This document shows, piece after piece, positions 1-64,000 of a DNA stretch of 64,000 nt (positions are counted from its first letter, which is position 1; each line of letters begins with the position of its first letter). The stretch comes from Saxibacter everestensis. GTDB lineage: Bacteria; Actinomycetota; Actinomycetes; Actinomycetales; Brevibacteriaceae. The position numbers and the translations under genes are program-made. The stretch lies in contig NZ_CP090958.1 in NCBI RefSeq assembly GCF_025787225.1, forward strand, positions 3,706,550 through 3,770,549. Direction: 5' to 3'. Below the pieces are notes generated by a model, which saw only the letters and a list, made by a program, of their open reading frames with translations, had not been told where the DNA came from and did not search any database.

Positions 1-17
1 GCGAAGAGGAGTGAGCC

Positions 18-212
18 ATGGCGACGTCGACTGTCACTGCGACCACGCAGGCTGAGCGTGAACGCAGGGTCGCTGAGGCGATTCACAGTGGCGAGATGGA
101 GGGTCTGCACGTCTCGGACGCTGGCCGTGAGGACGCCCAAGAGTACGTCGCCGGCCGTATCGATTCCGATGAGCTGGTTGCCCGCGCCCGCGCCCGCTAT
201 GGCCTCGGCTGA
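18..212 (+). CDS. VbhA-type antitoxin of a Fic toxin
   Basis: Predicted cytoplasmic antitoxin of 64 residues that would block the AMP-transferase activity of the Fic protein encoded just downstream. The visible signature is SGEMEG (about residues 24-29), which fits the class I inhibitory motif (S/T)xxxE(G/N); in known VbhA-VbhT pairs the Glu of this motif fills the ATP gamma-phosphate site. The rest is charged and helical, as in VbhA. A purine-rich ribosome site (agaggag) lies 7 nt before the ATG. The end overlaps the fic start by 14 nt, which suggests translational coupling. Family assignment rests on the motif, size and gene order. Confidence 0.82.
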   Translation: MATSTVTATTQAERERRVAEAIHSGEMEGLHVSDAGREDAQEYVAGRIDSDELVARARARYGLG

Positions 213-975
213 TTTCGCTGACCCGTACCTCGATCCAGAGACGGGTTTATTGAGGAACAAGATCGGCGCCCGAACGAAGGTCGCTCTCGATGAGGCGGAG
301 GGCGACCTTTCGTTTGCCCGCCTGATGCAGCTCATGGATCACCCGCCGAAGGCGACGGGTGACCTTAATGAGCTGTGTGCGATTCATCGCCAACTGTTCC
401 AGGACGTCTACGAGTGGGCGGGGGAGCCGCGCACGGTCGACATCCGTAAGAATGTCGCGGGAGCTGAGCATTTCCTGCCTGTGTCGATGATCGAGCGCGC
501 CGGCGGCTTCGCCGCAGAGGAGCTGCACGCCGACAACTACCTGCGTGGCATGGACCGAGACCGGTTCATTGACCGGCTGGCCTATCACTACGACCAGTTC
601 AACTATGTGCATCCTTTCCGTGAGGGCAACGGCCGCACACAGCGTGTCTTCTGGAACCGTGTCGCTCGGGACGCTGGATGGCAGCTTAATTGGCGTGCCG
701 TGCGCGGATCAACCAACGACGCCGCATGTCGGGCAGCGTCCGAGCATCGCGATCTCGCGCCGTTGTGTGGCATGTTTGGCGAGATCGTCGCCAAGGCTAC
801 TCCGGTCGCTGAGCGGGGTGCCGCGTGGCGGGCCGCCGAGCAGGCTCGGCTGTCATTCCCCACAGGCCCCTCAGGTGCCGTCCAACGCCGCCATGGTGGC
901 CCATCGAGCACACCCCAGGCACGGATCACGCGCGCACCCGGACGGGGGCCCGGTGGGTTGGGGGAGGGGAGATGA
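199..975 (+). CDS. Fic/DOC family protein (AMP-transferase toxin)
   Basis: Fic-domain protein of 258 residues. The canonical active-site loop HPFREGNGRTQR is present at about residues 137-148, with the catalytic His, the acidic Mg-binding residue and the GNGR anion-binding part all intact, so it is expected to transfer AMP (or a similar group) to a hydroxyl on a target protein. The start was set at ATG 199 because the N-terminus from there (MASADFADPYLDP) resembles Fic toxins; a longer reading back to position 58 would run through the antitoxin in another frame. The C-terminal 50 residues are Gly/Pro/Arg-rich and look disordered. Its stop overlaps the recombinase start as ATGA. The target is unknown. 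Confidence 0.88.
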   Translation: MASADFADPYLDPETGLLRNKIGARTKVALDEAEGDLSFARLMQLMDHPPKATGDLNELCAIHRQLFQDVYEWAGEPRTVDIRKNVAGAEHFLPVSMIERAGGFAAEELHADNYLRGMDRDRFIDRLAYHYDQFNYVHPFREGNGRTQRVFWNRVARDAGWQLNWRAVRGSTNDAACRAASEHRDLAPLCGMFGEIVAKATPVAERGAAWRAAEQARLSFPTGPSGAVQRRHGGPSSTPQARITRAPGRGPGGLGEGR

Positions 976-1568
976 GCAGGGTGATTGGTTACGCCCGGGT
1001 GAGCCCGCTTGAGCAGAAACCCGAGGCGCAAGAAGCCGAGTTGCGAGCAGCTGGCGCGGTTCGCGTGTTTGTCGACCACGGAGAGTCCACTCGTGCGCCC
1101 GACCGGCCGCAGTGGAATGCGTGCCTGGAGCATCTGCGCGAGGGAGACATGCTCATGATCCGTGCACTCGATCGCATCGCCGGGACTGAACAGATGGCTA
1201 TTGAACTGATCTGTGATCTTGGGCGGCGCGGCGTCAGGCTCCGAAGCCTCACTGAGCCCTTCCTCGACGTCGACACGTCGACACCAATGGGAGAAGTCAT
1301 CGTAAGCATCATGGCCGTGCTCGCCCAGCTCCGGATCTCGACGATCCGAGAGAACACTAGGCTCGGCCTCGTACACGCTCGCGCCAATGGGCGTGTTGGC
1401 GGTCGCCCGTCCGTCATGACGCCCGAGCGCACCGCCGCCGCGGTGCAGATGCACGCGACCGGACGCAGCATCGTGCAGATCGCGAAAGTGCTCGGCGTTG
1501 GCAAGTCATCCGTTTCCCGAGCACTCGCCAAGGTGGACGAAGAGAGCAAGGCGACCGCATCCGCGTAG
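972..1568 (+). CDS. Serine recombinase (resolvase/invertase family)
   Basis: 198-residue small serine recombinase. The catalytic Ser sits in YARVS at the N-terminus, an R of the DRPQW segment fits the conserved Arg after the active-site loop, and LDR at about residue 73-75 matches the LDRxxR motif. The second Arg of that motif appears to be Gly (LDRIAG), which may lower or abolish strand exchange. A hinge (GGRPS) and a C-terminal helix-turn-helix (IVQIAKVLGVGKSSVSRAL) follow, as in resolvases and invertases. It overlaps fic by 4 nt, an unusual arrangement that ties the recombinase to the toxin-antitoxin unit. It ends 30 nt before the left boundary repeat of the accessory block. Confidence 0.85.
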   Translation: MSRVIGYARVSPLEQKPEAQEAELRAAGAVRVFVDHGESTRAPDRPQWNACLEHLREGDMLMIRALDRIAGTEQMAIELICDLGRRGVRLRSLTEPFLDVDTSTPMGEVIVSIMAVLAQLRISTIRENTRLGLVHARANGRVGGRPSVMTPERTAAAVQMHATGRSIVQIAKVLGVGKSSVSRALAKVDEESKATASA

Positions 1569-1598
1569 ACCAACGGCATCCAACGGTCTAAATCACTG

Positions 1599-1670
1599 TT
1601 GGGACGCTAGTTCGATACACCTGTCGTTGCAGCGGCAGTCGCTGAGTAGTGCAATTCCACCCCTACGTTC
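1599..1670. repeat. Left imperfect direct repeat; decayed 3' end of an AbiTii-like gene
   Basis: About 72 bp here match 10232-10305, the last codons of the AbiTii-like gene, at roughly 80 percent identity. The longest exact block is 27 bp (1618-1644 against 10252-10278), and a second exact block starts TTGGGACGCTAG. On the minus strand the copy would encode the same C-terminus but carries small indels that break the frame. It may be an attachment-site duplicate left by integration into the gene's 3' end, or the stump of an older second copy of the gene. Confidence 0.7.
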
Positions 1671-1777
1671 CACCGGCAAGAGGGGACGCGCCCGGTCGCC
1701 GAACGGTGACTCGGCAGGCGACCTGTCAGGTGGCTATTCGATACCCATTATGGGGTGGATCCTAGTGTCAAGGCTGA
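1671..1777. other. Short non-coding stretch
   Basis: Between the left boundary repeat and the stop of the minus-strand secreted protein. No convincing gene, hairpin or promoter was seen. Confidence 0.4.
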
Positions 1778-2332
1778 TTAGTAGAGCCGGACACTTTTAC
1801 CGGTGACATTGCGGGCGCCATTAAAATTGTATTCAGTGTTATGTCCCATCCGGCTGGTGCAGATGGTGGGGCCGCTTATTTTTGTCGTCCAGCAGATCCG
1901 CGCATCCCTGTTCCTTGAGTTGAACGCTCCTCGGGAAGGCCATGTGCCCTTTGCTGTGCCGGTTCCAGCGAACCCAAAGTTAAAGCTGGGTACGTTTCCA
2001 ATCCAGCAAGGACGGTTGTTCGAGCAGTTGCTTCTCGTCGGGGTGAGCGCCGCGGGCCCCGCGATAGCCACCACTGACTCGACGACTCCGGACTCAGGGT
2101 CAACGGTGACCTTCTTTGTTTGATCGGTCGTGAGGAGCTCCTGCTCCTTAGTCGACAACTCGTCTTCGTCCGTGCTTTGATCGCTCAACTGAGCTATTGC
2201 CGGACCCAGCTCCACGACTTGTTCTTCCTGGGACGTCGTCTCATCATCGGCCATGGCCGCTCCGCCAGATAGGGCGACGCTGAGGCATGTGACGGCGAGG
2301 AATGTGAAAAGCGAAGTGGAGCGACGGAGCAT
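1778..2332 (-). CDS. Secreted protein of unknown function
   Basis: 184 residues with a clear Sec signal peptide: MLRRS, a hydrophobic stretch, then cleavage after AMA near residue 27. An acidic, Glu/Asp/Gln-rich linker follows (about 28-75). The C-terminal half is Asn/Gly/Thr/aromatic-rich and holds four Cys (in SNCSNNRPCW, ARICW and TICTS), so two disulfides are possible outside the cell. The layout of signal peptide, acidic pro-region and small Cys-containing mature domain resembles secreted bacteriocin or inhibitor precursors, but I recognise no family. It sits first inside the accessory block, in the same direction as the muramidase gene upstream of it. Confidence 0.7.
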   Translation of the reverse strand: MLRRSTSLFTFLAVTCLSVALSGGAAMADDETTSQEEQVVELGPAIAQLSDQSTDEDELSTKEQELLTTDQTKKVTVDPESGVVESVVAIAGPAALTPTRSNCSNNRPCWIGNVPSFNFGFAGTGTAKGTWPSRGAFNSRNRDARICWTTKISGPTICTSRMGHNTEYNFNGARNVTGKSVRLY

Positions 2333-2529
2333 GAGGGGATTATCCGATCTAGGGGGATATCTACTTGTTCACCAGCAAATCACGAAGGTCGCAATTCAAT
2401 GTGTCGAGCGCATAACAATCGTCGCGACAAGCGCTTATCTGGGTATTAGACATGTTGCTGTCCAGCTGTCACCACCAGGGCTGCCCTTTCGGCCGTGGGT
2501 ATGCGATGGATTGATGGACCGGTGCGCGA

Positions 2530-3417
2530 TCACGGTGTCACCTTCGAGGTCCATGCGGCAGTCCAGGTTTCGGGTCCGACAAGCCCGTCGATAGTGAGCC
2601 CTTTCTCTTCCTGGAACTGCCGGGCTACTGAGGCTGTCTGATCTCCGTAGAGACCGTCGACGGCTATAGCCCATCCGCGGGAACGCACCTGGGTTTGCCA
2701 GCGTTGGAGATCGGAATTGTGTGAGTAGTAGCCGCTGACCGACGTGGACGGTCCGTCTTTGGGGCCGAAGTAGGAACCAGCAGGCAGGGGAAATTTCGGC
2801 GCTGCCTTGGTATCGGGAGGCGGTGTAGAGCCGGTGCCACCACCTCCGTAGCGTTTCCATGCTGATTGATCGCCAGCGAAGTAGTTGAGGTCAACGTCGC
2901 CGGCGATACCTGGGGTGCTTCCTTTGAAGCTGTATTGCCAGAGTGCTCGGACCGGCCAAGGGCCGGTCCCTGGGTCGCTGCTTCCCGGCCGCGCTACCCA
3001 TAGTCCTGCCCCCGTGCGCCGGACTTTCGTCCACGATCGGGCTTTGAGCGTGGAGGTATTCATGTAGATGAGCGGGACTACTCCTGTTTTCGCTGCCACG
3101 CGCCTTAGCCACTCAGCGGCCCAGCCATCGGGGTCCCGATGGTCGATTTCCCAATCCAACGCCATGAGTTCACCGGCGCGGTGGCCAGCTCTCGACAGGA
3201 AGTGGTCGGCCTCCTGCACAGCGTTGCCGCCCTTGGCGAAGTGATACATCCCTACCAGGAGATCCCTTTCCCGAGCAGCCGCCATGTTCGCCGCGTAGGT
3301 GGGATCGGTATAGCTCGTCCCTTCCGTGGCCTTGAAGATTATGAAATCCGGGTCGACCTTCGACCAGTTGATTGCGCCCTGCCAGTGCGACACGTCCGCA
3401 CCATGTAATACCGCCAT
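2530..3417 (-). CDS. GH25 muramidase with peptidoglycan-binding domain
   Basis: 295 residues. An N-terminal GH25 (Chalaropsis-type lysozyme) barrel spans about residues 4-190: GADVSHWQG with the first catalytic Asp, the FKATEG strand, and DWEID with the catalytic Asp/Glu pair. After a Gly/Pro linker, a PG_binding_1 repeat covers about residues 225-290 (LQRWQTQ, VDGLYGDQTA, LTIDGLVGPETW). It should cleave the MurNAc-GlcNAc bond. There is no signal peptide, as in phage endolysins, so release may need lysis or a non-classical route. The start is supported by an AGGAGAGG ribosome site. A hairpin and the shared CTGTCAGTGG motif lie upstream. Confidence 0.88.
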   Translation of the reverse strand: MAVLHGADVSHWQGAINWSKVDPDFIIFKATEGTSYTDPTYAANMAAARERDLLVGMYHFAKGGNAVQEADHFLSRAGHRAGELMALDWEIDHRDPDGWAAEWLRRVAAKTGVVPLIYMNTSTLKARSWTKVRRTGAGLWVARPGSSDPGTGPWPVRALWQYSFKGSTPGIAGDVDLNYFAGDQSAWKRYGGGGTGSTPPPDTKAAPKFPLPAGSYFGPKDGPSTSVSGYYSHNSDLQRWQTQVRSRGWAIAVDGLYGDQTASVARQFQEEKGLTIDGLVGPETWTAAWTSKVTP

Positions 3418-3455
3418 GCCGATGTCCTCTCCTGACGCCTAGTTTCGTTGCCCTA

Positions 3456-3468
3456 GCCCCGCCGGGGC
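3456..3468 (-). promoter_or_regulatory. Leader hairpin upstream of the GH25 gene
   Basis: Palindrome GCCCCGCCGGGGC (arms GCCCC/GGGGC), between the shared CTGTCAGTGG motif at 3501-3510 and the ribosome site of the muramidase. It matches in position, but not in sequence, the hairpins upstream of the two DUF1906 genes. Confidence 0.4.
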
Positions 3469-3500
3469 CTGTTGGCAGGAGATCGTCATTTTTGCACCGA

Positions 3501-3510
3501 CCACTGACAG
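3501..3510 (-). promoter_or_regulatory. Shared motif CTGTCAGTGG
   Basis: Read on the minus strand, this 10-mer stands about 85 nt before the muramidase start. The same motif (CTGTCAGTRG) occurs upstream of both DUF1906 genes at 3560-3569 and 6486-6495, so it may be a common promoter element or activator site. Confidence 0.45.
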
Positions 3511-3559
3511 GCCAGCTCAAGATGCCGGCGGACCTAGGACCCTCGCGGAGCGAGACTCG

Positions 3560-3569
3560 CTGTCAGTAG
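3560..3569 (+). promoter_or_regulatory. Shared motif CTGTCAGTAG with conserved flank
   Basis: Upstream of the first DUF1906 gene. The context GAGACT, CTGTCAGTAG, then CTGGCTA (3571-3577) is repeated upstream of the second DUF1906 gene at 6481-6504 with few changes. Such conservation in non-coding DNA between paralogs suggests a common promoter. Confidence 0.5.
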
Positions 3570-3591
3570 TGCTGGCTACGGTTCCCATACG

Positions 3592-3611
3592 ACGTAATCA
3601 GACGATTACGT
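3592..3611 (+). promoter_or_regulatory. Perfect 8-bp inverted repeat in the leader
   Basis: ACGTAATC (3592-3599) and GATTACGT (3604-3611) form a perfect stem with the 4-nt loop AGAC, 24 nt before the ATG at 3636. It could be an operator or an mRNA hairpin. The paralog has a different perfect inverted repeat at the same place. Confidence 0.55.
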
Positions 3612-3635
3612 TTCGGTTCGATTATTAGGAGCTCC

Positions 3636-5837
3636 ATGGCTGACGAAGCAGTACGGGAAGCCCAGCAGTGGGTTAACGCCACATACAAAGGCGTGAACGG
3701 TTACACGGCTGTGGCCGAGGACGGAATTACCGGTTTCGCAACGATCAAGGCACTCACCAAAGGCCTGCAGCACGAGCTCGGGGACGCCAAGGTGGATGGG
3801 ATCTTTGGTGATGGGACTCTTGCGAAGTTGACGGCACAGTTCCCGGTCGTGAATGAGAACACAACGAACAAAAACGTGAGGATCATTGTCCAGTGCGCCA
3901 TGTACTGCAAGGGATATGACGGCGGCGGCACCGACGGGATCTTCGGCGCAACCACCAAGAGTGGCATTTCTCGATTGACGACCGACATGGGCCTCGGTGG
4001 AGGGATCGGGATCACTCCGAAGGTGTTCCGTGGCCTCCTCACCATGGATGCCTATGTCGTGACGTCCGGTGGAACTGAGGCGGTACGGCGGGTCCAGCAG
4101 TGGCTGAACGCGACATACACCAAGCGCGAGAAGTTCATGATCATCCCCTGTGACGGGAACTTCTCACGGGACGTGCAGAAGGCCCTAGTTCGCGCACTAC
4201 AGTTCGAGCTCGGACAGAGTGACGCCGCAGCCGATGGAATCTATGGCGCAGGAACCGCTAGCGGAATCAAAGCCCAGGCGGTTCTGTCGGTCGGGTCGGC
4301 CGACACTGCAAAGAAATTCGTGCGGCTGTTCCAGGCAGCGATGATCTTCAATGACCGCACCGTGCCCTTCGACGGTTCGTTCACCGCGTCGACGAGCTCG
4401 TCCGTCAGCGAGTTTCAACGCTTCATGGTGTTGCCGGTCACCGGCAAGGGGGATTTCCAAACGTGGGCAGCACTGCTGGTCAGCACGGGTGACGCTGAAC
4501 GTCCTGGCACCGGCGCCGATACCCGTTTCCCTATCTCCAGTGCTCGAGCTGCAAAGCTGTACGCTGCCGGGTACCGAGTGGTGGGCCGCTACCTCACGAA
4601 CGCAACCAGTGCCGGCGCCTTCGACAAGAAGATACAGCCGGGGGAGACCACTGCGATCTTCGACAACAAGCTGCGCCTCTTCCCGATCTTCCAGACTTAC
4701 GGCGGTCACGCCAGCTACTTCACCCGGGAGCAAGGTGAACGCGACGGCGTGGCAGCCTATGACGCCGCTCAAGAGTACGGATTCCACCGGGGAACCATCA
4801 TCTACTTCGCTGTCGATTACGACGCCATCGACGAAGAAATCTCATCGACGATCTTGGCGTACTTTACCGGCGTGGTTTCTGCGCTCCGGTTCAGCGGCAG
4901 CAAGTACTTGCCGGGCGTGTACGGGTCGAGGAATGTGTGCCTTCGTGTCTCCAGGGAAACGGGTATCAGCCGAAGCTTCGTCAGCGGAATGTCCACGGGG
5001 TTCAGCGGGAACCTGGGGTACCCGATGCCGGATAACTGGGCGTTCAACCAGATCAAGGAGTTCCACTTCGAGGACCCGGACCCTGAGTTTCGCATCGATA
5101 AAAGCATCGTGTCGGGGCGCGATCAGGGGCAAAGCTCTGTCTCCGCACCGGCCGCGCACGACACCGCGTTCGATGCCGCGTACACGACTCAGATGACTAA
5201 CGAGATCGTCGCCTGGTTCGACCAAAACATGACCGGGCCACAGAAAGCTGTCGCCATTCATCTCGACCGGGCAGCAAACGTGAAGTTCATGCTTCAGTTT
5301 GACGCTCTAACCACGAGGTTAAGCCGTTCCTACAACATGAAGAAAGCACTCATCCAGACTGTGCTGCTGTGGGAGTACTGCCTGCAGAACAGACTGGATG
5401 CTGCCGCCGACGTGGCGGTCAAAGATTATTACGTGGCGCGGATGGCCGGAATCACTCCACCATCTCAGCTGCCTGACGACTCCAGCACTGGCGTGTGCCA
5501 GATCTTCGCCCGCACCGCTATCGATGCCACCAACTTCGCCGTCGGCAAGGGGATCTATTCCAGCCGGACGTTCGATGCTGCCAACTGGAGAGACGTCTGG
5601 CAGATGTGGCAGAACCTTCAGGAGGAGGCGGGCAACATCGCTCAAGCCGCGCTCGTCCTCATCCGAGCGGCGAACCAGGCCGGCGTCGGAGTGGACTACT
5701 GGAACTTCTCAGCCGCCAGCGTCCGGGCTGTTCTTGCCCGATACAACGGCACCAATGCTGACGCTACAGAGTACGGACGCCGCAATTACGGCCTGTACAC
5801 AATCCTTGAGAAGTACAACGCCCTGTCCCGAAGCTGA
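3636..5837 (+). CDS. Peptidoglycan-binding DUF1906 (Rv2525c-like) protein with lysozyme-like C-terminal domain
   Basis: 733 residues, without signal peptide. Residues 1-290 hold several peptidoglycan-binding-like repeats (VREAQQWVNATY, DGITGFATIKAL, DGIFGDGTL). Residues about 298-505 are a DUF1906/Rv2525c glycoside-hydrolase-like TIM barrel (VVGRYLTN, IFPIFQTYGG-like, IYFAVDYDA, GVYGSRNV, WAFNQI). Residues about 560-733 look like a lysozyme/transglycosylase-type helical domain: a possible catalytic Glu in LLWEYC, then SSTGVCQIFARTAI and ARYNGT with YGRRNYGLY. That last assignment is my inference. The start follows a TTAGGAG ribosome site. It is a paralog of 6564-8108 and probably binds or remodels cell wall. 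Confidence 0.82.
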   Translation: MADEAVREAQQWVNATYKGVNGYTAVAEDGITGFATIKALTKGLQHELGDAKVDGIFGDGTLAKLTAQFPVVNENTTNKNVRIIVQCAMYCKGYDGGGTDGIFGATTKSGISRLTTDMGLGGGIGITPKVFRGLLTMDAYVVTSGGTEAVRRVQQWLNATYTKREKFMIIPCDGNFSRDVQKALVRALQFELGQSDAAADGIYGAGTASGIKAQAVLSVGSADTAKKFVRLFQAAMIFNDRTVPFDGSFTASTSSSVSEFQRFMVLPVTGKGDFQTWAALLVSTGDAERPGTGADTRFPISSARAAKLYAAGYRVVGRYLTNATSAGAFDKKIQPGETTAIFDNKLRLFPIFQTYGGHASYFTREQGERDGVAAYDAAQEYGFHRGTIIYFAVDYDAIDEEISSTILAYFTGVVSALRFSGSKYLPGVYGSRNVCLRVSRETGISRSFVSGMSTGFSGNLGYPMPDNWAFNQIKEFHFEDPDPEFRIDKSIVSGRDQGQSSVSAPAAHDTAFDAAYTTQMTNEIVAWFDQNMTGPQKAVAIHLDRAANVKFMLQFDALTTRLSRSYNMKKALIQTVLLWEYCLQNRLDAAADVAVKDYYVARMAGITPPSQLPDDSSTGVCQIFARTAIDATNFAVGKGIYSSRTFDAANWRDVWQMWQNLQEEAGNIAQAALVLIRAANQAGVGVDYWNFSAASVRAVLARYNGTNADATEYGRRNYGLYTILEKYNALSRS

Positions 5838-5843
5838 TTAACG

Positions 5844-5890
5844 GCCCCACGATCCCAAACCGTTCCTGTGACTCGGTGGGATTGTGGGGC
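5844..5890. terminator. Bidirectional terminator-like hairpin
   Basis: GCCCCACGATCCCA (5844-5857) pairs with TGGGATTGTGGGGC (5877-5890) with one wobble position, a 14-bp stem and a 19-nt loop. It lies between the convergent ends of the DUF1906 gene and the minus-strand membrane protein gene. Confidence 0.7.
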
Positions 5891-5891
5891 G

Positions 5892-6266
5892 TCAGGGGAC
5901 CTCTTCGGCTAACTGGTCGATCGCCATATATCCGAAAAGCACCAGCACCGGGATTGCCGCGGCAAGGATCAAGAGCGTCGATGTCGTGGCTAGGATCCAT
6001 GCCGCGCGTCTGCTCTGCGTGCGATTGATGAGGGTTATAGCGAACGCCGAGTAGGCAAAAACACCCAGCACGACGATCCACACCGCAAAGGAGAGCGGAA
6101 CACCTGATAGGTCACTAATGAGGCTGACTATCAGGAAGAGCATGACGATTGGAACGACAAGGGGGAACGAGACACCAAGCGCGACAACCGCCAACACCAT
6201 CGGTGCGTGGTGCTGCTTTCGCTGGGGAGCCACCGTCGGCGACGGTACGGCGCTGACCATATTCAT
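5892..6266 (-). CDS. Small integral membrane protein
   Basis: 124 residues with a polar N-terminus (MNMVSAVPSPTVAPQRKQHH) and three hydrophobic segments at about residues 22-50, 57-76 and 87-115. ATG 6266 was chosen because it follows GGAAAGACGCGG and drops 32 non-conserved residues that a longer reading would add. No enzymatic motif was seen. Proteins of this shape (Pro-rich head plus DUF4190-like helices) are common in actinobacteria; the role is unknown. It converges on the preceding gene through the hairpin at 5844-5890. Confidence 0.65.
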   Translation of the reverse strand: MNMVSAVPSPTVAPQRKQHHAPMVLAVVALGVSFPLVVPIVMLFLIVSLISDLSGVPLSFAVWIVVLGVFAYSAFAITLINRTQSRRAAWILATTSTLLILAAAIPVLVLFGYMAIDQLAEEVP

Positions 6267-6485
6267 GTCACCGCGTCTTTCCTTAGGCGATTCGTGATCT
6301 AAGCGTAGCGTCCGAAAAGTGACAGCCAGGAGTGGCCACAGTGATGAGAACTCGAGAAGCAAGCGACGCCGGACTTTGATCAGTGGCTCAATCGTCTCTC
6401 CACGTCCGACTCTCTCAAGAATCCTCCGCTGATAGGCCGCCTGCGCACCTTACAACCGCTGTGGTGAGACACATCCGAGGAGAGA
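6267..6485. other. Divergent intergenic region
   Basis: Between the membrane protein and the second DUF1906 gene. Apart from the leader elements listed from 6486 onward, no gene or RNA was recognised. Confidence 0.4.
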
Positions 6486-6495
6486 CTGTCAGTGG
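6486..6495 (+). promoter_or_regulatory. Shared motif CTGTCAGTGG with conserved flank
   Basis: Second plus-strand copy of the motif at 3560-3569, again preceded by GAGACT and followed by CCTGGCTA (6498-6505). It stands about 70 nt before the GTG start of the second DUF1906 gene. Confidence 0.5.
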
Positions 6496-6514
6496 CCCTG
6501 GCTAGGTTGGTTGT

Positions 6515-6533
6515 AACGTCCAAATCGGACGTT
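6515..6533 (+). promoter_or_regulatory. Perfect 7-bp inverted repeat in the leader
   Basis: AACGTCC (6515-6521) and GGACGTT (6527-6533) form a perfect stem around AAATC, 30 nt before the GTG start. It matches the position of the hairpin at 3592-3611. The following TTCGATTTATAGGAG is nearly the same as TTCGATTATTAGGAG upstream of the paralog. Confidence 0.55.
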
Positions 6534-6563
6534 GAAAGCGAAGTTCGATTTATAGGAGACAAT

Positions 6564-8108
6564 GTGGCTGATGAGCTAGTCAAAGAGACTCAGGTTTACC
6601 TCAACCAGACCTACGGGGGACGCTCTGGCTGGGTCAAGCTTGGCGAAGACGGTCTCACGGGTTGGGGCACCATACGCGGGCTCACCCGGGCGCTGCAGTA
6701 CGAGCTCGGTCTCACCGCAGACGGGGTCTTCGGTGATGGGACCTTGGGCAAGTGCCCGACGATCAACGAGAAAACGGCCAACAAGAACCTGATCCGCATC
6801 GTTCAGGGTGGTCTCATCTGCAAGGGGTACGGCGCCGATTCTCCCAACGGTGCTGGAACGTACGGAGCCGCCACAAAGAATGCGGTACGGGCCTTGCAGA
6901 CCGACGCGAACGTGCCAGACAAGAGCGGAGAAGCCTACCCGCAGATCGTCAAGGGTCTGATGAGTATGGACGCCTACAAGCTGATCCGGGCAGGGTCAGC
7001 AAGTATCCGGGAAGTCCAGCAGAGACTGAACAACAAGTATTTCGCCTACACGGGGTTGCGCCCTGCCGATGGTGTCTACACTGCCGGCACGAACCGCGCC
7101 CTGATCATGGCTTTGCAGGTCGAGACACCGGGGAACCACGCCGTCGACGGCATCTGGGGAGGTGGGACTTTTCAGGATATCCCGAATGGTACTCCCAGCG
7201 ACGGTACTAATCTCGCGATCTTGGCGCAGTGTGCCCTACGTGTCAACGGGTATTCCGTGCCGCTCACCGGCTTCCTCGGGTCCAGCGACACTCGCGATCA
7301 GGTGCTCAAGTTCCAGCGTTTCATGATGATCGGCGTTGATGGGGTTATCGGTCGCAGGACCTGGGCAGCCCTGCTGGTCAGTTACGGCGATAAAACTCGA
7401 CCTGCCTACGGTGCTGATTTCGCCGTCGCGGCTACTGTGGCCGTGATGAATGGCGCGTTCGACGCCGTGCACTTGCACAATGGGCACGAGGAGACAGATG
7501 AACTCAAGGTGATCGGACGCTACCTGACCACCCTCAAAGACACCGAAACCAAGCAAGCCCTGACCCGACAGGAGTTCCAGGAGGCATCAAACCGTGGGCT
7601 GCGGATCTTCCCGATCTACCAGACTGGAGGAAGAAGCATCACGGATTTCACCGCAGCAAAAGGAAAGAGCGATGCCGCGGCCGCCGTAACAGCGGCGACC
7701 AAGATTGGCTTCACAACCAACGCCATCATCTACTTTGCCGTCGATCTGGACGTGACCGACGACCAGATCACGTCAAATGTGCTGCCGTACCTCTCGGCCG
7801 TCCGCAGCTACATGACCTCGCTAGGGACGAAGGGTTACAAGGTCGGCGTCTACGGGAGCCGCAATGTTGGAATCCGTGCTAATGACCTCATTGAGGCCGC
7901 GTTCGTCTCCGATATGTCCTCAGGGTTCAGTGGGAACCTAGGGTTCCCACTTCCTCCGAAGTGGGCCTTCGACCAGTTCGCCAACGTCAACGCACACCGC
8001 TGGTACACCGATCCGGAGGGGAACAGGGTCGACGGGAAGGACTTCGACATCGACCTTGTGATCATCCAGGGCCGAGATCCCGGCCAGGCGTTGCCCGTCA
8101 CATCCTAG
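6564..8108 (+). CDS. Peptidoglycan-binding DUF1906 (Rv2525c-like) protein
   Basis: 514-residue paralog of 3636-5837. It keeps the N-terminal peptidoglycan-binding-like repeats (KETQVYLNQTY, DGLTGWGTIRGL, DGVFGDGTL) and the DUF1906 barrel (VIGRYLTT, FPIYQTGG, IYFAVDLDV, GVYGSRNVGI, WAFDQF) but lacks the lysozyme-like tail, ending just after the barrel at QGRDPGQA. The GTG at 6564 was preferred to an upstream ATG because it aligns with the paralog's N-terminus (VADELVKETQ against MADEAVREAQ) and follows TATAGGAG by 5 nt. No signal peptide or membrane segment. Its stop overlaps the convergent lipoprotein gene by 4 nt. Confidence 0.82.
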   Translation: MADELVKETQVYLNQTYGGRSGWVKLGEDGLTGWGTIRGLTRALQYELGLTADGVFGDGTLGKCPTINEKTANKNLIRIVQGGLICKGYGADSPNGAGTYGAATKNAVRALQTDANVPDKSGEAYPQIVKGLMSMDAYKLIRAGSASIREVQQRLNNKYFAYTGLRPADGVYTAGTNRALIMALQVETPGNHAVDGIWGGGTFQDIPNGTPSDGTNLAILAQCALRVNGYSVPLTGFLGSSDTRDQVLKFQRFMMIGVDGVIGRRTWAALLVSYGDKTRPAYGADFAVAATVAVMNGAFDAVHLHNGHEETDELKVIGRYLTTLKDTETKQALTRQEFQEASNRGLRIFPIYQTGGRSITDFTAAKGKSDAAAAVTAATKIGFTTNAIIYFAVDLDVTDDQITSNVLPYLSAVRSYMTSLGTKGYKVGVYGSRNVGIRANDLIEAAFVSDMSSGFSGNLGFPLPPKWAFDQFANVNAHRWYTDPEGNRVDGKDFDIDLVIIQGRDPGQALPVTS

Positions 8109-8686
8109 TCGGGCTGCTTGTGGCTCCGTGTGTACTCGTCGTACCGGTCGATCGCGGCCCCGTCCATTGTGGGCTCTGCTGGCCGGAATGCTAAGTACCG
8201 TTCCTCGTTTCGGTAGGGGAAACGGATGTTCACGACATCGGCGCCGTTGTCGGCGAAATCGACCTCCCAGGTCACAGTGGCCGGGCCGTTGTCATATCCC
8301 TTCAGCTCGTACACATCTGTGACTTTCAACGACTCACACGGCGAAACATGAGTGTCTCCTTCGGGGTGCGACGGCAATCGCTGTTGCACCTCGAGGGAGT
8401 CCTTGCTCACTACATCCCCGGGGTCCTCGTCGTCTTCAGGAGTGTAGGAAATCAGTGCCTTCCGCGAGTCTGCAAACGAATTGATTGAAAACCCGGCAAA
8501 GTCTGAGCTATCTCGACCTCCGCCGACGTGGCTAACCATCGCGCCGGTCCTCTCCCAGCACCCGGGTTGTGAATCGATCGGGGTGGGGGACGAACACCCG
8601 GCGAGCTGGACTGCCGCCAGCCCGACAACCAGAGATACGGCGAGCGACCTTCGTCGAATCCGCGGCCGCTCAGATCCGAATTTCAT
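8105..8686 (-). CDS. Lipoprotein of unknown function
   Basis: 193 residues with a lipoprotein signal: an Arg-rich head (KFGSERPRIRRRS), a hydrophobic stretch and the lipobox LAGC at about residues 27-30, so it should be anchored outside the membrane. The mature part is acidic with three Cys, and it has a predicted beta-rich segment (TVTWEVDFADNG). No family was recognised. ATG 8686 was chosen so that the signal peptide is N-terminal; no good ribosome site precedes it. It is convergent with the DUF1906 gene. Confidence 0.65.
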   Translation of the reverse strand: MKFGSERPRIRRRSLAVSLVVGLAAVQLAGCSSPTPIDSQPGCWERTGAMVSHVGGGRDSSDFAGFSINSFADSRKALISYTPEDDEDPGDVVSKDSLEVQQRLPSHPEGDTHVSPCESLKVTDVYELKGYDNGPATVTWEVDFADNGADVVNIRFPYRNEERYLAFRPAEPTMDGAAIDRYDEYTRSHKQPD

Positions 8687-8873
8687 CGCTGCGATACGTA
8701 CTGAACTCAAGCGGCAACGGCCTCCAAACTGGTGGAACGGGCGGAAGGCCCATACATAGAGGCCAGTGTAGTAGGCCGACCGCAAGGCTCCGGAAGACAT
8801 TCCCAGCGCATTTGATGGAGTCTAATGACATTTAGAATGCTTTACTGCATTTTAGTGGAGAGCCTGCGTATAA
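8687..8873. other. Intergenic region with AT-rich segment
   Basis: The part from about 8810 to 8873 is much richer in A+T than the surroundings, with repeated CATTT/AATG words (GCATTT at 8808 and 8847, each followed by GGAG). It probably holds the promoter for the downstream HNH unit. No gene was seen. Confidence 0.4.
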
Positions 8874-9011
8874 AGTTCACAATCATTTGCGGCGTACCTC
8901 CATGAACTGTCGGACGAGCGGTGGGATGGCGACGTCGCTGCCTTAACCCGGGAGGAGATTCCGCCAGGTATCACATGGGAGAGGAAGGATTCTGGCGATG
9001 ATGACAAGTAG
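8874..9011 (+). pseudogene. Possible 3' remnant of a gene upstream of the HNH nuclease
   Basis: 45 codons open from just after a TAA at 8871 to a TAG at 9009-9011, with protein-like composition (YLHELSDERWDGDV, LTREEIPPGITWERK) but no ATG, GTG or TTG start. It overlaps the HNH start by 14 nt, the usual spacing of a two-gene defence operon. This looks like the C-terminus of a lost partner protein, but chance coding appearance cannot be excluded. Confidence 0.35.
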
Positions 9012-10053
9012 GCGCGACCGACGATCGGGCAGCAAGGCAGTCAGGTACGGCAGGAACAACACGCTACTGAGGTATATGCTCTGGAGCATCTGGAATTACC
9101 GGTACTACTGGTGCTCGAAGCCCAAGGACTTCACCGATACCCAGATCGACCACATCATTCCTCAGTCCGTGAGCCCTTCGAAGCGCACGGAGCTGTTCAA
9201 GGCGTTCGTTTTGCCCGACGACTACGACCTCGATGATCCAAGGAACCTCGCGCCGATCTGCGCCGACTGCAACGGCCCGAATGGGAAAGGGGGCAACGTC
9301 CTGGCCCCGACACCCGCGCTTGGTGGAAAGTTGGAAAAGGCCAAGAGGATGCGCTCCGACGTTATAAAGCGAGTGAACGCCTTCAACCGCAACTCGAACC
9401 TCGGAAAGGCTCTGCTGCGAGTTAGCGAGTCAGACCTGAACAATGACGAGTCACGCAGACTGTTTGAGGAACTGGCCCCGGGCGTCGTCCAGAAACTCGC
9501 CCTCATTAACAAAGACAAGGCCGACTTTCAGACGTGGCGAACAGAGAACGTCGAAGTCGAGCGTCAGCCGCCGCTCGAAATCGTGGTCTCAGTTAACAGC
9601 AGAGGGAGAACCGCGCTCACAATCCTCGAGGAGGTGTGGGATTGCAACTTCAGCGAGATTTTCGCCGATCCGGTCGACAGCCTACGCAGACAAATAATGG
9701 ATAGAACGCAGGTCGAGTTCGAATCGATCGAACCGTTGTCGACGGGTGTGACCAACGCGGGGCCACCCAGTGAGCACTACATCGACATCACGATTAGCCC
9801 TATCGACTTCTCACGAGTGGGTTCTACCGTGGAGTTCACTTTCACCGGGCATTTCGACACTGTCTTGTCCGCCTCCCTGGTCCAAGGCGGCCCGGACGGC
9901 GATGGGCTTGACGAACTTCAGGGCGAAGCTGTCGCAACTGGATCGTTCTCCTTCGACATTCAGTGCGATTCTTCGATGGACGCAGAGAACCTTGACATCG
10001 GCGAACCCTCCATCACGTCCTGGCAAGCCATCGTCGACCTAAGTTACAGCTGA
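8998..10053 (+). CDS. HNH endonuclease-domain protein with unknown C-terminal domain
   Basis: 351 residues. An HNH fold lies at about residues 30-105: YWCSKP, QIDHIIPQS (metal-binding DH pair) and LAPICADCNGPNGKGGN, giving the Cys zinc knuckle and the second Asn/His region. Residues about 190-351 form a beta-rich acidic domain that I cannot place. A GAGAGGAAGGA ribosome region precedes the ATG at 8998. The gene stands alone just inside the right boundary repeat, with an AT-rich flank on each side and a possible partner remnant upstream. A defence or mobile-element role is likely but not shown. Confidence 0.75.
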   Translation: MMTSRRDRRSGSKAVRYGRNNTLLRYMLWSIWNYRYYWCSKPKDFTDTQIDHIIPQSVSPSKRTELFKAFVLPDDYDLDDPRNLAPICADCNGPNGKGGNVLAPTPALGGKLEKAKRMRSDVIKRVNAFNRNSNLGKALLRVSESDLNNDESRRLFEELAPGVVQKLALINKDKADFQTWRTENVEVERQPPLEIVVSVNSRGRTALTILEEVWDCNFSEIFADPVDSLRRQIMDRTQVEFESIEPLSTGVTNAGPPSEHYIDITISPIDFSRVGSTVEFTFTGHFDTVLSASLVQGGPDGDGLDELQGEAVATGSFSFDIQCDSSMDAENLDIGEPSITSWQAIVDLSYS

Positions 10054-10185
10054 ACCGCCCGCCGAATTGAGAGCAAAGACGTTATCGCTCGCTCTGCGGT
10101 TGACGCAAAGTTGCGCTTCACGTTTAGCAACATTTAACCGATGTAGATACCGGTTGATCGCGTTTAGTTGTATTTACTTAACATA

Positions 10186-10198
10186 AGATACGTTATCT
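10186..10198. repeat. Small inverted repeat in AT-rich DNA next to the right boundary
   Basis: AGATA-CGT-TATCT, in a stretch of about 80 bp (10120-10205) with low GC content between the HNH gene and the boundary repeat. It may be a recombinase or regulator arm site. Confidence 0.3.
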
Positions 10199-10219
10199 GC
10201 GTTTTATGGAAAACTCCAC

Positions 10220-11173
10220 TCAGCCCACGAATTGGGACGCTAGATCGATAGCACCTGTCGTTGCAGCGGCAGTCGCTGTCTGCAGTGCAACTCCCCCCGC
10301 ACGTTCAGCGAGACGTTTCAGCGCTCCAGCACGGCGCTTAATCACTTCGGGTGCTGGTGTATCGGCCGTTATTGCGTCCTGCAGGTCATCGATTGCTTGT
10401 TCGACATCGGATCGATCGCCATCGTCGGCAACATCGGGCAAGGCTGTGCGTAGTGCCTTCAGGAGGTCGACCACTTCAGCTGCTTTCACTCCGATGGATT
10501 GATTCTGCTCGGAGTGCTTACCCTGTCCGATCACGCCGTTATTGGTAGCAACGTCAACGTTGTAGGTGTCGCTTGAGCCGCCCTTCACAATGATTTGCAC
10601 CGCGGCATCAACCTGCCCTTTCGAGGGAATCTCATCGTCTCCGACGTTCGCGGCAATCTCGGCCACTAGACCAACCAGTGCCGTACGGGCCTTCCCAACC
10701 ACGCCAGCCATCGTCTCGCGAGGGATCTGGTAATAGATTGTCTGGACCGTTTGGTACATCGAAAGCTCACGAGACCAGAGGCTTGCGAGCATAGGAAAAC
10801 CCTGCATGGACATCTTTATCGAGTCACGTTGGTTAGCCAGTTGTTCCAGTTCTTCAATTGGTTGTCGGAGGTTGACCGAGTCGGGAACTTCGTCACGAAC
10901 TTCGGCCGGTAGTTGGCGAGTGCCAATCCGTTGGCCTTTGAACCAAGTATTACCACTGGTGCCATCAGCGAAGAGGCCGGCGGGAATGCACCGATAGGTT
11001 GGCAGCGCGTCTTCGTTTGAATAGCCATTCAGCTCCAAAGCAGCCCATTCACGAAGCGCGTCTGATCGCGTTTCAGACCCCAGCATCAAACAGGCTCGCA
11101 ACAGACCTGCTAAGGTCTCGGATTCATCGAGGACCCGGTTTCGCAGCATCCTCAAACTGGTGTCGTTGCTCAT
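10220..11173 (-). CDS. AbiTii-like abortive infection protein
   Basis: 317 residues. The N-terminal segment (LLRACLMLGSETRSDALREWAALELNGY, about residues 25-52, quoted in parts) has the pattern of the AbiTii domain of phage-defence proteins. A middle helical region and a C-terminal Ala-rich helical part follow (about 245-317). The start at ATG 11173 gives the expected domain position and is preceded by TTGGGGA. Its last 70 bp are the right copy of the boundary repeat, so the gene's 3' end may be an integration target. No catalytic residues can be named. Confidence 0.7.
   Translation of the reverse strand: MSNDTSLRMLRNRVLDESETLAGLLRACLMLGSETRSDALREWAALELNGYSNEDALPTYRCIPAGLFADGTSGNTWFKGQRIGTRQLPAEVRDEVPDSVNLRQPIEELEQLANQRDSIKMSMQGFPMLASLWSRELSMYQTVQTIYYQIPRETMAGVVGKARTALVGLVAEIAANVGDDEIPSKGQVDAAVQIIVKGGSSDTYNVDVATNNGVIGQGKHSEQNQSIGVKAAEVVDLLKALRTALPDVADDGDRSDVEQAIDDLQDAITADTPAPEVIKRRAGALKRLAERAGGVALQTATAAATTGAIDLASQFVG
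10232..10305. repeat. Right imperfect direct repeat (3' end of the AbiTii-like gene)
   Basis: Intact counterpart of 1599-1670, including the exact 27-bp block at 10252-10278. Same orientation as the left copy, so the two bracket about 8.6 kb as direct repeats. Confidence 0.7.
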
Positions 11174-11294
11174 GTCCCCAACGATAGTCGCGCTCGAATC
11201 GAGTCGGTCGATCACGGTATTGGTTGGAGTCGGGCTACGACCGTGGCGGCCTTCGACCGTGCCCGCGGGACCATCGGATGCCTGCGCTGAAGGC

Positions 11295-11567
11295 GTGCCC
11301 AGAACAAAGATCCGCGGTCAGCTCGGCGGCGAACGAGCCGTGGCGATCCGACTGGCCGAGATCCTCCGCGGCTTCCGGCTAGCCGGAGACCCCGACGGCT
11401 CACCCATCACCCAGGCAGAAGCAGCCGTGAGAATAGGGATCGCTAGGTATACGCTGCAGCGCCTCGAGAGGTGTGCCGGTAAGGATGGCGACCCCTACGA
11501 GTACCCGACATACGCCACCCTCGTGGGCGCTGCCGAGCATCTCGGGCGTAGGTTCGTCGTCCGTTGA
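11295..11567 (+). CDS. Small helix-turn-helix protein (XRE-like)
   Basis: About 90 residues from a GTG at 11295; other possible starts are an upstream ATG at 11160, which would overlap the divergent gene, and a GTG at 11340. The core ITQAEAAVRIGIARYTLQRLE fits an XRE-type DNA-binding unit (helix, turn, recognition helix), followed by YPTYATLVGAAEHLG, typical of the last helices of the fold. It may regulate the divergent AbiTii-like gene or be a remnant of a larger regulator. Confidence 0.5.
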   Translation: MPRTKIRGQLGGERAVAIRLAEILRGFRLAGDPDGSPITQAEAAVRIGIARYTLQRLERCAGKDGDPYEYPTYATLVGAAEHLGRRFVVR

Positions 11568-11648
11568 CATTTCCTATATGATCTCTGAAGTAGTATTCCG
11601 TCGTACTGGTGTGCGGCGAAGAATCGATGTCAAGGGAGTCATTGACGG

Positions 11649-12590
11649 ATGAGATATAGCTCGGAAACCTGGCCAATGGGCGCAGCCATGCTGCAGTATG
11701 GTGCGACGCTCCCGGATGGCAGCTCGGTTCAGGACGCGGATCGTTCCGTCTGGGACAAGGTATTCGCCGAACTTGTGCACGAGGGATTCGATCACGTCGA
11801 CTTCACCGACACCTGGCTTCGTCCCGGCGACCTCTCTGCAGATCGGCTCGCGGAGCTCAAGGCGTCACTGGATGACGCCGGACTCAGGGTCACCGCGATC
11901 TCGGTTGTCCGCCGCAGCGTTATCGCTCCGGATGAAGAGGTCGCGCAGCAGAACTTCGACTACGCCATGCGCACCATCAAGGCAGTGAAGTACCTCGGTT
12001 CCGAAATACTGTCGCTCGGGTTGCACATGCCGCTGAGTAAGGAACAGAAGGACGCGCACTGGTTCTGGCTGGCCGACGGTCACAAGGATCCCGAGAACGA
12101 CCCCGCCACCTGGAATCTCGCCGTCGGGCGGATCCGCGCGCTGAGCGATGCCGCCGCCGAAGAGGGCATCAAGGTGTCGCTCGAAATGTACGAAGACACC
12201 TACGTCGGCACCGCTGACAGCGCCGTCGCCCTGGTAAAGGACATCGACCGCGAGAACTGCGGACTTAACCCGGACATCGGCAATATCGTTCGGCTGCACC
12301 GCCCGGTTGAACACTGGGAATCCATGTTGCAGAAGATGCTTCCGTACACCAACTACTGGCACATCAAGAACTATCTGCGTGATTACGACCCGGCGACAGG
12401 GGCATACTTTTCCGCGCCGGCGCCGCTGGCCTCAGGCTACATTTCCTACCGCCGAGCGATGGAAATCGCGCTCGAGGTCGGATTCGATGGCCCGATCTGC
12501 CTGGAGAGTTACGGCGGAGACGGCCTGGCCGTCTGTGCGCAGAACCGCGAGTACCTGCGCGGCATCCTGAAGTTCAAACTGGGCAAATAG
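11649..12590 (+). CDS. TIM-barrel sugar isomerase/epimerase family protein
   Basis: 313-residue member of the xylose-isomerase-like TIM-barrel family (AP_endonuc_2). The usual metal ligands are visible: Glu in SLEMYED (about 179), Asp in NPDIGN (about 211), His in WHIKN (about 237) and Glu in CLESYGGD (about 288). It should interconvert an aldose/ketose or a keto-acid sugar. It opens an operon with a permease, an acid-sugar kinase and two dehydrogenases, so its substrate is probably an aldonate or four-carbon acid derivative. It is longer than OtnI-type isomerases (about 260 residues), so the exact reaction is uncertain. Confidence 0.78.
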   Translation: MRYSSETWPMGAAMLQYGATLPDGSSVQDADRSVWDKVFAELVHEGFDHVDFTDTWLRPGDLSADRLAELKASLDDAGLRVTAISVVRRSVIAPDEEVAQQNFDYAMRTIKAVKYLGSEILSLGLHMPLSKEQKDAHWFWLADGHKDPENDPATWNLAVGRIRALSDAAAEEGIKVSLEMYEDTYVGTADSAVALVKDIDRENCGLNPDIGNIVRLHRPVEHWESMLQKMLPYTNYWHIKNYLRDYDPATGAYFSAPAPLASGYISYRRAMEIALEVGFDGPICLESYGGDGLAVCAQNREYLRGILKFKLGK

Positions 12591-12707
12591 TCCCCAGCCT
12601 CCCGGGCGAACCGCCCACCATCCCGCCGTCCACCGGGCCAACGAACGGCGCGCGCAGAACCACGGCCAAAATCATCAAGCAACCAATATCTCAAAGGGGA
12701 GTGCTAA

Positions 12708-14051
12708 GTGTCTTCGGCAACTTCAAACGTGCTTCTGGACTCGCCGGTCCTCAAATCGGCGATCTCCAAGGCATCCCGGCGGCTCATGCCGATGCTGGTC
12801 ATCCTGTACGTTGTGGCGTTCCTGGATCGCACCAACGTGGGCTTTGCCGAAGCCGCGCTGGAAGCGGACAAGGGAATTACGGCAGGCGCCTACGCGCTCG
12901 GCGCCGGAATCTTCTTCATCGGTTATGCGATCTTCGAGATCCCCAGCAACCTGATGCTGAAGAAGGTCGGCGCCAAGATCTGGCTGGCCCGGATCGCCAT
13001 CACCTGGGGAATCGTCTCGGCCTGCTTCGCCTTCGTGCAGGGCGAAACCTCGTTCATCCTGCTCCGGTTCCTGCTCGGTGTCACCGAAGCCGGCCTGTTC
13101 CCTGGCGTGATCATGTTCCTCGCGGAATGGTTCCCGAACAAGGTGCGGGTGAAGATGTTCGCCATCTTCTACCTGGCCCAGCCGTTCTCTCAAATGATCG
13201 GCTCGCCGCTGTCCGGCTGGCTGATCAACATCGGCGACCAGGTTCCGGGCGTTCACGGCTGGCAGGTGATGTTCTTCATCGAAGGCATGCTCGCCGTCCT
13301 TGCCGGTATCGCCTGCTTCTTCTTCCTGATCAATGGGCCGGAGAACGCGAAATTTCTCACTGCCGAAGAGAAGCTGGCGCTGAAGAATGTGATGGCCCAG
13401 GAAGACACTGTGAAGGAAGAAACCGGGCCTTCCGGCGTGCTCGCCGCAATGCGTAACGGCCGGGTTTGGTACTTCACCATCATCTACTTCTGTCTCCAGG
13501 TCGCGGTCTACGGCGTGACGTTCTACCTGCCGCAGCAGGTATCGCAGCTGACCGGTAAGGAAGTCGGCATCGAGGTCGGCCTGCTCTCGGCGCTTCCATG
13601 GCTCTTCGGGCTTTTCGCCTGCTACTTCGTCGGCCGCGCAGCCAATACGGTCGCACGGCGTCGGAACTTCGGTACCGCGCTCTTCCTCTCCACCGGCATC
13701 TGCATATTCGGTTCGGCGTGGGCCGGCGTCAACGGCCTGCCAGCCCTTGGCATCATGTTCATCTGCCTCGCGGTCTGCAGCTTCCTGTCGATCGGCCCGA
13801 TCGCCTGGTCGTACCCCACTGCATTCCTCACCGGAACCGCCGCCGCGGCCGGAATCGGCCTGATCAACTCGCTCGGAAACCTGGGCGGATTCGTCGCACC
13901 GATCCTGCGCACCGAGGTCAACGACTTCTTCAACTCGGCGACCGACAGCGCGGGTGTGTACGCGCTCGGTGTGCTGCCGTTCCTTGCCGCGATCCTGATG
14001 TATGGCACCAAGCGGTTCAGGAACAGTGCGGACGCGTTGCTCGACAAGTAA
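12708..14051 (+). CDS. MFS transporter, anion:cation symporter type
   Basis: 447 residues with about 12 membrane segments. The sequence FLDRTNVGFA in the first helix region and YAIFEIPSNLMLKKVGAK are typical of the ACS (phthalate/hexuronate/tartrate permease) branch of the major facilitator superfamily. The start is a GTG preceded by AAAGGGGA at 12692-12699. Genes of this branch are usually linked to the catabolism of the imported organic acid, here probably a sugar acid handled by the flanking isomerase, kinase and dehydrogenase. Confidence 0.88.
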   Translation: MSSATSNVLLDSPVLKSAISKASRRLMPMLVILYVVAFLDRTNVGFAEAALEADKGITAGAYALGAGIFFIGYAIFEIPSNLMLKKVGAKIWLARIAITWGIVSACFAFVQGETSFILLRFLLGVTEAGLFPGVIMFLAEWFPNKVRVKMFAIFYLAQPFSQMIGSPLSGWLINIGDQVPGVHGWQVMFFIEGMLAVLAGIACFFFLINGPENAKFLTAEEKLALKNVMAQEDTVKEETGPSGVLAAMRNGRVWYFTIIYFCLQVAVYGVTFYLPQQVSQLTGKEVGIEVGLLSALPWLFGLFACYFVGRAANTVARRRNFGTALFLSTGICIFGSAWAGVNGLPALGIMFICLAVCSFLSIGPIAWSYPTAFLTGTAAAAGIGLINSLGNLGGFVAPILRTEVNDFFNSATDSAGVYALGVLPFLAAILMYGTKRFRNSADALLDK

Positions 14052-14099
14052 TACTTGCCCGTAGGCTGCGCTGCCGTTCGCTAACCGGCGGCAGCGAAG

Positions 14100-14143
14100 C
14101 CGGCGAGCGCACAGTGACTTGCGCCCGGCGAGCGCACCGTGAC
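14100..14143. repeat. Two tandem 19-bp direct repeats
   Basis: CCGGCGAGCGCACMGTGAC occurs at 14100-14118 and 14125-14143, with one difference and a 25-nt period, in the gap between the permease and the kinase genes. It may be a regulator site or a small duplication. Confidence 0.6.
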
Positions 14144-14164
14144 ATAGAGAAGAGTAGGTCCACA

Positions 14165-15598
14165 ATGCATGAGGTCCTGGCGAACCTGCCCGAGGTACTC
14201 CGTATCGATGACGCGAACGAGCGTATCCGTACTTCTCACCAGTCGACCGGGCGCCGGATCGCCTTGCTGGACGACGACCCGACCGGTTCACAGACCGTGC
14301 ATGGAGTCAGCGTGGTGATGGTTTTCGACCGGGACGAGTACCGGTCGGCCCTGGCAGAGCCCGGGTCGGAGTGCTTCATTCTCACGAATACCCGTGGCCT
14401 CGACGAGCCGGAAGCGGTCGACCTCAACCGCCGGATCGCGGCGGACCTCTTTGCCATCGGAGCGGAACTGGATGCGCCGGTGTCGCTCGTTTCGCGCAGC
14501 GACTCCACCCTGCGCGGGCACGTCGTTGCGGAAATGCGGGCACTGAACAGCGCGTCGATTCTGGCGACGGGGGCCGGCTTCGACGGCATTCTGTTCGCGC
14601 CGGCATTCTTCGAGGCCGGCAGGTTCACCGTCGATGACGTGCACTACGCCGGGCATGGCGATGACGCGCAGCCGGTCGGTGAGACCGAGTTCGCCAGGGA
14701 TGCGACATTCGGCTACTCCTCGTCGAACCTCCGCGAGTTCATCGCCGAAAAGTCGGCGGGCGAGATCCGAGCCAGCGACGTGCTCAGCCTGAGTCTCGAT
14801 GACATCCGGATCGGCGGACCGGAGCGGGTCGCCGAGATCCTGTTGACTGCCTCGGATGCGCAGTTCATCGTGGTGAACGCCACCTGCTACGAAGACCTCG
14901 AGGTCGTTCTGCTCGGCGTGCTGGAGGCGGAAAAGTCCGGGAAGGTGTTCGCCTACCGGGCGGGCCCGTCGATTGCCCGGCCGCTCGCCGGCATCGAGGC
15001 GAAGGATCCGCTGACCGCGACGGACATCTTCGACGGCGGTGCGCCGGAAGGCAAGTCGCACGGCCTGGTCGTCGTCGGCTCGCACGTCGGCCTCACCAGC
15101 AGACAGGTCAAGGTCGCCCAGGATCGGTGCGGTCTGGTCGAGGTTGACCTCGACGTCAACAAGATCGTGGACGTCAACACCCGCGAGCAGTATCTCGCCG
15201 AGGCGGTTGCCAAAGTGCAGAAGCTGCTGGCCGAGAACGACGTGCTGGTCTACACCAGCCGTGACCTGGTGCGCGGCATCGACGAAAAGGACTCGCTGCG
15301 GATCGCCCGTACCGTGTCTTCGGCAGTTAATCAGGTCGTGCGCGGCGCGCTCGAAGTTCAGCCGCGCTGGGTTATCGCCAAGGGTGGTATCACAAGCCAT
15401 GAGGTCGCCGTCGAAGGTCTCGGCATCCGCCGCGCCACCGTGCTCGGCCAGCTGTTCCGCGGACTGGTCTCGGTGCTGAGCCCGAAGGCGGCGTTGCCGC
15501 AATCAATCGGCGTGCCCTACGTGGTCTTCGCCGGAAACGTCGGCACCGAGCAGAGTCTTGCCGACGCCATCGACATCTTCACCGGCACGAAATCCTAA
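14165..15598 (+). CDS. Four-carbon acid sugar kinase family protein (DUF1537)
   Basis: 477 residues with the two domains of the family: the N-terminal substrate domain (ALLDDDPTGSQT at about residues 32-43, SRSDSTLRGH at about 112-121) and the C-terminal nucleotide-binding domain (GGITSHEVAVEGLGI at about 406-420, FAGNVGT near the end). Members phosphorylate D-threonate, D-erythronate, 2-oxo-tetronate or related acids with ATP. The start ATG 14165 was chosen for the N-terminus typical of the family; the frame is open for another 190 codons into the permease gene but that part is a shadow. It is followed at 30 nt by the dehydrogenase. Confidence 0.87.
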   Translation: MHEVLANLPEVLRIDDANERIRTSHQSTGRRIALLDDDPTGSQTVHGVSVVMVFDRDEYRSALAEPGSECFILTNTRGLDEPEAVDLNRRIAADLFAIGAELDAPVSLVSRSDSTLRGHVVAEMRALNSASILATGAGFDGILFAPAFFEAGRFTVDDVHYAGHGDDAQPVGETEFARDATFGYSSSNLREFIAEKSAGEIRASDVLSLSLDDIRIGGPERVAEILLTASDAQFIVVNATCYEDLEVVLLGVLEAEKSGKVFAYRAGPSIARPLAGIEAKDPLTATDIFDGGAPEGKSHGLVVVGSHVGLTSRQVKVAQDRCGLVEVDLDVNKIVDVNTREQYLAEAVAKVQKLLAENDVLVYTSRDLVRGIDEKDSLRIARTVSSAVNQVVRGALEVQPRWVIAKGGITSHEVAVEGLGIRRATVLGQLFRGLVSVLSPKAALPQSIGVPYVVFAGNVGTEQSLADAIDIFTGTKS

Positions 15599-15628
15599 AA
15601 CGCCCCCTCCGGACAGAAGGTACCCACC

Positions 15629-16501
15629 ATGTCAAAAATCGCTTGGATCGGCCTCGGAGCCATGGGTTTCCCGATGGCCGGCTGCCTGGGTAGGGCAGGA
15701 CTCGATGTCACCGCCTTCGATATAGCTCCCGGCCGGGCGCAGCAGCTCTCGGAGTTCGGCGTCAAGGCTGCAGGATCCGCCGAGGCAGCCGTAGCTGAGG
15801 CCGACGTGGTGGCGCTGATGGTGGCGACTCCGGCGCAGGTGGACAGTGTGCTGTTCGGAGAGTCCGACCTCGCCGCCGCAATCCCGGCCGGCGCGATCGT
15901 GCTGGTCATGGCCACCGTCGGGCCGGAGCCGGTCGCGGACTGGACGGCTAAGCTTGCCGGCCGCGGCGTGCGCATCGTCGACGCTCCGGTATCCGGCGGT
16001 GTAGCCCGCGCCGGGACGGGCGAGTTGCTGATGATGGTTTCCGGGGACCCGGAGGATGTCGCCGTGGTGCGTCCGCTGCTGGAGGCGATGGCGTCACATG
16101 CACCCGTGGTCGGCGCGGTTCCTGGCGAGGGCCAGAAGATGAAGCTGGTCAATCAGCTGCTGTGCGGCGTGCACATAGCGGTGGCGGGTGAGGCACTCGC
16201 GTTCGCCGAGCGGCTCGGGCTCGATATCGGGGCTACCTGGGAGGTGCTCCGGCATGGCGCCGCGAACTCCTTCATGTTCTCCGACCGCGGCGAGCGAATG
16301 GTCAATGAGGAGTTCGACGTGGCGAAGAGTGCGATCGATATCTTCGTCAAAGACATGGGGCTGGTTGTGGACGCGGCCGAGCAGAACGGCTTCGCCGCCC
16401 CGATTGCGGATGCTGCGAAAGTGCTGTATCTCGAAGGCGCGGCCGCCGAGATGGGCCGCAAGGACGACTCGAGCGTGCTGGAGATCTACCGCAACCGCTA
16501 G
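15629..16501 (+). CDS. NAD-binding 3-hydroxyacid dehydrogenase (LtnD/GarR-like)
   Basis: 290-residue beta-hydroxyacid dehydrogenase. The Rossmann motif is GLGAMG (about residues 8-13), the substrate loop DAPVSGGVARAGTGEL lies at about 118-133, and the catalytic Lys is in GQKMKLVNQ (about 171). It would oxidise a 3- or 2-hydroxy acid such as threonate or hydroxyisobutyrate, or reduce tartronate semialdehyde. Next to a DUF1537 kinase, L-threonate-type oxidation is the best guess, since LtnD-OtnK pairs are known. The aldolase OtnC usually found with them is missing here. Confidence 0.85.
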   Translation: MSKIAWIGLGAMGFPMAGCLGRAGLDVTAFDIAPGRAQQLSEFGVKAAGSAEAAVAEADVVALMVATPAQVDSVLFGESDLAAAIPAGAIVLVMATVGPEPVADWTAKLAGRGVRIVDAPVSGGVARAGTGELLMMVSGDPEDVAVVRPLLEAMASHAPVVGAVPGEGQKMKLVNQLLCGVHIAVAGEALAFAERLGLDIGATWEVLRHGAANSFMFSDRGERMVNEEFDVAKSAIDIFVKDMGLVVDAAEQNGFAAPIADAAKVLYLEGAAAEMGRKDDSSVLEIYRNR

Positions 16502-16531
16502 CCGTTGCCCTGCTTAGGGCAGGATGGCGTC

Positions 16532-17290
16532 ATGAATGGTATCGGCGCGCAGGTCACCCTGGTCACCGGAGGAACCCGAGGCATCGGGGCAGCGATTTCA
16601 CTTGAGCTCGCCCGCGCGGGACACGACATCGTGGCGAGCTTTCACAGCGACGACGGCGCGGCGGAGGCATTGCGTGCGCATGTCTTAGAGCTTGGCCGCC
16701 GGTGTCTGACCGTTCGCGCCGATGTGGCGACCGCAGCCGGTGTCGAGCAGCTGTTTGACGCCGCCCTCGATGAGTTCGGCTACCTGACCGGCCTGGTCAA
16801 CAACGCCGGTGCGACGATGCATGTTGGTGCGCTCGCCGGCACTCCGGCTGAAGTGATCCGCAGCGTGATCGACGTCAACCTGACCGGCACCATTCTGTGC
16901 GCTCGCCGGGCGGTTCAAGCCATGTCGACCGAGAGTGGTGGACGTGGCGGCACCATCGTGAACATTTCGTCCGCGGCGGCCACTCTTGGTTCGGCAGGGG
17001 AGTACGTGCATTACGCGGCCGCCAAAGCAGGTGTGGATGCCCTGACATTGGGCCTGGCCAGGGAGGTTGCTGCCGCCGGCATCCGGGTCAACGGAGTAGC
17101 ACCCGGCACGATCAGAACCGGTATCCATGCCGCCGCTGGCGATCCCGGCCGCCCGGACCGGGTCGCTGCCCGGGTTCCGCTCGGCAGGGCGGGTGAGCCT
17201 GAGGATATCGCACCCACAGTTGCGTACCTGTTCACGCCGGCGGCGGCCTATATCACCGGCACAACGATCCGGGTTGCCGGCGGACTCTGA
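16532..17290 (+). CDS. Short-chain dehydrogenase/reductase
   Basis: 252-residue classical SDR. Cofactor motif TGGTRGIG (about residues 11-18), NNAG at about 89-92, the catalytic Ser in NISSAAA and the YAAAK pair at about 162-166 are all present. The closest look is to 3-oxoacyl-ACP-reductase-like (FabG-type) enzymes, but in this operon it more likely acts on a sugar or sugar acid. ATG 16532 is used; a start 27 nt upstream would add nine residues before the cofactor fold. Confidence 0.85.
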   Translation: MNGIGAQVTLVTGGTRGIGAAISLELARAGHDIVASFHSDDGAAEALRAHVLELGRRCLTVRADVATAAGVEQLFDAALDEFGYLTGLVNNAGATMHVGALAGTPAEVIRSVIDVNLTGTILCARRAVQAMSTESGGRGGTIVNISSAAATLGSAGEYVHYAAAKAGVDALTLGLAREVAAAGIRVNGVAPGTIRTGIHAAAGDPGRPDRVAARVPLGRAGEPEDIAPTVAYLFTPAAAYITGTTIRVAGGL

Positions 17291-17376
17291 CTTCCCGGGC
17301 CTGGCCCGCTGCCATCGCTCCCGGCACCTCAGCCGGAGCAGGAGTATCGGCGGTCGGGGCATGCCAGGCCCGGACG

Positions 17377-17461
17377 TTTGCAGGAGCTGACTCACCGGTA
17401 ACCCAGCAAATCTCACCATCCGAGCAGAATTCCCACCCGAAACCGGCCTAGCTCCTGCAAT
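17377..17461. repeat. MITE-like 84-bp repeat, copy 1
   Basis: Element with inverted ends TTGCAGGAGCT (17378-17388) and AGCTCCTGCAA (17450-17460). Another copy of the same length lies at 18540-18624, in the same direction; the left 30 bp and both ends are best conserved. Non-autonomous transposon-like or REP-like repeat. Confidence 0.65.
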
Positions 17462-17516
17462 TGTCGTGCCCGTCCTCCGACTCTCTTGGGCTGGGGTGCA
17501 CCTTGAGCGGGAATTC

Positions 17517-17558
17517 CAAAGATACGTTTGCAAATAAACAGTTGCAAAGGAATCTTTG
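17517..17558. promoter_or_regulatory. Nested co-centred palindrome, probable ArsR-like operator
   Basis: Outer arms CAAAGAT (17517-17523) and ATCTTTG (17552-17558), and inner arms TTTGCAA (17527-17533) and TTGCAAA (17542-17548), share exactly one centre at 17537.5. It lies 18 nt before the start of the winged-helix regulator, so autoregulation is likely. Confidence 0.6.
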
Positions 17559-17576
17559 TAAGGCTAGGGTTCCGGT

Positions 17577-18182
17577 ATGACCATTCCTAAATCGGCCGAC
17601 ATGAGGGGACGCACTGTTGACTCGTCGTCACTCAAGGGCCTCGCGCACCCGCTCCGGATTCGCATCCTTGAGACGTTGTGGAGTTACGGCGCCAATACGT
17701 CCTGCGGATTGGCAGAGCGGCTTGGCGAATCGAGTGGATCGACCAGCTATCACCTTCGGCAGCTGGCACGACACGAATTCATCCGCAAAGTCGAAGGCAA
17801 GGGAACCAAGCGGGAGTGTTGGTGGGAAGTGATGCCGGGCGGACTCACCCTTGCGACTCCGGACCTCGCGACCGATCCCGCCACCCGCGCGGCATCGCAA
17901 CTGGTCTCCCGCGAGTTCGAAGACACTCGCCAGCAGGCATTGAGTCACTTCGTAGTCAATGGCTTCGAGCTACTCCCCAAACACTGGGTCGACGCCAGCA
18001 CGATAACGACCGCCCACTTCAAGCTGACCAGCAAGCAGCTGGCGGAGATCTCGGCGGAGTTCGAGAAGTTTCATGATTCGGTGCTCGCGAAGTATCGCGG
18101 GCAGGACGAGCCAGGCGCACGTCCGGTACAGGTTCACATCAACGCGTTTCCACTTATTGATGGAGAGGAAAACCCGTCATGA
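17577..18182 (+). CDS. ArsR-like winged-helix regulator
   Basis: 201 residues. The N-terminal winged helix spans about residues 18-85 (LKGLAHPLRIRILETL, SGLAERLGESSGSTSYHLRQLAR-like, with the recognition helix STSYHLRQL, and the wing KGTKRECWWEV). The C-terminal half (about 100-190) is helical with aromatic residues and would bind a ligand or mediate dimerisation; no Cys metal site is visible. An extended palindrome lies directly upstream, and a small gene overlaps its stop by 4 nt. Both genes are bracketed by MITE-like repeats. Confidence 0.82.
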   Translation: MTIPKSADMRGRTVDSSSLKGLAHPLRIRILETLWSYGANTSCGLAERLGESSGSTSYHLRQLARHEFIRKVEGKGTKRECWWEVMPGGLTLATPDLATDPATRAASQLVSREFEDTRQQALSHFVVNGFELLPKHWVDASTITTAHFKLTSKQLAEISAEFEKFHDSVLAKYRGQDEPGARPVQVHINAFPLIDGEENPS

Positions 18183-18418
18183 CAATGCTGCTTGACGTTC
18201 CGTCGGCTCGGATCCGAGAGGCTTATCCGACGTCGGACCACGCCAGCGTTCGGGCTCGCGGCATGAGCCGGGCGGCAATCTTGTTCGGCAGTGCCGTGGT
18301 GAATTGGGGACGACGCAGGGCGCTGGCGAGCGCGGATCCAAGGGAGATTGTGTTCGAGCTGCGCGATGACCAGGCCCGGACGGCGGCCGCCGAGCGCTTC
18401 AGTGCCCTGTTGCCTTAA
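18179..18418 (+). CDS. Small protein of unknown function coupled to the ArsR-like regulator
   Basis: 79 residues, starting at an ATG that overlaps the regulator's stop (ATGA). The middle (SRAAILFGSAVVNWGRRRA) is weakly hydrophobic and followed by Arg residues; the ends are charged. No known domain was recognised. The overlap means it is very likely translated together with the regulator. A stem-loop follows its stop by 12 nt. Confidence 0.6.
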   Translation: MTMLLDVPSARIREAYPTSDHASVRARGMSRAAILFGSAVVNWGRRRALASADPREIVFELRDDQARTAAAERFSALLP

Positions 18419-18429
18419 ACTTCGAAGTT

Positions 18430-18455
18430 CGTCCCGACGAAAGCCGGTCGGGACG
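18430..18455 (+). terminator. Terminator-like stem-loop
   Basis: CGTCCCGAC (18430-18438) and GTCGGGACG (18447-18455) form a perfect 9-bp stem with an 8-nt loop just after the small gene. There is no T tract. Confidence 0.55.
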
Positions 18456-18539
18456 TGCCAGCCAGGGGGTGCGACTGTGCCCTGGCGGGCCGCGCCAGCC
18501 TAAGGTTGGCGACTCCAGCGGCGAGGCGGCCCGGCGACT

Positions 18540-18624
18540 TTTGCAGCAGCTAACTCGTCGGTAACCTGCCAGTTCTCACTATCTGGGCGGATTGGGACGG
18601 CGATTCACCGCCAGCTCCTGCAAA
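18540..18624. repeat. MITE-like 84-bp repeat, copy 2
   Basis: Starts TTTGCAGCAGCT and ends AGCTCCTGCAAA (18613-18624), so the ends are inverted repeats with one mismatch. It has the same length and orientation as copy 1 at 17377-17461. Confidence 0.65.
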
Positions 18625-18644
18625 TGTCCCGCCTGACAGTGCGG

Positions 18645-18902
18645 CTAACGGCCGACCGTCATCCGTCGTCCGGGAAGAGTTCCTCCCCATACGCCGGTTG
18701 GCTCGGCTGCTACTCGGGCGTACTTGGCACAGGCTTGTAGCGCGGGGCAGGAATTGCACATGGCAGCGGCCTTGCGCATCGTGGCTTTCTCTGGTGTCTG
18801 CCAGTAATCGGGCATTGCCTGACAGGGGGTTTGAACTGTTTCGAGCACCTTTGCGAGGCGTTCCCAAGCGGGTATAGCGGTGTCGGGGATGTTGACGTCC
18901 AC
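18645..18902 (-). CDS. WhiB-family Fe-S transcriptional regulator
   Basis: 85-residue WhiB-like protein, a family found in actinobacteria and their phages. Four Cys ligands for a 4Fe-4S cluster are visible: C27 (QTPCQAM), C49, C52 (MCNSCPA) and C58 (ACAKYA), with the expected CxxC and Cx5C spacing. The GVWGG turn and a basic tail (PGRRMTVGR) follow. WhiB proteins bind the primary sigma factor and respond to redox or NO. The start is a GTG preceded by CTGGAG. Confidence 0.92.
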   Translation of the reverse strand: MDVNIPDTAIPAWERLAKVLETVQTPCQAMPDYWQTPEKATMRKAAAMCNSCPALQACAKYARVAAEPTGVWGGTLPGRRMTVGR

Positions 18903-19132
18903 GTGTTACTCCAGATCTTCGGACGGTCCCTTGCCGTCCGTACGTACCTGACGCTAAGCCGCTCGCGTTACTCCTATGTAAAACGAACGTTTCCACAGTG
19001 GTCTTCTTCAACCAGGGAGCCCATGTGCGCCACGTCACACCATACAGACATTGTCCCGGAGCCCCAAGAATAGATCGAGGATCGATGTTTACCCGCGCTA
19101 CAGAGGCCGCGGTCCGCGGCGACCGATGCCGG
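18903..19132. other. Intergenic region between divergent genes
   Basis: Promoter region of whiB-like gene and of the YdcF-like gene. A short inverted repeat GACGG-tcccttg-CCGTC is seen at 18921-18937. No other gene was seen; the remaining part up to 19272 holds a direct repeat. Confidence 0.35.
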
Positions 19133-19235
19133 GGTCCTGCTGAACCGCTGCGGCGACCGAAGCCGCGACCGATTCCGGGTCATGCTGCGACCGAGGCCAC
19201 GGTCCTGCCGAGCCGCTGCGGCGACCGATGCCGCG
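19133..19235. repeat. 35-bp direct repeat, two copies
   Basis: 19133-19167 and 19201-19235 differ at three positions and have a 68-nt period. They contain the word CGGCGACCGA, which also recurs in shortened form between the copies. GC-rich simple repeat of unknown role upstream of the YdcF-like gene. Confidence 0.6.
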
Positions 19236-19272
19236 GACGACGCGGGCGCCGCGAAACGCTAGGCTCGTACTC

Positions 19273-19926
19273 ATGGCGGACCTCGGCAGGATACTTGGCC
19301 TTGTTGTGCTGGCCACGGCCGCAGCCGCCTGTACCGCGCAGGTATTGCGCGGAAAGTTCGTGTCGCCCAGGGCGGCACCGCCGGCGCACGCGGACGCCGT
19401 GATCGTGCTGGGCGGGATATACCGGGAACGCGTGCCGGTGGGGATTTCGCTGGTCGAAAACGGTGTCAGCGATCAGCTGATCCTTTCGGTGCAGAGGCCC
19501 TCTGAGGCGAACGCCATCACCATCCGCCGTCGCTCGCGAAGCGAGGCAGCACATCGCCAGGTGCTGATCGGAACGTTCATTCCGCCGTCGGATGACACCA
19601 GAGGTGAGGCGCAGGCAATTGCCGAGCTGGTCCGGCGGCACGGCTGGGGCAGCATTGCCGTGGTCACCTCGAGCTATCACATTGCCCGGGCGCGACGGGT
19701 GATTGAGGCGCAGGTGCGCAGCCCGGCATCGGGCGGCGCGGGAGCGGGGCCCGCTCGTCCGGTCCGGATCCACATGGTGGCGTCGCGGCCATGGATGAAC
19801 GGCTGGCGCTGGGCCCGCCGGATGGCGATCGAGCCGCTCGGCATCCTGCGCGATGTCGTATTTCCGCCGTCGCGACTGAACCGGCCGGATATCCACGAAA
19901 CGCGCCGAAAGGCTGAACTCAAGTAG
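19273..19926 (+). CDS. YdcF-like DUF218 protein
   Basis: 217 residues. An N-terminal membrane helix (about residues 4-25) leads to a DUF218/ElyC-SanA-YdcF domain: ADAVIVLGG at about 40-48, SLVENGVSDQLILSV at about 58-72, GTFIPPSDDTRGEAQ (about 98-112, with the conserved Thr-Glu-region) and SIAVVTSSYHIARARRV (about 127-143). Family members act at the membrane in envelope processes, often with unknown chemistry. The ATG at 19273 gives a normal membrane-anchored N-terminus; the 15 residues before it are repeat-derived. Confidence 0.8.
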   Translation: MADLGRILGLVVLATAAAACTAQVLRGKFVSPRAAPPAHADAVIVLGGIYRERVPVGISLVENGVSDQLILSVQRPSEANAITIRRRSRSEAAHRQVLIGTFIPPSDDTRGEAQAIAELVRRHGWGSIAVVTSSYHIARARRVIEAQVRSPASGGAGAGPARPVRIHMVASRPWMNGWRWARRMAIEPLGILRDVVFPPSRLNRPDIHETRRKAELK

Positions 19927-19982
19927 GCTTAATAGGTGATATTCGAGAATGACCGCGTGCCCCGATCCGCCGGGAGCGCGAC

Positions 19983-20585
19983 GTGAGCAAAACTGAGCCA
20001 GGCAGCCCGACGCAGCGCACCGCCGCCGGGCCGATCAGGTTCTACCAGATCTTGCTGTGCCGCGGAGTTCTCGGCGTCATTTTCGGGGTTGCAACCATCT
20101 TCTGGCCGCGGGACGACAGCAACCCGCTCGACCTTGAAATGCCGATGGGTATCGTCGATGGAGTCATCGGTTGCTACCTGCTGGCGACCGTCGTGCTGCT
20201 CGGTTGGCAGTCCCGGCATCCGGGCGTGGCGCCAAGACTCCGGGTCTTCGCCATCATCCAGGCCGTCGTCGCCCTGCTGGCGGCAATCGGACTCCTGACT
20301 TTCACCGGTGATCAGCAGACCCTGCAGCTCGTCGTAGGTGCCTGGGCTCTGCTCAATGGACTGCTTGAAATGTTCTCCTGGCTTGAGGTTCGCGGCCGGT
20401 ACCGAGGTGCGCAGGACTTCGTCGTGACCGCCGGCCTGTTCCTCGTGCTGGCGGCCGTGCTGTTCTTCGTGCCCCGGATCGGCGCGCTTTCGGTGCTCGG
20501 ACTGACCGGAGCGGTTGCACTGATGAGCGGCGTGCTGTTTGTGCTGGGCGGGCTAACCGCGCGTAGGCTAGTCCGGACCGGCTAA
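19983..20585 (+). CDS. Multi-pass membrane protein (HdeD/DUF308-like)
   Basis: 200 residues with about six hydrophobic segments in three pairs, starting with RFYQILLCRGVLGVIFGVATI and ending FVLGGLTARRLVRTG. The pattern (short pairs of helices, Trp-Ala-Leu-Leu-Asn-Gly motif WALLNGLLEMFSWLEVRG) resembles the DUF308/HdeD acid-resistance membrane family. Starts with GTG. It stands between the YdcF-like gene and the trehalose enzyme, all in one direction. Confidence 0.68.
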   Translation: MSKTEPGSPTQRTAAGPIRFYQILLCRGVLGVIFGVATIFWPRDDSNPLDLEMPMGIVDGVIGCYLLATVVLLGWQSRHPGVAPRLRVFAIIQAVVALLAAIGLLTFTGDQQTLQLVVGAWALLNGLLEMFSWLEVRGRYRGAQDFVVTAGLFLVLAAVLFFVPRIGALSVLGLTGAVALMSGVLFVLGGLTARRLVRTG

Positions 20586-20680
20586 GAAATGTTCGCTTTA
20601 GTCGACCCACTGACATCGACCGATAAACCCGCCGCGGCAATGGCGCCCAGGCCTTTGATCCATTCCAGGAGCCATCGGAT

Positions 20681-23389
20681 ATGAGCCACGAAGCCGAAAT
20701 CCTCAACACCATGGGCATTCCGCTCATCCGGGAACGCATTGACCCGATTGCGCCGGTAAGCACGTCACCCGAGGTGGACGGCTGGGACCCGGCCGCGCCG
20801 CATGCGCGACCGCTGACCGACCTCGGCAGGGCCGAACACGAGCTGTCGCCTGCGCTGCTGGACCGCCTGGTCGAACTATCCCGCAGCCCGCAGTTGCTCG
20901 TCGCAACCGACTATGACGGCACAATCGCGCCAATCGTGGAGATCCCATCCCAGGCGTACCCCCAGCCGGGATCGGTTGTGGCGATGCGCGCGCTCGCGAC
21001 CTTGCCGAACACCGAGGTGGCGGTGATCTCGGGACGTTCCCTGCGGGACCTCGCCGCGATGTCGCGATTGCCGATTGAGGTGCAACTGGTCGGTTCGCAC
21101 GGTTCCGAATTCGATATCGATACCGTGTCCAGCCTGCCCGCGACATTGACCGAACAGCTGGCCAGGCTCAAGGCGGACGTCGCACAGCTGGTCTTGGAAT
21201 GTCCGGGAATGCGGCTGGAGGATAAGCCGGCCGGTGTCGCCATTCACCTGCGTGGAGTTTCGCAAGAGGTCTACGACAAGAGCCTGGCCCTGATCGATCA
21301 GATTTCCGCCCGTGACGAGGTCTACGCCACCTCGGGCAAAGACGTGGTCGACCTGTCCGTGGTCAAAACGTCGAAGGGCGCAGCGCTGCGTGCGCTGCGG
21401 GCAAGACTCGGCTCCTCGGCGGCGCTGTACATCGGCGACGACACCTCCGATGAACGGGCGCTGGCCACCCTGCAGGGGCCGGACCTTGGAATCAAGGTGG
21501 TTGGATCCGGGGAGGACACCCTCACCGCGGCATCCGTCACCGTGCCGGACCCGGCCACTGTGTCGCTCGTGCTCGCCACGCTGTTCGACTTGCGCCGCGC
21601 CTGGCTCTTCGGCCGCAGTGCGGTGCCGATCGAACGCCACAGCATGCTGGCGAACGGCCGGTCGACGGCACTTGTCGACCCAGCCGGCCGGATCTGCTGG
21701 ATGCCGGACCCGTTCCCGCATTCGGCGTCGATGTTCTCCGAGATTCTCGGCACCGAGGCCGCAGGGTTCTACGCCATCGCGGCAGCAGATGGCTCGAAGC
21801 CGTTGACCCAGCGATACATCCCGGGTACCACCACCGTCGAGACTCGCTGGCCCGGATTCAAGACGACGGACTACCTTGGCCCGGCCGCTTCCTCCACCAC
21901 GACGCTGGTCCGGGTTGTCGAGGGGGAACGTCCCGCGACGGTGACTTTCGCGCCGCGGCTGGATTACGGCACCGCGACGAGCCGGCTCGAAGTGGTCGAA
22001 AATGGCGTCCGGGTGATCGGAACCTCCGAGCCGATCGTGTTGCATGCACCCGGAGTGAAATTCCGGATTCAGGCCGAGGGCCAATCGGACACCGCGATCG
22101 CCGAGTTGCCGATGGGCGGCGACCCCGTCGTGCTGACCCTGACCTGTGGCGGCTCGGTCGCGGAACAGGACCGCATCCGCAGGGCAGACGGCGGCGAACC
22201 AGCACAGCGGCACAAGGCCAACGAGTACTGGACGTCCTGGGTCGAAACGCTCGATGTACCGCAGTTCAGGCGGGAGGCCGTGGTCCGGTCGGCGATCACG
22301 CTGCGCGGGCTGTGCCATGAGCCCAGCGGCGGTGTTCTCGCCGCTTCAACCACCTCGCTGCCGGAAGGGATCGGCGGCACCCGTAACTGGGACTACCGCT
22401 ACTGCTGGCTGCGCGACGGCTCGATGACGGTCAACACGCTGCTCTCGCTGGGATCCACGACCGAATCGATCGGCTTCCTGAATTGGCTCAGCGAAATCCT
22501 GTCCCGCTCGAACGGTCCGGAGCAGCTGCACCCGCTGTACGCCGTCGACGGATCCACGCTCTCGACCGAGGCCGTTCTCGATGCTCTGCCCGGTTACGCC
22601 GGTTCCCGTCCCGTCCGGGTCGGAAACGCCGCCGAGCACCAGGTCCAGCTCGATGTTTTCGGCCCGATCACCGAGCTGCTCGACGACCTGACCGAATACC
22701 TCGGCGAACTCAGCGATGAGCACTGGTTCCTGACCCAGCAGATGGTCACCGCGGTCGAACGGCGCTGGATGGAACCGGACCACGGCATCTGGGAAGCTCG
22801 CCGGGCGCCACGGCATCACGTTTACACCAAGGTAATGTGCTGGGTGACCGTCGACCGGGCGCTGCGGATCGCAACCCGGCACGGCCGCGCGGTACCGGGT
22901 GACTGGGAGCAGTTACGTGCCACCATCGCCGACGATGTACTCACCCAGGGTTGGAGTGAGGAGTCGAAGGCGTACACCGTCGCCTACGGCGCCCCGGATC
23001 TCGATGCGGCCACGCTGCATATCGGGCTTTCGGGCCTGCTGCCGCCGGACGATCCACGGTTCGCCTCCACCGTTGAGGCGATCGAGCGGGACCTGCGCCG
23101 CGGGCCAACCGTTTTCCGTTATCACTACGATGACGGCCTACCGGGTCTCGAAGGTGGCTTCCACATCTGCACCACCTGGCTGATCGAGGCGTTCATCATG
23201 GCGGGGCGGATCGATGACGCCAAAGAGTTGTTCGCCAGGCTGACCGCGTTGATGGGACCGACCGGCTTGCTGCCGGAAGAGTACGATCCGGTGCCGGAAC
23301 GTCATCTCGGTAATCATCCGCAGGCATACTCGCACCTCGGCTACATCCGGTGCGCCCAGCGATTGGCCCCGTACCACGTCACGGTCTGA
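20681..23389 (+). CDS. Bifunctional trehalose-phosphatase / GH15 glycosidase
   Basis: 902 residues. Residues about 60-310 are a HAD-type trehalose-6-phosphate phosphatase: DYDGT (77-81, nucleophile Asp), ISGRS, KTSKGAAL and GDDTSDE. Residues about 315-900 are a GH15 domain: a beta-sandwich (about 320-510), then the (alpha/alpha)6 barrel with GGTRNWDYRYCWLRDGSM at about 567-584 and the second acidic motif LPEEYDP at about 866-872. In actinobacteria GH15 enzymes of this kind are often trehalases. The fusion would make trehalose from its phosphate and perhaps also split it, which suggests control of the trehalose pool. No OtsA gene is nearby. Confidence 0.88.
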   Translation: MSHEAEILNTMGIPLIRERIDPIAPVSTSPEVDGWDPAAPHARPLTDLGRAEHELSPALLDRLVELSRSPQLLVATDYDGTIAPIVEIPSQAYPQPGSVVAMRALATLPNTEVAVISGRSLRDLAAMSRLPIEVQLVGSHGSEFDIDTVSSLPATLTEQLARLKADVAQLVLECPGMRLEDKPAGVAIHLRGVSQEVYDKSLALIDQISARDEVYATSGKDVVDLSVVKTSKGAALRALRARLGSSAALYIGDDTSDERALATLQGPDLGIKVVGSGEDTLTAASVTVPDPATVSLVLATLFDLRRAWLFGRSAVPIERHSMLANGRSTALVDPAGRICWMPDPFPHSASMFSEILGTEAAGFYAIAAADGSKPLTQRYIPGTTTVETRWPGFKTTDYLGPAASSTTTLVRVVEGERPATVTFAPRLDYGTATSRLEVVENGVRVIGTSEPIVLHAPGVKFRIQAEGQSDTAIAELPMGGDPVVLTLTCGGSVAEQDRIRRADGGEPAQRHKANEYWTSWVETLDVPQFRREAVVRSAITLRGLCHEPSGGVLAASTTSLPEGIGGTRNWDYRYCWLRDGSMTVNTLLSLGSTTESIGFLNWLSEILSRSNGPEQLHPLYAVDGSTLSTEAVLDALPGYAGSRPVRVGNAAEHQVQLDVFGPITELLDDLTEYLGELSDEHWFLTQQMVTAVERRWMEPDHGIWEARRAPRHHVYTKVMCWVTVDRALRIATRHGRAVPGDWEQLRATIADDVLTQGWSEESKAYTVAYGAPDLDAATLHIGLSGLLPPDDPRFASTVEAIERDLRRGPTVFRYHYDDGLPGLEGGFHICTTWLIEAFIMAGRIDDAKELFARLTALMGPTGLLPEEYDPVPERHLGNHPQAYSHLGYIRCAQRLAPYHVTV

Positions 23390-23470
23390 TCTGGGCGAGG
23401 GCATGACCACATGACGGTCTGATCCGGGCGAGGGCATGACCACTTGACGATCTGATCCGGGCGAGGGCAT
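23381..23470. repeat. Tandem 33-bp repeat, about 2.7 copies
   Basis: Units start at 23381, 23414 and 23447 with ACGGTCTGATCYGGGCGA and have a strict 33-bp period; the first overlaps the 3' end of the trehalose enzyme gene. No spacer-repeat alternation, so it is a minisatellite, not a CRISPR. Confidence 0.75.
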
Positions 23471-23506
23471 ATTAGCGCATTTGTTTGTGCTGAGTAGTGT
23501 TGGAGC

Positions 23507-23887
23507 ATGACTGAGTCCGCGCGTCTCGCATTGGTGATCGAAGATGACGATGACATTCGTCGGCTGCTCGAGGTGGTTCTGAGCCAGGCAGGCTTCGTGG
23601 TGGAGTCTGCGGCGACGGGATCGGCCGGTGTTGCCGCCGCACGCGAGTCGGCCCCCGACCTGATCACCCTGGATATCGGCTTGCCGGACATCGATGGCTA
23701 TGAGGTCGCCCGCCGGCTGCGCGAGTTCTATCGCAACCACCTGGTGATGCTGAGCGCGCGGTCTGAAACCTATGACGCGGCCCTTGGCCTCGAGGTGGGT
23801 GCCGACGCTTACCTCACCAAGCCGTTCCGCCCCCGCCAGTTGCGCGAGGTGCTGGGCCGGATTCTGTCCGAAGCTCCGGTGGACTAG
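23507..23887 (+). CDS. Single-domain response regulator (REC only)
   Basis: 126 residues, a stand-alone receiver domain. The acidic cluster is EDDDD (about residues 12-16), the phospho-Asp is in TLDIGLPDIDGYE (about D57), the conserved Ser/Thr in VMLSARS (about 84) and the Lys in YLTKPFRP (about 104). There is no output domain, so it would act through protein partners. It is convergent with the glycosyltransferase and histidine kinase genes, and the three probably form one signalling locus. Confidence 0.9.
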   Translation: MTESARLALVIEDDDDIRRLLEVVLSQAGFVVESAATGSAGVAAARESAPDLITLDIGLPDIDGYEVARRLREFYRNHLVMLSARSETYDAALGLEVGADAYLTKPFRPRQLREVLGRILSEAPVD

Positions 23888-23912
23888 GCGCTGGCACCGG
23901 ACGGCTAGCATG

Positions 23913-24015
23913 CGAAACGGTCCGGTATGTGAAACCGCGCAAGCGAAACGGTCCGGTAAGTGCGCGAAGAGGGGCTACATAACCCCCCACCTGAGGGAGA
24001 AACCGGACCGTTTCG
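23913..24015. repeat. Two direct copies and one inverted copy of a 14-bp word
   Basis: CGAAACGGTCCGGT lies at 23913-23926 and 23944-23957, and its exact reverse complement at 24002-24015. The second and third copies can form a long stem-loop with an inner GGGG/CCCC stem. It lies between the convergent response-regulator and glycosyltransferase genes, so it may end transcription from both sides or be a REP-type repeat. Confidence 0.65.
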
Positions 24016-24035
24016 GGTGGGAGAGCCTGACCGGC

Positions 24036-25853
24036 TCAGACCGGCCGCTTGAGATCGTCGAGGTAGTCGTTCCTGAGCACACGTACCGTGCTTTCGCCGG
24101 TCAGCTGCAGGAACGGAAGTTCTTGCCGACAGGCGGCGAAATCGCCACCCCTGGCCAGTGCTGCAACCCGCCCGCCGAACAGTTCAAGACGTTCGGCGCC
24201 GATCATGGCTGCCGACACCTGGATGCTGCCGGCGGCATCGCGCGACGACATGATGTCTTCGGCAGCCAGGGCTTCCTTGAGCCGGGCAAGGCGAGTCGGC
24301 CACATAATGGCGAAGGCCGAGACGAATTCGAGCGCTAGATCGTTGCGCTGATCGAGTTCTCCGGCGAGCGCTTCCAGCTCTTCCCGGTTGACCAGGGGCA
24401 GCGCGAGTTCGTGGATAGGCGTGACAATGACGGGTGCAATTCCATCGGCATTTCGCATTGTCTTTGCCCAGCTGTTCTCGCCCGTGACCAGCCGCATGAT
24501 TGCCCGAGGGTAGTAGACGTAGGTGAGATAAACGTACACGAGAGTGCCCAGGCCGGTCATCGTCGCGGCAAGGATTCCCATTCGTTTGTTAGCGACCTTA
24601 CGGTAAATCGGTCCCCAAACCGCGTACGGAAGAATCAGGTACACCATTGCCGCCAGAACGGTGACCAGGGCAGAGGCGCTGTCGACGAAACCGAACCGAT
24701 TCTCCTGGATCGCCGTCCACAGCAGAATCGGAACCAGAATCAGGTTGAGCATCATCAGCCATGGCTGACTCATGAAGTAGTTCACTTCGAGATGGCCGGC
24801 GAGGCTGAGTTGGCCACTGCGGCGTAATCGCGGCAGGATGCTGGCGCACTCCATGATCCCCTGAGCCCACCTGGTGCGTTGCGTCAGCAGCCGCCCGAAG
24901 TACGGAAGTGCCTCCTGGGAGACGTGAGCCTCAGGCACGTAGTGGTTGGTATAGCCGAGTTCAAGGATGTACAGGCCGAGTTCGTAGTCCTCGCTGAGCT
25001 TGCGTCCCCAGGGTTTTCCGTGTCGTTCGGCAAGGTCGTCGAGGACGGTCAGCCGGGTGAACTGTCCGTTGCCACCCATACCCACCGTGCCGGTTTTGGT
25101 CCGCAGCAGCTGCATGGCCGAGTTCGTCGTCCGGAATTCGACGTCCTGCATCCGGATCAGGTATCGGCCCAGCAGGTTTGCCCAACGACCGAGGTGCGGC
25201 ACGGGTCGAACGTCATTGCGGTTCTTCATCCAGACCTCGAGCTGCGCCGCGCCGACCGATTCCGAGCCGAAAGTTTCCGGCCCGGACAGGAAACTCAGCG
25301 CATTGTCCGAGAGATAGCCGTCGGCATCGAGCACACCGACAACGGCCCGGCGGCGAGCGGCCTGGTCGGTCCCGACATAGTCGGAGACGACGGAATAGGC
25401 GGCGTTGAGCGCTTCACCCTTGCCGACTCGTGCATCGGGGCGAACCCGCGAAATCAGGTGCACGCGGACATCGAAGTCCATCAGCTCCTTGACAACCCGG
25501 GCGGTGGAATCCTGGGAGGCATCGTCGATCACCCAGACATGCGCCCTCGGGAAGGACGTCCGGGCCGCAGACACGGTCGCGGCAATAACGTTCTCCTCGT
25601 CACGGCAAGGCACGAGCAGGTGCCAGTCGAAATCGTCGGAGTCTCCTGGTGAATTCCGGCGCCGGCGCAAATAGGTGATGATCAGCAGCGAAATGTAGGT
25701 CAGGGCGATGGAAGCTGTCAACGTCACCGTCACCAGTGCGACATCGCGCCAGCCGTCCCGGCCGAAGCGGCCGAATACGCCGGAAGCGCAGAACAACAGG
25801 AAGGCCGACGTGCCGTAAACAATCGCGACCAGCGTCATCGCCAGGTTCTTCAC
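24036..25853 (-). CDS. Membrane glycosyltransferase (GT2) with degenerate Hpt-like C-terminal domain
   Basis: 605 residues. Two N-terminal membrane helices, a GT-A/GT2 catalytic domain (about residues 75-345: VPCRDEE, VIDDASQDS, GVLDADG, SEDYELG, QRTRWAQG giving the D, DxD, ED and QxxRW signatures of processive synthases) and about four C-terminal membrane helices (about 370-470). Residues about 495-600 resemble an Hpt phosphotransfer domain, but the phospho-His position is Gly (AAGSIQVSAAMIGAERL where AAHTLKG is typical). It probably makes an extracellular polysaccharide under control of the adjacent kinase/regulator. Starts with GTG after AAAGGA. Confidence 0.8.
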   Translation of the reverse strand: MKNLAMTLVAIVYGTSAFLLFCASGVFGRFGRDGWRDVALVTVTLTASIALTYISLLIITYLRRRRNSPGDSDDFDWHLLVPCRDEENVIAATVSAARTSFPRAHVWVIDDASQDSTARVVKELMDFDVRVHLISRVRPDARVGKGEALNAAYSVVSDYVGTDQAARRRAVVGVLDADGYLSDNALSFLSGPETFGSESVGAAQLEVWMKNRNDVRPVPHLGRWANLLGRYLIRMQDVEFRTTNSAMQLLRTKTGTVGMGGNGQFTRLTVLDDLAERHGKPWGRKLSEDYELGLYILELGYTNHYVPEAHVSQEALPYFGRLLTQRTRWAQGIMECASILPRLRRSGQLSLAGHLEVNYFMSQPWLMMLNLILVPILLWTAIQENRFGFVDSASALVTVLAAMVYLILPYAVWGPIYRKVANKRMGILAATMTGLGTLVYVYLTYVYYPRAIMRLVTGENSWAKTMRNADGIAPVIVTPIHELALPLVNREELEALAGELDQRNDLALEFVSAFAIMWPTRLARLKEALAAEDIMSSRDAAGSIQVSAAMIGAERLELFGGRVAALARGGDFAACRQELPFLQLTGESTVRVLRNDYLDDLKRPV

Positions 25854-25896
25854 GTATTTTCCTTTGCTGCACTGCCGGAGGCATCAAACACCGAAT

Positions 25897-27573
25897 TCAC
25901 TGCGAGCCTATTGACAGGTCGTAAGGCAAAGTTACCCGAAACGTGGTTCCTACTCCGGGGGTCGAATCCACCGAAATGCTGCCGCCATGGCTTTCGATGA
26001 TTTCCTTGCTGATCGACAGGCCGAGGCCGATTCCGGGGATTGCTTTTCTTTTCGCTGATGGGGTTCGAAAGAACCGGGTGAAGAGGCCGGAAATTTCCTG
26101 CGGGGACATGCCGATGCCGGTATCGGCGACCTCGACGATGACCGCGTGTGATGCCGGGCGGGCGCGCACGGTCACTGCCCCTCCCTTTCCGGTGAATTTG
26201 ATCGCATTGGAGATCAGATTGTCGAGCACCTGGGCTATCCGGGCCGGGTCGACGGCAACCTTCGGCGTCTCGGCGCAATCGTGCCGCAATTCGATGTTCC
26301 GGGCATCGGCTCGTGGTTGTGCGGATTCCACGGTTCGCCTGACGAACTTCGCTACATCGGTCGGTTCACGGTGCAGCTTGAGCTTGCCGTCGGCTGCCTG
26401 GGCCGAGATGAGCAGGTCCTCGACGATCTTGAGCACCTGTTCCGCGTTGCGGCTGATCACCCCTAGGTATGTTTCGGCTTCCTCTGATCGCGGTTCTTCG
26501 TTCTCCAGCACGAGGTCGAGATAGCCGATGATCGACGTGATCGGAGTTCTGAGCTCGTGAGAGACGGTTGAAACGAAGGACTCCTTGGCCTGGAGTGAAT
26601 CCATAAAGCTGGTGACGTCATAGAAGACGACGACGGAGCCTTCCCGTTTACCGTTTTCGTCGATAATCGGCTGAGCCGATGCGGAAACGGCGCGCTGGGT
26701 TTCCGGATCGTCGCCCAGGAACATCGTCAGGCCGGTAAAAGTCTCGCCCTGGGCTGCCCGATAGGCTGCCCTTTCTTCGGCGGCGAAGGGGGTTGTTCGG
26801 TCGGCGTGAAATATCAGATGCCCGGCCTCGGTCTTGTCTGCGTTGCCGGGTGGCGACGCCAGCGCGTGAATCGTATCCTGCGAGCTATTCGTAATGACGT
26901 CATTGCCGTCTTTGTCGATGACCAGAATCGCCACGTTGACGCTGTTGATGATGTTGTCGAGCAGGCGTTCACTTCGCTGGGTCGTCGCCAGCTGCACGCG
27001 TAGTTCTCCGGCGGTTTGCGCCAGCCGATTCCGCCGGCTCACGAGCTGCTCACGCATCGCGACCACCATGCTGGTGATCATGAAAATTACCAACGGCATC
27101 AGGAGATGCCGGGCGACGATGAACGGGTCCGGGTTCTCGGTGATCCGGAAAATACTGGGTAGCGATGTACCCACCACGGTCAATATGGTTGCCAGGACAA
27201 TGCCTCTGCCCTTGAGTAGGAGAGCTAGCCACAACGCGGGAAAGAAGCACAACAGGCTCAGAGTGGTGGTGTCCACCAGGGAGACATCCCGGCAGATCGC
27301 CACCGAGACGAAGTCGATAACCGGGACGGCGGCGATCCAGCCGGTGGAAACGTGCCACCAACGAACGAATCGGGCCACAATCGTCACCAGGAGCACCGCG
27401 ATGAAACCGGTGAGGTATTGCGGATCCATGAAGATGTCGGTCCGGTACGCCGCGATGAAGCCGGATACCAGTACGAAGACGATGACGAACGGTAGCTGCT
27501 GGGCTACGACCATCCGGTGTGGGCGGTCCGAGAAGAATGTCGCGAAATAGCTCTTGAACAGGGAGGGCGACAT
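25897..27573 (-). CDS. Membrane sensor histidine kinase with PAS domain
   Basis: 558 residues. Five to six membrane segments (about 25-185) form the N-terminal sensor. A PAS-like domain follows (about 215-330, INSVNVAILVIDKDG). Then the HisKA helix with the phospho-acceptor in VSHELRTPITS (about 345) and the HATPase domain: N box DNLISNAIKFT, G1 VADTGIGM, G2 GIGLGLSIS and GVGTTF. It stands directly upstream of the Hpt-like glycosyltransferase in the same direction, with a 43-nt gap, so they are probably co-transcribed. The orphan receiver at 23507 is the likely phospho-target. Confidence 0.9.
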   Translation of the reverse strand: MSPSLFKSYFATFFSDRPHRMVVAQQLPFVIVFVLVSGFIAAYRTDIFMDPQYLTGFIAVLLVTIVARFVRWWHVSTGWIAAVPVIDFVSVAICRDVSLVDTTTLSLLCFFPALWLALLLKGRGIVLATILTVVGTSLPSIFRITENPDPFIVARHLLMPLVIFMITSMVVAMREQLVSRRNRLAQTAGELRVQLATTQRSERLLDNIINSVNVAILVIDKDGNDVITNSSQDTIHALASPPGNADKTEAGHLIFHADRTTPFAAEERAAYRAAQGETFTGLTMFLGDDPETQRAVSASAQPIIDENGKREGSVVVFYDVTSFMDSLQAKESFVSTVSHELRTPITSIIGYLDLVLENEEPRSEEAETYLGVISRNAEQVLKIVEDLLISAQAADGKLKLHREPTDVAKFVRRTVESAQPRADARNIELRHDCAETPKVAVDPARIAQVLDNLISNAIKFTGKGGAVTVRARPASHAVIVEVADTGIGMSPQEISGLFTRFFRTPSAKRKAIPGIGLGLSISKEIIESHGGSISVDSTPGVGTTFRVTLPYDLSIGSQ

Positions 27574-27658
27574 GTACTCTCTTTGGTTGTTCTTCCGTGG
27601 GGATCTACCGCTTGTGCCATCGTAGAGTACGGTCCGCCGGGGAGTAAGCTTGTAGGCG

Positions 27659-27910
27659 ATGTCCAGCCATACGCCGGCCCCGAAGCCGATCAGCTACTTA
27701 ACCGCCTTCAAATTCGCCGCGGTCTTCGCCGCGATCACCGCTCTGGCTTTCACGATCTTCCTCAAGCCCTGGGCGTCGCCGCAGCTCTGGCTGATAGTCG
27801 GCGCCGGCTTTGCCGGCATCTTCGTTGTGGTGTGCGTGATCTTTTCGCTGTTCGTCTTCTCGGAGAACCGGCGTGGTGGCGAGGATCAGGAGTTCCCGCG
27901 GCTGAGGTAG
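27659..27910 (+). CDS. Small two-helix membrane protein
   Basis: 83 residues with two hydrophobic segments (about 16-35 and 42-68) and a polar Arg/Glu-rich tail. The FKFAAVFAAITALAFTIF and GIFVVVCVIFSLFVF helices make it a small integral protein. Proteins of this size and shape are conserved in actinobacteria without a known role. It is divergent from the histidine kinase gene. Confidence 0.6.
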   Translation: MSSHTPAPKPISYLTAFKFAAVFAAITALAFTIFLKPWASPQLWLIVGAGFAGIFVVVCVIFSLFVFSENRRGGEDQEFPRLR

Positions 27911-27973
27911 GGATCTAGACGGGTCTCGCCCGCAGGTGAGGCCAGCCTCAGCGGGTCGTCCCGCTCGGTGCGA

Positions 27974-29146
27974 TTACCGGCACCCGACCAACCGATCGAG
28001 ATGCTGGTTGAGCTCGACTCCGATGTCAACGGCGTTCGCGTCGTAGAGCCATTGGATCTGCATGCCATCCCACAGCGCAATGAACCAGAGTGCTTCCCGC
28101 CAGGGATCGCCGGTCTGCGCACCCTCCGCCCGAGCTTCCTCGAAGAGGGCACCGAAGTACCGGATGCCATCGTGGTAGCGCGTCGTAAAATACCCGTGAG
28201 CGGGATGAGTGGTCGGCGTTGCCTCGCACACGAGTACTGTGTAGAGCTCGACGAGACCCGGTTCGATCGCACTCATATGAGCTCCTTCGACGATCCCAGC
28301 AAGGGTCGGCGTGAGGCCCGCGGCGCGACGAGCCGCTGTGTCCTCGATGCGGGCGTCACGCTGCCGTAGCACTGTCTCGAGGAGGGCGTCCTTGCTGCCG
28401 ACATGGTGCAGGAGCGTCGACTTGGAGATGCCGACCTGCCGTGCAATGTCTTGCAAGCTCGTCGCGCTGAAGCCGCGTTGCGCGAACAGGGCCGTGGCGC
28501 TCTGGACGATGTGAGCGCGTTTCGTGCGCCCGGGTGCATAGCCGCGACTATGATCGGCGAAGATGCGCCCCCCGGGGGATTTGGTCATCGACACACTGCT
28601 CAGCGCCGGGTTCGGTGCCGCAGGCTCCCCCGAGAGGAATGCCTCGAGCTCGTTCGGCACGTCGATATCGAGGTAGAGCGACGCGATCTGTAGGCCATCC
28701 CACACCGCGGCGACGGCGGCGGGCATCGGCTCCGCGAACTCGGAGCCTCGGCGCAGCCGCTCGTAGCGGCGCGCGAAGTGCTCGTGGCCCGGATGCTGCT
28801 CGGATGTCGCCTCCCCAGCAAGCGCGGAGAACAGCTCGACATAGCCAGGCATTGCGGCATTGCGGCGGGCGAAGGCGATAGCGATCGAGTCCCCAGTCAA
28901 CTGGGGGTGATCGGCCGCCCAGCGAAGGTTCGCGTGTTCCCAGCGGTCGAGCAGGGCGAGCAGGAGCTCGTCCTTCGACGAGTAATAGCGGAGGAGCGAG
29001 GCGTGCGAGATACCGGTCCGCGCGGCGATGTCGCGGAGGGACACGCCTGCGAAACCGGACTCCGAGAAGAGCACGTAGGCAGCGTCGAGCAACTCGTTCT
29101 GCCGGGCTCGGCCCGGCGCGTAGCGGCGGACAGCAGTGTTGCTCAC
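27974..29146 (-). CDS. Tandem (single-chain) TetR-family regulator
   Basis: 390 residues made of two complete TetR modules in one chain. The first has its HTH at about residues 12-60 (RYAPGRARQ, FAGVSLRDIAARTGISHASLLRYY) and the second at about 202-250 (GYAPGRTKR, FSATSLQDIARQVGISKSTLLHHV). Each is followed by a helical ligand domain ending in a similar stretch (AAVWDGLQIASLYLD and IALWDGMQIQWLYD). Normal TetR proteins are homodimers of about 200 residues; this one may be a covalent pseudo-dimer. GTG start after GAGGAGG. It is divergent from the MFS/GH3 operon. Confidence 0.88.
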   Translation of the reverse strand: MSNTAVRRYAPGRARQNELLDAAYVLFSESGFAGVSLRDIAARTGISHASLLRYYSSKDELLLALLDRWEHANLRWAADHPQLTGDSIAIAFARRNAAMPGYVELFSALAGEATSEQHPGHEHFARRYERLRRGSEFAEPMPAAVAAVWDGLQIASLYLDIDVPNELEAFLSGEPAAPNPALSSVSMTKSPGGRIFADHSRGYAPGRTKRAHIVQSATALFAQRGFSATSLQDIARQVGISKSTLLHHVGSKDALLETVLRQRDARIEDTAARRAAGLTPTLAGIVEGAHMSAIEPGLVELYTVLVCEATPTTHPAHGYFTTRYHDGIRYFGALFEEARAEGAQTGDPWREALWFIALWDGMQIQWLYDANAVDIGVELNQHLDRLVGCR

Positions 29147-29196
29147 CTACACCTCCTCGTTTCGGCAATCCTACCGCTCAAAAACAAAAGCTAACC

Positions 29197-29208
29197 ATTC
29201 GGTCGAAT
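29197..29208. promoter_or_regulatory. Probable operator of the tandem TetR
   Basis: ATTCG-GT-CGAAT, a perfect palindrome in the 114-nt gap between the divergent TetR and MFS genes, about 50 nt from each start. Confidence 0.5.
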
Positions 29209-29260
29209 TATGCGCTACAGTTCCTTTCGAGCAACGACGCTCTTCCCGAAAGGAACCGAA

Positions 29261-30580
29261 ATGCCAGAGTTGTCACCCTCAGAAAGCGCGCAGGCGCTCT
29301 CGGCCCAGCCGGAGAATCTTGCCGCAGCAGCCTCCCTTCGCACGAGCCCGTCACGGGAACCGCGTGGCTACGCGGTTGCCCTCGGCGGCGCGAACTTCGG
29401 CATCTATCTCGCCGTGCTCACCCCCGTGCTTGTGTCGTTGGCGTTCAAGGTGCAGCACATCACCAGTTCCCCGGCAGAGGCTGCCGGTGCGCTCGGCCTC
29501 GTTCTCGGCGTCGGCGCGCTCTTCGCCCTCGTCGCGAACCCGCTCGTCGGCCGACTCTCTGACCGCACCACATCGCGCTTCGGCATGCGACGTCCGTGGA
29601 TACTCGGCGGCGCAGTCATCGGGTTCCTCGCGCTCGGCCTCGTCGGCGTAGCGAACACGGTGTGGCTCGTCCTTGTCGGCTGGTGCGCAGCTCAGGCCGC
29701 TATGAACGCCGTGCTTGCCGCCGCCAACGCGACGCTGCCCGACCAGGTGCCCGTCAAGCGGCGCGGGGTCGTCTCGGGCATCGTCGGCATCACGACTCCG
29801 CTGGCCATCGTCGGCGGCAGCGCCCTGACGAACTTCCTCGCCAGTGACGTTGCCCGATTCGCCGTGCCTGCGGCGCTCGCCGTGGTTTTCTGCGTGCTTT
29901 TTGCTGTCACCCTGAAGGACCGCGTCCTCACGTGCAAGCCCGCGACCCGGTTCACCTTCACCGAGTTCCTCGGTTCGTTCGCCTTCAACCCGGTCAAGCA
30001 CAGCGATCTCGGCTGGGCCTGGCTTACTAAGTTCTTCATCATGTTCGGCTACGCGGGAATTGCCACGTTCCTGCCGTTCTATCTCACCGAGAAGTTCGGG
30101 TTGAGCGAGCAGGAGGCCATCGGGACGGTCCTGCTCGCGAACCTCGCTGCGACCGTTCTTATGGTCATCTCCAGCCCGCTGTCGGGATATCTCTCCGACA
30201 AGGTGGGCAGGCGTCGCCCGTTCGTCACCTCCGCCGGGCTGATCGCGGTCGCCGGGCTCATCGTGCTCGCATTCGCGCCGAATCCGGCGATCGTCGTGGT
30301 CGCGCAGGGCATCATCGGCTTCGGAATGGGCGGCTTCTTTGCCGTAGACCTCGCCCTCACGACGCAGGTGCTGCCGAACCCCGATGACACCGCCAAGGAT
30401 CTCGGCGTGCTCAACATAGCCAACTCTCTTCCACAGTCGATCGCACCGGCGATCGCGCCCGGCATCATCGCACTGGGAGCCCTCACTCCTCTCGGTGGCT
30501 ACACGACTTTCTATCTGGTCGGCGCGCTCGTCGCGCTGGCGGGAGCCGTGCTGGTCTACCGCATTAGATCCGTCAAGTAA
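29261..30580 (+). CDS. MFS transporter (sugar-type)
   Basis: 439 residues with about 12 membrane segments. Motif GRLSDRTTSRFGMRRPWILGG after the second helix (shown in parts: LSDRTTSRFG, RRPW) resembles sucrose/GPH-like transporters, and the second half carries YLSDKVGRRRP. It is followed after 12 nt by a GH3 glycosidase, so it may import the disaccharide or glycoside cleaved by that enzyme. ATG 29261 was chosen because GAAAGGAACC precedes it; an ATG 51 nt upstream would place the operator region inside the gene. Confidence 0.86.
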   Translation: MPELSPSESAQALSAQPENLAAAASLRTSPSREPRGYAVALGGANFGIYLAVLTPVLVSLAFKVQHITSSPAEAAGALGLVLGVGALFALVANPLVGRLSDRTTSRFGMRRPWILGGAVIGFLALGLVGVANTVWLVLVGWCAAQAAMNAVLAAANATLPDQVPVKRRGVVSGIVGITTPLAIVGGSALTNFLASDVARFAVPAALAVVFCVLFAVTLKDRVLTCKPATRFTFTEFLGSFAFNPVKHSDLGWAWLTKFFIMFGYAGIATFLPFYLTEKFGLSEQEAIGTVLLANLAATVLMVISSPLSGYLSDKVGRRRPFVTSAGLIAVAGLIVLAFAPNPAIVVVAQGIIGFGMGGFFAVDLALTTQVLPNPDDTAKDLGVLNIANSLPQSIAPAIAPGIIALGALTPLGGYTTFYLVGALVALAGAVLVYRIRSVK

Positions 30581-30592
30581 CGAAAGGCAGCA

Positions 30593-32392
30593 ATGACTGA
30601 CACCACACGGGCGGATGCCGCGCCCCAGCTGGCAGCATCCGACATCGATACCGCGTTCCGCGACCCGGCACTGCCGCTCGATGAGCGCGTCGGGAACCTA
30701 CTGGGCCAGATGACGCTCGAGGAGAAGGCCGGCCTGTTCTTCCACTCGATGATCACCATCGGAGCTGGAGGCGAGCTCGCCGAGGAGGACTCGGCCTTCG
30801 GGCTTCCCTCGACCGACGACTACGTCGCCGGAAAATTCATGTCGCACTTCAACGTGCTCGGCTCGGCGCCTGATGCCCTCATGATGGCGCGCTGGCAGAA
30901 CCGGCTGCAGGAGCGCGCGGCGTCGACGCGGCTCGGCATCCCCGTCACCCTTTCGACCGATCCGCGGCACTCGTTCAGCGACAACCCGGGCGCCGCAATG
31001 GCCGCCGGCCCGTTTTCGCAGTGGCCGGAGATGCTCGGGCTCGCTGCGATCGGCGACGAGGCCGTCGTCGAGGAATTTGCCCGCGTCGCCCGGCTCGAGT
31101 ACACCGCGGTCGGCTTGCGCGTCGCCCTTCACCCGCAGATCGACCTGGCCACCGAGCCGCGCTGGAGCCGCCAGATCGCCACGTTCGGCGAGGACGCCGA
31201 CCTGACGTCCCACCTCGTCGCGGCTTACATCCGCGGATTCCAGGGCGAGGCGCTGGGCGAGCAATCCGTTGCCACGATGACGAAACACTTCCCGGGTGGC
31301 GGGCCACAGAAGGACGGCGAGGATCCTCACTTCGCCTATGGCCGCGAGCAGGTGTACCCGGGCGGCAGGTTCGAGCATCACCTGAAACCGTTCGAGGCCG
31401 CGTTCGAGGCCGGCACCAGCCAGATCATGCCGTACTACGGGATGCCGGTCGGAACCGAGTACGAGGAGGTCGGCTTCGGTTTCAACAAGTCCGTCATCAC
31501 CGGCCTGTTGCGCGAACGCTTCGGCTTCGACGGCATCGTCTGCACCGACTGGGGACTCCTAACCGACGCCTCGATCATGGGCGCCGAGTTTCCCGCCCGC
31601 GCCTGGGGCATCGAGCACCTGTCGCCGCGAGAGCGCATGCTCACGGCGCTGAACGCCGGTGTCGACCAGTTCGGCGGCGAGTCCTGTCCCGAACTGCTGA
31701 TCGACCTCGTGCACTCTGGTGAGATCAGCGAGGAACGCCTCGACGTGTCGGCCAGGCGGCTGCTGCGTGAGAAGTTCCGGCTCGCGCTGTTCGACGCGCC
31801 CTTCGTCGACGAGAAGCGTGCACAGGCTATCGTCGGCTCGGCCGAGTTCAGGGCGGCTGGCGAGAAAGCGCAGCGGGCAGCTATCACGGTGCTTACGAAC
31901 GACCGGATTCTGCCGCTGAAGCGTGGTCTCCGGCTCTACGTTGAGGGTATCGACCCCGCGATCGCGGGCGAGTACGGCGACGTGGTCAACTCACCCGACC
32001 AGGCGGATGCCGCCGTGCTTCGCCTGCAGGCACCGTACGAGACCCGCGACACGATGTTCGAGAACTTCTTCCACGCCGGATCCCTCGAGTTCTCAGATGA
32101 GGTACTTGAGCACGTCGTCTCCGTTGCCGCGTTCGTGCCGACCGTCGTGGATGTGTTCCTGGACCGCCCGGCGATCCTCGCGCCGATCGTTGACGCCGCG
32201 GGTGCCGTCGTCGCGAACTTCGGCGCCAACCCGCGGGCGCTTCTCGATGTGCTCGTCGGCGACGCTGGTCCGCAGGGGCGCCTGCCGTTCGATGTTCCGC
32301 GCAGCATGGCGGCCGTGCACGACAGCCGGCCCGACGTGCCGTTCGACACCGAGGATCCGCTTTTCCGTTTCGGCCACGGACTATCGCTGTAG
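30593..32392 (+). CDS. Glycoside hydrolase family 3 protein
   Basis: 599 residues, beta-glucosidase-type GH3. Conserved pieces: LLGQMTLEEKAG near residue 40, KHFPGGGPQ at about 230 (substrate-binding Lys-His), GFDGIVCTDWG at about 310 with the Asp nucleophile, and a C-terminal alpha/beta sandwich ending with FRFGHGLS. There is no signal peptide, so the substrate must enter the cell, probably by the adjacent permease. The specificity (glucoside, xyloside or other) cannot be set from sequence. Confidence 0.9.
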   Translation: MTDTTRADAAPQLAASDIDTAFRDPALPLDERVGNLLGQMTLEEKAGLFFHSMITIGAGGELAEEDSAFGLPSTDDYVAGKFMSHFNVLGSAPDALMMARWQNRLQERAASTRLGIPVTLSTDPRHSFSDNPGAAMAAGPFSQWPEMLGLAAIGDEAVVEEFARVARLEYTAVGLRVALHPQIDLATEPRWSRQIATFGEDADLTSHLVAAYIRGFQGEALGEQSVATMTKHFPGGGPQKDGEDPHFAYGREQVYPGGRFEHHLKPFEAAFEAGTSQIMPYYGMPVGTEYEEVGFGFNKSVITGLLRERFGFDGIVCTDWGLLTDASIMGAEFPARAWGIEHLSPRERMLTALNAGVDQFGGESCPELLIDLVHSGEISEERLDVSARRLLREKFRLALFDAPFVDEKRAQAIVGSAEFRAAGEKAQRAAITVLTNDRILPLKRGLRLYVEGIDPAIAGEYGDVVNSPDQADAAVLRLQAPYETRDTMFENFFHAGSLEFSDEVLEHVVSVAAFVPTVVDVFLDRPAILAPIVDAAGAVVANFGANPRALLDVLVGDAGPQGRLPFDVPRSMAAVHDSRPDVPFDTEDPLFRFGHGLSL

Positions 32393-32438
32393 CGGCATCT
32401 TTTCTGCCTCTTACGGTGGCCCTCACAGATGCGTAGCT

Positions 32439-32472
32439 TCTCGCCCTACTAAAGCCCGTTCGTAGGGCGAGA
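32439..32472. terminator. Terminator-like stem-loop after the GH3 gene
   Basis: TCTCGCCCTAC (32439-32449) and GTAGGGCGAGA (32462-32472) form a perfect 11-bp stem with a 12-nt loop, 46 nt after the GH3 stop. No T tract follows. Confidence 0.55.
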
Positions 32473-32522
32473 GCGGAGACACGTTTTCCGATCCCTCAAT
32501 CAGCCCGTCAATGGAGACCACG

Positions 32523-33335
32523 ATGATCAGCACACGACTCACGAAACACGGCTTCACAGCGCTCACAGCGATCGGCGTCGCGGCAGGCCTCGCGGCGTGC
32601 ACGGCTTCGCCCGTACCGGCACCAACCTCCGCGAACGATGCGGTGACCATCTATCTCACCCGCCACGGCGAGACTATCCTCAACGAGCTCGACCGCGTGC
32701 AAGGCTGGGCCGACTCCCCTCTGACTGAATCGGGGCGGGAGGATGCGAAGAACCTCGGTGAAGGACTCCGCAGCAAGGGCGTCGGGTTCGATGCCGCGTA
32801 CTCGGCCGACATGCTGCGGCATTTCGACACGGCCACGCTCGCTCTGGACGCCGCCGGCTCTCGCCTCAAGCCCACCCGCGACGATCAACTGCGTGAAATG
32901 GCGTTCGGGCCGTTCGAGGGTGGATCGAACGAGGCGATGTGGAACGCGGTGGCCGACGAGCAGGGATACGAGAACCAGGGTGCGCTCTTCGCCGACATGG
33001 CGAACCTCGACTTCCTCACCCTTCTCGACTCGATCGACGACGCTGCCGGCGAGACCGACCTCCCTGTGGAAACCTCGGCGGAGGTGGCAGATCGCGCGCT
33101 GGATGCGCTTGGTGACATCGGCAAAGACCAGGAGGATGCCGGAGGCGGTAACGTCCTCGTCGTTTCGAGTGGCATCACCATCACCTGCGTGCTGGCAGAG
33201 CTCGGCGCCGATCTGAGCGGAGTGAAGAACGGCATTGAGAACGCCGCGGTGAACAAGCTGACCTTCGACGACGGCGAATGGAGCGTGGAGTCTGTCAACG
33301 ACACGAGCTTCGTCGAAGTGGGCGCCAGCAACTGA
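32523..33335 (+). CDS. Histidine phosphatase family lipoprotein
   Basis: 270 residues. Lipoprotein signal with lipobox LAAC (about residues 25-28), followed by a phosphoglycerate-mutase-like histidine phosphatase domain: the catalytic RHG in YLTRHGETILNELDRVQGW (about 47-65), second-site Arg/Glu region (YSADMLRHFDTATLAL) and VVSSGITITCVL for the C-terminal part where a His is usual; here the second catalytic His is replaced by Ser/Gly (SSGIT where SHG is typical), so activity may differ. ATG 32523 follows TGGAG by 6 nt, better than an ATG 12 nt upstream. It is anchored outside the membrane. Confidence 0.82.
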   Translation: MISTRLTKHGFTALTAIGVAAGLAACTASPVPAPTSANDAVTIYLTRHGETILNELDRVQGWADSPLTESGREDAKNLGEGLRSKGVGFDAAYSADMLRHFDTATLALDAAGSRLKPTRDDQLREMAFGPFEGGSNEAMWNAVADEQGYENQGALFADMANLDFLTLLDSIDDAAGETDLPVETSAEVADRALDALGDIGKDQEDAGGGNVLVVSSGITITCVLAELGADLSGVKNGIENAAVNKLTFDDGEWSVESVNDTSFVEVGASN

Positions 33336-33435
33336 TCGCCCTCCTGCTACCGTCAAACGTGGCTTCGTCGGCCAATCGTGGGAAATAAGCCGCGACTGAG
33401 CGACAAAGCGAAGTTTCGCCCGCGGAGCCCCGCGG

Positions 33436-34644
33436 TCACCGCCGCGGGATCGCGATCGAGGCGACCGCAGCGACGGCGGCGACGATGCCCAGCGCCCCGA
33501 GGGCGGCGGTGAGGCCGCCGACTGCCCCGGCAGCCCCCGCGAGGATGAGTGGGGAGGCGAACTGCCCGATGTACAGGGCACCCGTCCACACCCCGGTTCC
33601 GCGGCCACGCTCTTCGATAGCGAGGCCGGAGACGGCCCAGGTGAGGAGCGTGGGTAGCAGGATGCCCGTGCCCCCGCTCGTGATCACTGCGCCCACGAGG
33701 ACGACAGGCACAGTGGGAGCGAACCACAGGATCAGCAGTCCCACCGCTGCCAGGCCGAACGCGACCGGGAGCAGGCGCCGCGGACCGAAACCGCTGAGGA
33801 ACCGGAACGAGATCGCCCCAGCGGCCGTCGCGGCGGACGCGAGCGCCGCCGCGGCGCCGATCGTGCCGACTGACCTGACCCCGAACTCGTCGAGCACATA
33901 CGGCAAGTGGACGATGAGCGCGTAGAAGACCACGCCACCGATCAGCGTGACGAGCGCCGGTGCGGCGATCCGCCGCCACGGCACCGGCACCGCACGGGCA
34001 CGGGCGGCATCGCGAGCGGGTTCCCACAGGTACACGGCCATCGGGACCGCGATGACGATGGCGGAGAGGTACAGCCAGAACGGCGCCCGCCATCCGGAGC
34101 TGCCGAGGATGCCACCGAGCGCGAAGAACAGCGTCGCCGAGAGCGAGGCGACGAGCACCTGCAGCCCCAGATACTTGTCCCGTGCCTTCCCCTCGTAGTA
34201 GTCGGTGATGAGCGTCGTGCAGATCGTCATGATCGCCGCCTCGGCGAGGCCGACAACCACGCGGGAGGCGACAATCGATCCGAGGGACGCCAGCCACAGC
34301 GGCGCCGTGCCCGCGATCGTGTACAGCACCATTGAGACGAGCAGCAGGGTCTTGCGTCCCACTCGGTCGGCGATCTGTCCGGCGATCGGCGCGCACAGGG
34401 CGATGACCAGGGCCGGGATCGTGAGGACCATGGGCACGAGCAGAGTAGCGCCCGGGGTGTCGGCGAAGTACCCCTGCATCGAGGGCAGAACGGGCGAAAG
34501 CAGCACCGACCCGAGGACCGGCATGGCGCTGCCGGCCAGGAGCAGGACGGCGACGAGGGGGCCGGCACGGCGAACGCCCCGAGTCGACGGCGATGGCGGG
34601 CTGCTCGCCGCGGTTCCGGCAGGCAGCGACATGTTGTTCTCCAT
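33436..34644 (-). CDS. MFS transporter (AraJ/CynX-like)
   Basis: 402 residues, about 12 membrane segments, with the loop motif GQIADRVGRKTLLLVSMVLY after the second helix (GQIADRVGRK is the signature). ATG 34644 has AGGAG 8 nt upstream. It is divergent from the cyclase/monooxygenase operon of cluster A, so it probably imports or exports a substrate of that pathway; the family includes drug exporters as well as uptake systems. Confidence 0.82.
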   Translation of the reverse strand: MENNMSLPAGTAASSPPSPSTRGVRRAGPLVAVLLLAGSAMPVLGSVLLSPVLPSMQGYFADTPGATLLVPMVLTIPALVIALCAPIAGQIADRVGRKTLLLVSMVLYTIAGTAPLWLASLGSIVASRVVVGLAEAAIMTICTTLITDYYEGKARDKYLGLQVLVASLSATLFFALGGILGSSGWRAPFWLYLSAIVIAVPMAVYLWEPARDAARARAVPVPWRRIAAPALVTLIGGVVFYALIVHLPYVLDEFGVRSVGTIGAAAALASAATAAGAISFRFLSGFGPRRLLPVAFGLAAVGLLILWFAPTVPVVLVGAVITSGGTGILLPTLLTWAVSGLAIEERGRGTGVWTGALYIGQFASPLILAGAAGAVGGLTAALGALGIVAAVAAVASIAIPRR

Positions 34645-34999
34645 TGAACATCTCCTGTGATCGAGCGGCCGGGAGCCGCGTTCTCCCGACCACTGTCCGC
34701 GAGCGTCGACTGGGAAGGAAGATGGATCTGGCTATACCAGCTATCTCCGCCGTCTATTCCACCCGCCCGCCTGCGCCGCCTAGCGCCTCCGGCGCCGCCT
34801 GGATTTCGGTCAGTCCAGATTCCACGCCACCCCGCCACCGCGCTCGGAGGCATAACCGGCAGCTATAGCTCACATCCGAACACAACGCTTCTCCTCGCCG
34901 GCCGCGTGACGCATAGTGAAGGCGACAGACGAGCGCAGCGCGGCGCCCCCGGACAGTGGTCGCGACTGCACAGTGGAGTGTTCGACGACAGGAAGTGCC
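34645..34999. other. Divergent promoter region of cluster A
   Basis: Non-coding gap between the MFS gene and the cyclase. It contains CACATCCGAACA at 34871-34882, which recurs just before the extradiol dioxygenase gene (39400-39411), and a shorter CATCCGAAC at 36017-36025 before the monooxygenase gene. No RNA gene was seen. Confidence 0.4.
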
Positions 35000-35977
35000 A
35001 TGGATCGGACTGCGCCGGCGCAGGAGATCGCCCGGACGGCGGAACAGTGCAGGAACTGGGGACGCTGGGGCGACGACGACGTCCTCGGCACCCTCAATTT
35101 CATCGACGACGCGAAACGCCTCGAGGCGGCCCGCCTCGTCCGCACCGGCGAGATCCACTCGCTTGCGCAGGCCTTCGACACGAACGGCCCGCAGAAGGGT
35201 TGGCGGCGACGCACGAATCCCGTGCACACCATGACCGACACCGGTGCCGACGCCGAGAACGGGACGCAGGGATTCCCGAACGGCATGGGCGGCGCCGACG
35301 ATGTCATCGCGATGCCGCTCCAATGCTCGACGCAGTGGGACGGGCTCGGCCACATCTTCGACCGCGGTAAGGCCTGGAACGGCCGGCGCGCGGGCGTCAC
35401 GGTGACTTCTGACGGCGACCTCGTCACGGGGATCCAGACCGCGGCCGCGAACCTGGTTAGCCGCGGCGTGCTCCTCGACCTCGGCCGCGTGCTGCAGGGT
35501 GAGATCGGTGCGGACTACCCGGAACTCCCCGACGGCTTCGCGATCACGGAGGCCCACCTCGAGGCGGCGATCGATCGTCAGGGCGAGAGCGCCCGGGTGG
35601 GGCGCGGCGACATCCTGCTCATCCGCACCGGTCAGTACGCCCGTACTCGCCGCGATGGATGGGGCGACTACGCGGGCGGTCCCGCCCCCGGCCTCTCCTT
35701 CACCACCGCCCCGTGGTTGCACCGCACCGAGGTCGCCGCCGTCGCGACGGACACTTGGGGCTTCGAGGTCCGGCCGAACGAGTTCGACGACGCCTTCCAG
35801 CCGCTCCACCAGGTCGTCATCCCGAACATGGGCCTCTTCATCGGCGAGATGTGGAATCTCGAGTCGCTCGCCGAGGCGTGCGCCGCCGAGCGCCGTTACG
35901 ACTTCCTGCTCAGCGCGCCGCCCCTGCCGATCACCGGCGCAGTCGGCTCGCCGATCAACCCGGTCGCCCTCCGCTGA
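35000..35977 (+). CDS. Cyclase family protein (kynurenine-formamidase-like fold)
   Basis: 325 residues of the cyclase/KynB-like metal hydrolase family (PF04199). The metal-site region STQWDGLGHIFDRG (about 121-134) and later TDTWGFEVRP and HQVVIPNMGLFIGE agree with the branch often annotated in aromatic-ring degradation clusters. Such enzymes hydrolyse or isomerise cyclic amides or lactones. ATG 35000 has AGGAAG 5 nt upstream; a start 84 nt upstream adds residues unlike the family. It is the first gene of the cluster A plus-strand operon. Confidence 0.82.
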   Translation: MDRTAPAQEIARTAEQCRNWGRWGDDDVLGTLNFIDDAKRLEAARLVRTGEIHSLAQAFDTNGPQKGWRRRTNPVHTMTDTGADAENGTQGFPNGMGGADDVIAMPLQCSTQWDGLGHIFDRGKAWNGRRAGVTVTSDGDLVTGIQTAAANLVSRGVLLDLGRVLQGEIGADYPELPDGFAITEAHLEAAIDRQGESARVGRGDILLIRTGQYARTRRDGWGDYAGGPAPGLSFTTAPWLHRTEVAAVATDTWGFEVRPNEFDDAFQPLHQVVIPNMGLFIGEMWNLESLAEACAAERRYDFLLSAPPLPITGAVGSPINPVALR

Positions 35978-36054
35978 CCCTTCGACTAATCGCGTGGCGC
36001 CCACGCGCTCGGTGCCCATCCGAACTCTCGTCCCTTAATAGGAAGGCTCGTTCC

Positions 36055-37224
36055 ATGTCATTCACCATCGGGATCGTCGGCGCCGGAGCCGCCGGCCTCG
36101 GCCTCGCCACGTTTCTCGCCGACGCCGGGCATCGCGTGGAGATTCTCGAACGGGCCGAGGCGCCCTCGGCCCTCGGTTCGGGGATCACCCTCCAGGGCAA
36201 CGCGCTGCGCGTCCTGCGTCGCCTCGGCGTGTGGCCGCAGGTCCGGCAGGCGGGGTACGCGTTCGACGTGCTCGGGCTGCGCGCCCCCGGGCCTGAGGCG
36301 ACGGTCCTCGCCCGGATCGACGACGAGAAGGTGGGCGGCCCTGACCTGCCCGCGACGCTTGGCATGTACCGCCCCGACCTCACGCGGATCCTGCGGGAGC
36401 GAGCGGAGTCCGCCGGCGCCGTCCTCCGCTACGGCGCGAACGTCGAGGCGGTCGAGGAGGACGCCGATTCCGTCACCGTCCACACCCGGGACGGCATCCG
36501 CCGGAGGTACGGACTGCTCGTCGGCGCCGACGGCCTACATTCCCGCGTGCGCGAGTGCCTCGGCGTCCCCGGTGTTCCGGAACGCACCGGGATGGGCATC
36601 TGGCGGGCCTTCGTGCGCCGCCCGGCCGAGGTGACGCACACGGACCTCTACTACGGCGGGCCGGCGTACATCGCGGGCTACTGTCCGACCAGCGAGGACA
36701 CGCTGTACGCCTATCTGGTCGAGGACGTGCAGGACCGCGACCTCGCCGACGGGCCGGCAATCATGCGGGAGCTCGCGGCCGGGTATGGCGGCCCGTGGGA
36801 CGAGATCCGGGCCCAGCTCGACGAATCCGCCCGGGTCAACTACACGCACTTCACCTCGCACATCATCGACGGCGACTGGTTCCGCGGCCGGGTGGCGCTC
36901 GTGGGGGACGCGGCGCACAGCTGCCCGCCCACAATCGCGCAAGGCGCCGCGATGGCGCTCGAGGACGCCGCTGTCCTCGCCGACGAGATCGCGCAGGTCG
37001 CCGCTGCAGACGCTGGCTCCGGCGAGTCTTCGGCCGCGGCGGCGCCAACGGCCGCGTCGCTCGCGGAGGCGTTCGGCCGCTACACCGCCCGACGGGCGCC
37101 TCGGGCGCGCGTCGTGGTGGAGAACTCGGTGCGGCTCGGGCAGTGGATGCTTGACGGGAACCGCGACGGCGACGTGCCCGGCCTGATGCGCGAGGTCGCG
37201 GCGGTCGTCTCCGCGCCCGTGTGA
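36055..37224 (+). CDS. FAD-dependent aromatic hydroxylase (salicylate-hydroxylase-like)
   Basis: 389-residue group A flavoprotein monooxygenase. The FAD-binding GxGxxG is GAGAAGLG (about residues 8-15), the DG motif is GADGLHSRVR (about 160-169) and the ribose-binding GD motif is ALVGDAAHSCPPTIAQGAAM (parts: GDAAHSCPP). It would add a hydroxyl to a phenolic acid with NAD(P)H and oxygen, giving a diol for ring cleavage. ATG 36055 follows AATAGGAAGG. It lies between the cyclase and an FAH-family gene. Confidence 0.87.
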   Translation: MSFTIGIVGAGAAGLGLATFLADAGHRVEILERAEAPSALGSGITLQGNALRVLRRLGVWPQVRQAGYAFDVLGLRAPGPEATVLARIDDEKVGGPDLPATLGMYRPDLTRILRERAESAGAVLRYGANVEAVEEDADSVTVHTRDGIRRRYGLLVGADGLHSRVRECLGVPGVPERTGMGIWRAFVRRPAEVTHTDLYYGGPAYIAGYCPTSEDTLYAYLVEDVQDRDLADGPAIMRELAAGYGGPWDEIRAQLDESARVNYTHFTSHIIDGDWFRGRVALVGDAAHSCPPTIAQGAAMALEDAAVLADEIAQVAAADAGSGESSAAAAPTAASLAEAFGRYTARRAPRARVVVENSVRLGQWMLDGNRDGDVPGLMREVAAVVSAPV

Positions 37225-37297
37225 CTCGCGCCTCCGCTCCCGACCCTTCGGATCATCGACTACCCACGTGCGCGCCGCGCACTGACACGAGGACATC

Positions 37298-38347
37298 ATG
37301 GTGAAGATCGCCCGCTGGCACGCGCCGGCCACGACGGAAACCCGGACCGGCCCGCGCGTCGCCCACGTGCACACCGGGATCGTGCACAAGGGGAGAGCCC
37401 TCTCATTCGAGCCCGACGTCACGACCCTGACCCTGCTCGAGGAGGGCCTGGCCGCGACCCTCCGGCGCGCCGCCGCCCGCATCGCCGCGGCGGCGGGCGA
37501 TGAGCCGCCCGTCGAGCAGGTGCGGTTCCTCGCGCCGCTGGAGCCCCGATCGATGCGCGACTTCGTCACGTTCGAAGAACACGTCGAAGGCGTCACCGCG
37601 AGCATCGACGGCGAGGCCGGGGTGGTCGACGAGTGGTACGAGGCACCGACGTTCTACTTCACCAACCCGCACACCGTGCGGGCGGACGGCGAGACGATCC
37701 CCGTGCCGAGCGGATGTCACCGGATGGACTTCGAACTCGAGGTCGCCGCGGTGATCGGCGCTCCCGCGCACGGCGATGCGCCCCTCGGGGGGACGAACCT
37801 CGACCCTGCCCGCGCCCACGAGTTCATTTTCGGGTACACCATCCTTAACGACTGGTCCGCGCGCGACGTCCAGTCCCGCGAGATGAAGGTCCGGCTCGGG
37901 CCGTGCAAGGGCAAGGACTTCGCGAACACGCTCGGCCCGTGGATCGTCACCGCCGACGAGTTCGCCGACCGTCACGACGAGGAGGGGTTCCTGCACCTCG
38001 CCCTCACCGCCGAGGTCAACGGAACCGCACTGGGCACCGACGACCTCGGGCACATGGGTTGGCCATTCGCCGAACTCGTCGCGTATGCCTCGCAGGACTC
38101 CCGCGTGCTCCCGGGCGACGTCCTCGGGTCCGGCACGAGCGGGCGCGGCTGCCTCGCGGAACTATGGGGCCGGCACAACGATCTCGTGCCGCCACCCCTG
38201 GCCGAAGGGGACCGGGTACGTCTGACGGTCGAGGGGATCGGCTCGATCGAGAACACCGTGGGGGCGCGTCGCCGCGAGGGTGTGCCGTCCCGGCCCGCGC
38301 GCCGCCGCGGCCGCAGCCGAGCGCCTGAGACGACGTCCGAGGGATAA
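37298..38347 (+). CDS. Fumarylacetoacetate hydrolase family protein (1)
   Basis: 349 residues. An N-terminal domain (about 1-90) and an FAH fold (about 100-320): YEAPTFYFTNPHTV, the metal Glu-rich stretch DFELEVAAVIG (about 146-156), GYTILNDWSARDVQSREM (about 184-201) and GPCKGKDFANTLGPWIVT. The family hydrolyses C-C bonds in beta-diketones or isomerises/decarboxylates ring-cleavage products. The last 25 residues are Arg/Pro/Ser-rich and non-conserved. It ends 7 nt before the LysR start. Confidence 0.87.
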   Translation: MVKIARWHAPATTETRTGPRVAHVHTGIVHKGRALSFEPDVTTLTLLEEGLAATLRRAAARIAAAAGDEPPVEQVRFLAPLEPRSMRDFVTFEEHVEGVTASIDGEAGVVDEWYEAPTFYFTNPHTVRADGETIPVPSGCHRMDFELEVAAVIGAPAHGDAPLGGTNLDPARAHEFIFGYTILNDWSARDVQSREMKVRLGPCKGKDFANTLGPWIVTADEFADRHDEEGFLHLALTAEVNGTALGTDDLGHMGWPFAELVAYASQDSRVLPGDVLGSGTSGRGCLAELWGRHNDLVPPPLAEGDRVRLTVEGIGSIENTVGARRREGVPSRPARRRGRSRAPETTSEG

Positions 38348-38354
38348 TCCGGGT

Positions 38355-39305
38355 ATGAGAGACATCGATCTCAACCTCCTCCCCTCGCTGCAGGTGCTCC
38401 TCGAGCTGCGAAACGTCTCGCGGGCGGCGGAACGCATGCAGATGAGCCAACCGGCGATGAGCGCCGCGCTCGCTCGGCTGCGCCGGCACTTCAACGACGA
38501 ACTCCTCGTCCGCGAGGGACGCGGCTACGCGCTCACGGCATTCGCCCGTGCCCTGGTCCCGCGCGTCGAGAGGGCCTACGCCGAGGTGCAGGACGCGATG
38601 CAGTTGCGCTCCTCGTTCTCCCCCGAAACGTCCGACCGCACGTTCACGATCGCCGCCTCGGACTACGCGACGAGCCTGCTTATCCGGTCGCTCCGGACGA
38701 CCATGGCGAAGACAGCGCCGCGCGTGTCAGTCGATTTCGTGCCCACCGCGACGATGTTCCTCCGACCGGGCCTCGAGGTGTACACCAACGTCGACATCGT
38801 CGTGGGCCCGATGGGCTTCGACCTGATAGGGGAGTCACGGCAGTTGTTCCGTGACGAGTTCGTCGCGCTCGTCGACGCGGGGAACCCGTTGCTCGCCGAG
38901 GACCGCGTCACGATCGCGGATCTTGCAGCGCGACCCCACGCCGTGGGCGATTTCGGCAGCACTGTCGTCACGCCTCCCATGCAGCTGTTCGAAGAGTGCG
39001 GCGCCGTGCCCTCTGTGGCGGCGCGGGTCACGGGGTTCCAGGGGCTGCCTGCCGTGGTCGAGGGAACGGACCTTGTCGCGATGGTCCCGCGGATGCTCGC
39101 GGCACACGCGTCCCGGAGCGGTCACCTCGCGGTCGTGGAACTTGACGCGGACCTCGAGGCGCCCCTCGTCGAGGCCCTCTACTGGCACCCCCTGCAGACG
39201 AACGACCCGGCAAACACGTGGCTGCGCGACCTGATCAAGGAGGCGGCCGCCGGTCTCGTCACCCCGGAGCACGCCGTGCACCCGGTCCGCGTGACCCGCC
39301 GCTGA
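38355..39305 (+). CDS. LysR-family regulator
   Basis: 316 residues. N-terminal HTH at about residues 4-62 (DLNLLPSLQVLLELRNVSRAAERMQMSQPAMSAALARLR, in parts: NVSRAAERMQMSQPAMSAAL), and a type-2 periplasmic-binding-like effector domain from about 90. It resembles the NodD/NahR/SyrM branch that senses aromatics or flavonoids. It lies in the same direction between FAH (1) and the extradiol dioxygenase, so it probably controls cluster A. The start ATG 38355 gives the classic MRDIDLNLL N-terminus. Confidence 0.88.
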   Translation: MRDIDLNLLPSLQVLLELRNVSRAAERMQMSQPAMSAALARLRRHFNDELLVREGRGYALTAFARALVPRVERAYAEVQDAMQLRSSFSPETSDRTFTIAASDYATSLLIRSLRTTMAKTAPRVSVDFVPTATMFLRPGLEVYTNVDIVVGPMGFDLIGESRQLFRDEFVALVDAGNPLLAEDRVTIADLAARPHAVGDFGSTVVTPPMQLFEECGAVPSVAARVTGFQGLPAVVEGTDLVAMVPRMLAAHASRSGHLAVVELDADLEAPLVEALYWHPLQTNDPANTWLRDLIKEAAAGLVTPEHAVHPVRVTRR

Positions 39306-39422
39306 CGGGCATCGATCGCGGCAATAGGTCGTATCCCGAAGCACCGATTCCCCGGAGGAAGAGGTCGCCGCAGGATGGTGGTGGATCGGAAGAGATCTGC
39401 ACATCCGAACAAGGAGGTTCCC

Positions 39423-40442
39423 ATGGAGAAACTGTTGGCCCACGTGAGTCATCTGGAGATCACCAGCCCCGACGTCGAGGCATCCGCCCGGTTCTACGTC
39501 GAGGACTTCGGCCTGCGTGAGGTGCGCCGCGAAAACGGCCGCGTGTACCTGCGGTGCTGGGGCGACTACGACAGCTACAGCCTCGTCCTCGTCCCGGGTG
39601 ACGAGCCCGGGCTGCACATGATGGCTTGGCGCACTACCTCGGCCGAAGCGCTCGAGGCGGCCGCAGGGCGGATCGAGGATTCCGGTATCACCGGCAGCTG
39701 GACCGAGGGCGGCTACGGTTACGGCCGGGCCTACGAGTTCGTCGGGCCTTACGGTCACCCCATGCGGCTGGTGTGGGAGGTGGAGAAGTACGAGGCACCG
39801 AAAGGACTCGCATCGATCTACCCCGACCGCCCGGAGAAGCGCAGCCGGCACTCGGCGGCGCCCCGCTTCCTCGACCACGTCACGGTCGCCAGCCAGGACG
39901 TGCGCGGGTTCGCGAGCTGGTACTCGGATGTCCTCGGCTTCCGCACCATGGCGTTCACCGACCTCGAGGAGGCCCCGATCACTGTGTTCTCGGTGCTCAC
40001 GACGAACGAGAAGTCACACGACCTGGGCGTCGTCCTGGACACCTCCGAGCGGGCCGGCCGCGTCAACCACATTGCGTTCTGGGTGGACGCGCACGAGGAC
40101 CTGCTGCGCACCGCCGACATCCTGATGGAGTGGGGCACGCCGATGGAGTACGGGCCGTCGATCCACGGGATCGGGGAGCAGAACTTCCTGTACTTCCGCG
40201 AGCCCTCCGCCCTGCGGGTCGAGCTCAACTCCGGCGGCTACCGCAACTACGTGCCCGACTGGACGGCGAACACGTGGACGCCGTCGCAGGGGTCGAACAA
40301 CTTCTACCGCAACGGCGCGATGCCGCACTCGATGACGGAGTCCTTTCCGCTCGCCGAGGGCTTGACCGCGACCGAGGAGGGCGCTCCGGACGAGATGAAG
40401 GAGGCGCTGCTCAACCCGTACGCCGTGCCGGGCCGCGGCTGA
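39423..40442 (+). CDS. Extradiol (VOC) dioxygenase, catechol 2,3-dioxygenase-like
   Basis: 339 residues with two VOC modules. Module 1: LAHVSHLEITSPDVEASARFY. Module 2 carries the iron ligands: His in FLDHVTV (about 158), His in VNHIAFW (about 214) and Glu in RVELNSGGY (about 266), the 2-His-1-carboxylate set of type I extradiol enzymes. It would cleave a catechol-like ring next to its diol (meta cleavage). ATG 39423 has a strong AAGGAGG 6 nt upstream. The iron ligands are intact, so activity is expected; the natural catechol is unknown. Confidence 0.88.
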   Translation: MEKLLAHVSHLEITSPDVEASARFYVEDFGLREVRRENGRVYLRCWGDYDSYSLVLVPGDEPGLHMMAWRTTSAEALEAAAGRIEDSGITGSWTEGGYGYGRAYEFVGPYGHPMRLVWEVEKYEAPKGLASIYPDRPEKRSRHSAAPRFLDHVTVASQDVRGFASWYSDVLGFRTMAFTDLEEAPITVFSVLTTNEKSHDLGVVLDTSERAGRVNHIAFWVDAHEDLLRTADILMEWGTPMEYGPSIHGIGEQNFLYFREPSALRVELNSGGYRNYVPDWTANTWTPSQGSNNFYRNGAMPHSMTESFPLAEGLTATEEGAPDEMKEALLNPYAVPGRG

Positions 40443-40485
40443 GGTTTCGCCGCCCGGAACGAGCCCGGGCCACCACTTACGGAGG

Positions 40486-40519
40486 AAGGCCCCGGGGGAG
40501 CACGCTCCCCCGGGGCCTT
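40486..40519. terminator. Perfect 15-bp bidirectional terminator hairpin
   Basis: AAGGCCCCGGGGGAG (40486-40500) pairs perfectly with CTCCCCCGGGGCCTT (40505-40519) around a 4-nt loop. It ends the plus-strand cluster A operon and the convergent minus-strand operon. Confidence 0.85.
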
Positions 40520-40539
40520 TCCCATGACGCCAGCCGCGC

Positions 40540-41844
40540 TCAGCGCTTCACCGGACGCTTCACCGCCGACTCTCCAGCTGGGATCGCTTCGCGCCGGTCA
40601 TACCGGGGCAGGACGACTAGGAGGACCGACCCGAGCACGAGGAACCCTGCCGCGACCACGAGTGACGCCGAGTACGAGCCCTGGGCGTCGAACAGGTAGC
40701 CCGCAGTCACGGGACCGATCGCGGAGACGACCATGAACGCGCTGTACACATAGCTGTACAGCGCCCCGAAGGCCCGCTGACCGAAGTACCGCGAGCTCAG
40801 GTACGACATCAGGTCGATCTCGGCGCCGAATCCCAGTCCGATCAGTACGGCGGTGACCGGGGCGAACGCGGCGCCGCCCCACAACAGCCCGAGGCACCCC
40901 GCCGCGGCCACGAAGAACAACGGCACGGCGACGAGCGTGGGGTAGAACCGGTCGAGCAGCCAGCCCACGATCGGACGCCCGATGAGGGTTCCGACGCCCA
41001 CGAGCGACGACAGCGTGGCGGCCAGGACCGGATCGACCCCAGAGTCGATGAGCATCGGCACGAAGTGCGGCACCATTGTGAGCAGCGCCCAGCCGAGGAA
41101 GAAGAATGCGGCGCACAGCAGCCAGAACTCCTTGCCCCGCAACACCTGCCCGCGGGAGGGCCCGGCGGGCTCCGGTGTGGTGGCCGGCGCGGCCGCCTGC
41201 CCGGCCGCCGTCCGGGCCTTCCCGGGGTTGGCGAGGCGCGCGAACGGCAGGACGAGGACGGGGGAGAGAGCGAGCAGCGCCATCGTGAGGTAGGCGCCGC
41301 GCCAGCCGTACGCCGCGACGACGACACCCATGAGCGGCGGCAGGAGCAGCCCGGCGGCGCCGAGACCCATCGCCATGATGCCCAGCGCCAGGCCTCGCCG
41401 GACCCGGAAGCGTTCGACGATCGCCTTCGTGTATGTCACGGCGGATGTGCCAACCCCGATGATGCCGGCGAGCGCGTAAAGCGCGAGGAACCACAGGAGT
41501 GTGGCGTCGAAGCGGCTGAGGGCGAAGAGGACGAGCGCGAAGAGGGGGAGCGAGACCCAAGCGACGCGCTTCACCCCGAACCGGTCGAGCAGCGGACCCA
41601 TGAACGGGAGCGCGGCCGCCATGCCGAGGGAACTCACGAGACTGGTGAGCGTGATCTGGCCGCGTCCCCATCCGAACTCGTCCTGCAGCGGAACGACGAG
41701 GGTGCCGAGGATGTAGCCGAGGCAACTGAAGCCGACCCCGGCGCCCAGCGTCGCGAAGAGGAGCGCGGTCCACCCCTGCGTGAACTCGCGGACGGACGGC
41801 GACGACTCGCCGGTCACGGGGGAGAGCGTGTCGTGCGTCTTCAT
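40540..41844 (-). CDS. MFS transporter (OFA/monocarboxylate-like)
   Basis: 434 residues with 12 predicted membrane segments, two halves linked by an Ala/Pro-rich loop. The N-terminal region (GYILGTLVVPLQDEFGWGRGQITLTSLVSSLG) resembles monocarboxylate/oxalate-formate-type permeases. ATG 41844 overlaps the stop of the amidohydrolase gene as ATGA, so the frame that stays open for another 255 codons upstream is a shadow of that gene. It probably imports the aromatic acid handled by this three-gene operon. Confidence 0.88.
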   Translation of the reverse strand: MKTHDTLSPVTGESSPSVREFTQGWTALLFATLGAGVGFSCLGYILGTLVVPLQDEFGWGRGQITLTSLVSSLGMAAALPFMGPLLDRFGVKRVAWVSLPLFALVLFALSRFDATLLWFLALYALAGIIGVGTSAVTYTKAIVERFRVRRGLALGIMAMGLGAAGLLLPPLMGVVVAAYGWRGAYLTMALLALSPVLVLPFARLANPGKARTAAGQAAAPATTPEPAGPSRGQVLRGKEFWLLCAAFFFLGWALLTMVPHFVPMLIDSGVDPVLAATLSSLVGVGTLIGRPIVGWLLDRFYPTLVAVPLFFVAAAGCLGLLWGGAAFAPVTAVLIGLGFGAEIDLMSYLSSRYFGQRAFGALYSYVYSAFMVVSAIGPVTAGYLFDAQGSYSASLVVAAGFLVLGSVLLVVLPRYDRREAIPAGESAVKRPVKR

Positions 41845-42902
41845 GCGCGGTTCTCCTGACGCGAGGAGCCGGAGTCGGAGCCGGCACCCGGGCAGCCGCG
41901 GGCGAGGAGCGCCGCGGCGTTGCCAGAGAGGATGCCCTCGAGCGCGTACCCCGGCAGCGCGGCGGAGCGGACGAGCGCCACCGGGTCGTCGGAGCCCATG
42001 TCGAACGGGAAGTCGCTGCCGAGCAGGACCCTGTCCTGCCCGACCGCGGCCACGAGGTTCTCCAGGGTCCGCCGATCGTGGACCACGGTGTCGTACCAGA
42101 GCCGGCCCAGGTAGGCGGACGGGCGTTCCGCGCACTCGCGGGCCTCCGGCCGCACCTCCCACGCGCGGTCGGACCGGCCGATCACGGTGGGCAGGTAGCC
42201 GCCGCCGTGCGCCGCAACGATCCTCAAGCCCGGGTGCCGGTCGAGGACGCCGGCGAAGATGAGATGGGAGAGAGCGACGGCGTTCTCCACCGGTTGTCCC
42301 GCCGTGTTCGACAGGTAGTACCGGTCGAGCCGGTCGTCGAGGCTGCAGCCGAACGGGTGGAGGAACACCAACGCCTGGAGTTCCTCGCACCGGGTCCAGA
42401 CGCCCTCGAGCCGGGCGTCGGATAGTTCCACGTCGCCGGCGAAGGAGGAGATCTCCACACCGCGCAAGCCATGTGCGAGGACTGCGTCCTCGAGGCACTC
42501 GACCATGTGCTGCGGGTGCTGCAGCGGCACGAGCCCCAGACCGGCCAGCCGGTCTGGGGCCTGACCCACGTGGGCGGCAATGAGGCGATTCGCCTCGCGC
42601 GCGGCCCACACCGCGAGGTCCTCATCCGCCCAGGGGTAGTAGTGGCTGGGGGAAGGGCTGACGACCTGCACGGCAACGCCTTGGGCGTCCATTGCGCCGA
42701 GGCGCGCGTCGGGCTCGGTGAGGAGGGCGATGCGGTCGCCGATCATCCGGCCCGAGGCGGCGAGGCTCGCGGGACCGTTGCGCCGCGCCTCGAGGTCGGC
42801 GGCCGCCGCGGCGCCCGCCGGATCGCGGAACTCGATCTCGCGTGCGAGCGAAGGCATGAGCAGGTGGGCATGGACGTCAATGGGCCCGTCGACGAGGTTC
42901 AT
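41841..42902 (-). CDS. Amidohydrolase family 2 protein (ACMSD/resorcylate decarboxylase-like)
   Basis: 353 residues. Metal-binding HxH in IDVHAHLLMP (about residues 8-17), His in VFLHPFG (about 176), His in VAAHGGGYLP (about 228) and Asp in LLGSDFPFDMGSDDP (about 293): the full site of the amidohydrolase-2 family, whose members decarboxylate aromatic or muconate acids without oxygen (ACMSD, gamma-resorcylate and 5-carboxyvanillate decarboxylases). Middle gene of a coupled three-gene operon, overlapping both neighbours by 4 nt. Substrate unknown; a hydroxybenzoate or ring-cleavage acid is likely. Confidence 0.85.
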   Translation of the reverse strand: MNLVDGPIDVHAHLLMPSLAREIEFRDPAGAAAAADLEARRNGPASLAASGRMIGDRIALLTEPDARLGAMDAQGVAVQVVSPSPSHYYPWADEDLAVWAAREANRLIAAHVGQAPDRLAGLGLVPLQHPQHMVECLEDAVLAHGLRGVEISSFAGDVELSDARLEGVWTRCEELQALVFLHPFGCSLDDRLDRYYLSNTAGQPVENAVALSHLIFAGVLDRHPGLRIVAAHGGGYLPTVIGRSDRAWEVRPEARECAERPSAYLGRLWYDTVVHDRRTLENLVAAVGQDRVLLGSDFPFDMGSDDPVALVRSAALPGYALEGILSGNAAALLARGCPGAGSDSGSSRQENRA

Positions 42903-43918
42903 GGGCGCGATCCCGTCTCGACGTCGGACGATTCTCTCGCAGGTACCATGGCGGCATTCGCCCCGCGCTCCGCGACGCAGCGCACCGTCTGCGCCCCGAG
43001 ACCCTCGATGGACCCGACCATCACGTCGCCGTCGCGCAGGTACCGCTTCCAGTGCGTGCCGTTGCCAGTGGGACTGCCCGTGAGAAGGACGTCCCCGGGG
43101 AGCAGCGGCCGGGTCTGCGAGGCGGTCGCGATCAGGGCGGGGATGTCGAACAGCAGGTCGTCCGTGCGGGCGTCCTGCATCACCTCTCCGTTAAGGGTCA
43201 GGCGGATGCCGAGGTCGCTGCCGTCCGCATAGCGCGCGGGCACGAGGTACGGGCCGGTGGGGAGGAAGCCGGGGGCGTTCTTCGCCCGGAACCAGTCGGT
43301 GCCGATCTCCTTCATGTCCTTTCTGAACACGAGATCGCGGGTCGTGATGTCGTTGACGATGGTGTACCCGGCGACGTGGTCCCAGGCGTCCTCCCGGGAG
43401 ACGCGGCACGCCTCGGCCCCGATGACGACGGCGAGTTCCAGCTCCCAGTCGTGCTCCTCGCTGTACGGCGGGAGGACGAGCGGTTCCTCGGCGCCGACGA
43501 GCGCCGTGGTGAGGCCGATGAAGAAGTATGCTTCACCGTTCGCCTTGCGGTCGTCCATCATCGCCGCGGCGGACTCGCGGGCCTGCTCCGGGGTGCGATC
43601 GGTGTCCCGGGTGAGGCCCCCGGCGACGAGGTCGATCACGTGCTGCCGGTAGTTCGCGCCGGCCTGGATCACCTGGCGGGGCGTCACGGGAGCCGCGAGG
43701 GTGACGGACTCCAGCGCGGCCCAGTCGCCGTCGGTGGCGGCCGCGAGGGCTGCCAGCCGGTCCCAGTCGGGGGCCGCGAGGAACGCATTGAGGTCGGCCG
43801 CGCCGAGTTCCTTCGCCATGAGCGGCCGGAATTGGTCGCCGGCCACGAGGCCGAGGGCGCCGTCCTCCTTCCGCCGGGCCAGGGCGAACGGGGCGGTGAG
43901 AGCGAAGGTCTCGGTCAT
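42899..43918 (-). CDS. Fumarylacetoacetate hydrolase family protein (2)
   Basis: 339 residues. FAH-type motifs: IQAGANYRQHV (about 84-94), ELELAVVIGAE (about 158-168, metal-binding Glu), GYTIVNDITTRDLVFR (about 185-200), and a C-terminal GDVLLTGSPTGNG (about 296-308). ATG 43918 starts MTETFALTAP; an upstream start 75 nt earlier adds Pro/Arg-rich non-family residues. It leads the minus-strand operon with the decarboxylase-like amidohydrolase and a permease. It is only distantly related to the FAH protein at 37298. Confidence 0.87.
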   Translation of the reverse strand: MTETFALTAPFALARRKEDGALGLVAGDQFRPLMAKELGAADLNAFLAAPDWDRLAALAAATDGDWAALESVTLAAPVTPRQVIQAGANYRQHVIDLVAGGLTRDTDRTPEQARESAAAMMDDRKANGEAYFFIGLTTALVGAEEPLVLPPYSEEHDWELELAVVIGAEACRVSREDAWDHVAGYTIVNDITTRDLVFRKDMKEIGTDWFRAKNAPGFLPTGPYLVPARYADGSDLGIRLTLNGEVMQDARTDDLLFDIPALIATASQTRPLLPGDVLLTGSPTGNGTHWKRYLRDGDVMVGSIEGLGAQTVRCVAERGANAAMVPARESSDVETGSRP

Positions 43919-44179
43919 CGGGTGCCTTTCTGACGGCGTCGTCGGATGTACAGGTGGCCGCTCGCGCGGTGGCGCACGGGTCCCCTCCACCATCCAGAGT
44001 GCGGTCCCGGGCCTCCGGGCGGAACCGGTGATCCCTGATCCCCGGTATAAACCACGGCGATACCTGGAGCAGACGTACAGGGGGAGGGCGCGGGCGGGCG
44101 CGCGGGCAGGCGCGCCCGTGTCGAGGTGATTTATCAGAAACGTTCTTAAGGTTCGACACTTTTATGCTTTACTTGTTCT
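43919..44179. other. Divergent promoter region between FAH (2) and the AAHS permease
   Basis: No gene. The last 40 nt are AT-rich; TATGCT at 44163-44168 stands 11 nt before the permease ATG and no ribosome site is visible, so that mRNA may be leaderless. Confidence 0.35.
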
Positions 44180-45517
44180 ATGACCCGCATCACAGCTCGC
44201 AGCGCGGCGAGCCCCGTCACCGTCTTCGTGATCTGCTGGCTCGGCCTGCTCGCCGACGGCTACGACCTCTACGTCTACGGAGCGACCCTGCCGGGTTTCA
44301 TCGGCCAGGCCCCGTGGAACGTCACACCCGCTACGGCCGGTGCCGTGGGCAGCTTTGCCCTGGTCGGCATGCTGCTCGGTTCGATGATCGCCGGAACCTT
44401 GACGGACCGGCTCGGCCGGCGCCGGTTGCTGATCGGATCGCTGGCCCTCTTCTCCCTGGCCATGCTTGCCTGCGCCTTTGCGCCCAACTTCAGCGTGTTC
44501 GGGGCATTGCGCTTCGTCGCCGGCATCGGCATCGGCGGCCTGTTGCCGACCGCCGTGGCGTTGACCAACGAGTTCGCCAGTGCCCGGAAGAAATCCATCG
44601 TCCTCGGGTTGGTGCTGACCGGCCCGGCGATCGGCAGTCTGCTGGCCGCCGTCGTCGCCGTGAACCTGCTCGAGGATCATGGCGTGCGCCCGGTCTACGC
44701 AATCGGCGCGGCCTCCGCGCTCCTGATTCCGTTCGCCCTGCGGCTGCTGCCGGAGTCTCCCGCCTACCTGCGGGCGGTGGGCCGGCACGATGCCGCCGCC
44801 GAGCTGTCCTCCCGATACGGGATGACGTCGCCGGACGACGTCGGCCGCCCGCCGGCGCAGGGGACGGCGCCGGCCCTGCCGCGTGGGCTGGTTGCCGGTC
44901 TGTTCCGGGACCGCAACCTTGCTCCCACGCTCGGCATGTGGCTGCTGTGCCTGCTGAGCCTGCTCACGATCTTCGGGCTGACCACCTGGCTGCCGCAGAT
45001 GATGCGCCAGGCGGGCTTCGCGCAGGGATCGGCGATCTCCTTCCTGCTCACCTACTCGATCGGCGCCATCGCCGGGACCGTGGTGGCGGCCGTCGTCGGC
45101 CAGCTCACGGCGCCGAAGGTGATGGCGATCATCGGGTTCGTTGCCGCCGCCGCGGCGCTGCTGGTCGCCTCCCAGGCCTCATCCCCGGCCGTGCTGACGA
45201 CGGCGTTCCTGATCGCCGGGTTCGGTGGCATGGGCACGCAGAACATGATCAACGACCATGTCGCTCAGTACTATCCCGCAGCACTGCGCGCGACCGGGCT
45301 CGGGTGGGCGCTGGCGGCCGGGCGGGTCGGAGCCATCATCGGCCCGAGCTACGGGGCGTGGGCGGTGACAACCGGCGGTGGCGTGGAGTTCGCGGCGCTC
45401 GCCTTCGCGGTTCCCGCCCTCCTCGGCGCCGTGATCGCGCTCGGGTTGCCGCGGCGGCAAAGGATCGTCGATCCGGCTAAACTCTCCGTGCGCGCAACGA
45501 AAGAGGTACCGCGATAA
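44180..45517 (+). CDS. MFS aromatic acid:H+ symporter (AAHS/PcaK-like)
   Basis: 445 residues, 12 membrane segments. The family signature is clear: LLADGYDLYVYGATLPGFI in helix 1 with the conserved Asp residues of DGYD, and GTLTDRLGRRRLLIGSLALFSLA after helix 2 (parts: TDRLGRRRLL). Members import benzoate, hydroxybenzoate, protocatechuate or hydroxycinnamates. The stop overlaps the next ATG by one base, so it is co-translated with the monooxygenase. Confidence 0.9.
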   Translation: MTRITARSAASPVTVFVICWLGLLADGYDLYVYGATLPGFIGQAPWNVTPATAGAVGSFALVGMLLGSMIAGTLTDRLGRRRLLIGSLALFSLAMLACAFAPNFSVFGALRFVAGIGIGGLLPTAVALTNEFASARKKSIVLGLVLTGPAIGSLLAAVVAVNLLEDHGVRPVYAIGAASALLIPFALRLLPESPAYLRAVGRHDAAAELSSRYGMTSPDDVGRPPAQGTAPALPRGLVAGLFRDRNLAPTLGMWLLCLLSLLTIFGLTTWLPQMMRQAGFAQGSAISFLLTYSIGAIAGTVVAAVVGQLTAPKVMAIIGFVAAAAALLVASQASSPAVLTTAFLIAGFGGMGTQNMINDHVAQYYPAALRATGLGWALAAGRVGAIIGPSYGAWAVTTGGGVEFAALAFAVPALLGAVIALGLPRRQRIVDPAKLSVRATKEVPR

Positions 45518-47223
45518 TGATGCTCGAGAACGCCGGGGTCGCCGACCTGCCCGACCGGGCGCCCGTCCTCATCGCGGGCGGCGGGCCGAGTGGCCTGATG
45601 CTCGCCCTGGAGTTCGATCGGTTCGGCATCGACAGCGTCGTGCTCGAGCCCCGGACAACGGTCCACGACAACCGGCCGCGGGCCAAGACCACCAACGCCC
45701 GCACCATGACCCTGCTCCGCCGCCTCGGGCTGGCCGACCGGCTGCGGGCCGCCGCTCCGTTGCCGACGTCCTACTCGGAGGACGTCGCCTTCTGTACCAG
45801 CCTGGTGGGACACGAGTTGCGCCGGTTCCGGCACGCCTTCCAGCTGCACGCCGATCGATGGGAACTCCAGCCCGAGGCCGGGCAGCAGGTCGCCCAGCCC
45901 GTGGTCGAAGAGGTGTTGCGCACCGCGGTGCGCGGGGCCCGGCGGGCTGGGTTGTTCACCGGCATCTCCCTGCGCGACCTCCGGAACGTTGACGGTGACG
46001 ATAACACCCGCGCCGTCGCCCGCGTCGAGGACGAGAGCGGCGCCGTCCGCGAGATTCCGTGCGGCTATCTGGTCGGTGCCGATGGCGGTGCCTCTGCCGT
46101 CCGCCGCTCGCTCGGCATCCGGCTGGAGGGAGGCTCCGCCGCCCGCCCCAATCTCAACGCGGTCTTCCGTTCGCCCGACCTGGCCGGCAAGGTCGCACTC
46201 GAGCCCGCGGTGCAGTACTGGGTCGTGGGGCAACAGGCCCAGGGGATGATCGGCCGGATGGACCTGGACGACACCTGGTGGACGATCCTGCAGGGCGTGG
46301 ACGTTGCGCCGGAGCGGACGCCGGAGCTGGTGCGGGCGCTGGTCGGTGCGGACATCTCGCTTGATGTCATCGAAACCGACGCCTGGACGGCGCGGATGCT
46401 GCTGGCTCCGTCCTATCAGCGGGGCGGCGTCTTCCTGGTGGGGGATGCCGCGCACCTGAACCCCCCGTGGGGCGGGCACGGCTTCAACACCTGCATCGGG
46501 GACGCGGTCAATCTCGCCTGGAAGCTCGCCGCGGTCGAGAGCGGCTGGGGCACGCGCCGGCTGCTGGACACGTACCAGGAGGAACGGCGTCCGGTCGCCG
46601 AACGCACCATCCGGGATGCCGCCACGAACGGCAAGGCGCTGGCCTACGACTTCATCGATCCGCGGCTGGACGATGACGGCCGCGAGGGTGAGGATGCCCG
46701 CGCCCGCGCTCACGTGAGCCTCGGGGTGAAGGAAAGCGAGTTCCTCTCCCTCGGCCTCGTCCTCGGCTACCACTACGCCGGCTCGTCCCTGATCACCCCC
46801 GACGGCACTCGACCGCCGGCCGAGGACCCGGTCCATTACGCCCCGTCGGCGGCGCCCGGCTGTCTGCTGCCGCACGCCTGGCTGGCCGATGGCCGCTCGC
46901 TCTACGACCTGCTCGGCGGCGGATTCACCCTATTGCTGGACGGCGGCGATTCCCGGTCGGCGGAAGGCTGGGACGAGGTCGCCGCCCGGGCCGAGGCAGC
47001 GGGAATTCCGCTCGCGGTGCGGACCGTGGGCGATTTCGACGCCGCCGACGCCGGTGAGCTCTGGGGCGCGCCCGGTGTGCTGGTGCGCCCCGACCAGCAC
47101 GTGGCCTGGCGAGGAAACGCGCCGTCGGCGGCGCTGGAGGCGCTGCGTCGCGCGGTCGGACTGCCCGGCGCCGGGCAGTCCGGTTCGGACCAGCCCGCGC
47201 CGGTAGGATCGCTGACTATCTGA
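45517..47223 (+). CDS. FAD-dependent monooxygenase (MhpA/PcpB-like)
   Basis: 568 residues, longer group A hydroxylase. FAD motif IAGGGPSGLMLALEF (about 18-32), DG motif GADGGASAVRRSLGI (about 188-202), GD motif GDAAHLNPPWGGHGFN (about 309-324) and a C-terminal thioredoxin-like domain (about 430-555), as in 3-(3-hydroxyphenyl)propionate hydroxylase and phenol hydroxylases. It should hydroxylate a phenolic substrate brought in by the AAHS permease. It could also act on resorcinol- or phloroglucinol-type rings; the sequence does not decide. Confidence 0.87.
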   Translation: MMLENAGVADLPDRAPVLIAGGGPSGLMLALEFDRFGIDSVVLEPRTTVHDNRPRAKTTNARTMTLLRRLGLADRLRAAAPLPTSYSEDVAFCTSLVGHELRRFRHAFQLHADRWELQPEAGQQVAQPVVEEVLRTAVRGARRAGLFTGISLRDLRNVDGDDNTRAVARVEDESGAVREIPCGYLVGADGGASAVRRSLGIRLEGGSAARPNLNAVFRSPDLAGKVALEPAVQYWVVGQQAQGMIGRMDLDDTWWTILQGVDVAPERTPELVRALVGADISLDVIETDAWTARMLLAPSYQRGGVFLVGDAAHLNPPWGGHGFNTCIGDAVNLAWKLAAVESGWGTRRLLDTYQEERRPVAERTIRDAATNGKALAYDFIDPRLDDDGREGEDARARAHVSLGVKESEFLSLGLVLGYHYAGSSLITPDGTRPPAEDPVHYAPSAAPGCLLPHAWLADGRSLYDLLGGGFTLLLDGGDSRSAEGWDEVAARAEAAGIPLAVRTVGDFDAADAGELWGAPGVLVRPDQHVAWRGNAPSAALEALRRAVGLPGAGQSGSDQPAPVGSLTI

Positions 47224-47268
47224 GCCCGGCCGGTCGCGTCGGTCTGCCCCCTTTGGACTGCTCGGCGC

Positions 47269-48564
47269 CTACCGAGTCCCGGCCCGAGCGACCGTCCCGT
47301 TCGCGCCGGTCGCGGTGTCGGTCCACTGCCGAAGCCAGGCTCGGCCGTAGTCGTTTCCATGCGGCGTGCGCAAGACCGTGTGCACGTGGAAGTGCTTGGG
47401 TGTGTCGTAGTCCAGGAACACCCCGCAGTGATGATCGAGCTCGGCGATGACCACCGGCGACTGGATCCGGTAGTAGAAGACATCGCCCGGCGCGTGGCCG
47501 CCGATCCAGCAGAACCAGGTCTCGTCCAGGTGTGCCTCCACCTCGCGCAGCCGGGCCGCGCGCGGTCCCGCCGGCAGGGGCAGCACGAACTGCTCCACGA
47601 TGGCCAGCACCAGACGCCGCGCCTCGGCCGGCATCCGCGCGACCTGGACTCCCTCGAACGGGATCACCCGGTTGTCCTGGAACGCGCCGGCCAGGTGCCG
47701 CTCGTCACCGGGATGGACCCGGCCGGGCGGCATTGCGGGGTCGACCATCTGCTGGTACACGGTCGCGGCCCGCCGCTGCTCCTCCGGGAGCGCGGCCATT
47801 AGTTCGATGCCCAGCGAAATGCGGTCGCGGAACGCAATCATGCCCGCGTGTGGGCCGTCGTCGATCTCGTTGGGCTCCGCGCCGAAGAAAACCGGGCCGA
47901 TCGTCATCCGGCCCTCGACCACCAGGCAGTTGACTGCGCAGTGGTGCCCGTAGAGCTGCCACCCCCATGGTGCGCTCGGATGTGGACGCCCGTAGAGGGC
48001 AACGTTGTAGCTGAATTCGTTGAGGATGCCCTCCAGGCCCACGACCTGCCCCAGGAAGCCGTTGATCCGCATCATGTCCCGGGTCAGCCGATAGCCTTCG
48101 GGGCTCAACGATGCCCGCACGAGAGCCAGCGCGCGTTCGCGCACCGGCTCCGGCTGGAACTCCAGGCGCAGGCCGGTGTCGAACTGCATGAACTCCGGAT
48201 TGGCCCAGGTCTGCCACTGCACGGCCTCGACGTCGTAGATCAGGCGATCCCGGTCCGGTTCGGATACGGCATCGAGCAGGGCCTCGGCGGCGGCGACCAT
48301 CGCGGCGACCGGGGCCTCTTCGCCGGGCCGGGGTGACTCCAGCGGGAACAGGTCCTCCCGCCGGATGCCGTTCTCCGTGACGCCGTGGAACTCATTCAGG
48401 TACAGCGGCGTCCAGCCGCGGACCAGTTCGCCCGTGAAGGTGCCCGGCCGCTGGGCAACATCGCGGTACGCATAGGCGTCCAGCCCGCGCAGCTCGGAGA
48501 CCCGGGGGTGCTCGTCCGGGAATAGGTATTGGCGGAACTCGGCGTCCGATTCCGTGGTGGACAA
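47269..48564 (-). CDS. DUF3500 family protein
   Basis: 431 residues matching the DUF3500 family (a conserved uncharacterised family). Visible features are aromatic- and His-rich stretches such as WGWQLYGHHCAVN (about residues 187-199), RMTIGPVFFGAEP and, near the end, IAELDHHCGVFLDYDTPKHFHVHTVLRTP (parts: ELDHHCGVFLD, KHFHVHTV). The many His could bind a metal. The start is probably a TTG at 48562-48564, 8 nt after GAGGGAG; the open frame upstream belongs to the GntR gene in another frame. Same direction as the GntR gene, 31 nt after it. Confidence 0.75.
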   Translation of the reverse strand: MSTTESDAEFRQYLFPDEHPRVSELRGLDAYAYRDVAQRPGTFTGELVRGWTPLYLNEFHGVTENGIRREDLFPLESPRPGEEAPVAAMVAAAEALLDAVSEPDRDRLIYDVEAVQWQTWANPEFMQFDTGLRLEFQPEPVRERALALVRASLSPEGYRLTRDMMRINGFLGQVVGLEGILNEFSYNVALYGRPHPSAPWGWQLYGHHCAVNCLVVEGRMTIGPVFFGAEPNEIDDGPHAGMIAFRDRISLGIELMAALPEEQRRAATVYQQMVDPAMPPGRVHPGDERHLAGAFQDNRVIPFEGVQVARMPAEARRLVLAIVEQFVLPLPAGPRAARLREVEAHLDETWFCWIGGHAPGDVFYYRIQSPVVIAELDHHCGVFLDYDTPKHFHVHTVLRTPHGNDYGRAWLRQWTDTATGANGTVARAGTR

Positions 48565-48595
48565 TTGGCACTCCCTCGTGCTGGGCTCGCCGGCG

Positions 48596-49351
48596 TCAGC
48601 TGGCGGGTTGGTCGGTGGTGTTGTGGGCTCGGACGGCCGCGGCGACAGCCTCGAGGTCACCGGCGGCGATGGCGTCCACCAGTTCGGCGTGCACCCGGTG
48701 ACGGTGCGTTCGGTAGGCGACGGCGGCCGGATCGTCGGAGTCGAAGCGTGAGGAGGTGCCCGAGAGGTGGCCCAGGGTTCCGATGTAGACGGCACGTGCC
48801 ATCTGGTTCGGGACGATTTCGGCGATCCGCTCGTGCAGCGTCCAGTTGGCATGCATGAACTCGTCCCAGGATGCGGCGCCCTCCATCCGGCCTAGCAGAG
48901 TCCGGAGGTCTTCGATGTCTGCGGCGGTCCGGCAGCGGGCCGCCCCGACCGCGATCAGCTCCTCGAGATGTTCCCGGAGCTCGATGGCGTCCAGCACGGC
49001 GGAGGGCTGCTCGCCCACGGTGAGCAGGGTACGGCGCAACCGCACCACCGGACCGCCGTCGGCGACGAACAAGCCGCCGCTTCGGCCGGGCCGGATCTCC
49101 AGGATCCCGCGTTCGCGCAGCAGCCGCACGGCTTCGCTGACCGTGGATCGGGCATATCCGCTCTCCTGCCGCAGGGACTGCAGGGTGCCGACCGGATCTC
49201 CCGGGCCGAGGCCCCGCTCGCGGATCCGCTGGTCGATCGCCTCCGCCAGTTGCTCCGCTCGGGAGCGGGGTTCGGGCATCCGGAGGCTGAGGGGCGCGAC
49301 CGCCCCCGGCTCGGATCCGGAGTGCTGTACGGGGCCGCTGATCTGTGACAT
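48596..49351 (-). CDS. GntR-family (FadR-like) regulator
   Basis: 251 residues. Winged HTH at about residues 30-98 (AEAIDQRIRERGLGPGD, LRQESGYARSTVSEAVRLLRERGILEIRPGRSGG in parts), then an all-helical FCD effector domain (about 110-240) with the metal-binding Asp/His pattern (FMHANWTLHERIAE, HRHRVHAELVDAI). It is divergent from the FAH/esterase/quercetinase operon and co-directional with DUF3500, so it likely represses both in the absence of an aromatic or organic-acid effector. Confidence 0.87.
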   Translation of the reverse strand: MSQISGPVQHSGSEPGAVAPLSLRMPEPRSRAEQLAEAIDQRIRERGLGPGDPVGTLQSLRQESGYARSTVSEAVRLLRERGILEIRPGRSGGLFVADGGPVVRLRRTLLTVGEQPSAVLDAIELREHLEELIAVGAARCRTAADIEDLRTLLGRMEGAASWDEFMHANWTLHERIAEIVPNQMARAVYIGTLGHLSGTSSRFDSDDPAAVAYRTHRHRVHAELVDAIAAGDLEAVAAAVRAHNTTDQPAS

Positions 49352-49358
49352 GCTCTCA

Positions 49359-49396
49359 TTCAAACACAAAATGTGCGAACGGTTTAGAGGTTTGAA
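49359..49396. promoter_or_regulatory. Inverted repeat in the divergent gntR-FAH region
   Basis: TTCAAAC (49359-49365) and GTTTGAA (49390-49396) flank 24 nt, directly next to the GntR start. Possible pair of operator half-sites for the regulator. Confidence 0.35.
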
Positions 49397-49468
49397 CAGT
49401 TTCGTGCGTGCCGACCGCCCCGATCGAGCCGAATGGCGGGCCCGGGCGTCGAAGGAAGAAGGAAGCGT

Positions 49469-50371
49469 ATGAGGATTGTCGGAGTCCGCGCCGCCGACGG
49501 AAGCGTGCAGGTTGCCTCGCTGTCCGGGGACGGCGCCAAAGCCATCGTCCTGGCCAGTCTCGAGGAGTTCTGGCAGGACGCGGCCGGCTACCTGGGCGAC
49601 GCCGGGCGGCAGGACGCCGCCGGTCAGCTGGGCGGCGGGTCGGCCCTGGGCGACTGTCTCGACGCCGCCGATGTCGAGTTCGTGCCGCCGGTGCTGCCGG
49701 GGGCACGAGTCATCTGTATCGGGCTTAACTACCTCAAGCACGTCGCGGAGGGGTCCTTCCGCGACCAGGAGCTGCCGGAATATCCCACGCTGTTCGCTCG
49801 GTGGACCCAGTCACTCACGGTGGGCGGGGCGGCGGTGCCCGTGCCGGCCGATGAGGCGGGCCTGGACTGGGAAGGCGAAATCGTCGCCTGGGTGGGCGAC
49901 ACCCTGGTGGACGCGACGCCCGAGGAGGCGCTGGCCGCCGTCGTCGGCTACTCGACGTTCAACGACATCACCTCCCGCCGGGCCCAGAAACTGACCTCGC
50001 AGTGGATTCTGGGCAAGAACGGCGACAACTCGGGCCCACTCGGCCCGCTGGTGCCGGCCGCGCAGGTCGGCGACCTGCGGGACGGGCTGCGGGTGATAAC
50101 GCGCGTGAACGGACAGATCGTCCAGGACGGCAATACCGAGGAGATGGTCTACACCGTCGGTGACACTTTGGCGCACATCTCCCGGACGTTCACCCTGCGG
50201 CCCGGGGATCTGCTGGCCACCGGGACTCCCTCGGGCGTCGGCTATGCCCGCGACCCGCAGTGGTTGCTCCAGCCCGGTGACGTCGTCGAGGTCGAGGTGG
50301 ACCGGCTCGGCGTGCTGAGTAACACCGTGGTCGGCCACGACGCGCGCCGGACAGCGGCGGCGCGCTCATGA
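49469..50371 (+). CDS. Fumarylacetoacetate hydrolase family protein (3)
   Basis: 300 residues. Motifs: ICIGLNYLKHVAEG (about 82-95), DWEGEIVAWVG (about 130-140, metal Glu residues), YSTFNDITSRRAQ (about 159-171), and the C-terminal PGDLLATGTPSGVG (about 249-262), typical of ureidoglycolate-lyase/oxaloacetate-decarboxylase-like FAH proteins (FAHD type). ATG 49469 is preceded by AAGAAGGAAG. It overlaps the esterase gene by 4 nt. Confidence 0.87.
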   Translation: MRIVGVRAADGSVQVASLSGDGAKAIVLASLEEFWQDAAGYLGDAGRQDAAGQLGGGSALGDCLDAADVEFVPPVLPGARVICIGLNYLKHVAEGSFRDQELPEYPTLFARWTQSLTVGGAAVPVPADEAGLDWEGEIVAWVGDTLVDATPEEALAAVVGYSTFNDITSRRAQKLTSQWILGKNGDNSGPLGPLVPAAQVGDLRDGLRVITRVNGQIVQDGNTEEMVYTVGDTLAHISRTFTLRPGDLLATGTPSGVGYARDPQWLLQPGDVVEVEVDRLGVLSNTVVGHDARRTAAARS

Positions 50372-51375
50372 GGTCCGGTGACACGGCAGGAACCCGAGAA
50401 CGCGATTCCGCCGGCAGCCGTGACACCGTCCGGGTCGATCGGGACATCGTCTTCGCCCGCCCAGGCGATGCCGACCTGCTGCTCGACCTCTATCGGCCGG
50501 CCCGCACGTCCCGCCCTGTCCCCGTTGTGCTCTGGCTGCATGGCGGCGGCTGGTTCACCGGCGACCGGACGCTCGCGCCTGACCTCGCGCGCCGTGTCGC
50601 CGCCACCGGCCTCGCCATGGCGAGCGTCGAGTACCGGCTGTCCGGGCAGGCGCTGTTCCCTGCACAGCTGCATGACGTGCGTTCCGCGATCCGATACCTG
50701 CGGCAGCACGCCGAGAAGTACGGACTCGATCCCCGGCTGATCGGGGTATGGGGCGCCTCGGCCGGGGGACACCTGGCTGCACTGGCCGGGCTCACCGGAC
50801 ACCTCGACGTGCTGCCCGGCGAGGAGAACACCCTCGGCAGTGCCGCCGTCCAGGCGGTCGCGGAGTCCTACGCGCCGGTCGACCTGATTGCCGGGGTCGA
50901 AGCGGCGCAGGAGGCGCTTCCGGGAACCGACGCCGCCGCGTCGCCGGAAGCGCGGCTGCTGGGCGGGCACCCGGCTGACCGTCCCGACGCCGCCGGGCAG
51001 GCCAACCCGCTCACCTGGGTGAGCGCCGCGGCACCACCGTTCCAGATCTCGCATGGCACGGGCGACGTCCTCGTCTCGCATCGGCAGAGCGAGCGGCTGC
51101 ACGCGGCGCTCGTCGCCGCCGGCGTGCCAAGCGAGCTCTATCTCCTCGACGGCTACCGGCACGGCTTCCTCAACCCGGCGGGACGGCTCGACGTCCAACT
51201 CGCCCGGGTGATGGACGACGGGCGCCTCGAGCAGGAGGGCTCGGCGCGCGCCACCTACAGTTCCTCCGCTGCTCCGGCAGCGGAGCAGACCATGTTCGGG
51301 CTCGACCGGGTGGATGCCTTCTTCACCCGGCACCTCGATCGCACGCCTCCATCAACGACGGGAGACACCCGATGA
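50368..51375 (+). CDS. Alpha/beta hydrolase (HSL/BD-FAE-like esterase)
   Basis: 335 residues. Oxyanion motif LHGGGW (about 54-59), nucleophile in GASAGGH (about 130-136, Ser), acid in GTGDVLVSHRQSE (about 230) and His in YRHGF (about 263). It is a serine esterase without signal peptide. It overlaps both the FAH gene and the quercetinase gene by 4 nt. In a quercetinase operon an esterase is the expected partner, because the dioxygenase product is a depside ester; this is inference. Confidence 0.85.
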   Translation: MRSGDTAGTRERDSAGSRDTVRVDRDIVFARPGDADLLLDLYRPARTSRPVPVVLWLHGGGWFTGDRTLAPDLARRVAATGLAMASVEYRLSGQALFPAQLHDVRSAIRYLRQHAEKYGLDPRLIGVWGASAGGHLAALAGLTGHLDVLPGEENTLGSAAVQAVAESYAPVDLIAGVEAAQEALPGTDAAASPEARLLGGHPADRPDAAGQANPLTWVSAAAPPFQISHGTGDVLVSHRQSERLHAALVAAGVPSELYLLDGYRHGFLNPAGRLDVQLARVMDDGRLEQEGSARATYSSSAAPAAEQTMFGLDRVDAFFTRHLDRTPPSTTGDTR

Positions 51376-52424
51376 CCGCCATCGACCTCGATGCCATGCA
51401 CGACGTTGCCCCGGTGACCGGCTCGCTGCCCGGCGAACCGATCCCGTACTACCTGCCCAGCGGCGAGGGCCTGCGGGTCGAGAGCGGCGGCCAGCTGTGC
51501 ACAGTCATCGCCCGTGGCTCCGACACCGGCGGGCTGTTCGACGCCGCGTTCCTGCTCGGCCCGCGCGGTGCCGAGGTACCGTTTCACAGCCTTTCCGCCC
51601 ATCAGCGTTCCTACTACGTGTTCGAAGGCAGCGCGCAATTCTGGCTTCCCGGCCAGAGCCGGATCCTGGTTCCCGGCGACTCCATCCACGTTCCCGAGGG
51701 CACGCCGGTGGCGTACCGGATGCTCGGCCACCTGACCAAGCTGTTGTTCTTCTCGGCGCCAGGCGGGGCGCTGGATGCCCTGGCGGCCTCGGCGGGCAGC
51801 GGCTCACACATCTACTCGGCGTCCGGCCGGGGTGGTTCCGACCGCGCGTTACTGCCCGCGGACGCTACGCTGCACGACCTGCCGCGAGGTGCCGCACTGG
51901 ACGTGTGGGATGACGCCCTACCCGGCGGCCTCGAGCCCTACTTCCTGCGCTCCCGCACCGGCGACCGCCGAGGCTGGCCGGACGCGGTCAACGCCTTTGC
52001 GGCCCGGGGCCGAAACGCCGGTGGCCGGTACATCGCGGTCAACACCCTGGCCGCACCGCAGCCCTACATCATCCGGCACTTCCACCGGCAACACACGGAG
52101 AACTTCTTCTGCCTGTCCGGCCGGATCTGGTTGTGGGTCAACGGGCAGGAGATTCTGCTGACCGGCGGCGACTTCCTGCACGCGCCGGCGGGCACCGTGC
52201 ACAGCTTTGCCATCGCGGCGCACAACACCCAGATGCTCGGGCTGCTGACCTCGGACGTGTTCGAGCCGTTCTTCGATGTCACGGGGCAGGCCACCGACGA
52301 CCTCGTGCATACCGAGGGCCTGATCGACCCGTCGACCCTCGTGGGTGGCATTCAGCGCAACCCCGACCTCGACCTCGTCGTCGTCGGCCCGCCACCGCAG
52401 CGGGTGCGGGCCCCGGGCCTCTGA
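51372..52424 (+). CDS. Quercetin 2,3-dioxygenase-like bicupin
   Basis: 350 residues with two cupin domains. In the C-terminal cupin (about 215-320) the metal set HxHx4E...H is complete: HFHRQHTENF and later GTVHSFAI. The N-terminal cupin (about 40-150) keeps H in FHSLSAH but lacks the second His and the Glu, so only one metal site is expected. The family opens the C-ring of flavonols and releases CO. The overall length and order match bacterial quercetinases of the YxaG type. Confidence 0.8.
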   Translation: MTAIDLDAMHDVAPVTGSLPGEPIPYYLPSGEGLRVESGGQLCTVIARGSDTGGLFDAAFLLGPRGAEVPFHSLSAHQRSYYVFEGSAQFWLPGQSRILVPGDSIHVPEGTPVAYRMLGHLTKLLFFSAPGGALDALAASAGSGSHIYSASGRGGSDRALLPADATLHDLPRGAALDVWDDALPGGLEPYFLRSRTGDRRGWPDAVNAFAARGRNAGGRYIAVNTLAAPQPYIIRHFHRQHTENFFCLSGRIWLWVNGQEILLTGGDFLHAPAGTVHSFAIAAHNTQMLGLLTSDVFEPFFDVTGQATDDLVHTEGLIDPSTLVGGIQRNPDLDLVVVGPPPQRVRAPGL

Positions 52425-52494
52425 TCTGCGGCGCTCCCGGGTGAACCGGCGACCCGCGCTGAACCGGCGCTCCGGCGGGATCAGCGGTCCGTCG

Positions 52495-53265
52495 TCACCG
52501 CCCGGCCAGTTTCAGGTCGGATTCGATCGCCCCGGCGGCCGCCCGCAGGTCGGGCAGCACATCGCTCTCCAGCGTCGCCGACAGCGCCTCCTGCGCCGAA
52601 ACGGAGCAGTTGATCGCGGCGATCGTCGCGCCGTCCCGATCCCTGACCGGGACGGCGATGGAACACACGCCGTCCTCGAGTTCCTGCCGGATCACCGCAT
52701 ACCCGCGTTCCCTGGTGGCATCGAGCGCGGTCCGCAGTTCGTCGGCCGACCGCACGGTATGGGCCGTGAACGGCACGAACGTCGTCGCATCCAGGACGCC
52801 ATCCAGCTGCTCGGGCGGCAGGCCGGCCAGCAGGACCCGGCCCATCGACGTGGCGTAGGCCGGGAATCGGGTGCCGAGAGTGATCGAGACTCGCATGATC
52901 CGCTGGGTCGGGACCCTGACCACGTAGACGATGTCGGTTCCACTCAGGACAGCCCCGGAGGAGGATCGGTCGTGCCGGCGCACGAACTCTTCCAGGTGCG
53001 GTTGGGCGATCTCGGGGAAGGTCAGGCTGGACAGGTAGGCATAGCCGAGCTCGAGGATCTTGGGTCGCAGTGCGAATAACCGGCCGTCGGTACGCATGTA
53101 TCCCAACTCGACCAGGGTGTGCAGGAATCGCCGGGCGGCGGCTCGGGTGAGGCCGGTGCGGCGGGACACCTCGCTGAGCGTGAGCTCCGGATTTTTCGCG
53201 TCGAACGCCCGGATGACGCCGAGGCCACGCTCGAGTGACTGCACGAATATCGATGACTCCGGCAT
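52495..53265 (-). CDS. pcaR: IclR-family regulator of the pca operon (PcaR-like)
   Basis: 256 residues. N-terminal winged HTH (about 8-70, SLERGLGVIRAFD, LSEVSRRTGLTRAAARRFLHTLVELGY in parts) and an IclR effector domain (about 85-250). The text SLERGLGVIRAFDA and TRAAARRFLHTL is typical of the PcaR/PcaU/PobR branch, which senses protocatechuate or beta-ketoadipate. It is divergent from pcaH. ATG 53265 follows AAAGGAA. The product name rests on family branch plus position. Confidence 0.85.
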   Translation of the reverse strand: MPESSIFVQSLERGLGVIRAFDAKNPELTLSEVSRRTGLTRAAARRFLHTLVELGYMRTDGRLFALRPKILELGYAYLSSLTFPEIAQPHLEEFVRRHDRSSSGAVLSGTDIVYVVRVPTQRIMRVSITLGTRFPAYATSMGRVLLAGLPPEQLDGVLDATTFVPFTAHTVRSADELRTALDATRERGYAVIRQELEDGVCSIAVPVRDRDGATIAAINCSVSAQEALSATLESDVLPDLRAAAGAIESDLKLAGR

Positions 53266-53344
53266 GTGTTCCTTTCGTCCGGCCTGCACCCGCCGTCACC
53301 GTGCTATCCGCAGCGGCGTCTTGACGGCGGGTGTGCCGTGCATT

Positions 53345-53387
53345 ACGTTACGAGTACGTATTACGAACCACCGTACGCATAGCGAAC
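53345..53387. promoter_or_regulatory. Direct repeats upstream of pcaH, probable IclR/PcaR sites
   Basis: ACGTATTACGAAC (53356-53368) and ACGCATAGCGAAC (53375-53387) differ at three positions and have a 19-nt period; a shorter similar word TTACGAG lies at 53348-53354. PcaU/PcaR-type proteins are known to bind repeated 10-bp words. Confidence 0.45.
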
Positions 53388-53407
53388 ACTTCAGGCAAGG
53401 GGGGCTG

Positions 53408-54271
53408 ATGTCCATCTCGGCTTTCGGGAACCCGCAGCAGGCGACAGCAGAAGAGACCGGGCACGCGGACGCCGCACAGGCCAGTCCGGCCACGGAGCCG
53501 ACGGACTCTTCAGCCGCCGCTGGCGGCGAGTCGCAGCGGGACATCTCGGCCGAGATCGCCGCCGAGCACCGCCGGCTTGCCGGCAGCGGGCCGCACCCGG
53601 ACCGGTCCTTCTCCGCGTACCGAAGCACCGCCCTGCGCCACCCCACGCATGGCCTGGTCCGAGCCGATCCCGAAGAGATCGAACTCGTCTCGCCCGCTTT
53701 CGGGCACTCCGATGTCCTGGCGCACGAGAACGACCTGACCATCCAGCATGCCGGGGAGCCGCTCGGTGAACGGATCCGGGTGACCGGCAGGGTCCTGGAC
53801 GGAGATGGCCGGCCGGTCCGGCATCAATTGGTCGAGGTGTGGCAGGCCAACGCCGCCGGGCGCTACGTGCACAAGCGTGACCAGCATCCCGCCCCCCTCG
53901 ACTCGAACTTCACCGGGGTGGGCCGGGTCATCACGAATGAGAACGGTGAGTACAGTCTCACCACCATCAAGCCTGGCGCCTATCCCTGGCGCAATCACCG
54001 CAACGCCTGGCGGCCGGCCCACATTCACTTCTCGCTCTTCGGGGACGCATTCACCGCCCGGCTGGTGACCCAGATGTACTTCCCCGGCGACCCGCTGTTT
54101 GCCCTCGACCCGATCTACCAGTCGATCGCCGATCCCGCCGCCCGGGAGCGGCTGGTCGCCCGATACGACCACGACCTCACCTCCCCGGAATGGTCGCTTG
54201 GGTACCGGTGGGACATCGTGCTGACCGGGCCCACCGCCACCCGGATGGAACAGGAATCCGACGATGAGTGA
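53408..54271 (+). CDS. pcaH: Protocatechuate 3,4-dioxygenase beta subunit
   Basis: 287 residues with an N-terminal Ala-rich extension of about 60. The intradiol dioxygenase domain carries the Fe(III) ligands: Tyr in AGRYVHKRDQH (about 154), Tyr in KPGAYPWRN (about 194) and the His pair in RPAHIHFS (about 206-208). It makes beta-carboxy-cis,cis-muconate from protocatechuate together with PcaG. First gene of the operon; the stop overlaps pcaG by 8 nt. Confidence 0.93.
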   Translation: MSISAFGNPQQATAEETGHADAAQASPATEPTDSSAAAGGESQRDISAEIAAEHRRLAGSGPHPDRSFSAYRSTALRHPTHGLVRADPEEIELVSPAFGHSDVLAHENDLTIQHAGEPLGERIRVTGRVLDGDGRPVRHQLVEVWQANAAGRYVHKRDQHPAPLDSNFTGVGRVITNENGEYSLTTIKPGAYPWRNHRNAWRPAHIHFSLFGDAFTARLVTQMYFPGDPLFALDPIYQSIADPAARERLVARYDHDLTSPEWSLGYRWDIVLTGPTATRMEQESDDE

Positions 54272-54848
54272 CAGCCAGATGAGCGACGGCCGGCCGATGC
54301 CCCGATCCCAACAGACTCCCGCGCAGACCGTTGGCCCGTTCTTCGGATACGCGCTGCCCTACCCCGGCGGCGAGCAGCTGGTCGCCGCGCACCGGCCGGA
54401 CGCCATCCGGGTGCACGGCACGGTCTATGACGGCGACCGGCAGCCGGTTCCCGACGCGCTGGTGGAGATCTGGCAGCCGGACGGCGCGGGCCGGATCAGC
54501 CGGGAACGCGGCAGTCTGCGCCGCGATGGCTACACGTTCACCGGATTCGGCCGGGCGGCCGCCGACGGCGATGGCCACTACCAGTTCACCACGGTGAAGC
54601 CCGGCGCGACCGGGGGCTCCGCGCCCTACGTCCTGCTCACGATCTTCGCCCGCGGCCTGCTGCATCACCTGTTCACCCGGATGTACTTTCCTGATGAGGA
54701 CGCGAACCAGGCCGATCGGTTGCTGGCCCGGCTGGAGCCGGAACGCCGGTCCACCCTGATCGGCGTAGCCGACGCGGATCGTTCCTACCGTTTCGACGTG
54801 CATCTGCAGGGCGAGCAGGAGACCGTCTTCTTGGACTTCGATGACTGA
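54264..54848 (+). CDS. pcaG: Protocatechuate 3,4-dioxygenase alpha subunit
   Basis: 194 residues, the non-iron-binding partner of PcaH. Motifs: TPAQTVGPFFGYALPY (about 17-32), HGTVYDGDRQPVPDALVEIWQPD in parts (VPDALVEIWQ), and LLTIFARGLLHHLFTRMYFPDE in parts (LHHLFTRMYFPDE). Overlaps pcaH by 8 nt and pcaB by 8 nt, which supports stoichiometric production. Confidence 0.93.
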   Translation: MSDSQMSDGRPMPRSQQTPAQTVGPFFGYALPYPGGEQLVAAHRPDAIRVHGTVYDGDRQPVPDALVEIWQPDGAGRISRERGSLRRDGYTFTGFGRAAADGDGHYQFTTVKPGATGGSAPYVLLTIFARGLLHHLFTRMYFPDEDANQADRLLARLEPERRSTLIGVADADRSYRFDVHLQGEQETVFLDFDD

Positions 54849-56277
54849 GCCGTCGAACGACCTGGGCCTGCTTGCCCCGATCTGGGCCGACACCCTGGTT
54901 GCCGAACAGACCGGAGACGCAGCGTATCTGCAGGCGATGCTGGACGCCGAGTTCGCCCTGAGCCGGGCGCTGGCGGCCGCCGGCCTCGCTCCCGACTGGG
55001 TGACCGCGGCCGTCGACGACCTGGCCGAGCGGGCCCGGCCGGACCTGCCGGCGATCGTCGCCGAGGCCCGGGGTGGCGGCAACCCGGTCATCCCACTGAC
55101 CCGGTACTTGTACGCCGCCGCCGAGGACGTGCGGCCCGGGCTTGCCGACCACATTCACCGCGGCGCCACCAGCCAGGACATCATGGACACCGCCACGATG
55201 CTCGTCGCACGGCGGGCCGGTGGTGCGATCATGGCGGCGGCCCACACCCTGGCAACGCGGCTGGCCGAGTTGGCCGACCGGCACCGGGCAACCGTGCTGG
55301 CCGGTCGCACCCTGGGCCAGCAGGCCGCGCCCACCAGCTTCGGGTTCAAGGCGGCGGGCTGGTTGGACGGCGTCCTAGTCGCCGCGCGGGCCCTGGATGA
55401 CGTGCTGCGGGACCTTCCAGTGCAACTCGGCGGCGCGGTCGGGACAGGGGCCGCGCTCTACGACGCGGCCGAGCGCTCGGCGTCGGCCGGACCTGATGCC
55501 GGCGCGGAGCGCGAGAGACCCGCCGACGTCGTCAATCGCGTCCTGGACGCCTACGCCGCGGAGCTCGGCCTGCGCCGTCCGATGATCAGCTGGCACACCC
55601 AACGCGGGGTGATCGCCGACCTCGGCCACGCGCTAGCGGGGCTGACCGGTTCGATCGGCAAGATCGCGGCCGACGTCAGCGTGCTCTCCCGAACCGAAAT
55701 CGCCGAGGTCCACCTCGAGCTGCCGGCCGGCAGCGGAGGATCGTCGGCAATGCCGCACAAACGCAACCCAGTTCCGGCCGTGCTGCTGCTGGCCGCCGCA
55801 CGGCAGGCGGCGGCCCCGGTGGCGACGCTGCACGCCAGCCTGGTCGCGGAGGAGGAGCGGCCGAGCGGAGCCTGGCATGCCGAATGGTCTCCGTTGCGCG
55901 AGCTGCTCCGGCTGGCCGGGGCGGCCACGGAGACCGGAGCCGACCTGGCCGGACGCCTGCGAGTGGATGCCGACCAGATGCGCCGCAACCTGGAGGCCAC
56001 CGGGGGAGCGATCATGTCCGAGCGCCTCGTCGGTGCGCTCACGGCCCAGGCCGGCCGGAAGCGCGCCCAGCAGATCACCGCCGACGTGCTCGGTGCTGAT
56101 CGTGCACCCGGCCTGCGAGTGAAGCTGCTCGACCATCCGGACGTTGCGCTGACCGACGGCCAGATCGACGACCTGCTGGACCCGGCGCGCTACCTCGGCA
56201 TGGCCGACGAGTTCATCGACGCCGTGCTTCGCGACCACGCGAGCCGGACGACCAGCGACGAGGACGGCTCATCATGA
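54841..56277 (+). CDS. pcaB: 3-carboxy-cis,cis-muconate cycloisomerase
   Basis: 478 residues of the fumarase/aspartase superfamily. The signature GSSAMPHKRNPV (about 300-311) with the catalytic Ser region is present, and HRGATSQDIMDTA (about 104-116) gives the second active-site part. It converts beta-carboxymuconate into gamma-carboxymuconolactone. Class II bacterial form. Overlaps the next gene by 4 nt. Confidence 0.92.
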   Translation: MTEPSNDLGLLAPIWADTLVAEQTGDAAYLQAMLDAEFALSRALAAAGLAPDWVTAAVDDLAERARPDLPAIVAEARGGGNPVIPLTRYLYAAAEDVRPGLADHIHRGATSQDIMDTATMLVARRAGGAIMAAAHTLATRLAELADRHRATVLAGRTLGQQAAPTSFGFKAAGWLDGVLVAARALDDVLRDLPVQLGGAVGTGAALYDAAERSASAGPDAGAERERPADVVNRVLDAYAAELGLRRPMISWHTQRGVIADLGHALAGLTGSIGKIAADVSVLSRTEIAEVHLELPAGSGGSSAMPHKRNPVPAVLLLAAARQAAAPVATLHASLVAEEERPSGAWHAEWSPLRELLRLAGAATETGADLAGRLRVDADQMRRNLEATGGAIMSERLVGALTAQAGRKRAQQITADVLGADRAPGLRVKLLDHPDVALTDGQIDDLLDPARYLGMADEFIDAVLRDHASRTTSDEDGSS

Positions 56278-57569
56278 CCACGCCACCCACCCTGCACTTC
56301 AGCCTCGACCCCTACACCGGTCCCGCCGCCGGGTCGGAGTTGCTGGTGCTCGGCCCGTCCCTTGGAACCACCGCCGGGCTATGGTCGTCCTCGGTCGGCC
56401 GGCTCACGGACCGGTTCCGGGTGCTGCGCTTCGACCTGCCCGGCCACGGCCGAAGCCCGGCAGACGGGGGGCCGTTCGATGTCGCCGACCTCGCAGCCGC
56501 CGTGCTCCGCGCAGTGGACAGCGTCGGCGGCGGACGCTTCCACTACGCCGGGGTATCACTGGGCGGCGCGATCGGCCTGGAACTCGCCATCCGGCACGGC
56601 GACCGGCTGCTCGACCTGGCGGTGATCTGCTCCGGAGCCAGGATCGGCACGGCGCAGAGCTGGGCGGAGCGTGCCGGGCAGGTCCGCGCGCTGGGAACCA
56701 CGTCCCTGGTGACCGGCAGCGCCGAGCGCTGGTTCGCCCCAGGCTTCCCGGAACGCGACAACACGACCGCCGCCGAGCTGTTGGATCGGCTGGTCGAGGT
56801 TGACGACGCCTCCTATGTCGCCTGCTGCGAGGCGCTCGGCCGCTTCGACGTCACGGCCGAGTTGTCCGGGATCCGGGTGCCGACGCTGTTTCTCGCAGCC
56901 GAGTGCGACGAGGTGACGCCGACGGGTCAGGCTCGACAGGCGGCCGCGTCCGTTCCCTGCGCCGACGTCGTCGAGCTGGCGGGAGCCTCGCATCTCGCGG
57001 TCGCCGAGCGCCCGGCGGAGGCCGCGCGGCTGCTGATCGACTTCTTCACCCGGACCGGCCCGGATCGCGGAACGGCGACCGAGGGAGACCCGGCTGACGA
57101 TCGGTACCAGGCAGGGATGGCGGTACGCCGCGCCGTCCTGGGAGCGGCGCACGTGGACCGGGCCACCGCGAACATCATCCCCGAAACAGAGGACTTCCAG
57201 CGCTTCATCACTCGCTACGCCTGGGGCGAGGTCTGGACCCGACCCGGCCTGGCGCGGCGGGAGCGCAGCATCGTCACCCTCGCCTGCCTCGTCGGCGCCG
57301 GCCACTACGAGGAGCTCGGGATGCATATCCGCGCCGGGCTCACCAACGGCCTGACCCGTGCCGAGATCAGCGAGATCTTGCTGCAAACCGCGATCTACGC
57401 CAGCGTGCCATCGGCCAACAACGCGTTCCGGATCGCCCAGGCGGTCTACGCCGAACTCGACGCCGACGGGCCGGCCTCGGACCCGGACGGCGCAGGGTCG
57501 ACCACGGAGCCGAACAGCGCCGATAACGATGGGCCCCGCGACACCGGTCGCGGCGAGGAAGGCTCCTGA
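56274..57569 (+). CDS. pcaL: Fused 3-oxoadipate enol-lactonase / 4-carboxymuconolactone decarboxylase
   Basis: 431 residues. Residues 1-262 are the PcaD alpha/beta hydrolase (nucleophile in YAGVSLGGAIG at about 92-102, Asp region LAAECDEVTP, His in GASHLAV). Residues about 280-405 are the PcaC carboxymuconolactone decarboxylase (RRERSIVTLACLVGAG, HYEELGMHIRAGL). The D-C fusion, called PcaL, is well known in actinobacteria. It carries out two successive steps to beta-ketoadipate. The last 30 residues are acidic and disordered. Confidence 0.92.
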   Translation: MTTPPTLHFSLDPYTGPAAGSELLVLGPSLGTTAGLWSSSVGRLTDRFRVLRFDLPGHGRSPADGGPFDVADLAAAVLRAVDSVGGGRFHYAGVSLGGAIGLELAIRHGDRLLDLAVICSGARIGTAQSWAERAGQVRALGTTSLVTGSAERWFAPGFPERDNTTAAELLDRLVEVDDASYVACCEALGRFDVTAELSGIRVPTLFLAAECDEVTPTGQARQAAASVPCADVVELAGASHLAVAERPAEAARLLIDFFTRTGPDRGTATEGDPADDRYQAGMAVRRAVLGAAHVDRATANIIPETEDFQRFITRYAWGEVWTRPGLARRERSIVTLACLVGAGHYEELGMHIRAGLTNGLTRAEISEILLQTAIYASVPSANNAFRIAQAVYAELDADGPASDPDGAGSTTEPNSADNDGPRDTGRGEEGS

Positions 57570-58339
57570 TGGACAAGACGTACCGTACCGCCGGGGACGC
57601 GGTCGCCGACATCCCGGACGGCGCGTCGATCGCTGTCGGCGGTTTCGGGCTGGTCGGGGTGCCGATCGTTCTGATCCGCGCCCTGCACGCCCGGGGAACC
57701 GGGGATCTCGAAGTGATCTCCAACAATTGCGGCGTCGACGGCTGGGGGCTGGGCGAATTGCTGGCCAGCGGTCAGATCCGCCGGGTGATCGCCTCCTATG
57801 TGGGCGAGAACAAGGAATTTGCCCGGCAGTACCTGGCCGGTGAGCTGGAACTGGAGCTGACGCCTCAGGGCACCCTGGCCGAGCGGTTGCGCGCCGGCGG
57901 GGTCGGCATCCCGGCGTTCTTCACCGCCAGCGGCGTCGGCACCATGGTCGCCGACGGCGGTCTGCCCTGGCGCTACGACGCCGAGGGTCAGGTGGTGCTC
58001 GAGTCCCCGCCGAAGGAAACCCGGGTCCTCGACGACCTCGGCGAAGCCAAGGAGTATGTGCTGGAGAAGGCGATCGCCGCCGACTACGGACTGGTCCGCG
58101 CGGCACTCGGCGACCGGCATGGCAACCTGGTGTTCGAGGAATCCGCCCGGAACTTCAACCCGATGGCCGCTATGTCCGGCCGGATCACCATCGCCGAGGT
58201 GGACCGGCTGGTCGAACCCGGCGAGATCGACCCGGACGCCGTGCACCTGCCCGGCATCCATGTGCAACGCATCGTCGAACTCAGCGAGGCGGAACGCAGC
58301 GACCTGCCGGTCGAGAAGCGCACCACCCGCCCCGCGTAG
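57569..58339 (+). CDS. pcaI: 3-oxoadipate CoA-transferase subunit A
   Basis: 256 residues. The nucleotide-like CoA site GGFGLVGVP (about 24-32) and [13 protein letters not shown] (about 50-62) mark the A subunit of the family I CoA transferases. With PcaJ it moves CoA from succinyl-CoA to 3-oxoadipate. The ATG overlaps the pcaL stop by one base. Confidence 0.9.
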
Positions 58340-58382
58340 CCGGGCCACTGCCCGTTTCGTCCAAGGAGAAGAGAGACCGGTC

Positions 58383-59078
58383 ATGGCGTTGACTCGCGAC
58401 CAGATGGCGGCACGTGCCGCGCTGGAACTGCCCGATGGGGCGTACGTGAACCTGGGCATCGGACTGCCCACGCTCATTCCTAACTTCGTGCCCGCCGGGC
58501 GGCATATCGTCATGCACTCCGAGAACGGCATTCTCGGCGTCGGGCCGTACCCGACCGAGGACGAGCTGGACCCGAAGCTGATCAACGCCGGCAAGGAGAC
58601 GGTGACCGTAAACGCCGGTGCCTCGTTCTTCGACTCTGCGGCCAGCTTCGGGATGATCCGGGGCGGGCAGATCGATGTCGCCGTCCTCGGCGCCATGCAG
58701 GTATCCGCGACCGGAGACATCGCGAACTGGGCCATCCCGGGCAAGATGATCAAGGGGATGGGCGGTGCAATGGACCTGGTGCACGGCGCCAAGCGGGTGA
58801 TCGTGCTGATGGAGCACGTTACCAAGACCGGCGAGCACAAGATTCTCGAGGACTGTTCCCTGCCGCTGACCGGCAGGGCCGTCGTCAATCGGATCATCAC
58901 TGATCTTGCGGTGATCGACGTCACCTCGGAGGGGCTGGCGCTGCGGGGCGTGGCGGCCGGCGTCTCGGTTGACGAGGTGCGCGACGCCACGGGGTCTCCG
59001 CTGACGGTCGGCCCCGGCGTCGGCGACATCGACGCGTCCCAGGCCGACCCGGCGGAGCGCCGAGGGGCTCGGGCATGA
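58383..59078 (+). CDS. pcaJ: 3-oxoadipate CoA-transferase subunit B
   Basis: 231 residues. The catalytic Glu lies in [12 protein letters not shown] (about 41-52), the SENG motif of family I CoA-transferase B subunits. [11 protein letters not shown] and [16 protein letters not shown] also match. ATG 58383 lies 43 nt after the pcaI stop with AAGGAGAAG upstream. Overlaps pcaF by 4 nt. Confidence 0.91.
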
Positions 59079-60292
59079 CCGAATTGCGCGAGGTCGTCAT
59101 CTGCGAGCCGTTGCGCACGCCGATCGGCCGGTTTGGTGGCGTGTTCAGATCGGTGCCCGCCGAAGGGCTGGCCGCCACCGCCATCACAGAGCTGCTCGCC
59201 CGCACCACGCTCGACGGTGACGCGGTCGACGAGGTGATCCTCGGCCAGGGTTACCCGTCGAGCGAGGCGCCGGCGCTCGGCCGCGTTGCCGCACTCGACG
59301 CCGGCCTGCCGTTCGGCGTCGGCGGGTACCAGGTGGATCGACGCTGCGGCTCCGGGCTGCAGGCGATCCTGGACGCTGCGATGCAGATCCAGACCGGGGT
59401 GAGCGACGTCGTCATCGCCGGCGGGGCCGAATCGATGAGCCGCGCCCCGCTGTACTCGGTGGATTCACGCTGGGGCATCTCCGGGCCCGGCATGATGCTG
59501 CACGACTCGCTCGCCCGAGGCCGAGTCACCGCCGGTGGCCGGCGGCACCCCGTTCCCGGCGGCATGGTCGAGACCGCGGAGAACCTGCGGCGGCGGTACG
59601 GCATCGGCCGGGAGGAACAAGACGCGCTCGCGGTCGAGTCTCAACGCCGGGCGGCCGCCGCCAACGACGCCGGGCTGTTCGAGGACGAGATCGTCCCGGT
59701 CACGGTGACCGGCCGGAAGGGCGACGCCGTCGTCACCGCTGACGAACACCCTCGCCCGGACACCACAGTCGAGTCACTGGCGCGGCTCCGGCCCGTGCTG
59801 GCAGCGCAGGATGCCGGCGCGACCGTGACGGCGGGCAACGCCAGTGGCCAGAACGACGCCGCGGCCGTTTGCGTGGTCACCACGCCGGAGCGGGCCGACG
59901 AGCTTGGCCTCGTGCCCCTGGTGCGGCTGGTCTCCTGGGGCCGGGCCGGCGTCGACCCCGCCAGCATGGGCCTCGGTCCGGTGCCGGCCACCGCCAGGGC
60001 GCTGGCCCGGGCCGGGCTCAGCCTGGCCGACATCGACCTGATCGAACTCAACGAGGCCTTCGCGGCGCAGGTCCTCGCCGTGACCCGGGAGTGGGGATTC
60101 ACCCCGGACGACTTCGAGCGGACCAACGTGAACGGGTCCGGGATCGCCCTGGGGCACCCGATCGGGGCCACCGGAGCCCGGATCCTGGCCACGCTGGCCC
60201 GGGAGATGGGCCGCCGCCGGGCCCGCTACGGCCTGGAAACCATGTGCATCGGCGGCGGCCAGGGCCTCGCCGCAATCTTTGAAAGGATCTGA
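59075..60292 (+). CDS. pcaF: 3-oxoadipyl-CoA thiolase
   Basis: 405 residues of the thiolase family. The active Cys is in [11 protein letters not shown] (about 90), the His in [12 protein letters not shown] (about 361) and the second Cys in [10 protein letters not shown] (about 391). It splits beta-ketoadipyl-CoA into succinyl-CoA and acetyl-CoA, the last step of the pathway. pobA starts 5 nt after the stop. Confidence 0.91.
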
Positions 60293-60297
60293 CGCTG

Positions 60298-61473
60298 ATG
60301 TCGATACGAACCCGGATTGCCATCGTCGGTGCAGGACCGGCCGGCCTGCTCCTTGGCCGGATCCTGGACACCCACGGCATCGACTACGTCATCGTGGAAC
60401 GCAAGTCCCTGGAGTACACCCTGGGCCGGATCCGTGCGGGCATCCTCGAGCAGGGGTCGGTGGAGCTGCTGGAACGGCTCGGCCTCGGCGAGCGGTTGCG
60501 CCGCGAGGGCCTGGAACACCGCGGGATCTACCTGCAGTTCGCCGGCGAGCGGCACCACATCGACTTCGAGAAGCTGATCGGCCGGACCGTCACCGTCTAC
60601 GGGCAGCAGGAGGTGGTCAAGGACCTGAGCCGGGCTCATCAGGCTGCGGGGACCGCGATCTACTACGAGGCCGAGGACGTCGCGCTGGACGGGATCGAAT
60701 CCGAGCGTCCCCGCGTCACGTTCCGCTGCCGCGGGGAGGACGTCCTGATCGAGGCCGACTACGTTGTCGGGACGGACGGGTTTCACGGGGTATGCCGGCC
60801 GTCGATTCCGGACCTGGAGGTCTACGACCGCGAGTACCCGTTCGCCTGGCTGGGCGTGCTGGCCAGCGTCCGCCCATCCACCGACGAGCTGATCTACGCG
60901 CTACACGCCGACGGATTCGCCATGCACTCGATGCGCTCGATGGAGGTGTCGCGCTTGTATCTGCAGGTGCCTCCCGATGAGAACATCGATGACTGGCCGG
61001 ATGATCGGATCTGGGAGGCGCTGCACCGACGTCTCGGCGTGCCGGGCTGGACGCTGGACGAGGGTGAGATCACCGACAAGTCGATCACGCCGATGCGCAG
61101 CTTCGTTGCCTCGACGATGCAGCACGGTCGGCTGTTCCTGGCCGGGGACGCCGCGCACATCGTGCCGCCGACCGGCGCGAAGGGGCTCAATTCGGCGATC
61201 GCGGATGTCGCGATGCTCGGGGAAGCTATTGCCGCCGGGTACCGGGGGAACCCGGAACCAATGAGCAGCTACAGCCGCCGTGCCCTGAGCCGGCAGTGGA
61301 AGACTCAGTACTTCTCGCGCTGGATGACGGCCATGCTGCACCGGGACGATCGCGGTGACTCGAGCGAGTACGACTATCTAGCGCAGCTGGGCCAGCTGCG
61401 CTACGTGGTGGAGTCGGAGTTCGCACAGTGCAGCCTGGCCGAGCAGTACACCGGGCTGCCTTACGGCTTGTAG
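60298..61473 (+). CDS. pobA: 4-hydroxybenzoate 3-monooxygenase
   Basis: 391 residues, group A flavoprotein hydroxylase. FAD site GAGPAGLLLGRIL (about 11-23), RIRAGILEQGSVELL (about 44-58, typical of PobA), DG motif GTDGFHGVCR (about 158-167) and GD motif LAGDAAHIVPPTGAKGLN (about 281-298). It turns 4-hydroxybenzoate into protocatechuate and so feeds the operon it belongs to. Substrate assignment is supported by the operon and by high resemblance in the quoted segments. Confidence 0.92.
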   Translation: MSIRTRIAIVGAGPAGLLLGRILDTHGIDYVIVERKSLEYTLGRIRAGILEQGSVELLERLGLGERLRREGLEHRGIYLQFAGERHHIDFEKLIGRTVTVYGQQEVVKDLSRAHQAAGTAIYYEAEDVALDGIESERPRVTFRCRGEDVLIEADYVVGTDGFHGVCRPSIPDLEVYDREYPFAWLGVLASVRPSTDELIYALHADGFAMHSMRSMEVSRLYLQVPPDENIDDWPDDRIWEALHRRLGVPGWTLDEGEITDKSITPMRSFVASTMQHGRLFLAGDAAHIVPPTGAKGLNSAIADVAMLGEAIAAGYRGNPEPMSSYSRRALSRQWKTQYFSRWMTAMLHRDDRGDSSEYDYLAQLGQLRYVVESEFAQCSLAEQYTGLPYGL

Positions 61474-61513
61474 CCGCAGCACCTGGGAGGGTTAGCGGTC
61501 TATGCCGCGACTT

Positions 61514-61582
61514 TAAGCCCCCACCGGAACTAAAGCCTCCCGTTCAGGTGCAGTAAGCCCCCCACCGGAACGTAGGCCTCCC
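61514..61582. repeat. Two direct repeats of about 28 bp
   Basis: TAAGCCCCC-ACCGGAAC followed by AAGCCTCCC at 61514-61541 and a near copy at 61554-61582, with a 40-nt period, between the convergent pobA and IclR genes. Small GC-rich repeat of unknown role. Confidence 0.55.
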
Positions 61583-61608
61583 AGCTAGGCTAGGCGGCTC
61601 CAGTTGCC

Positions 61609-62301
61609 CTAGACGATCCGCGCTGCCGCGGCCTGCAATCGGTTGCCGATCTCGGTCGGATCCAGCTCCGAGGCCACGTAGACGACGGCCAGCGCGGCCT
61701 GCGGTCCACTGTGTCTGGTCAGCGGAACGGCCACAGATTGCATGCCGGGAATGACCTCATCGTGTGAGTGCGCGAAGCCCGACGCGCGGACCTGCGCCAC
61801 GTCATCCGCCCGCTCGGCGTGCTCCGGCGCCAGGGTCGGTGTTGTCGCCAGCAGCGCCAGCCCGGGGGCGCCACGTTCCACCGAATGCACGGTTCCGGGA
61901 CGTTGGGCCACAACTCCGGCGGCGTGCGGCTCGACGCTGAGCAGGGTCACGCACCGGTCGGCCTGTTCGACGACGACGAATGCCGTCATCTGCAGCTCGT
62001 CGGACAGCTCGGCAAGGACGGGGCGGGCCGTTGACTGCAAGTCGGTGGCCACCGATCGGGCGAGCACCGCGAGCCCTGCGCCCAGTGCATACCGCGAATC
62101 GGCGCCCTTGGTGATCAATCCGTGGTGTTCCAGGGTCTGGATCAGCCGGTAGGCGATTGATCTGTGCACCTCGAGCCGTTGGGATATCTGCGCGATCGAT
62201 AAACCGTTACTCTCGCCGGTCAACAACTCAAGCACCCGCAGTCCGCGGGACAGGGTTTGCGATAACGGTGGGGTGGGGGAGAGCGAATCTGCGCTAGCCA
62301 T
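61609..62301 (-). CDS. IclR-family regulator
   Basis: 230 residues. HTH at about residues 14-75 (LSRGLRVLELLTGESNGLSIAQISQRLEVHRSIAYRLIQTL in parts: LSIAQISQRLEVHRSIAYRL) and a shorter effector domain (about 90-225). It is divergent from the flavin reductase gene and probably controls the two-component flavin monooxygenase operon through the palindromes at 62368-62402. Differs clearly from the PcaR-like protein at 52495. ATG 62301 follows a GAGG site. Confidence 0.85.
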   Translation of the reverse strand: MASADSLSPTPPLSQTLSRGLRVLELLTGESNGLSIAQISQRLEVHRSIAYRLIQTLEHHGLITKGADSRYALGAGLAVLARSVATDLQSTARPVLAELSDELQMTAFVVVEQADRCVTLLSVEPHAAGVVAQRPGTVHSVERGAPGLALLATTPTLAPEHAERADDVAQVRASGFAHSHDEVIPGMQSVAVPLTRHSGPQAALAVVYVASELDPTEIGNRLQAAAARIV

Positions 62302-62367
62302 GATCCTCGATGCTACTCGGGCCGGGTCGGAGCGTACCCTTGTTACGGCGACCCTTTCTGAGTTAAA

Positions 62368-62402
62368 GTTCTAAGAAAGAACGAAGCGTTCTTATATAGA
62401 AC
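62368..62402. promoter_or_regulatory. Two phased palindromes GTTCT-N5-AGAAC
   Basis: GTTCTAAGAAAGAAC (62368-62382) and GTTCTTATATAGAAC (62388-62402) have identical arms and lie with centres 20 nt apart, in the divergent gap between the IclR and flavin reductase genes. The second overlaps a TATATA box. Strong candidate operators of the IclR protein. Confidence 0.65.
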
Positions 62403-62443
62403 ACCCTAGTCCCAGAAGGTGGCCGACTGCAACGGGGTGGGCA

Positions 62444-62947
62444 ATGCGAGTTTTTGATCCGGCACGACAGAATGTAGCGCGGCTGCGTAGCGCGTTCGGG
62501 CGCTTCGCCACCGGTGTAGCCGTCGTGACTTTCGACGGCCTGGAAAAGCGTCATGGCCTCACGGTCAACTCCTTCACCTCGGTATCGATCGACCCGCCGC
62601 TCGTGCTGGTCAGCATTGCCCGGACCACGGCGGCCCACGATCAGCTCGAAGGCAGGCCGTTCACGGTGAACATCCTGGGCGCCGAGCAGGAGAAGGTTGC
62701 GCTGCACTTCGCCGGACGGCCGGACAGGGATCCCGAGTGGGTGGAGGGCGATGTCGCGCCGCGGCTGGCCGGAGCTCTGGCGCACTTCGAATGCAACGCC
62801 TGGCGGTCATACGACGGCGGTGACCACACCCTCTACCTCGGCGAGGTCGTCGGCTTCGATTACCGGGACGGCGACGCACTGGGATTCTCCAACAGCCGCT
62901 TCACAGTCGTTCCGGAGATCAGCCTCGGCGTCGAATACCTGCTCTAG
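62444..62947 (+). CDS. hpaC: Flavin reductase (HpaC-like)
   Basis: 167-residue flavin reductase-like (FMN-binding split barrel) protein. Motifs: FGRFATGVAVVTF (about 18-30), LTVNSFTSVSIDPPLVLVSIA (parts: NSFTSVSIDPPLVL) and FTVNILGAEQE. It supplies reduced flavin to the monooxygenase encoded 123 nt downstream. Regulated, in all likelihood, from the palindromes just upstream. Confidence 0.88.
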   Translation: MRVFDPARQNVARLRSAFGRFATGVAVVTFDGLEKRHGLTVNSFTSVSIDPPLVLVSIARTTAAHDQLEGRPFTVNILGAEQEKVALHFAGRPDRDPEWVEGDVAPRLAGALAHFECNAWRSYDGGDHTLYLGEVVGFDYRDGDALGFSNSRFTVVPEISLGVEYLL

Positions 62948-63070
62948 GCAGCGCTGACGCCTGTTCCGATCCGACAGTGCCAGCCCCGCAAGACAACGCT
63001 TTCCAGCACGATCAGCACAGCACGATCAGAACAGCACATCAGCGAATGAATCCAAGTCAAGGAGGATTCC

Positions 63071-64000
63071 ATGGGTGCCCGCACCGGCAAGCAGTACATC
63101 GAGCAGCTCAATAAGCTGCGGCCAACGGTTCAGATCGACGGCGAGACAGTCACGGAGAACATCGCCGAGCATCCCGCCTTCTCCGGTGTGGTCAATACCT
63201 TCGCCGAGCTGTACGACATGCAGCACGACGCTGTCCTGAAGGACGTGCTGACCTACGAGTCGCCGACAACCGGCGACCGCGTCGGCACCTCGTTCATGGT
63301 GCCGAAAACCCAGGAAGACCTGATGAAGCGCCGTGAGGCTGCCGCGGCGTGGGCCAACCACTCGTTCGGCATGCTTGGCCGGACCGGCGACTACCTCAAC
63401 AGCGCGCTGATGGCGCTGTCGACCGCCACCGATTGGTTCAGCAAGGCCGACCAGAACGGTCCCGAGTACGCGGAGAATGCGCGGAAGTACTACGAATACG
63501 TGCGGGAGAACGACCTGCTGACGACGCACACGCTGATTCCGCCGCAGGTGAATCGCAGTGTGTCCGGCTCACAGCAGGGTGGCGGGCAGCTCTCGGCGCG
63601 GATCGTGGAAGAGAATGAGGAAGGCGTCACGATCACAGGCGCCCGGATGCTGGGGACCGTGGCGCCGATCGCCGACGAGATTCTGGTCTTCCCATCCACC
63701 GTGCTCCGCGGCACCCCCGAAGACGCCGCCTACTCCTACGCGTTCGCGCTGCCCACCGACACTCCCGGACTTCGGTTCCTGTGCCGGCGCAGTCTGGACG
63801 GCGGTGGCGGTCACTTCAATGAACCGCTGGCTTCACGGTTCGAAGAGATGGACGCCGTCGTGGTGTTCGACAACGTCAAGGTGCCGCGCGAGCGCATCTT
63901 CATGCTCGGCAACCCGCAGCTCTGCAACGGCTTCTACACCGAAACCGGCGCCACCGCGCACATGACGCACCAGGTGGTTACCCGGACGACGGCGAAGAGT
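63071..64000 (+). CDS. hpaB: 4-hydroxyphenylacetate 3-monooxygenase oxygenase component, cut by the window end
   Basis: The first 310 codons of a gene that runs past the right edge. Translation begins MGARTGKQYIEQLNKLRPTV and continues with SWANH-like WANHSFGMLGRTGDYLNSAL, THTLIPPQVNRS and GHFNEPLASRFEEMDAVVVFD (parts: NEPLASRFEEMDAV), typical of HpaB-type FADH2-dependent phenol hydroxylases. It would make 3,4-dihydroxyphenylacetate or a related catechol with reduced flavin from HpaC. AAGGAGG lies 6 nt before the ATG. The substrate may differ in this branch. Confidence 0.88.
   Translation, partial: MGARTGKQYIEQLNKLRPTVQIDGETVTENIAEHPAFSGVVNTFAELYDMQHDAVLKDVLTYESPTTGDRVGTSFMVPKTQEDLMKRREAAAAWANHSFGMLGRTGDYLNSALMALSTATDWFSKADQNGPEYAENARKYYEYVRENDLLTTHTLIPPQVNRSVSGSQQGGGQLSARIVEENEEGVTITGARMLGTVAPIADEILVFPSTVLRGTPEDAAYSYAFALPTDTPGLRFLCRRSLDGGGGHFNEPLASRFEEMDAVVVFDNVKVPRERIFMLGNPQLCNGFYTETGATAHMTHQVVTRTTAKS

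Follow-up and report, generated by a model that had tools for sequence, protein, structure and literature searches.

A pseudo-Hpt tail on a membrane glycosyltransferase of Saxibacter everestensis, a candidate docking platform for a receiver-only response regulator

Genes of the locus

The window considered here, a stretch of 64,000 nucleotides of the Saxibacter everestensis genome, contains a receiver gene on the plus strand, followed by the genes of a GT2 synthase and of a sensor kinase, both on the minus strand. The receiver gene (23507..23887, +) encodes a receiver-only response regulator of 126 aa, recognized by Pfam Response_reg and by its conservation, and is convergent with the synthase gene (24036..25853, -), from which it is separated by 148 nt. 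The synthase, of 605 aa, matches Pfam Glyco_tranf_2_3 and Hpt as well as NCBIfam NF053846 and ends in a C-terminal pseudo-Hpt domain. Upstream of it on the same strand, after a gap of 43 nt, lies the gene of a PAS/HisKA/HATPase sensor kinase of 558 aa (25897..27573, -; Pfam). The initial annotation of this DNA had named a PAS histidine kinase upstream and a convergent receiver-only gene, and Pfam finds both where it had placed them; the acceptor Asp of the receiver, numbered D57 there, is D56. As E12/D13/D14, D56, S83 and K105 are all present in the receiver, its phosphorylation would be expected, and because it contains no DNA-binding part, it would need a protein target.

The membrane-bound catalytic part of the synthase (residues 44-470 by the range of NF053846; 24444..25724, -) belongs with the XrtP-associated glycosyltransferases of that family, against which it scores 535.4 bits (cut-off 520). 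Its closest solved folds are cellulose and hyaluronan synthases, which are also the nearest to the full-length model of moderate quality (pLDDT 74.5). The linker at residues 462-483 falls under pLDDT 50 in this model, and the placement of the tail relative to the active site is therefore left uninterpreted. Processive GT2 enzymes are marked by an Asp and by DxD, ED and QxxRW motifs, all of which are present here: D110/D111, D176/D178, E288/D289 and Q325/R328/W329 are invariant in 15 aligned glycosyltransferase (GT) rows. The enzyme probably builds a sugar polymer. Its architecture, a membrane GT2 synthase with a putatively regulatory C-terminal domain, is that of the cellulose synthase BcsA, which the GT model matches in fold; the added domain is PilZ, which binds c-di-GMP, in BcsA, whereas it is Hpt-like in the window GT.

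An order-wide scan for this GT family gives a match in 39 of 396 genomes at E 1e-40, 20 of them above the cut-off. Among 30 fetched order-level loci the tail is present in 13, whereas it is absent in 17 (8 above and 9 below the NF053846 cut-off). Within flanks of about 1.5 kb, a receiver accompanies all 13 tailed GTs and a kinase signal 12 of the 13, and neither occurs at any of the 17 tail-less loci. An exosortase link as an explanation of the GT was dropped, as the window genome holds no PF09721 exosortase match at E 1. Of 16 tail-less genomes, four have an exosortase-like match beside the GT (one above the cut-off), and of the 13 tailed genomes none has; since the profile finds exosortases in just 4 of those 16, a divergent exosortase could be missed.

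An Hpt fold without its histidine

The AF2 model of the tail, built with 15 aligned tails, is a confident helical bundle (pLDDT 85.4) at residues ~484-602 (24048..24404, -). With this model as query, the 32 best Foldseek matches are all Hpt proteins (best E 1.4e-3, none at or below 0.001), and the best PDB match in VIA is HptB of Pseudomonas aeruginosa (7c1i), with a Z of 16.5 and an rmsd of 1.9 over 115 residues. The first 23 rows of the VIA list are Hpt proteins; unrelated helical rows begin at Z 11.8, within the range below ~13 in which, as VIA warns, the Z of a helical bundle may mean little. At the level of sequence, Pfam Hpt (PF01627) covers residues 510-582 with E 2.5e-4 and 21.7 bits in hmmscan, short of its curated cut-off of 24.6, and reaches 26.9 bits, above that cut-off, in a genome scan. 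HptB is also the best PDB sequence match of the tail (E 0.0037), and in a profile alignment of the two an Ala/Gly column of the tails falls on the His of the HptB AHS motif, which we take to be the phospho-His. The window GT has Gly542 of 605 at this site (codon 24228..24230, -); the nearest solved fold thus has a His where the tail has none. AF2, Foldseek, VIA and the HptB alignment agree on what had been read from the sequence initially, namely an Hpt-like GT2 C-terminus with Gly at the phospho-His position, and the fold on which that proposal had been made to depend is the one predicted. The C-terminal location stands as well, with boundaries moved from the last 110 residues, or 490-605, to ~484-602, about 120 residues.

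Across the 21 distinct GT fusions (13 from genome contigs, the window genome, six order-scan genomes and locus L317), the phospho-His column contains only Gly, Ala or Val. The initial annotation had asked whether homologs keep the His; 0 of the 21 do, and an absence from all of them is not a matter of chance. A phospho-His elsewhere in the tail was ruled out, as the alignments show no conserved His. The tail has the four-helix bundle of an Hpt domain and lacks its phosphorylatable His; it is classed as a pseudo-Hpt and not as a phosphotransfer protein.

Ser543, Met550 and Gly552 are invariant across these His-less GT fusions, and in a wider alignment of 153 rows position 543 is Ser in 150 and Thr in three. 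Such near-invariance, together with a regulator-paired relative that has His at the site (L133), could indicate that the domain still passes phosphate, via another residue such as Ser543. However, HptB also has a Ser at this place next to its His, so that the conservation can be read structurally, and to our knowledge no Hpt uses a Ser beside the phospho-His position for transfer. We regard continued phosphotransfer as highly improbable.

Gene company and origin of the fusion

In all 21 distinct GT fusions the GT is adjoined by a receiver without a DNA-binding extension, which ends 1-16 aa past the receiver domain in all 20 fusions of the first set and 1 aa past it in L317. This count retains L118, in which the GT lies in two frames, and leaves aside L014, in which the GT is cut by the contig end and the tail is unseen. 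A kinase is found within 5 kb in each of the 20 fusions checked, and the receiver is convergent with the GT in 19 of 20, lying on the other side of the GT in an Arthrobacter locus (L003) and also in L317. One genome (G658) carries the GT system and a stand-alone system side by side. Another (G648), not among the order-wide GT-family matches, has kept the kinase and the receiver-only regulator with no GT between them.

In unrooted trees of 62 domain-receiver pairs, the GT-fused domains fall on one side of a branch (97/90), as do their receivers (100/100); the GT group was set by a receiver tail of under 20 aa, which coincides with GT fusion. A single origin of the fusion is likely from these trees, so that the GT loci are not independent cases. 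One apparent event, and a genome that retains kinase and receiver with no GT, would suit a tail that serves the synthase structurally or in dimerisation, with the kinase and receiver acting elsewhere and their linkage owed to operon inheritance. Against this, many other loci encode the domain as a gene of its own, paired with a regulator, and at L301, which lies outside the GT set, a pseudo-Hpt and a receiver-only regulator adjoin a PAS-EAL protein. A purely structural role is thus rather unlikely.

A wider family of His-less Hpt-like domains

With the tail as query, matches are found order-wide in 50 of 396 genomes. Outside the GT fusions most of them look like small stand-alone proteins, commonly with L-S-L/I/V-K/R where a true Hpt has H-T/S-L-K. 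His is absent at the site in 83 of 86 places (14 genome-contig loci and 72 from the order scan), the exceptions being L117 and L143, which have true Hpt-type motifs, and L133. A class-wide search gives a match in 68 of 394 genomes; the best 30 places, which were read, comprise eight known ones and 22 others (one a repeat), with Leu at the site in nine of the latter, His in nine, Ser in one, and two Glu and one further His in the remaining three. The tail profile therefore also finds His-bearing Hpts. Many class places beyond the best 30 sit in long frames and may belong to hybrid kinases. In one family of the Micrococcales a match at E 1e-8 is found in 207 of 375 genomes, one of which has 10. 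By these sequence searches, the window tail is a member of a wider, mostly stand-alone, His-less Hpt-like domain family, and the finding is part of something larger than was described initially.

A domain was counted as paired if a receiver scoring above 90 bits lay no more than 2 kb away (80 bits in the Micrococcales-family and class set). Such a receiver is present at 41 of the 65 non-GT places of the order scan and absent from 24. In the 42 non-GT pairs (these 41 and L014) the receiver always carries 119-201 further residues, and those extensions that were printed read as OmpR/PhoB-type winged helix-turn-helix (wHTH) domains by inspection rather than by family search; the orientation is convergent in 41 of the 42, and a kinase lies within 5 kb in 29. 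The Micrococcales family gives a similar picture, with such a receiver, at the lower threshold of 80 bits, at 82 of 107 places fetched and none at 25 (these places, L214-L320, include at least eight repeats: L217, L219, L231, L233, L235, L237, L238 and L318). When ten class-level places are added, the set comprises 92 pairs, of which 90 are convergent; the other two are Arthrobacter GT fusions, one a repeat of L003. Of 89 complete receiver frames, 85 continue for at least 100 residues past the domain; the remaining four, with under 20, are three GT fusions (two of them repeats) and L301. The receivers themselves retain D56, K105 and Ser/Thr83 in 153 of 153 rows. Convergent order alone is no mark of a docking-only domain, since five His-bearing stand-alone Hpts (L172, L174, L177, L179 and L182) are likewise convergent to a receiver-bearing frame, if one with a weaker receiver match (48.8-54.0 bits).

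At the 65 non-GT places, the true Hpts L117 and L143 among them, the gene immediately upstream of the domain is, by heuristic calling, T2SSF in eight, signal peptidase I in six, GT2 in three and GGDEF in two; five T2SSF, four signal peptidase, three GT2 and one GGDEF assignments come from family searches and the rest from similarity. At L110 a further GT2 lies downstream of the domain. Five domains are fused to a signal peptidase, which matches Peptidase_S26 in all five (above the cut-off in three) and exceeds the TIGR02228 cut-off in both fusions tested. As the SipW model matches two of these fusions far below its cut-off (55 and 75 against 190), the fused peptidases are named 'SipW-like'. 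Other neighbours, such as an aldehyde dehydrogenase, an amidohydrolase and a radical-SAM enzyme, have no surface link, and the surface-assembly theme is a tendency, not a rule.

As most of the members seen are stand-alone domains whose neighbouring regulators carry an extension, the family is not confined to direct enzyme control. Small proteins beside regulators with a wHTH-like output would also suit sequestration, in which the pseudo-Hpt acts as an antagonist or sink for the receiver, phosphorylated or not, and its fusion to the GT does no more than place this sink at the membrane. Plant pseudo-HPts such as AHP6, which reportedly titrate receivers in phosphorelays, provide a precedent. They are, like the window domain, Hpt relatives without the phospho-His in two-component signaling; however, they are small plant phosphorelay proteins and not enzyme-fused, whereas the window domain is fused to a synthase. 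The receivers of the GT fusions, moreover, have no output domain to withhold, and at some loci the domain is linked to synthase, signal peptidase or T2SSF genes, which suggests an effector and not a sink. A sink is, in our estimation, unlikely.

Co-divergence and covariation

Distances between domains correlate with those between their receivers (r 0.70 over 42 pairs), a value reached by 2 of 5000 within-genome re-pairings; for multi-copy genomes (n=8, 18 pairs) r is 0.82, reached by 1 of 5000. As just 2304 re-pairings are possible, the few shuffles that reach r correspond approximately to recurrences of the true pairing itself. These sequence distances show that domain and regulator diverge together, as a stable partnership and not by itself as contact. 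Stable linkage alone could yield co-divergence of this kind. The repeats L148-L152 (of L004, L010, L005, L011 and L001, respectively) were dropped from the tree and tallies, and L175 repeats L135; L161, a repeat of L008, stayed in the 153-row alignment, where more near-duplicates may remain.

In mutual information (MI-APC), A513 ranks first with receiver R19 and V23 (0.461, against a maximum of 0.241 in 20 full pairing shuffles), and receiver helix 1 contributes 20 of the top 100 MI pairs where 10.3 are expected, but relatedness confounds this measure. Counting co-changes on the tree puts A513-R19 at rank 1050 and A513-V23 at rank 2815 of 12168, and the receiver face accounts for 24 of the top 100 pairs, against 23.9 expected. 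Among 88 sliding windows, 10 to 15 (that of the helix itself included) do at least as well as the pseudo-His helix in tree co-changes, and 3 to 8 do at least as well as helix 506-522 in the MI, with the same confounding. Across the 153 rows, neither MI nor tree co-change locates an interface, which would also be consistent with a structural tail. Covarying pairs that fit the canonical interface were post hoc and were set aside.

Proposed direct control of the synthase by a docked receiver

Most response regulators act on DNA. The arrangement described here points elsewhere, and we hold with moderate confidence, based on sequence comparison and structural models, that the pseudo-Hpt tail is a docking platform for the adjoining receiver, giving direct control of the synthase. 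The sensor kinase would phosphorylate the receiver at D56, and the phospho-receiver would dock on the Hpt-like bundle of the membrane synthase, presumably in a phosphorylation-dependent manner. Once docked, it would alter the activity of the enzyme, upwards or downwards, and thereby directly control the synthesis of the putative polymer. As the His is absent and the Hpt fold is of the kind that holds receivers, docking and not transfer is the natural reading. It is favoured by the His-less fusions, the intact receiver residues, the extension-free receivers, the co-divergence and the fixed gene company, and by the domain being fused to or beside other surface-assembly proteins in part of the loci. 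It is weakened by the covariation results, by G648, by the 24 of 65 non-GT places that have no receiver and by the His-bearing Hpts convergent to receivers. The initial proposal of a degenerate Hpt as the docking site for receiver control of synthesis thus gains from the fold and the comparative evidence and loses some ground to covariation and G648.

In many actinobacteria, relatives of the domain are encoded near receivers and sensors, a pattern suggestive of a direct switch acting on machines that build the cell surface. The pseudo-Hpt family could accordingly be a portable two-component output module that captures a phospho-receiver for surface machines, with the GT-branch regulator having shed its DNA-binding part to become purely post-translational; we consider this broader reading quite possible, if short of probable. 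The surface machines in question would be GT2 synthases, SipW-like signal peptidases, T2SSF-type secretion or pilus systems and c-di-GMP enzymes.

Direct control of polysaccharide enzymes by such regulators exists: in Myxococcus xanthus the phosphorylated single-domain regulator EpsW is reported to act directly on, and to activate, the membrane exopolysaccharide enzyme EpsZ, a monotopic phosphoglycosyl transferase (PMC12802240). EpsW and the window receiver are both receiver-only, the latter with intact phosphorylation residues. The targets differ, EpsZ being described there as a phosphoglycosyl transferase, whereas the putative target in the window is a GT2 enzyme that itself carries a pseudo-Hpt, and the term 'Hpt' does not occur in the main text of that paper (PMC12802240). 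Putative HPTs of Caulobacter have been described, with H81 of HmrX proposed as the site, in the HmrX paper (PMC11481889). In the open PMC literature, which excludes subscription papers and preprints, none among the matches listed describes a bacterial pseudo-Hpt output domain of the present kind.

The regulators form a branch without a C-terminal extension exactly where the neighbouring domain is fused to an enzyme. The GT branch is in this respect a natural experiment on the possible conversion of a transcriptional pathway into direct control of an enzyme, and the locus offers a specific, testable docking pair. It also carries a warning for the wider family: many of the Hpt-like proteins found in Micrococcales are probably not phosphotransfer proteins.

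Repeats on either side of the receiver gene

The receiver-only regulator gene and the convergent glycosyltransferase (GT) gene are separated by an inverted-repeat element (window 23913-24015; arms CGAAACGGTCCGGT / ACCGGACCGTTTCG), a 16-mer of which has 55 matches genome-wide at up to 2 mismatches, against 5 for the reversed control, and a good number of these matches form opposed pairs with a spacing of 57-58 bp. This pattern marks the element as a dispersed REP/BIME-like repeat. Immediately upstream of the receiver gene lie three tandem direct repeats of 33 nt (window 23381-23479), a 24-mer from which has no match in the genome outside this site at up to 3 mismatches.

Other genes of the window encode a 902-aa trehalose-phosphatase fused to a TREH_N/GH15 trehalase-like enzyme (20681-23389) and a protein with two tandem TetR-type DNA-binding regions (27974-29146), which NCBIfam models match at roughly residues 11-68 and 207-276.

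Relatives of the pseudo-Hpt domain in other genomes

At five loci (L098, L106, L109, L099 and L108), the pseudo-Hpt domain forms the C-terminus of SipW-like signal peptidase I proteins. At L118 (6617-8583), the GT-pseudo-Hpt gene is split over two reading frames, which may reflect either a frameshift or a sequencing error. Locus L301 (39-2300) unites a pseudo-Hpt, a receiver-only regulator and a PAS-EAL protein. Among the regulator-paired members of the order-wide set, a phospho-site His is present only at L133 (5126-5434; DAVHSVTTSS); its sisters in the tree, L126 and L129, are without it.
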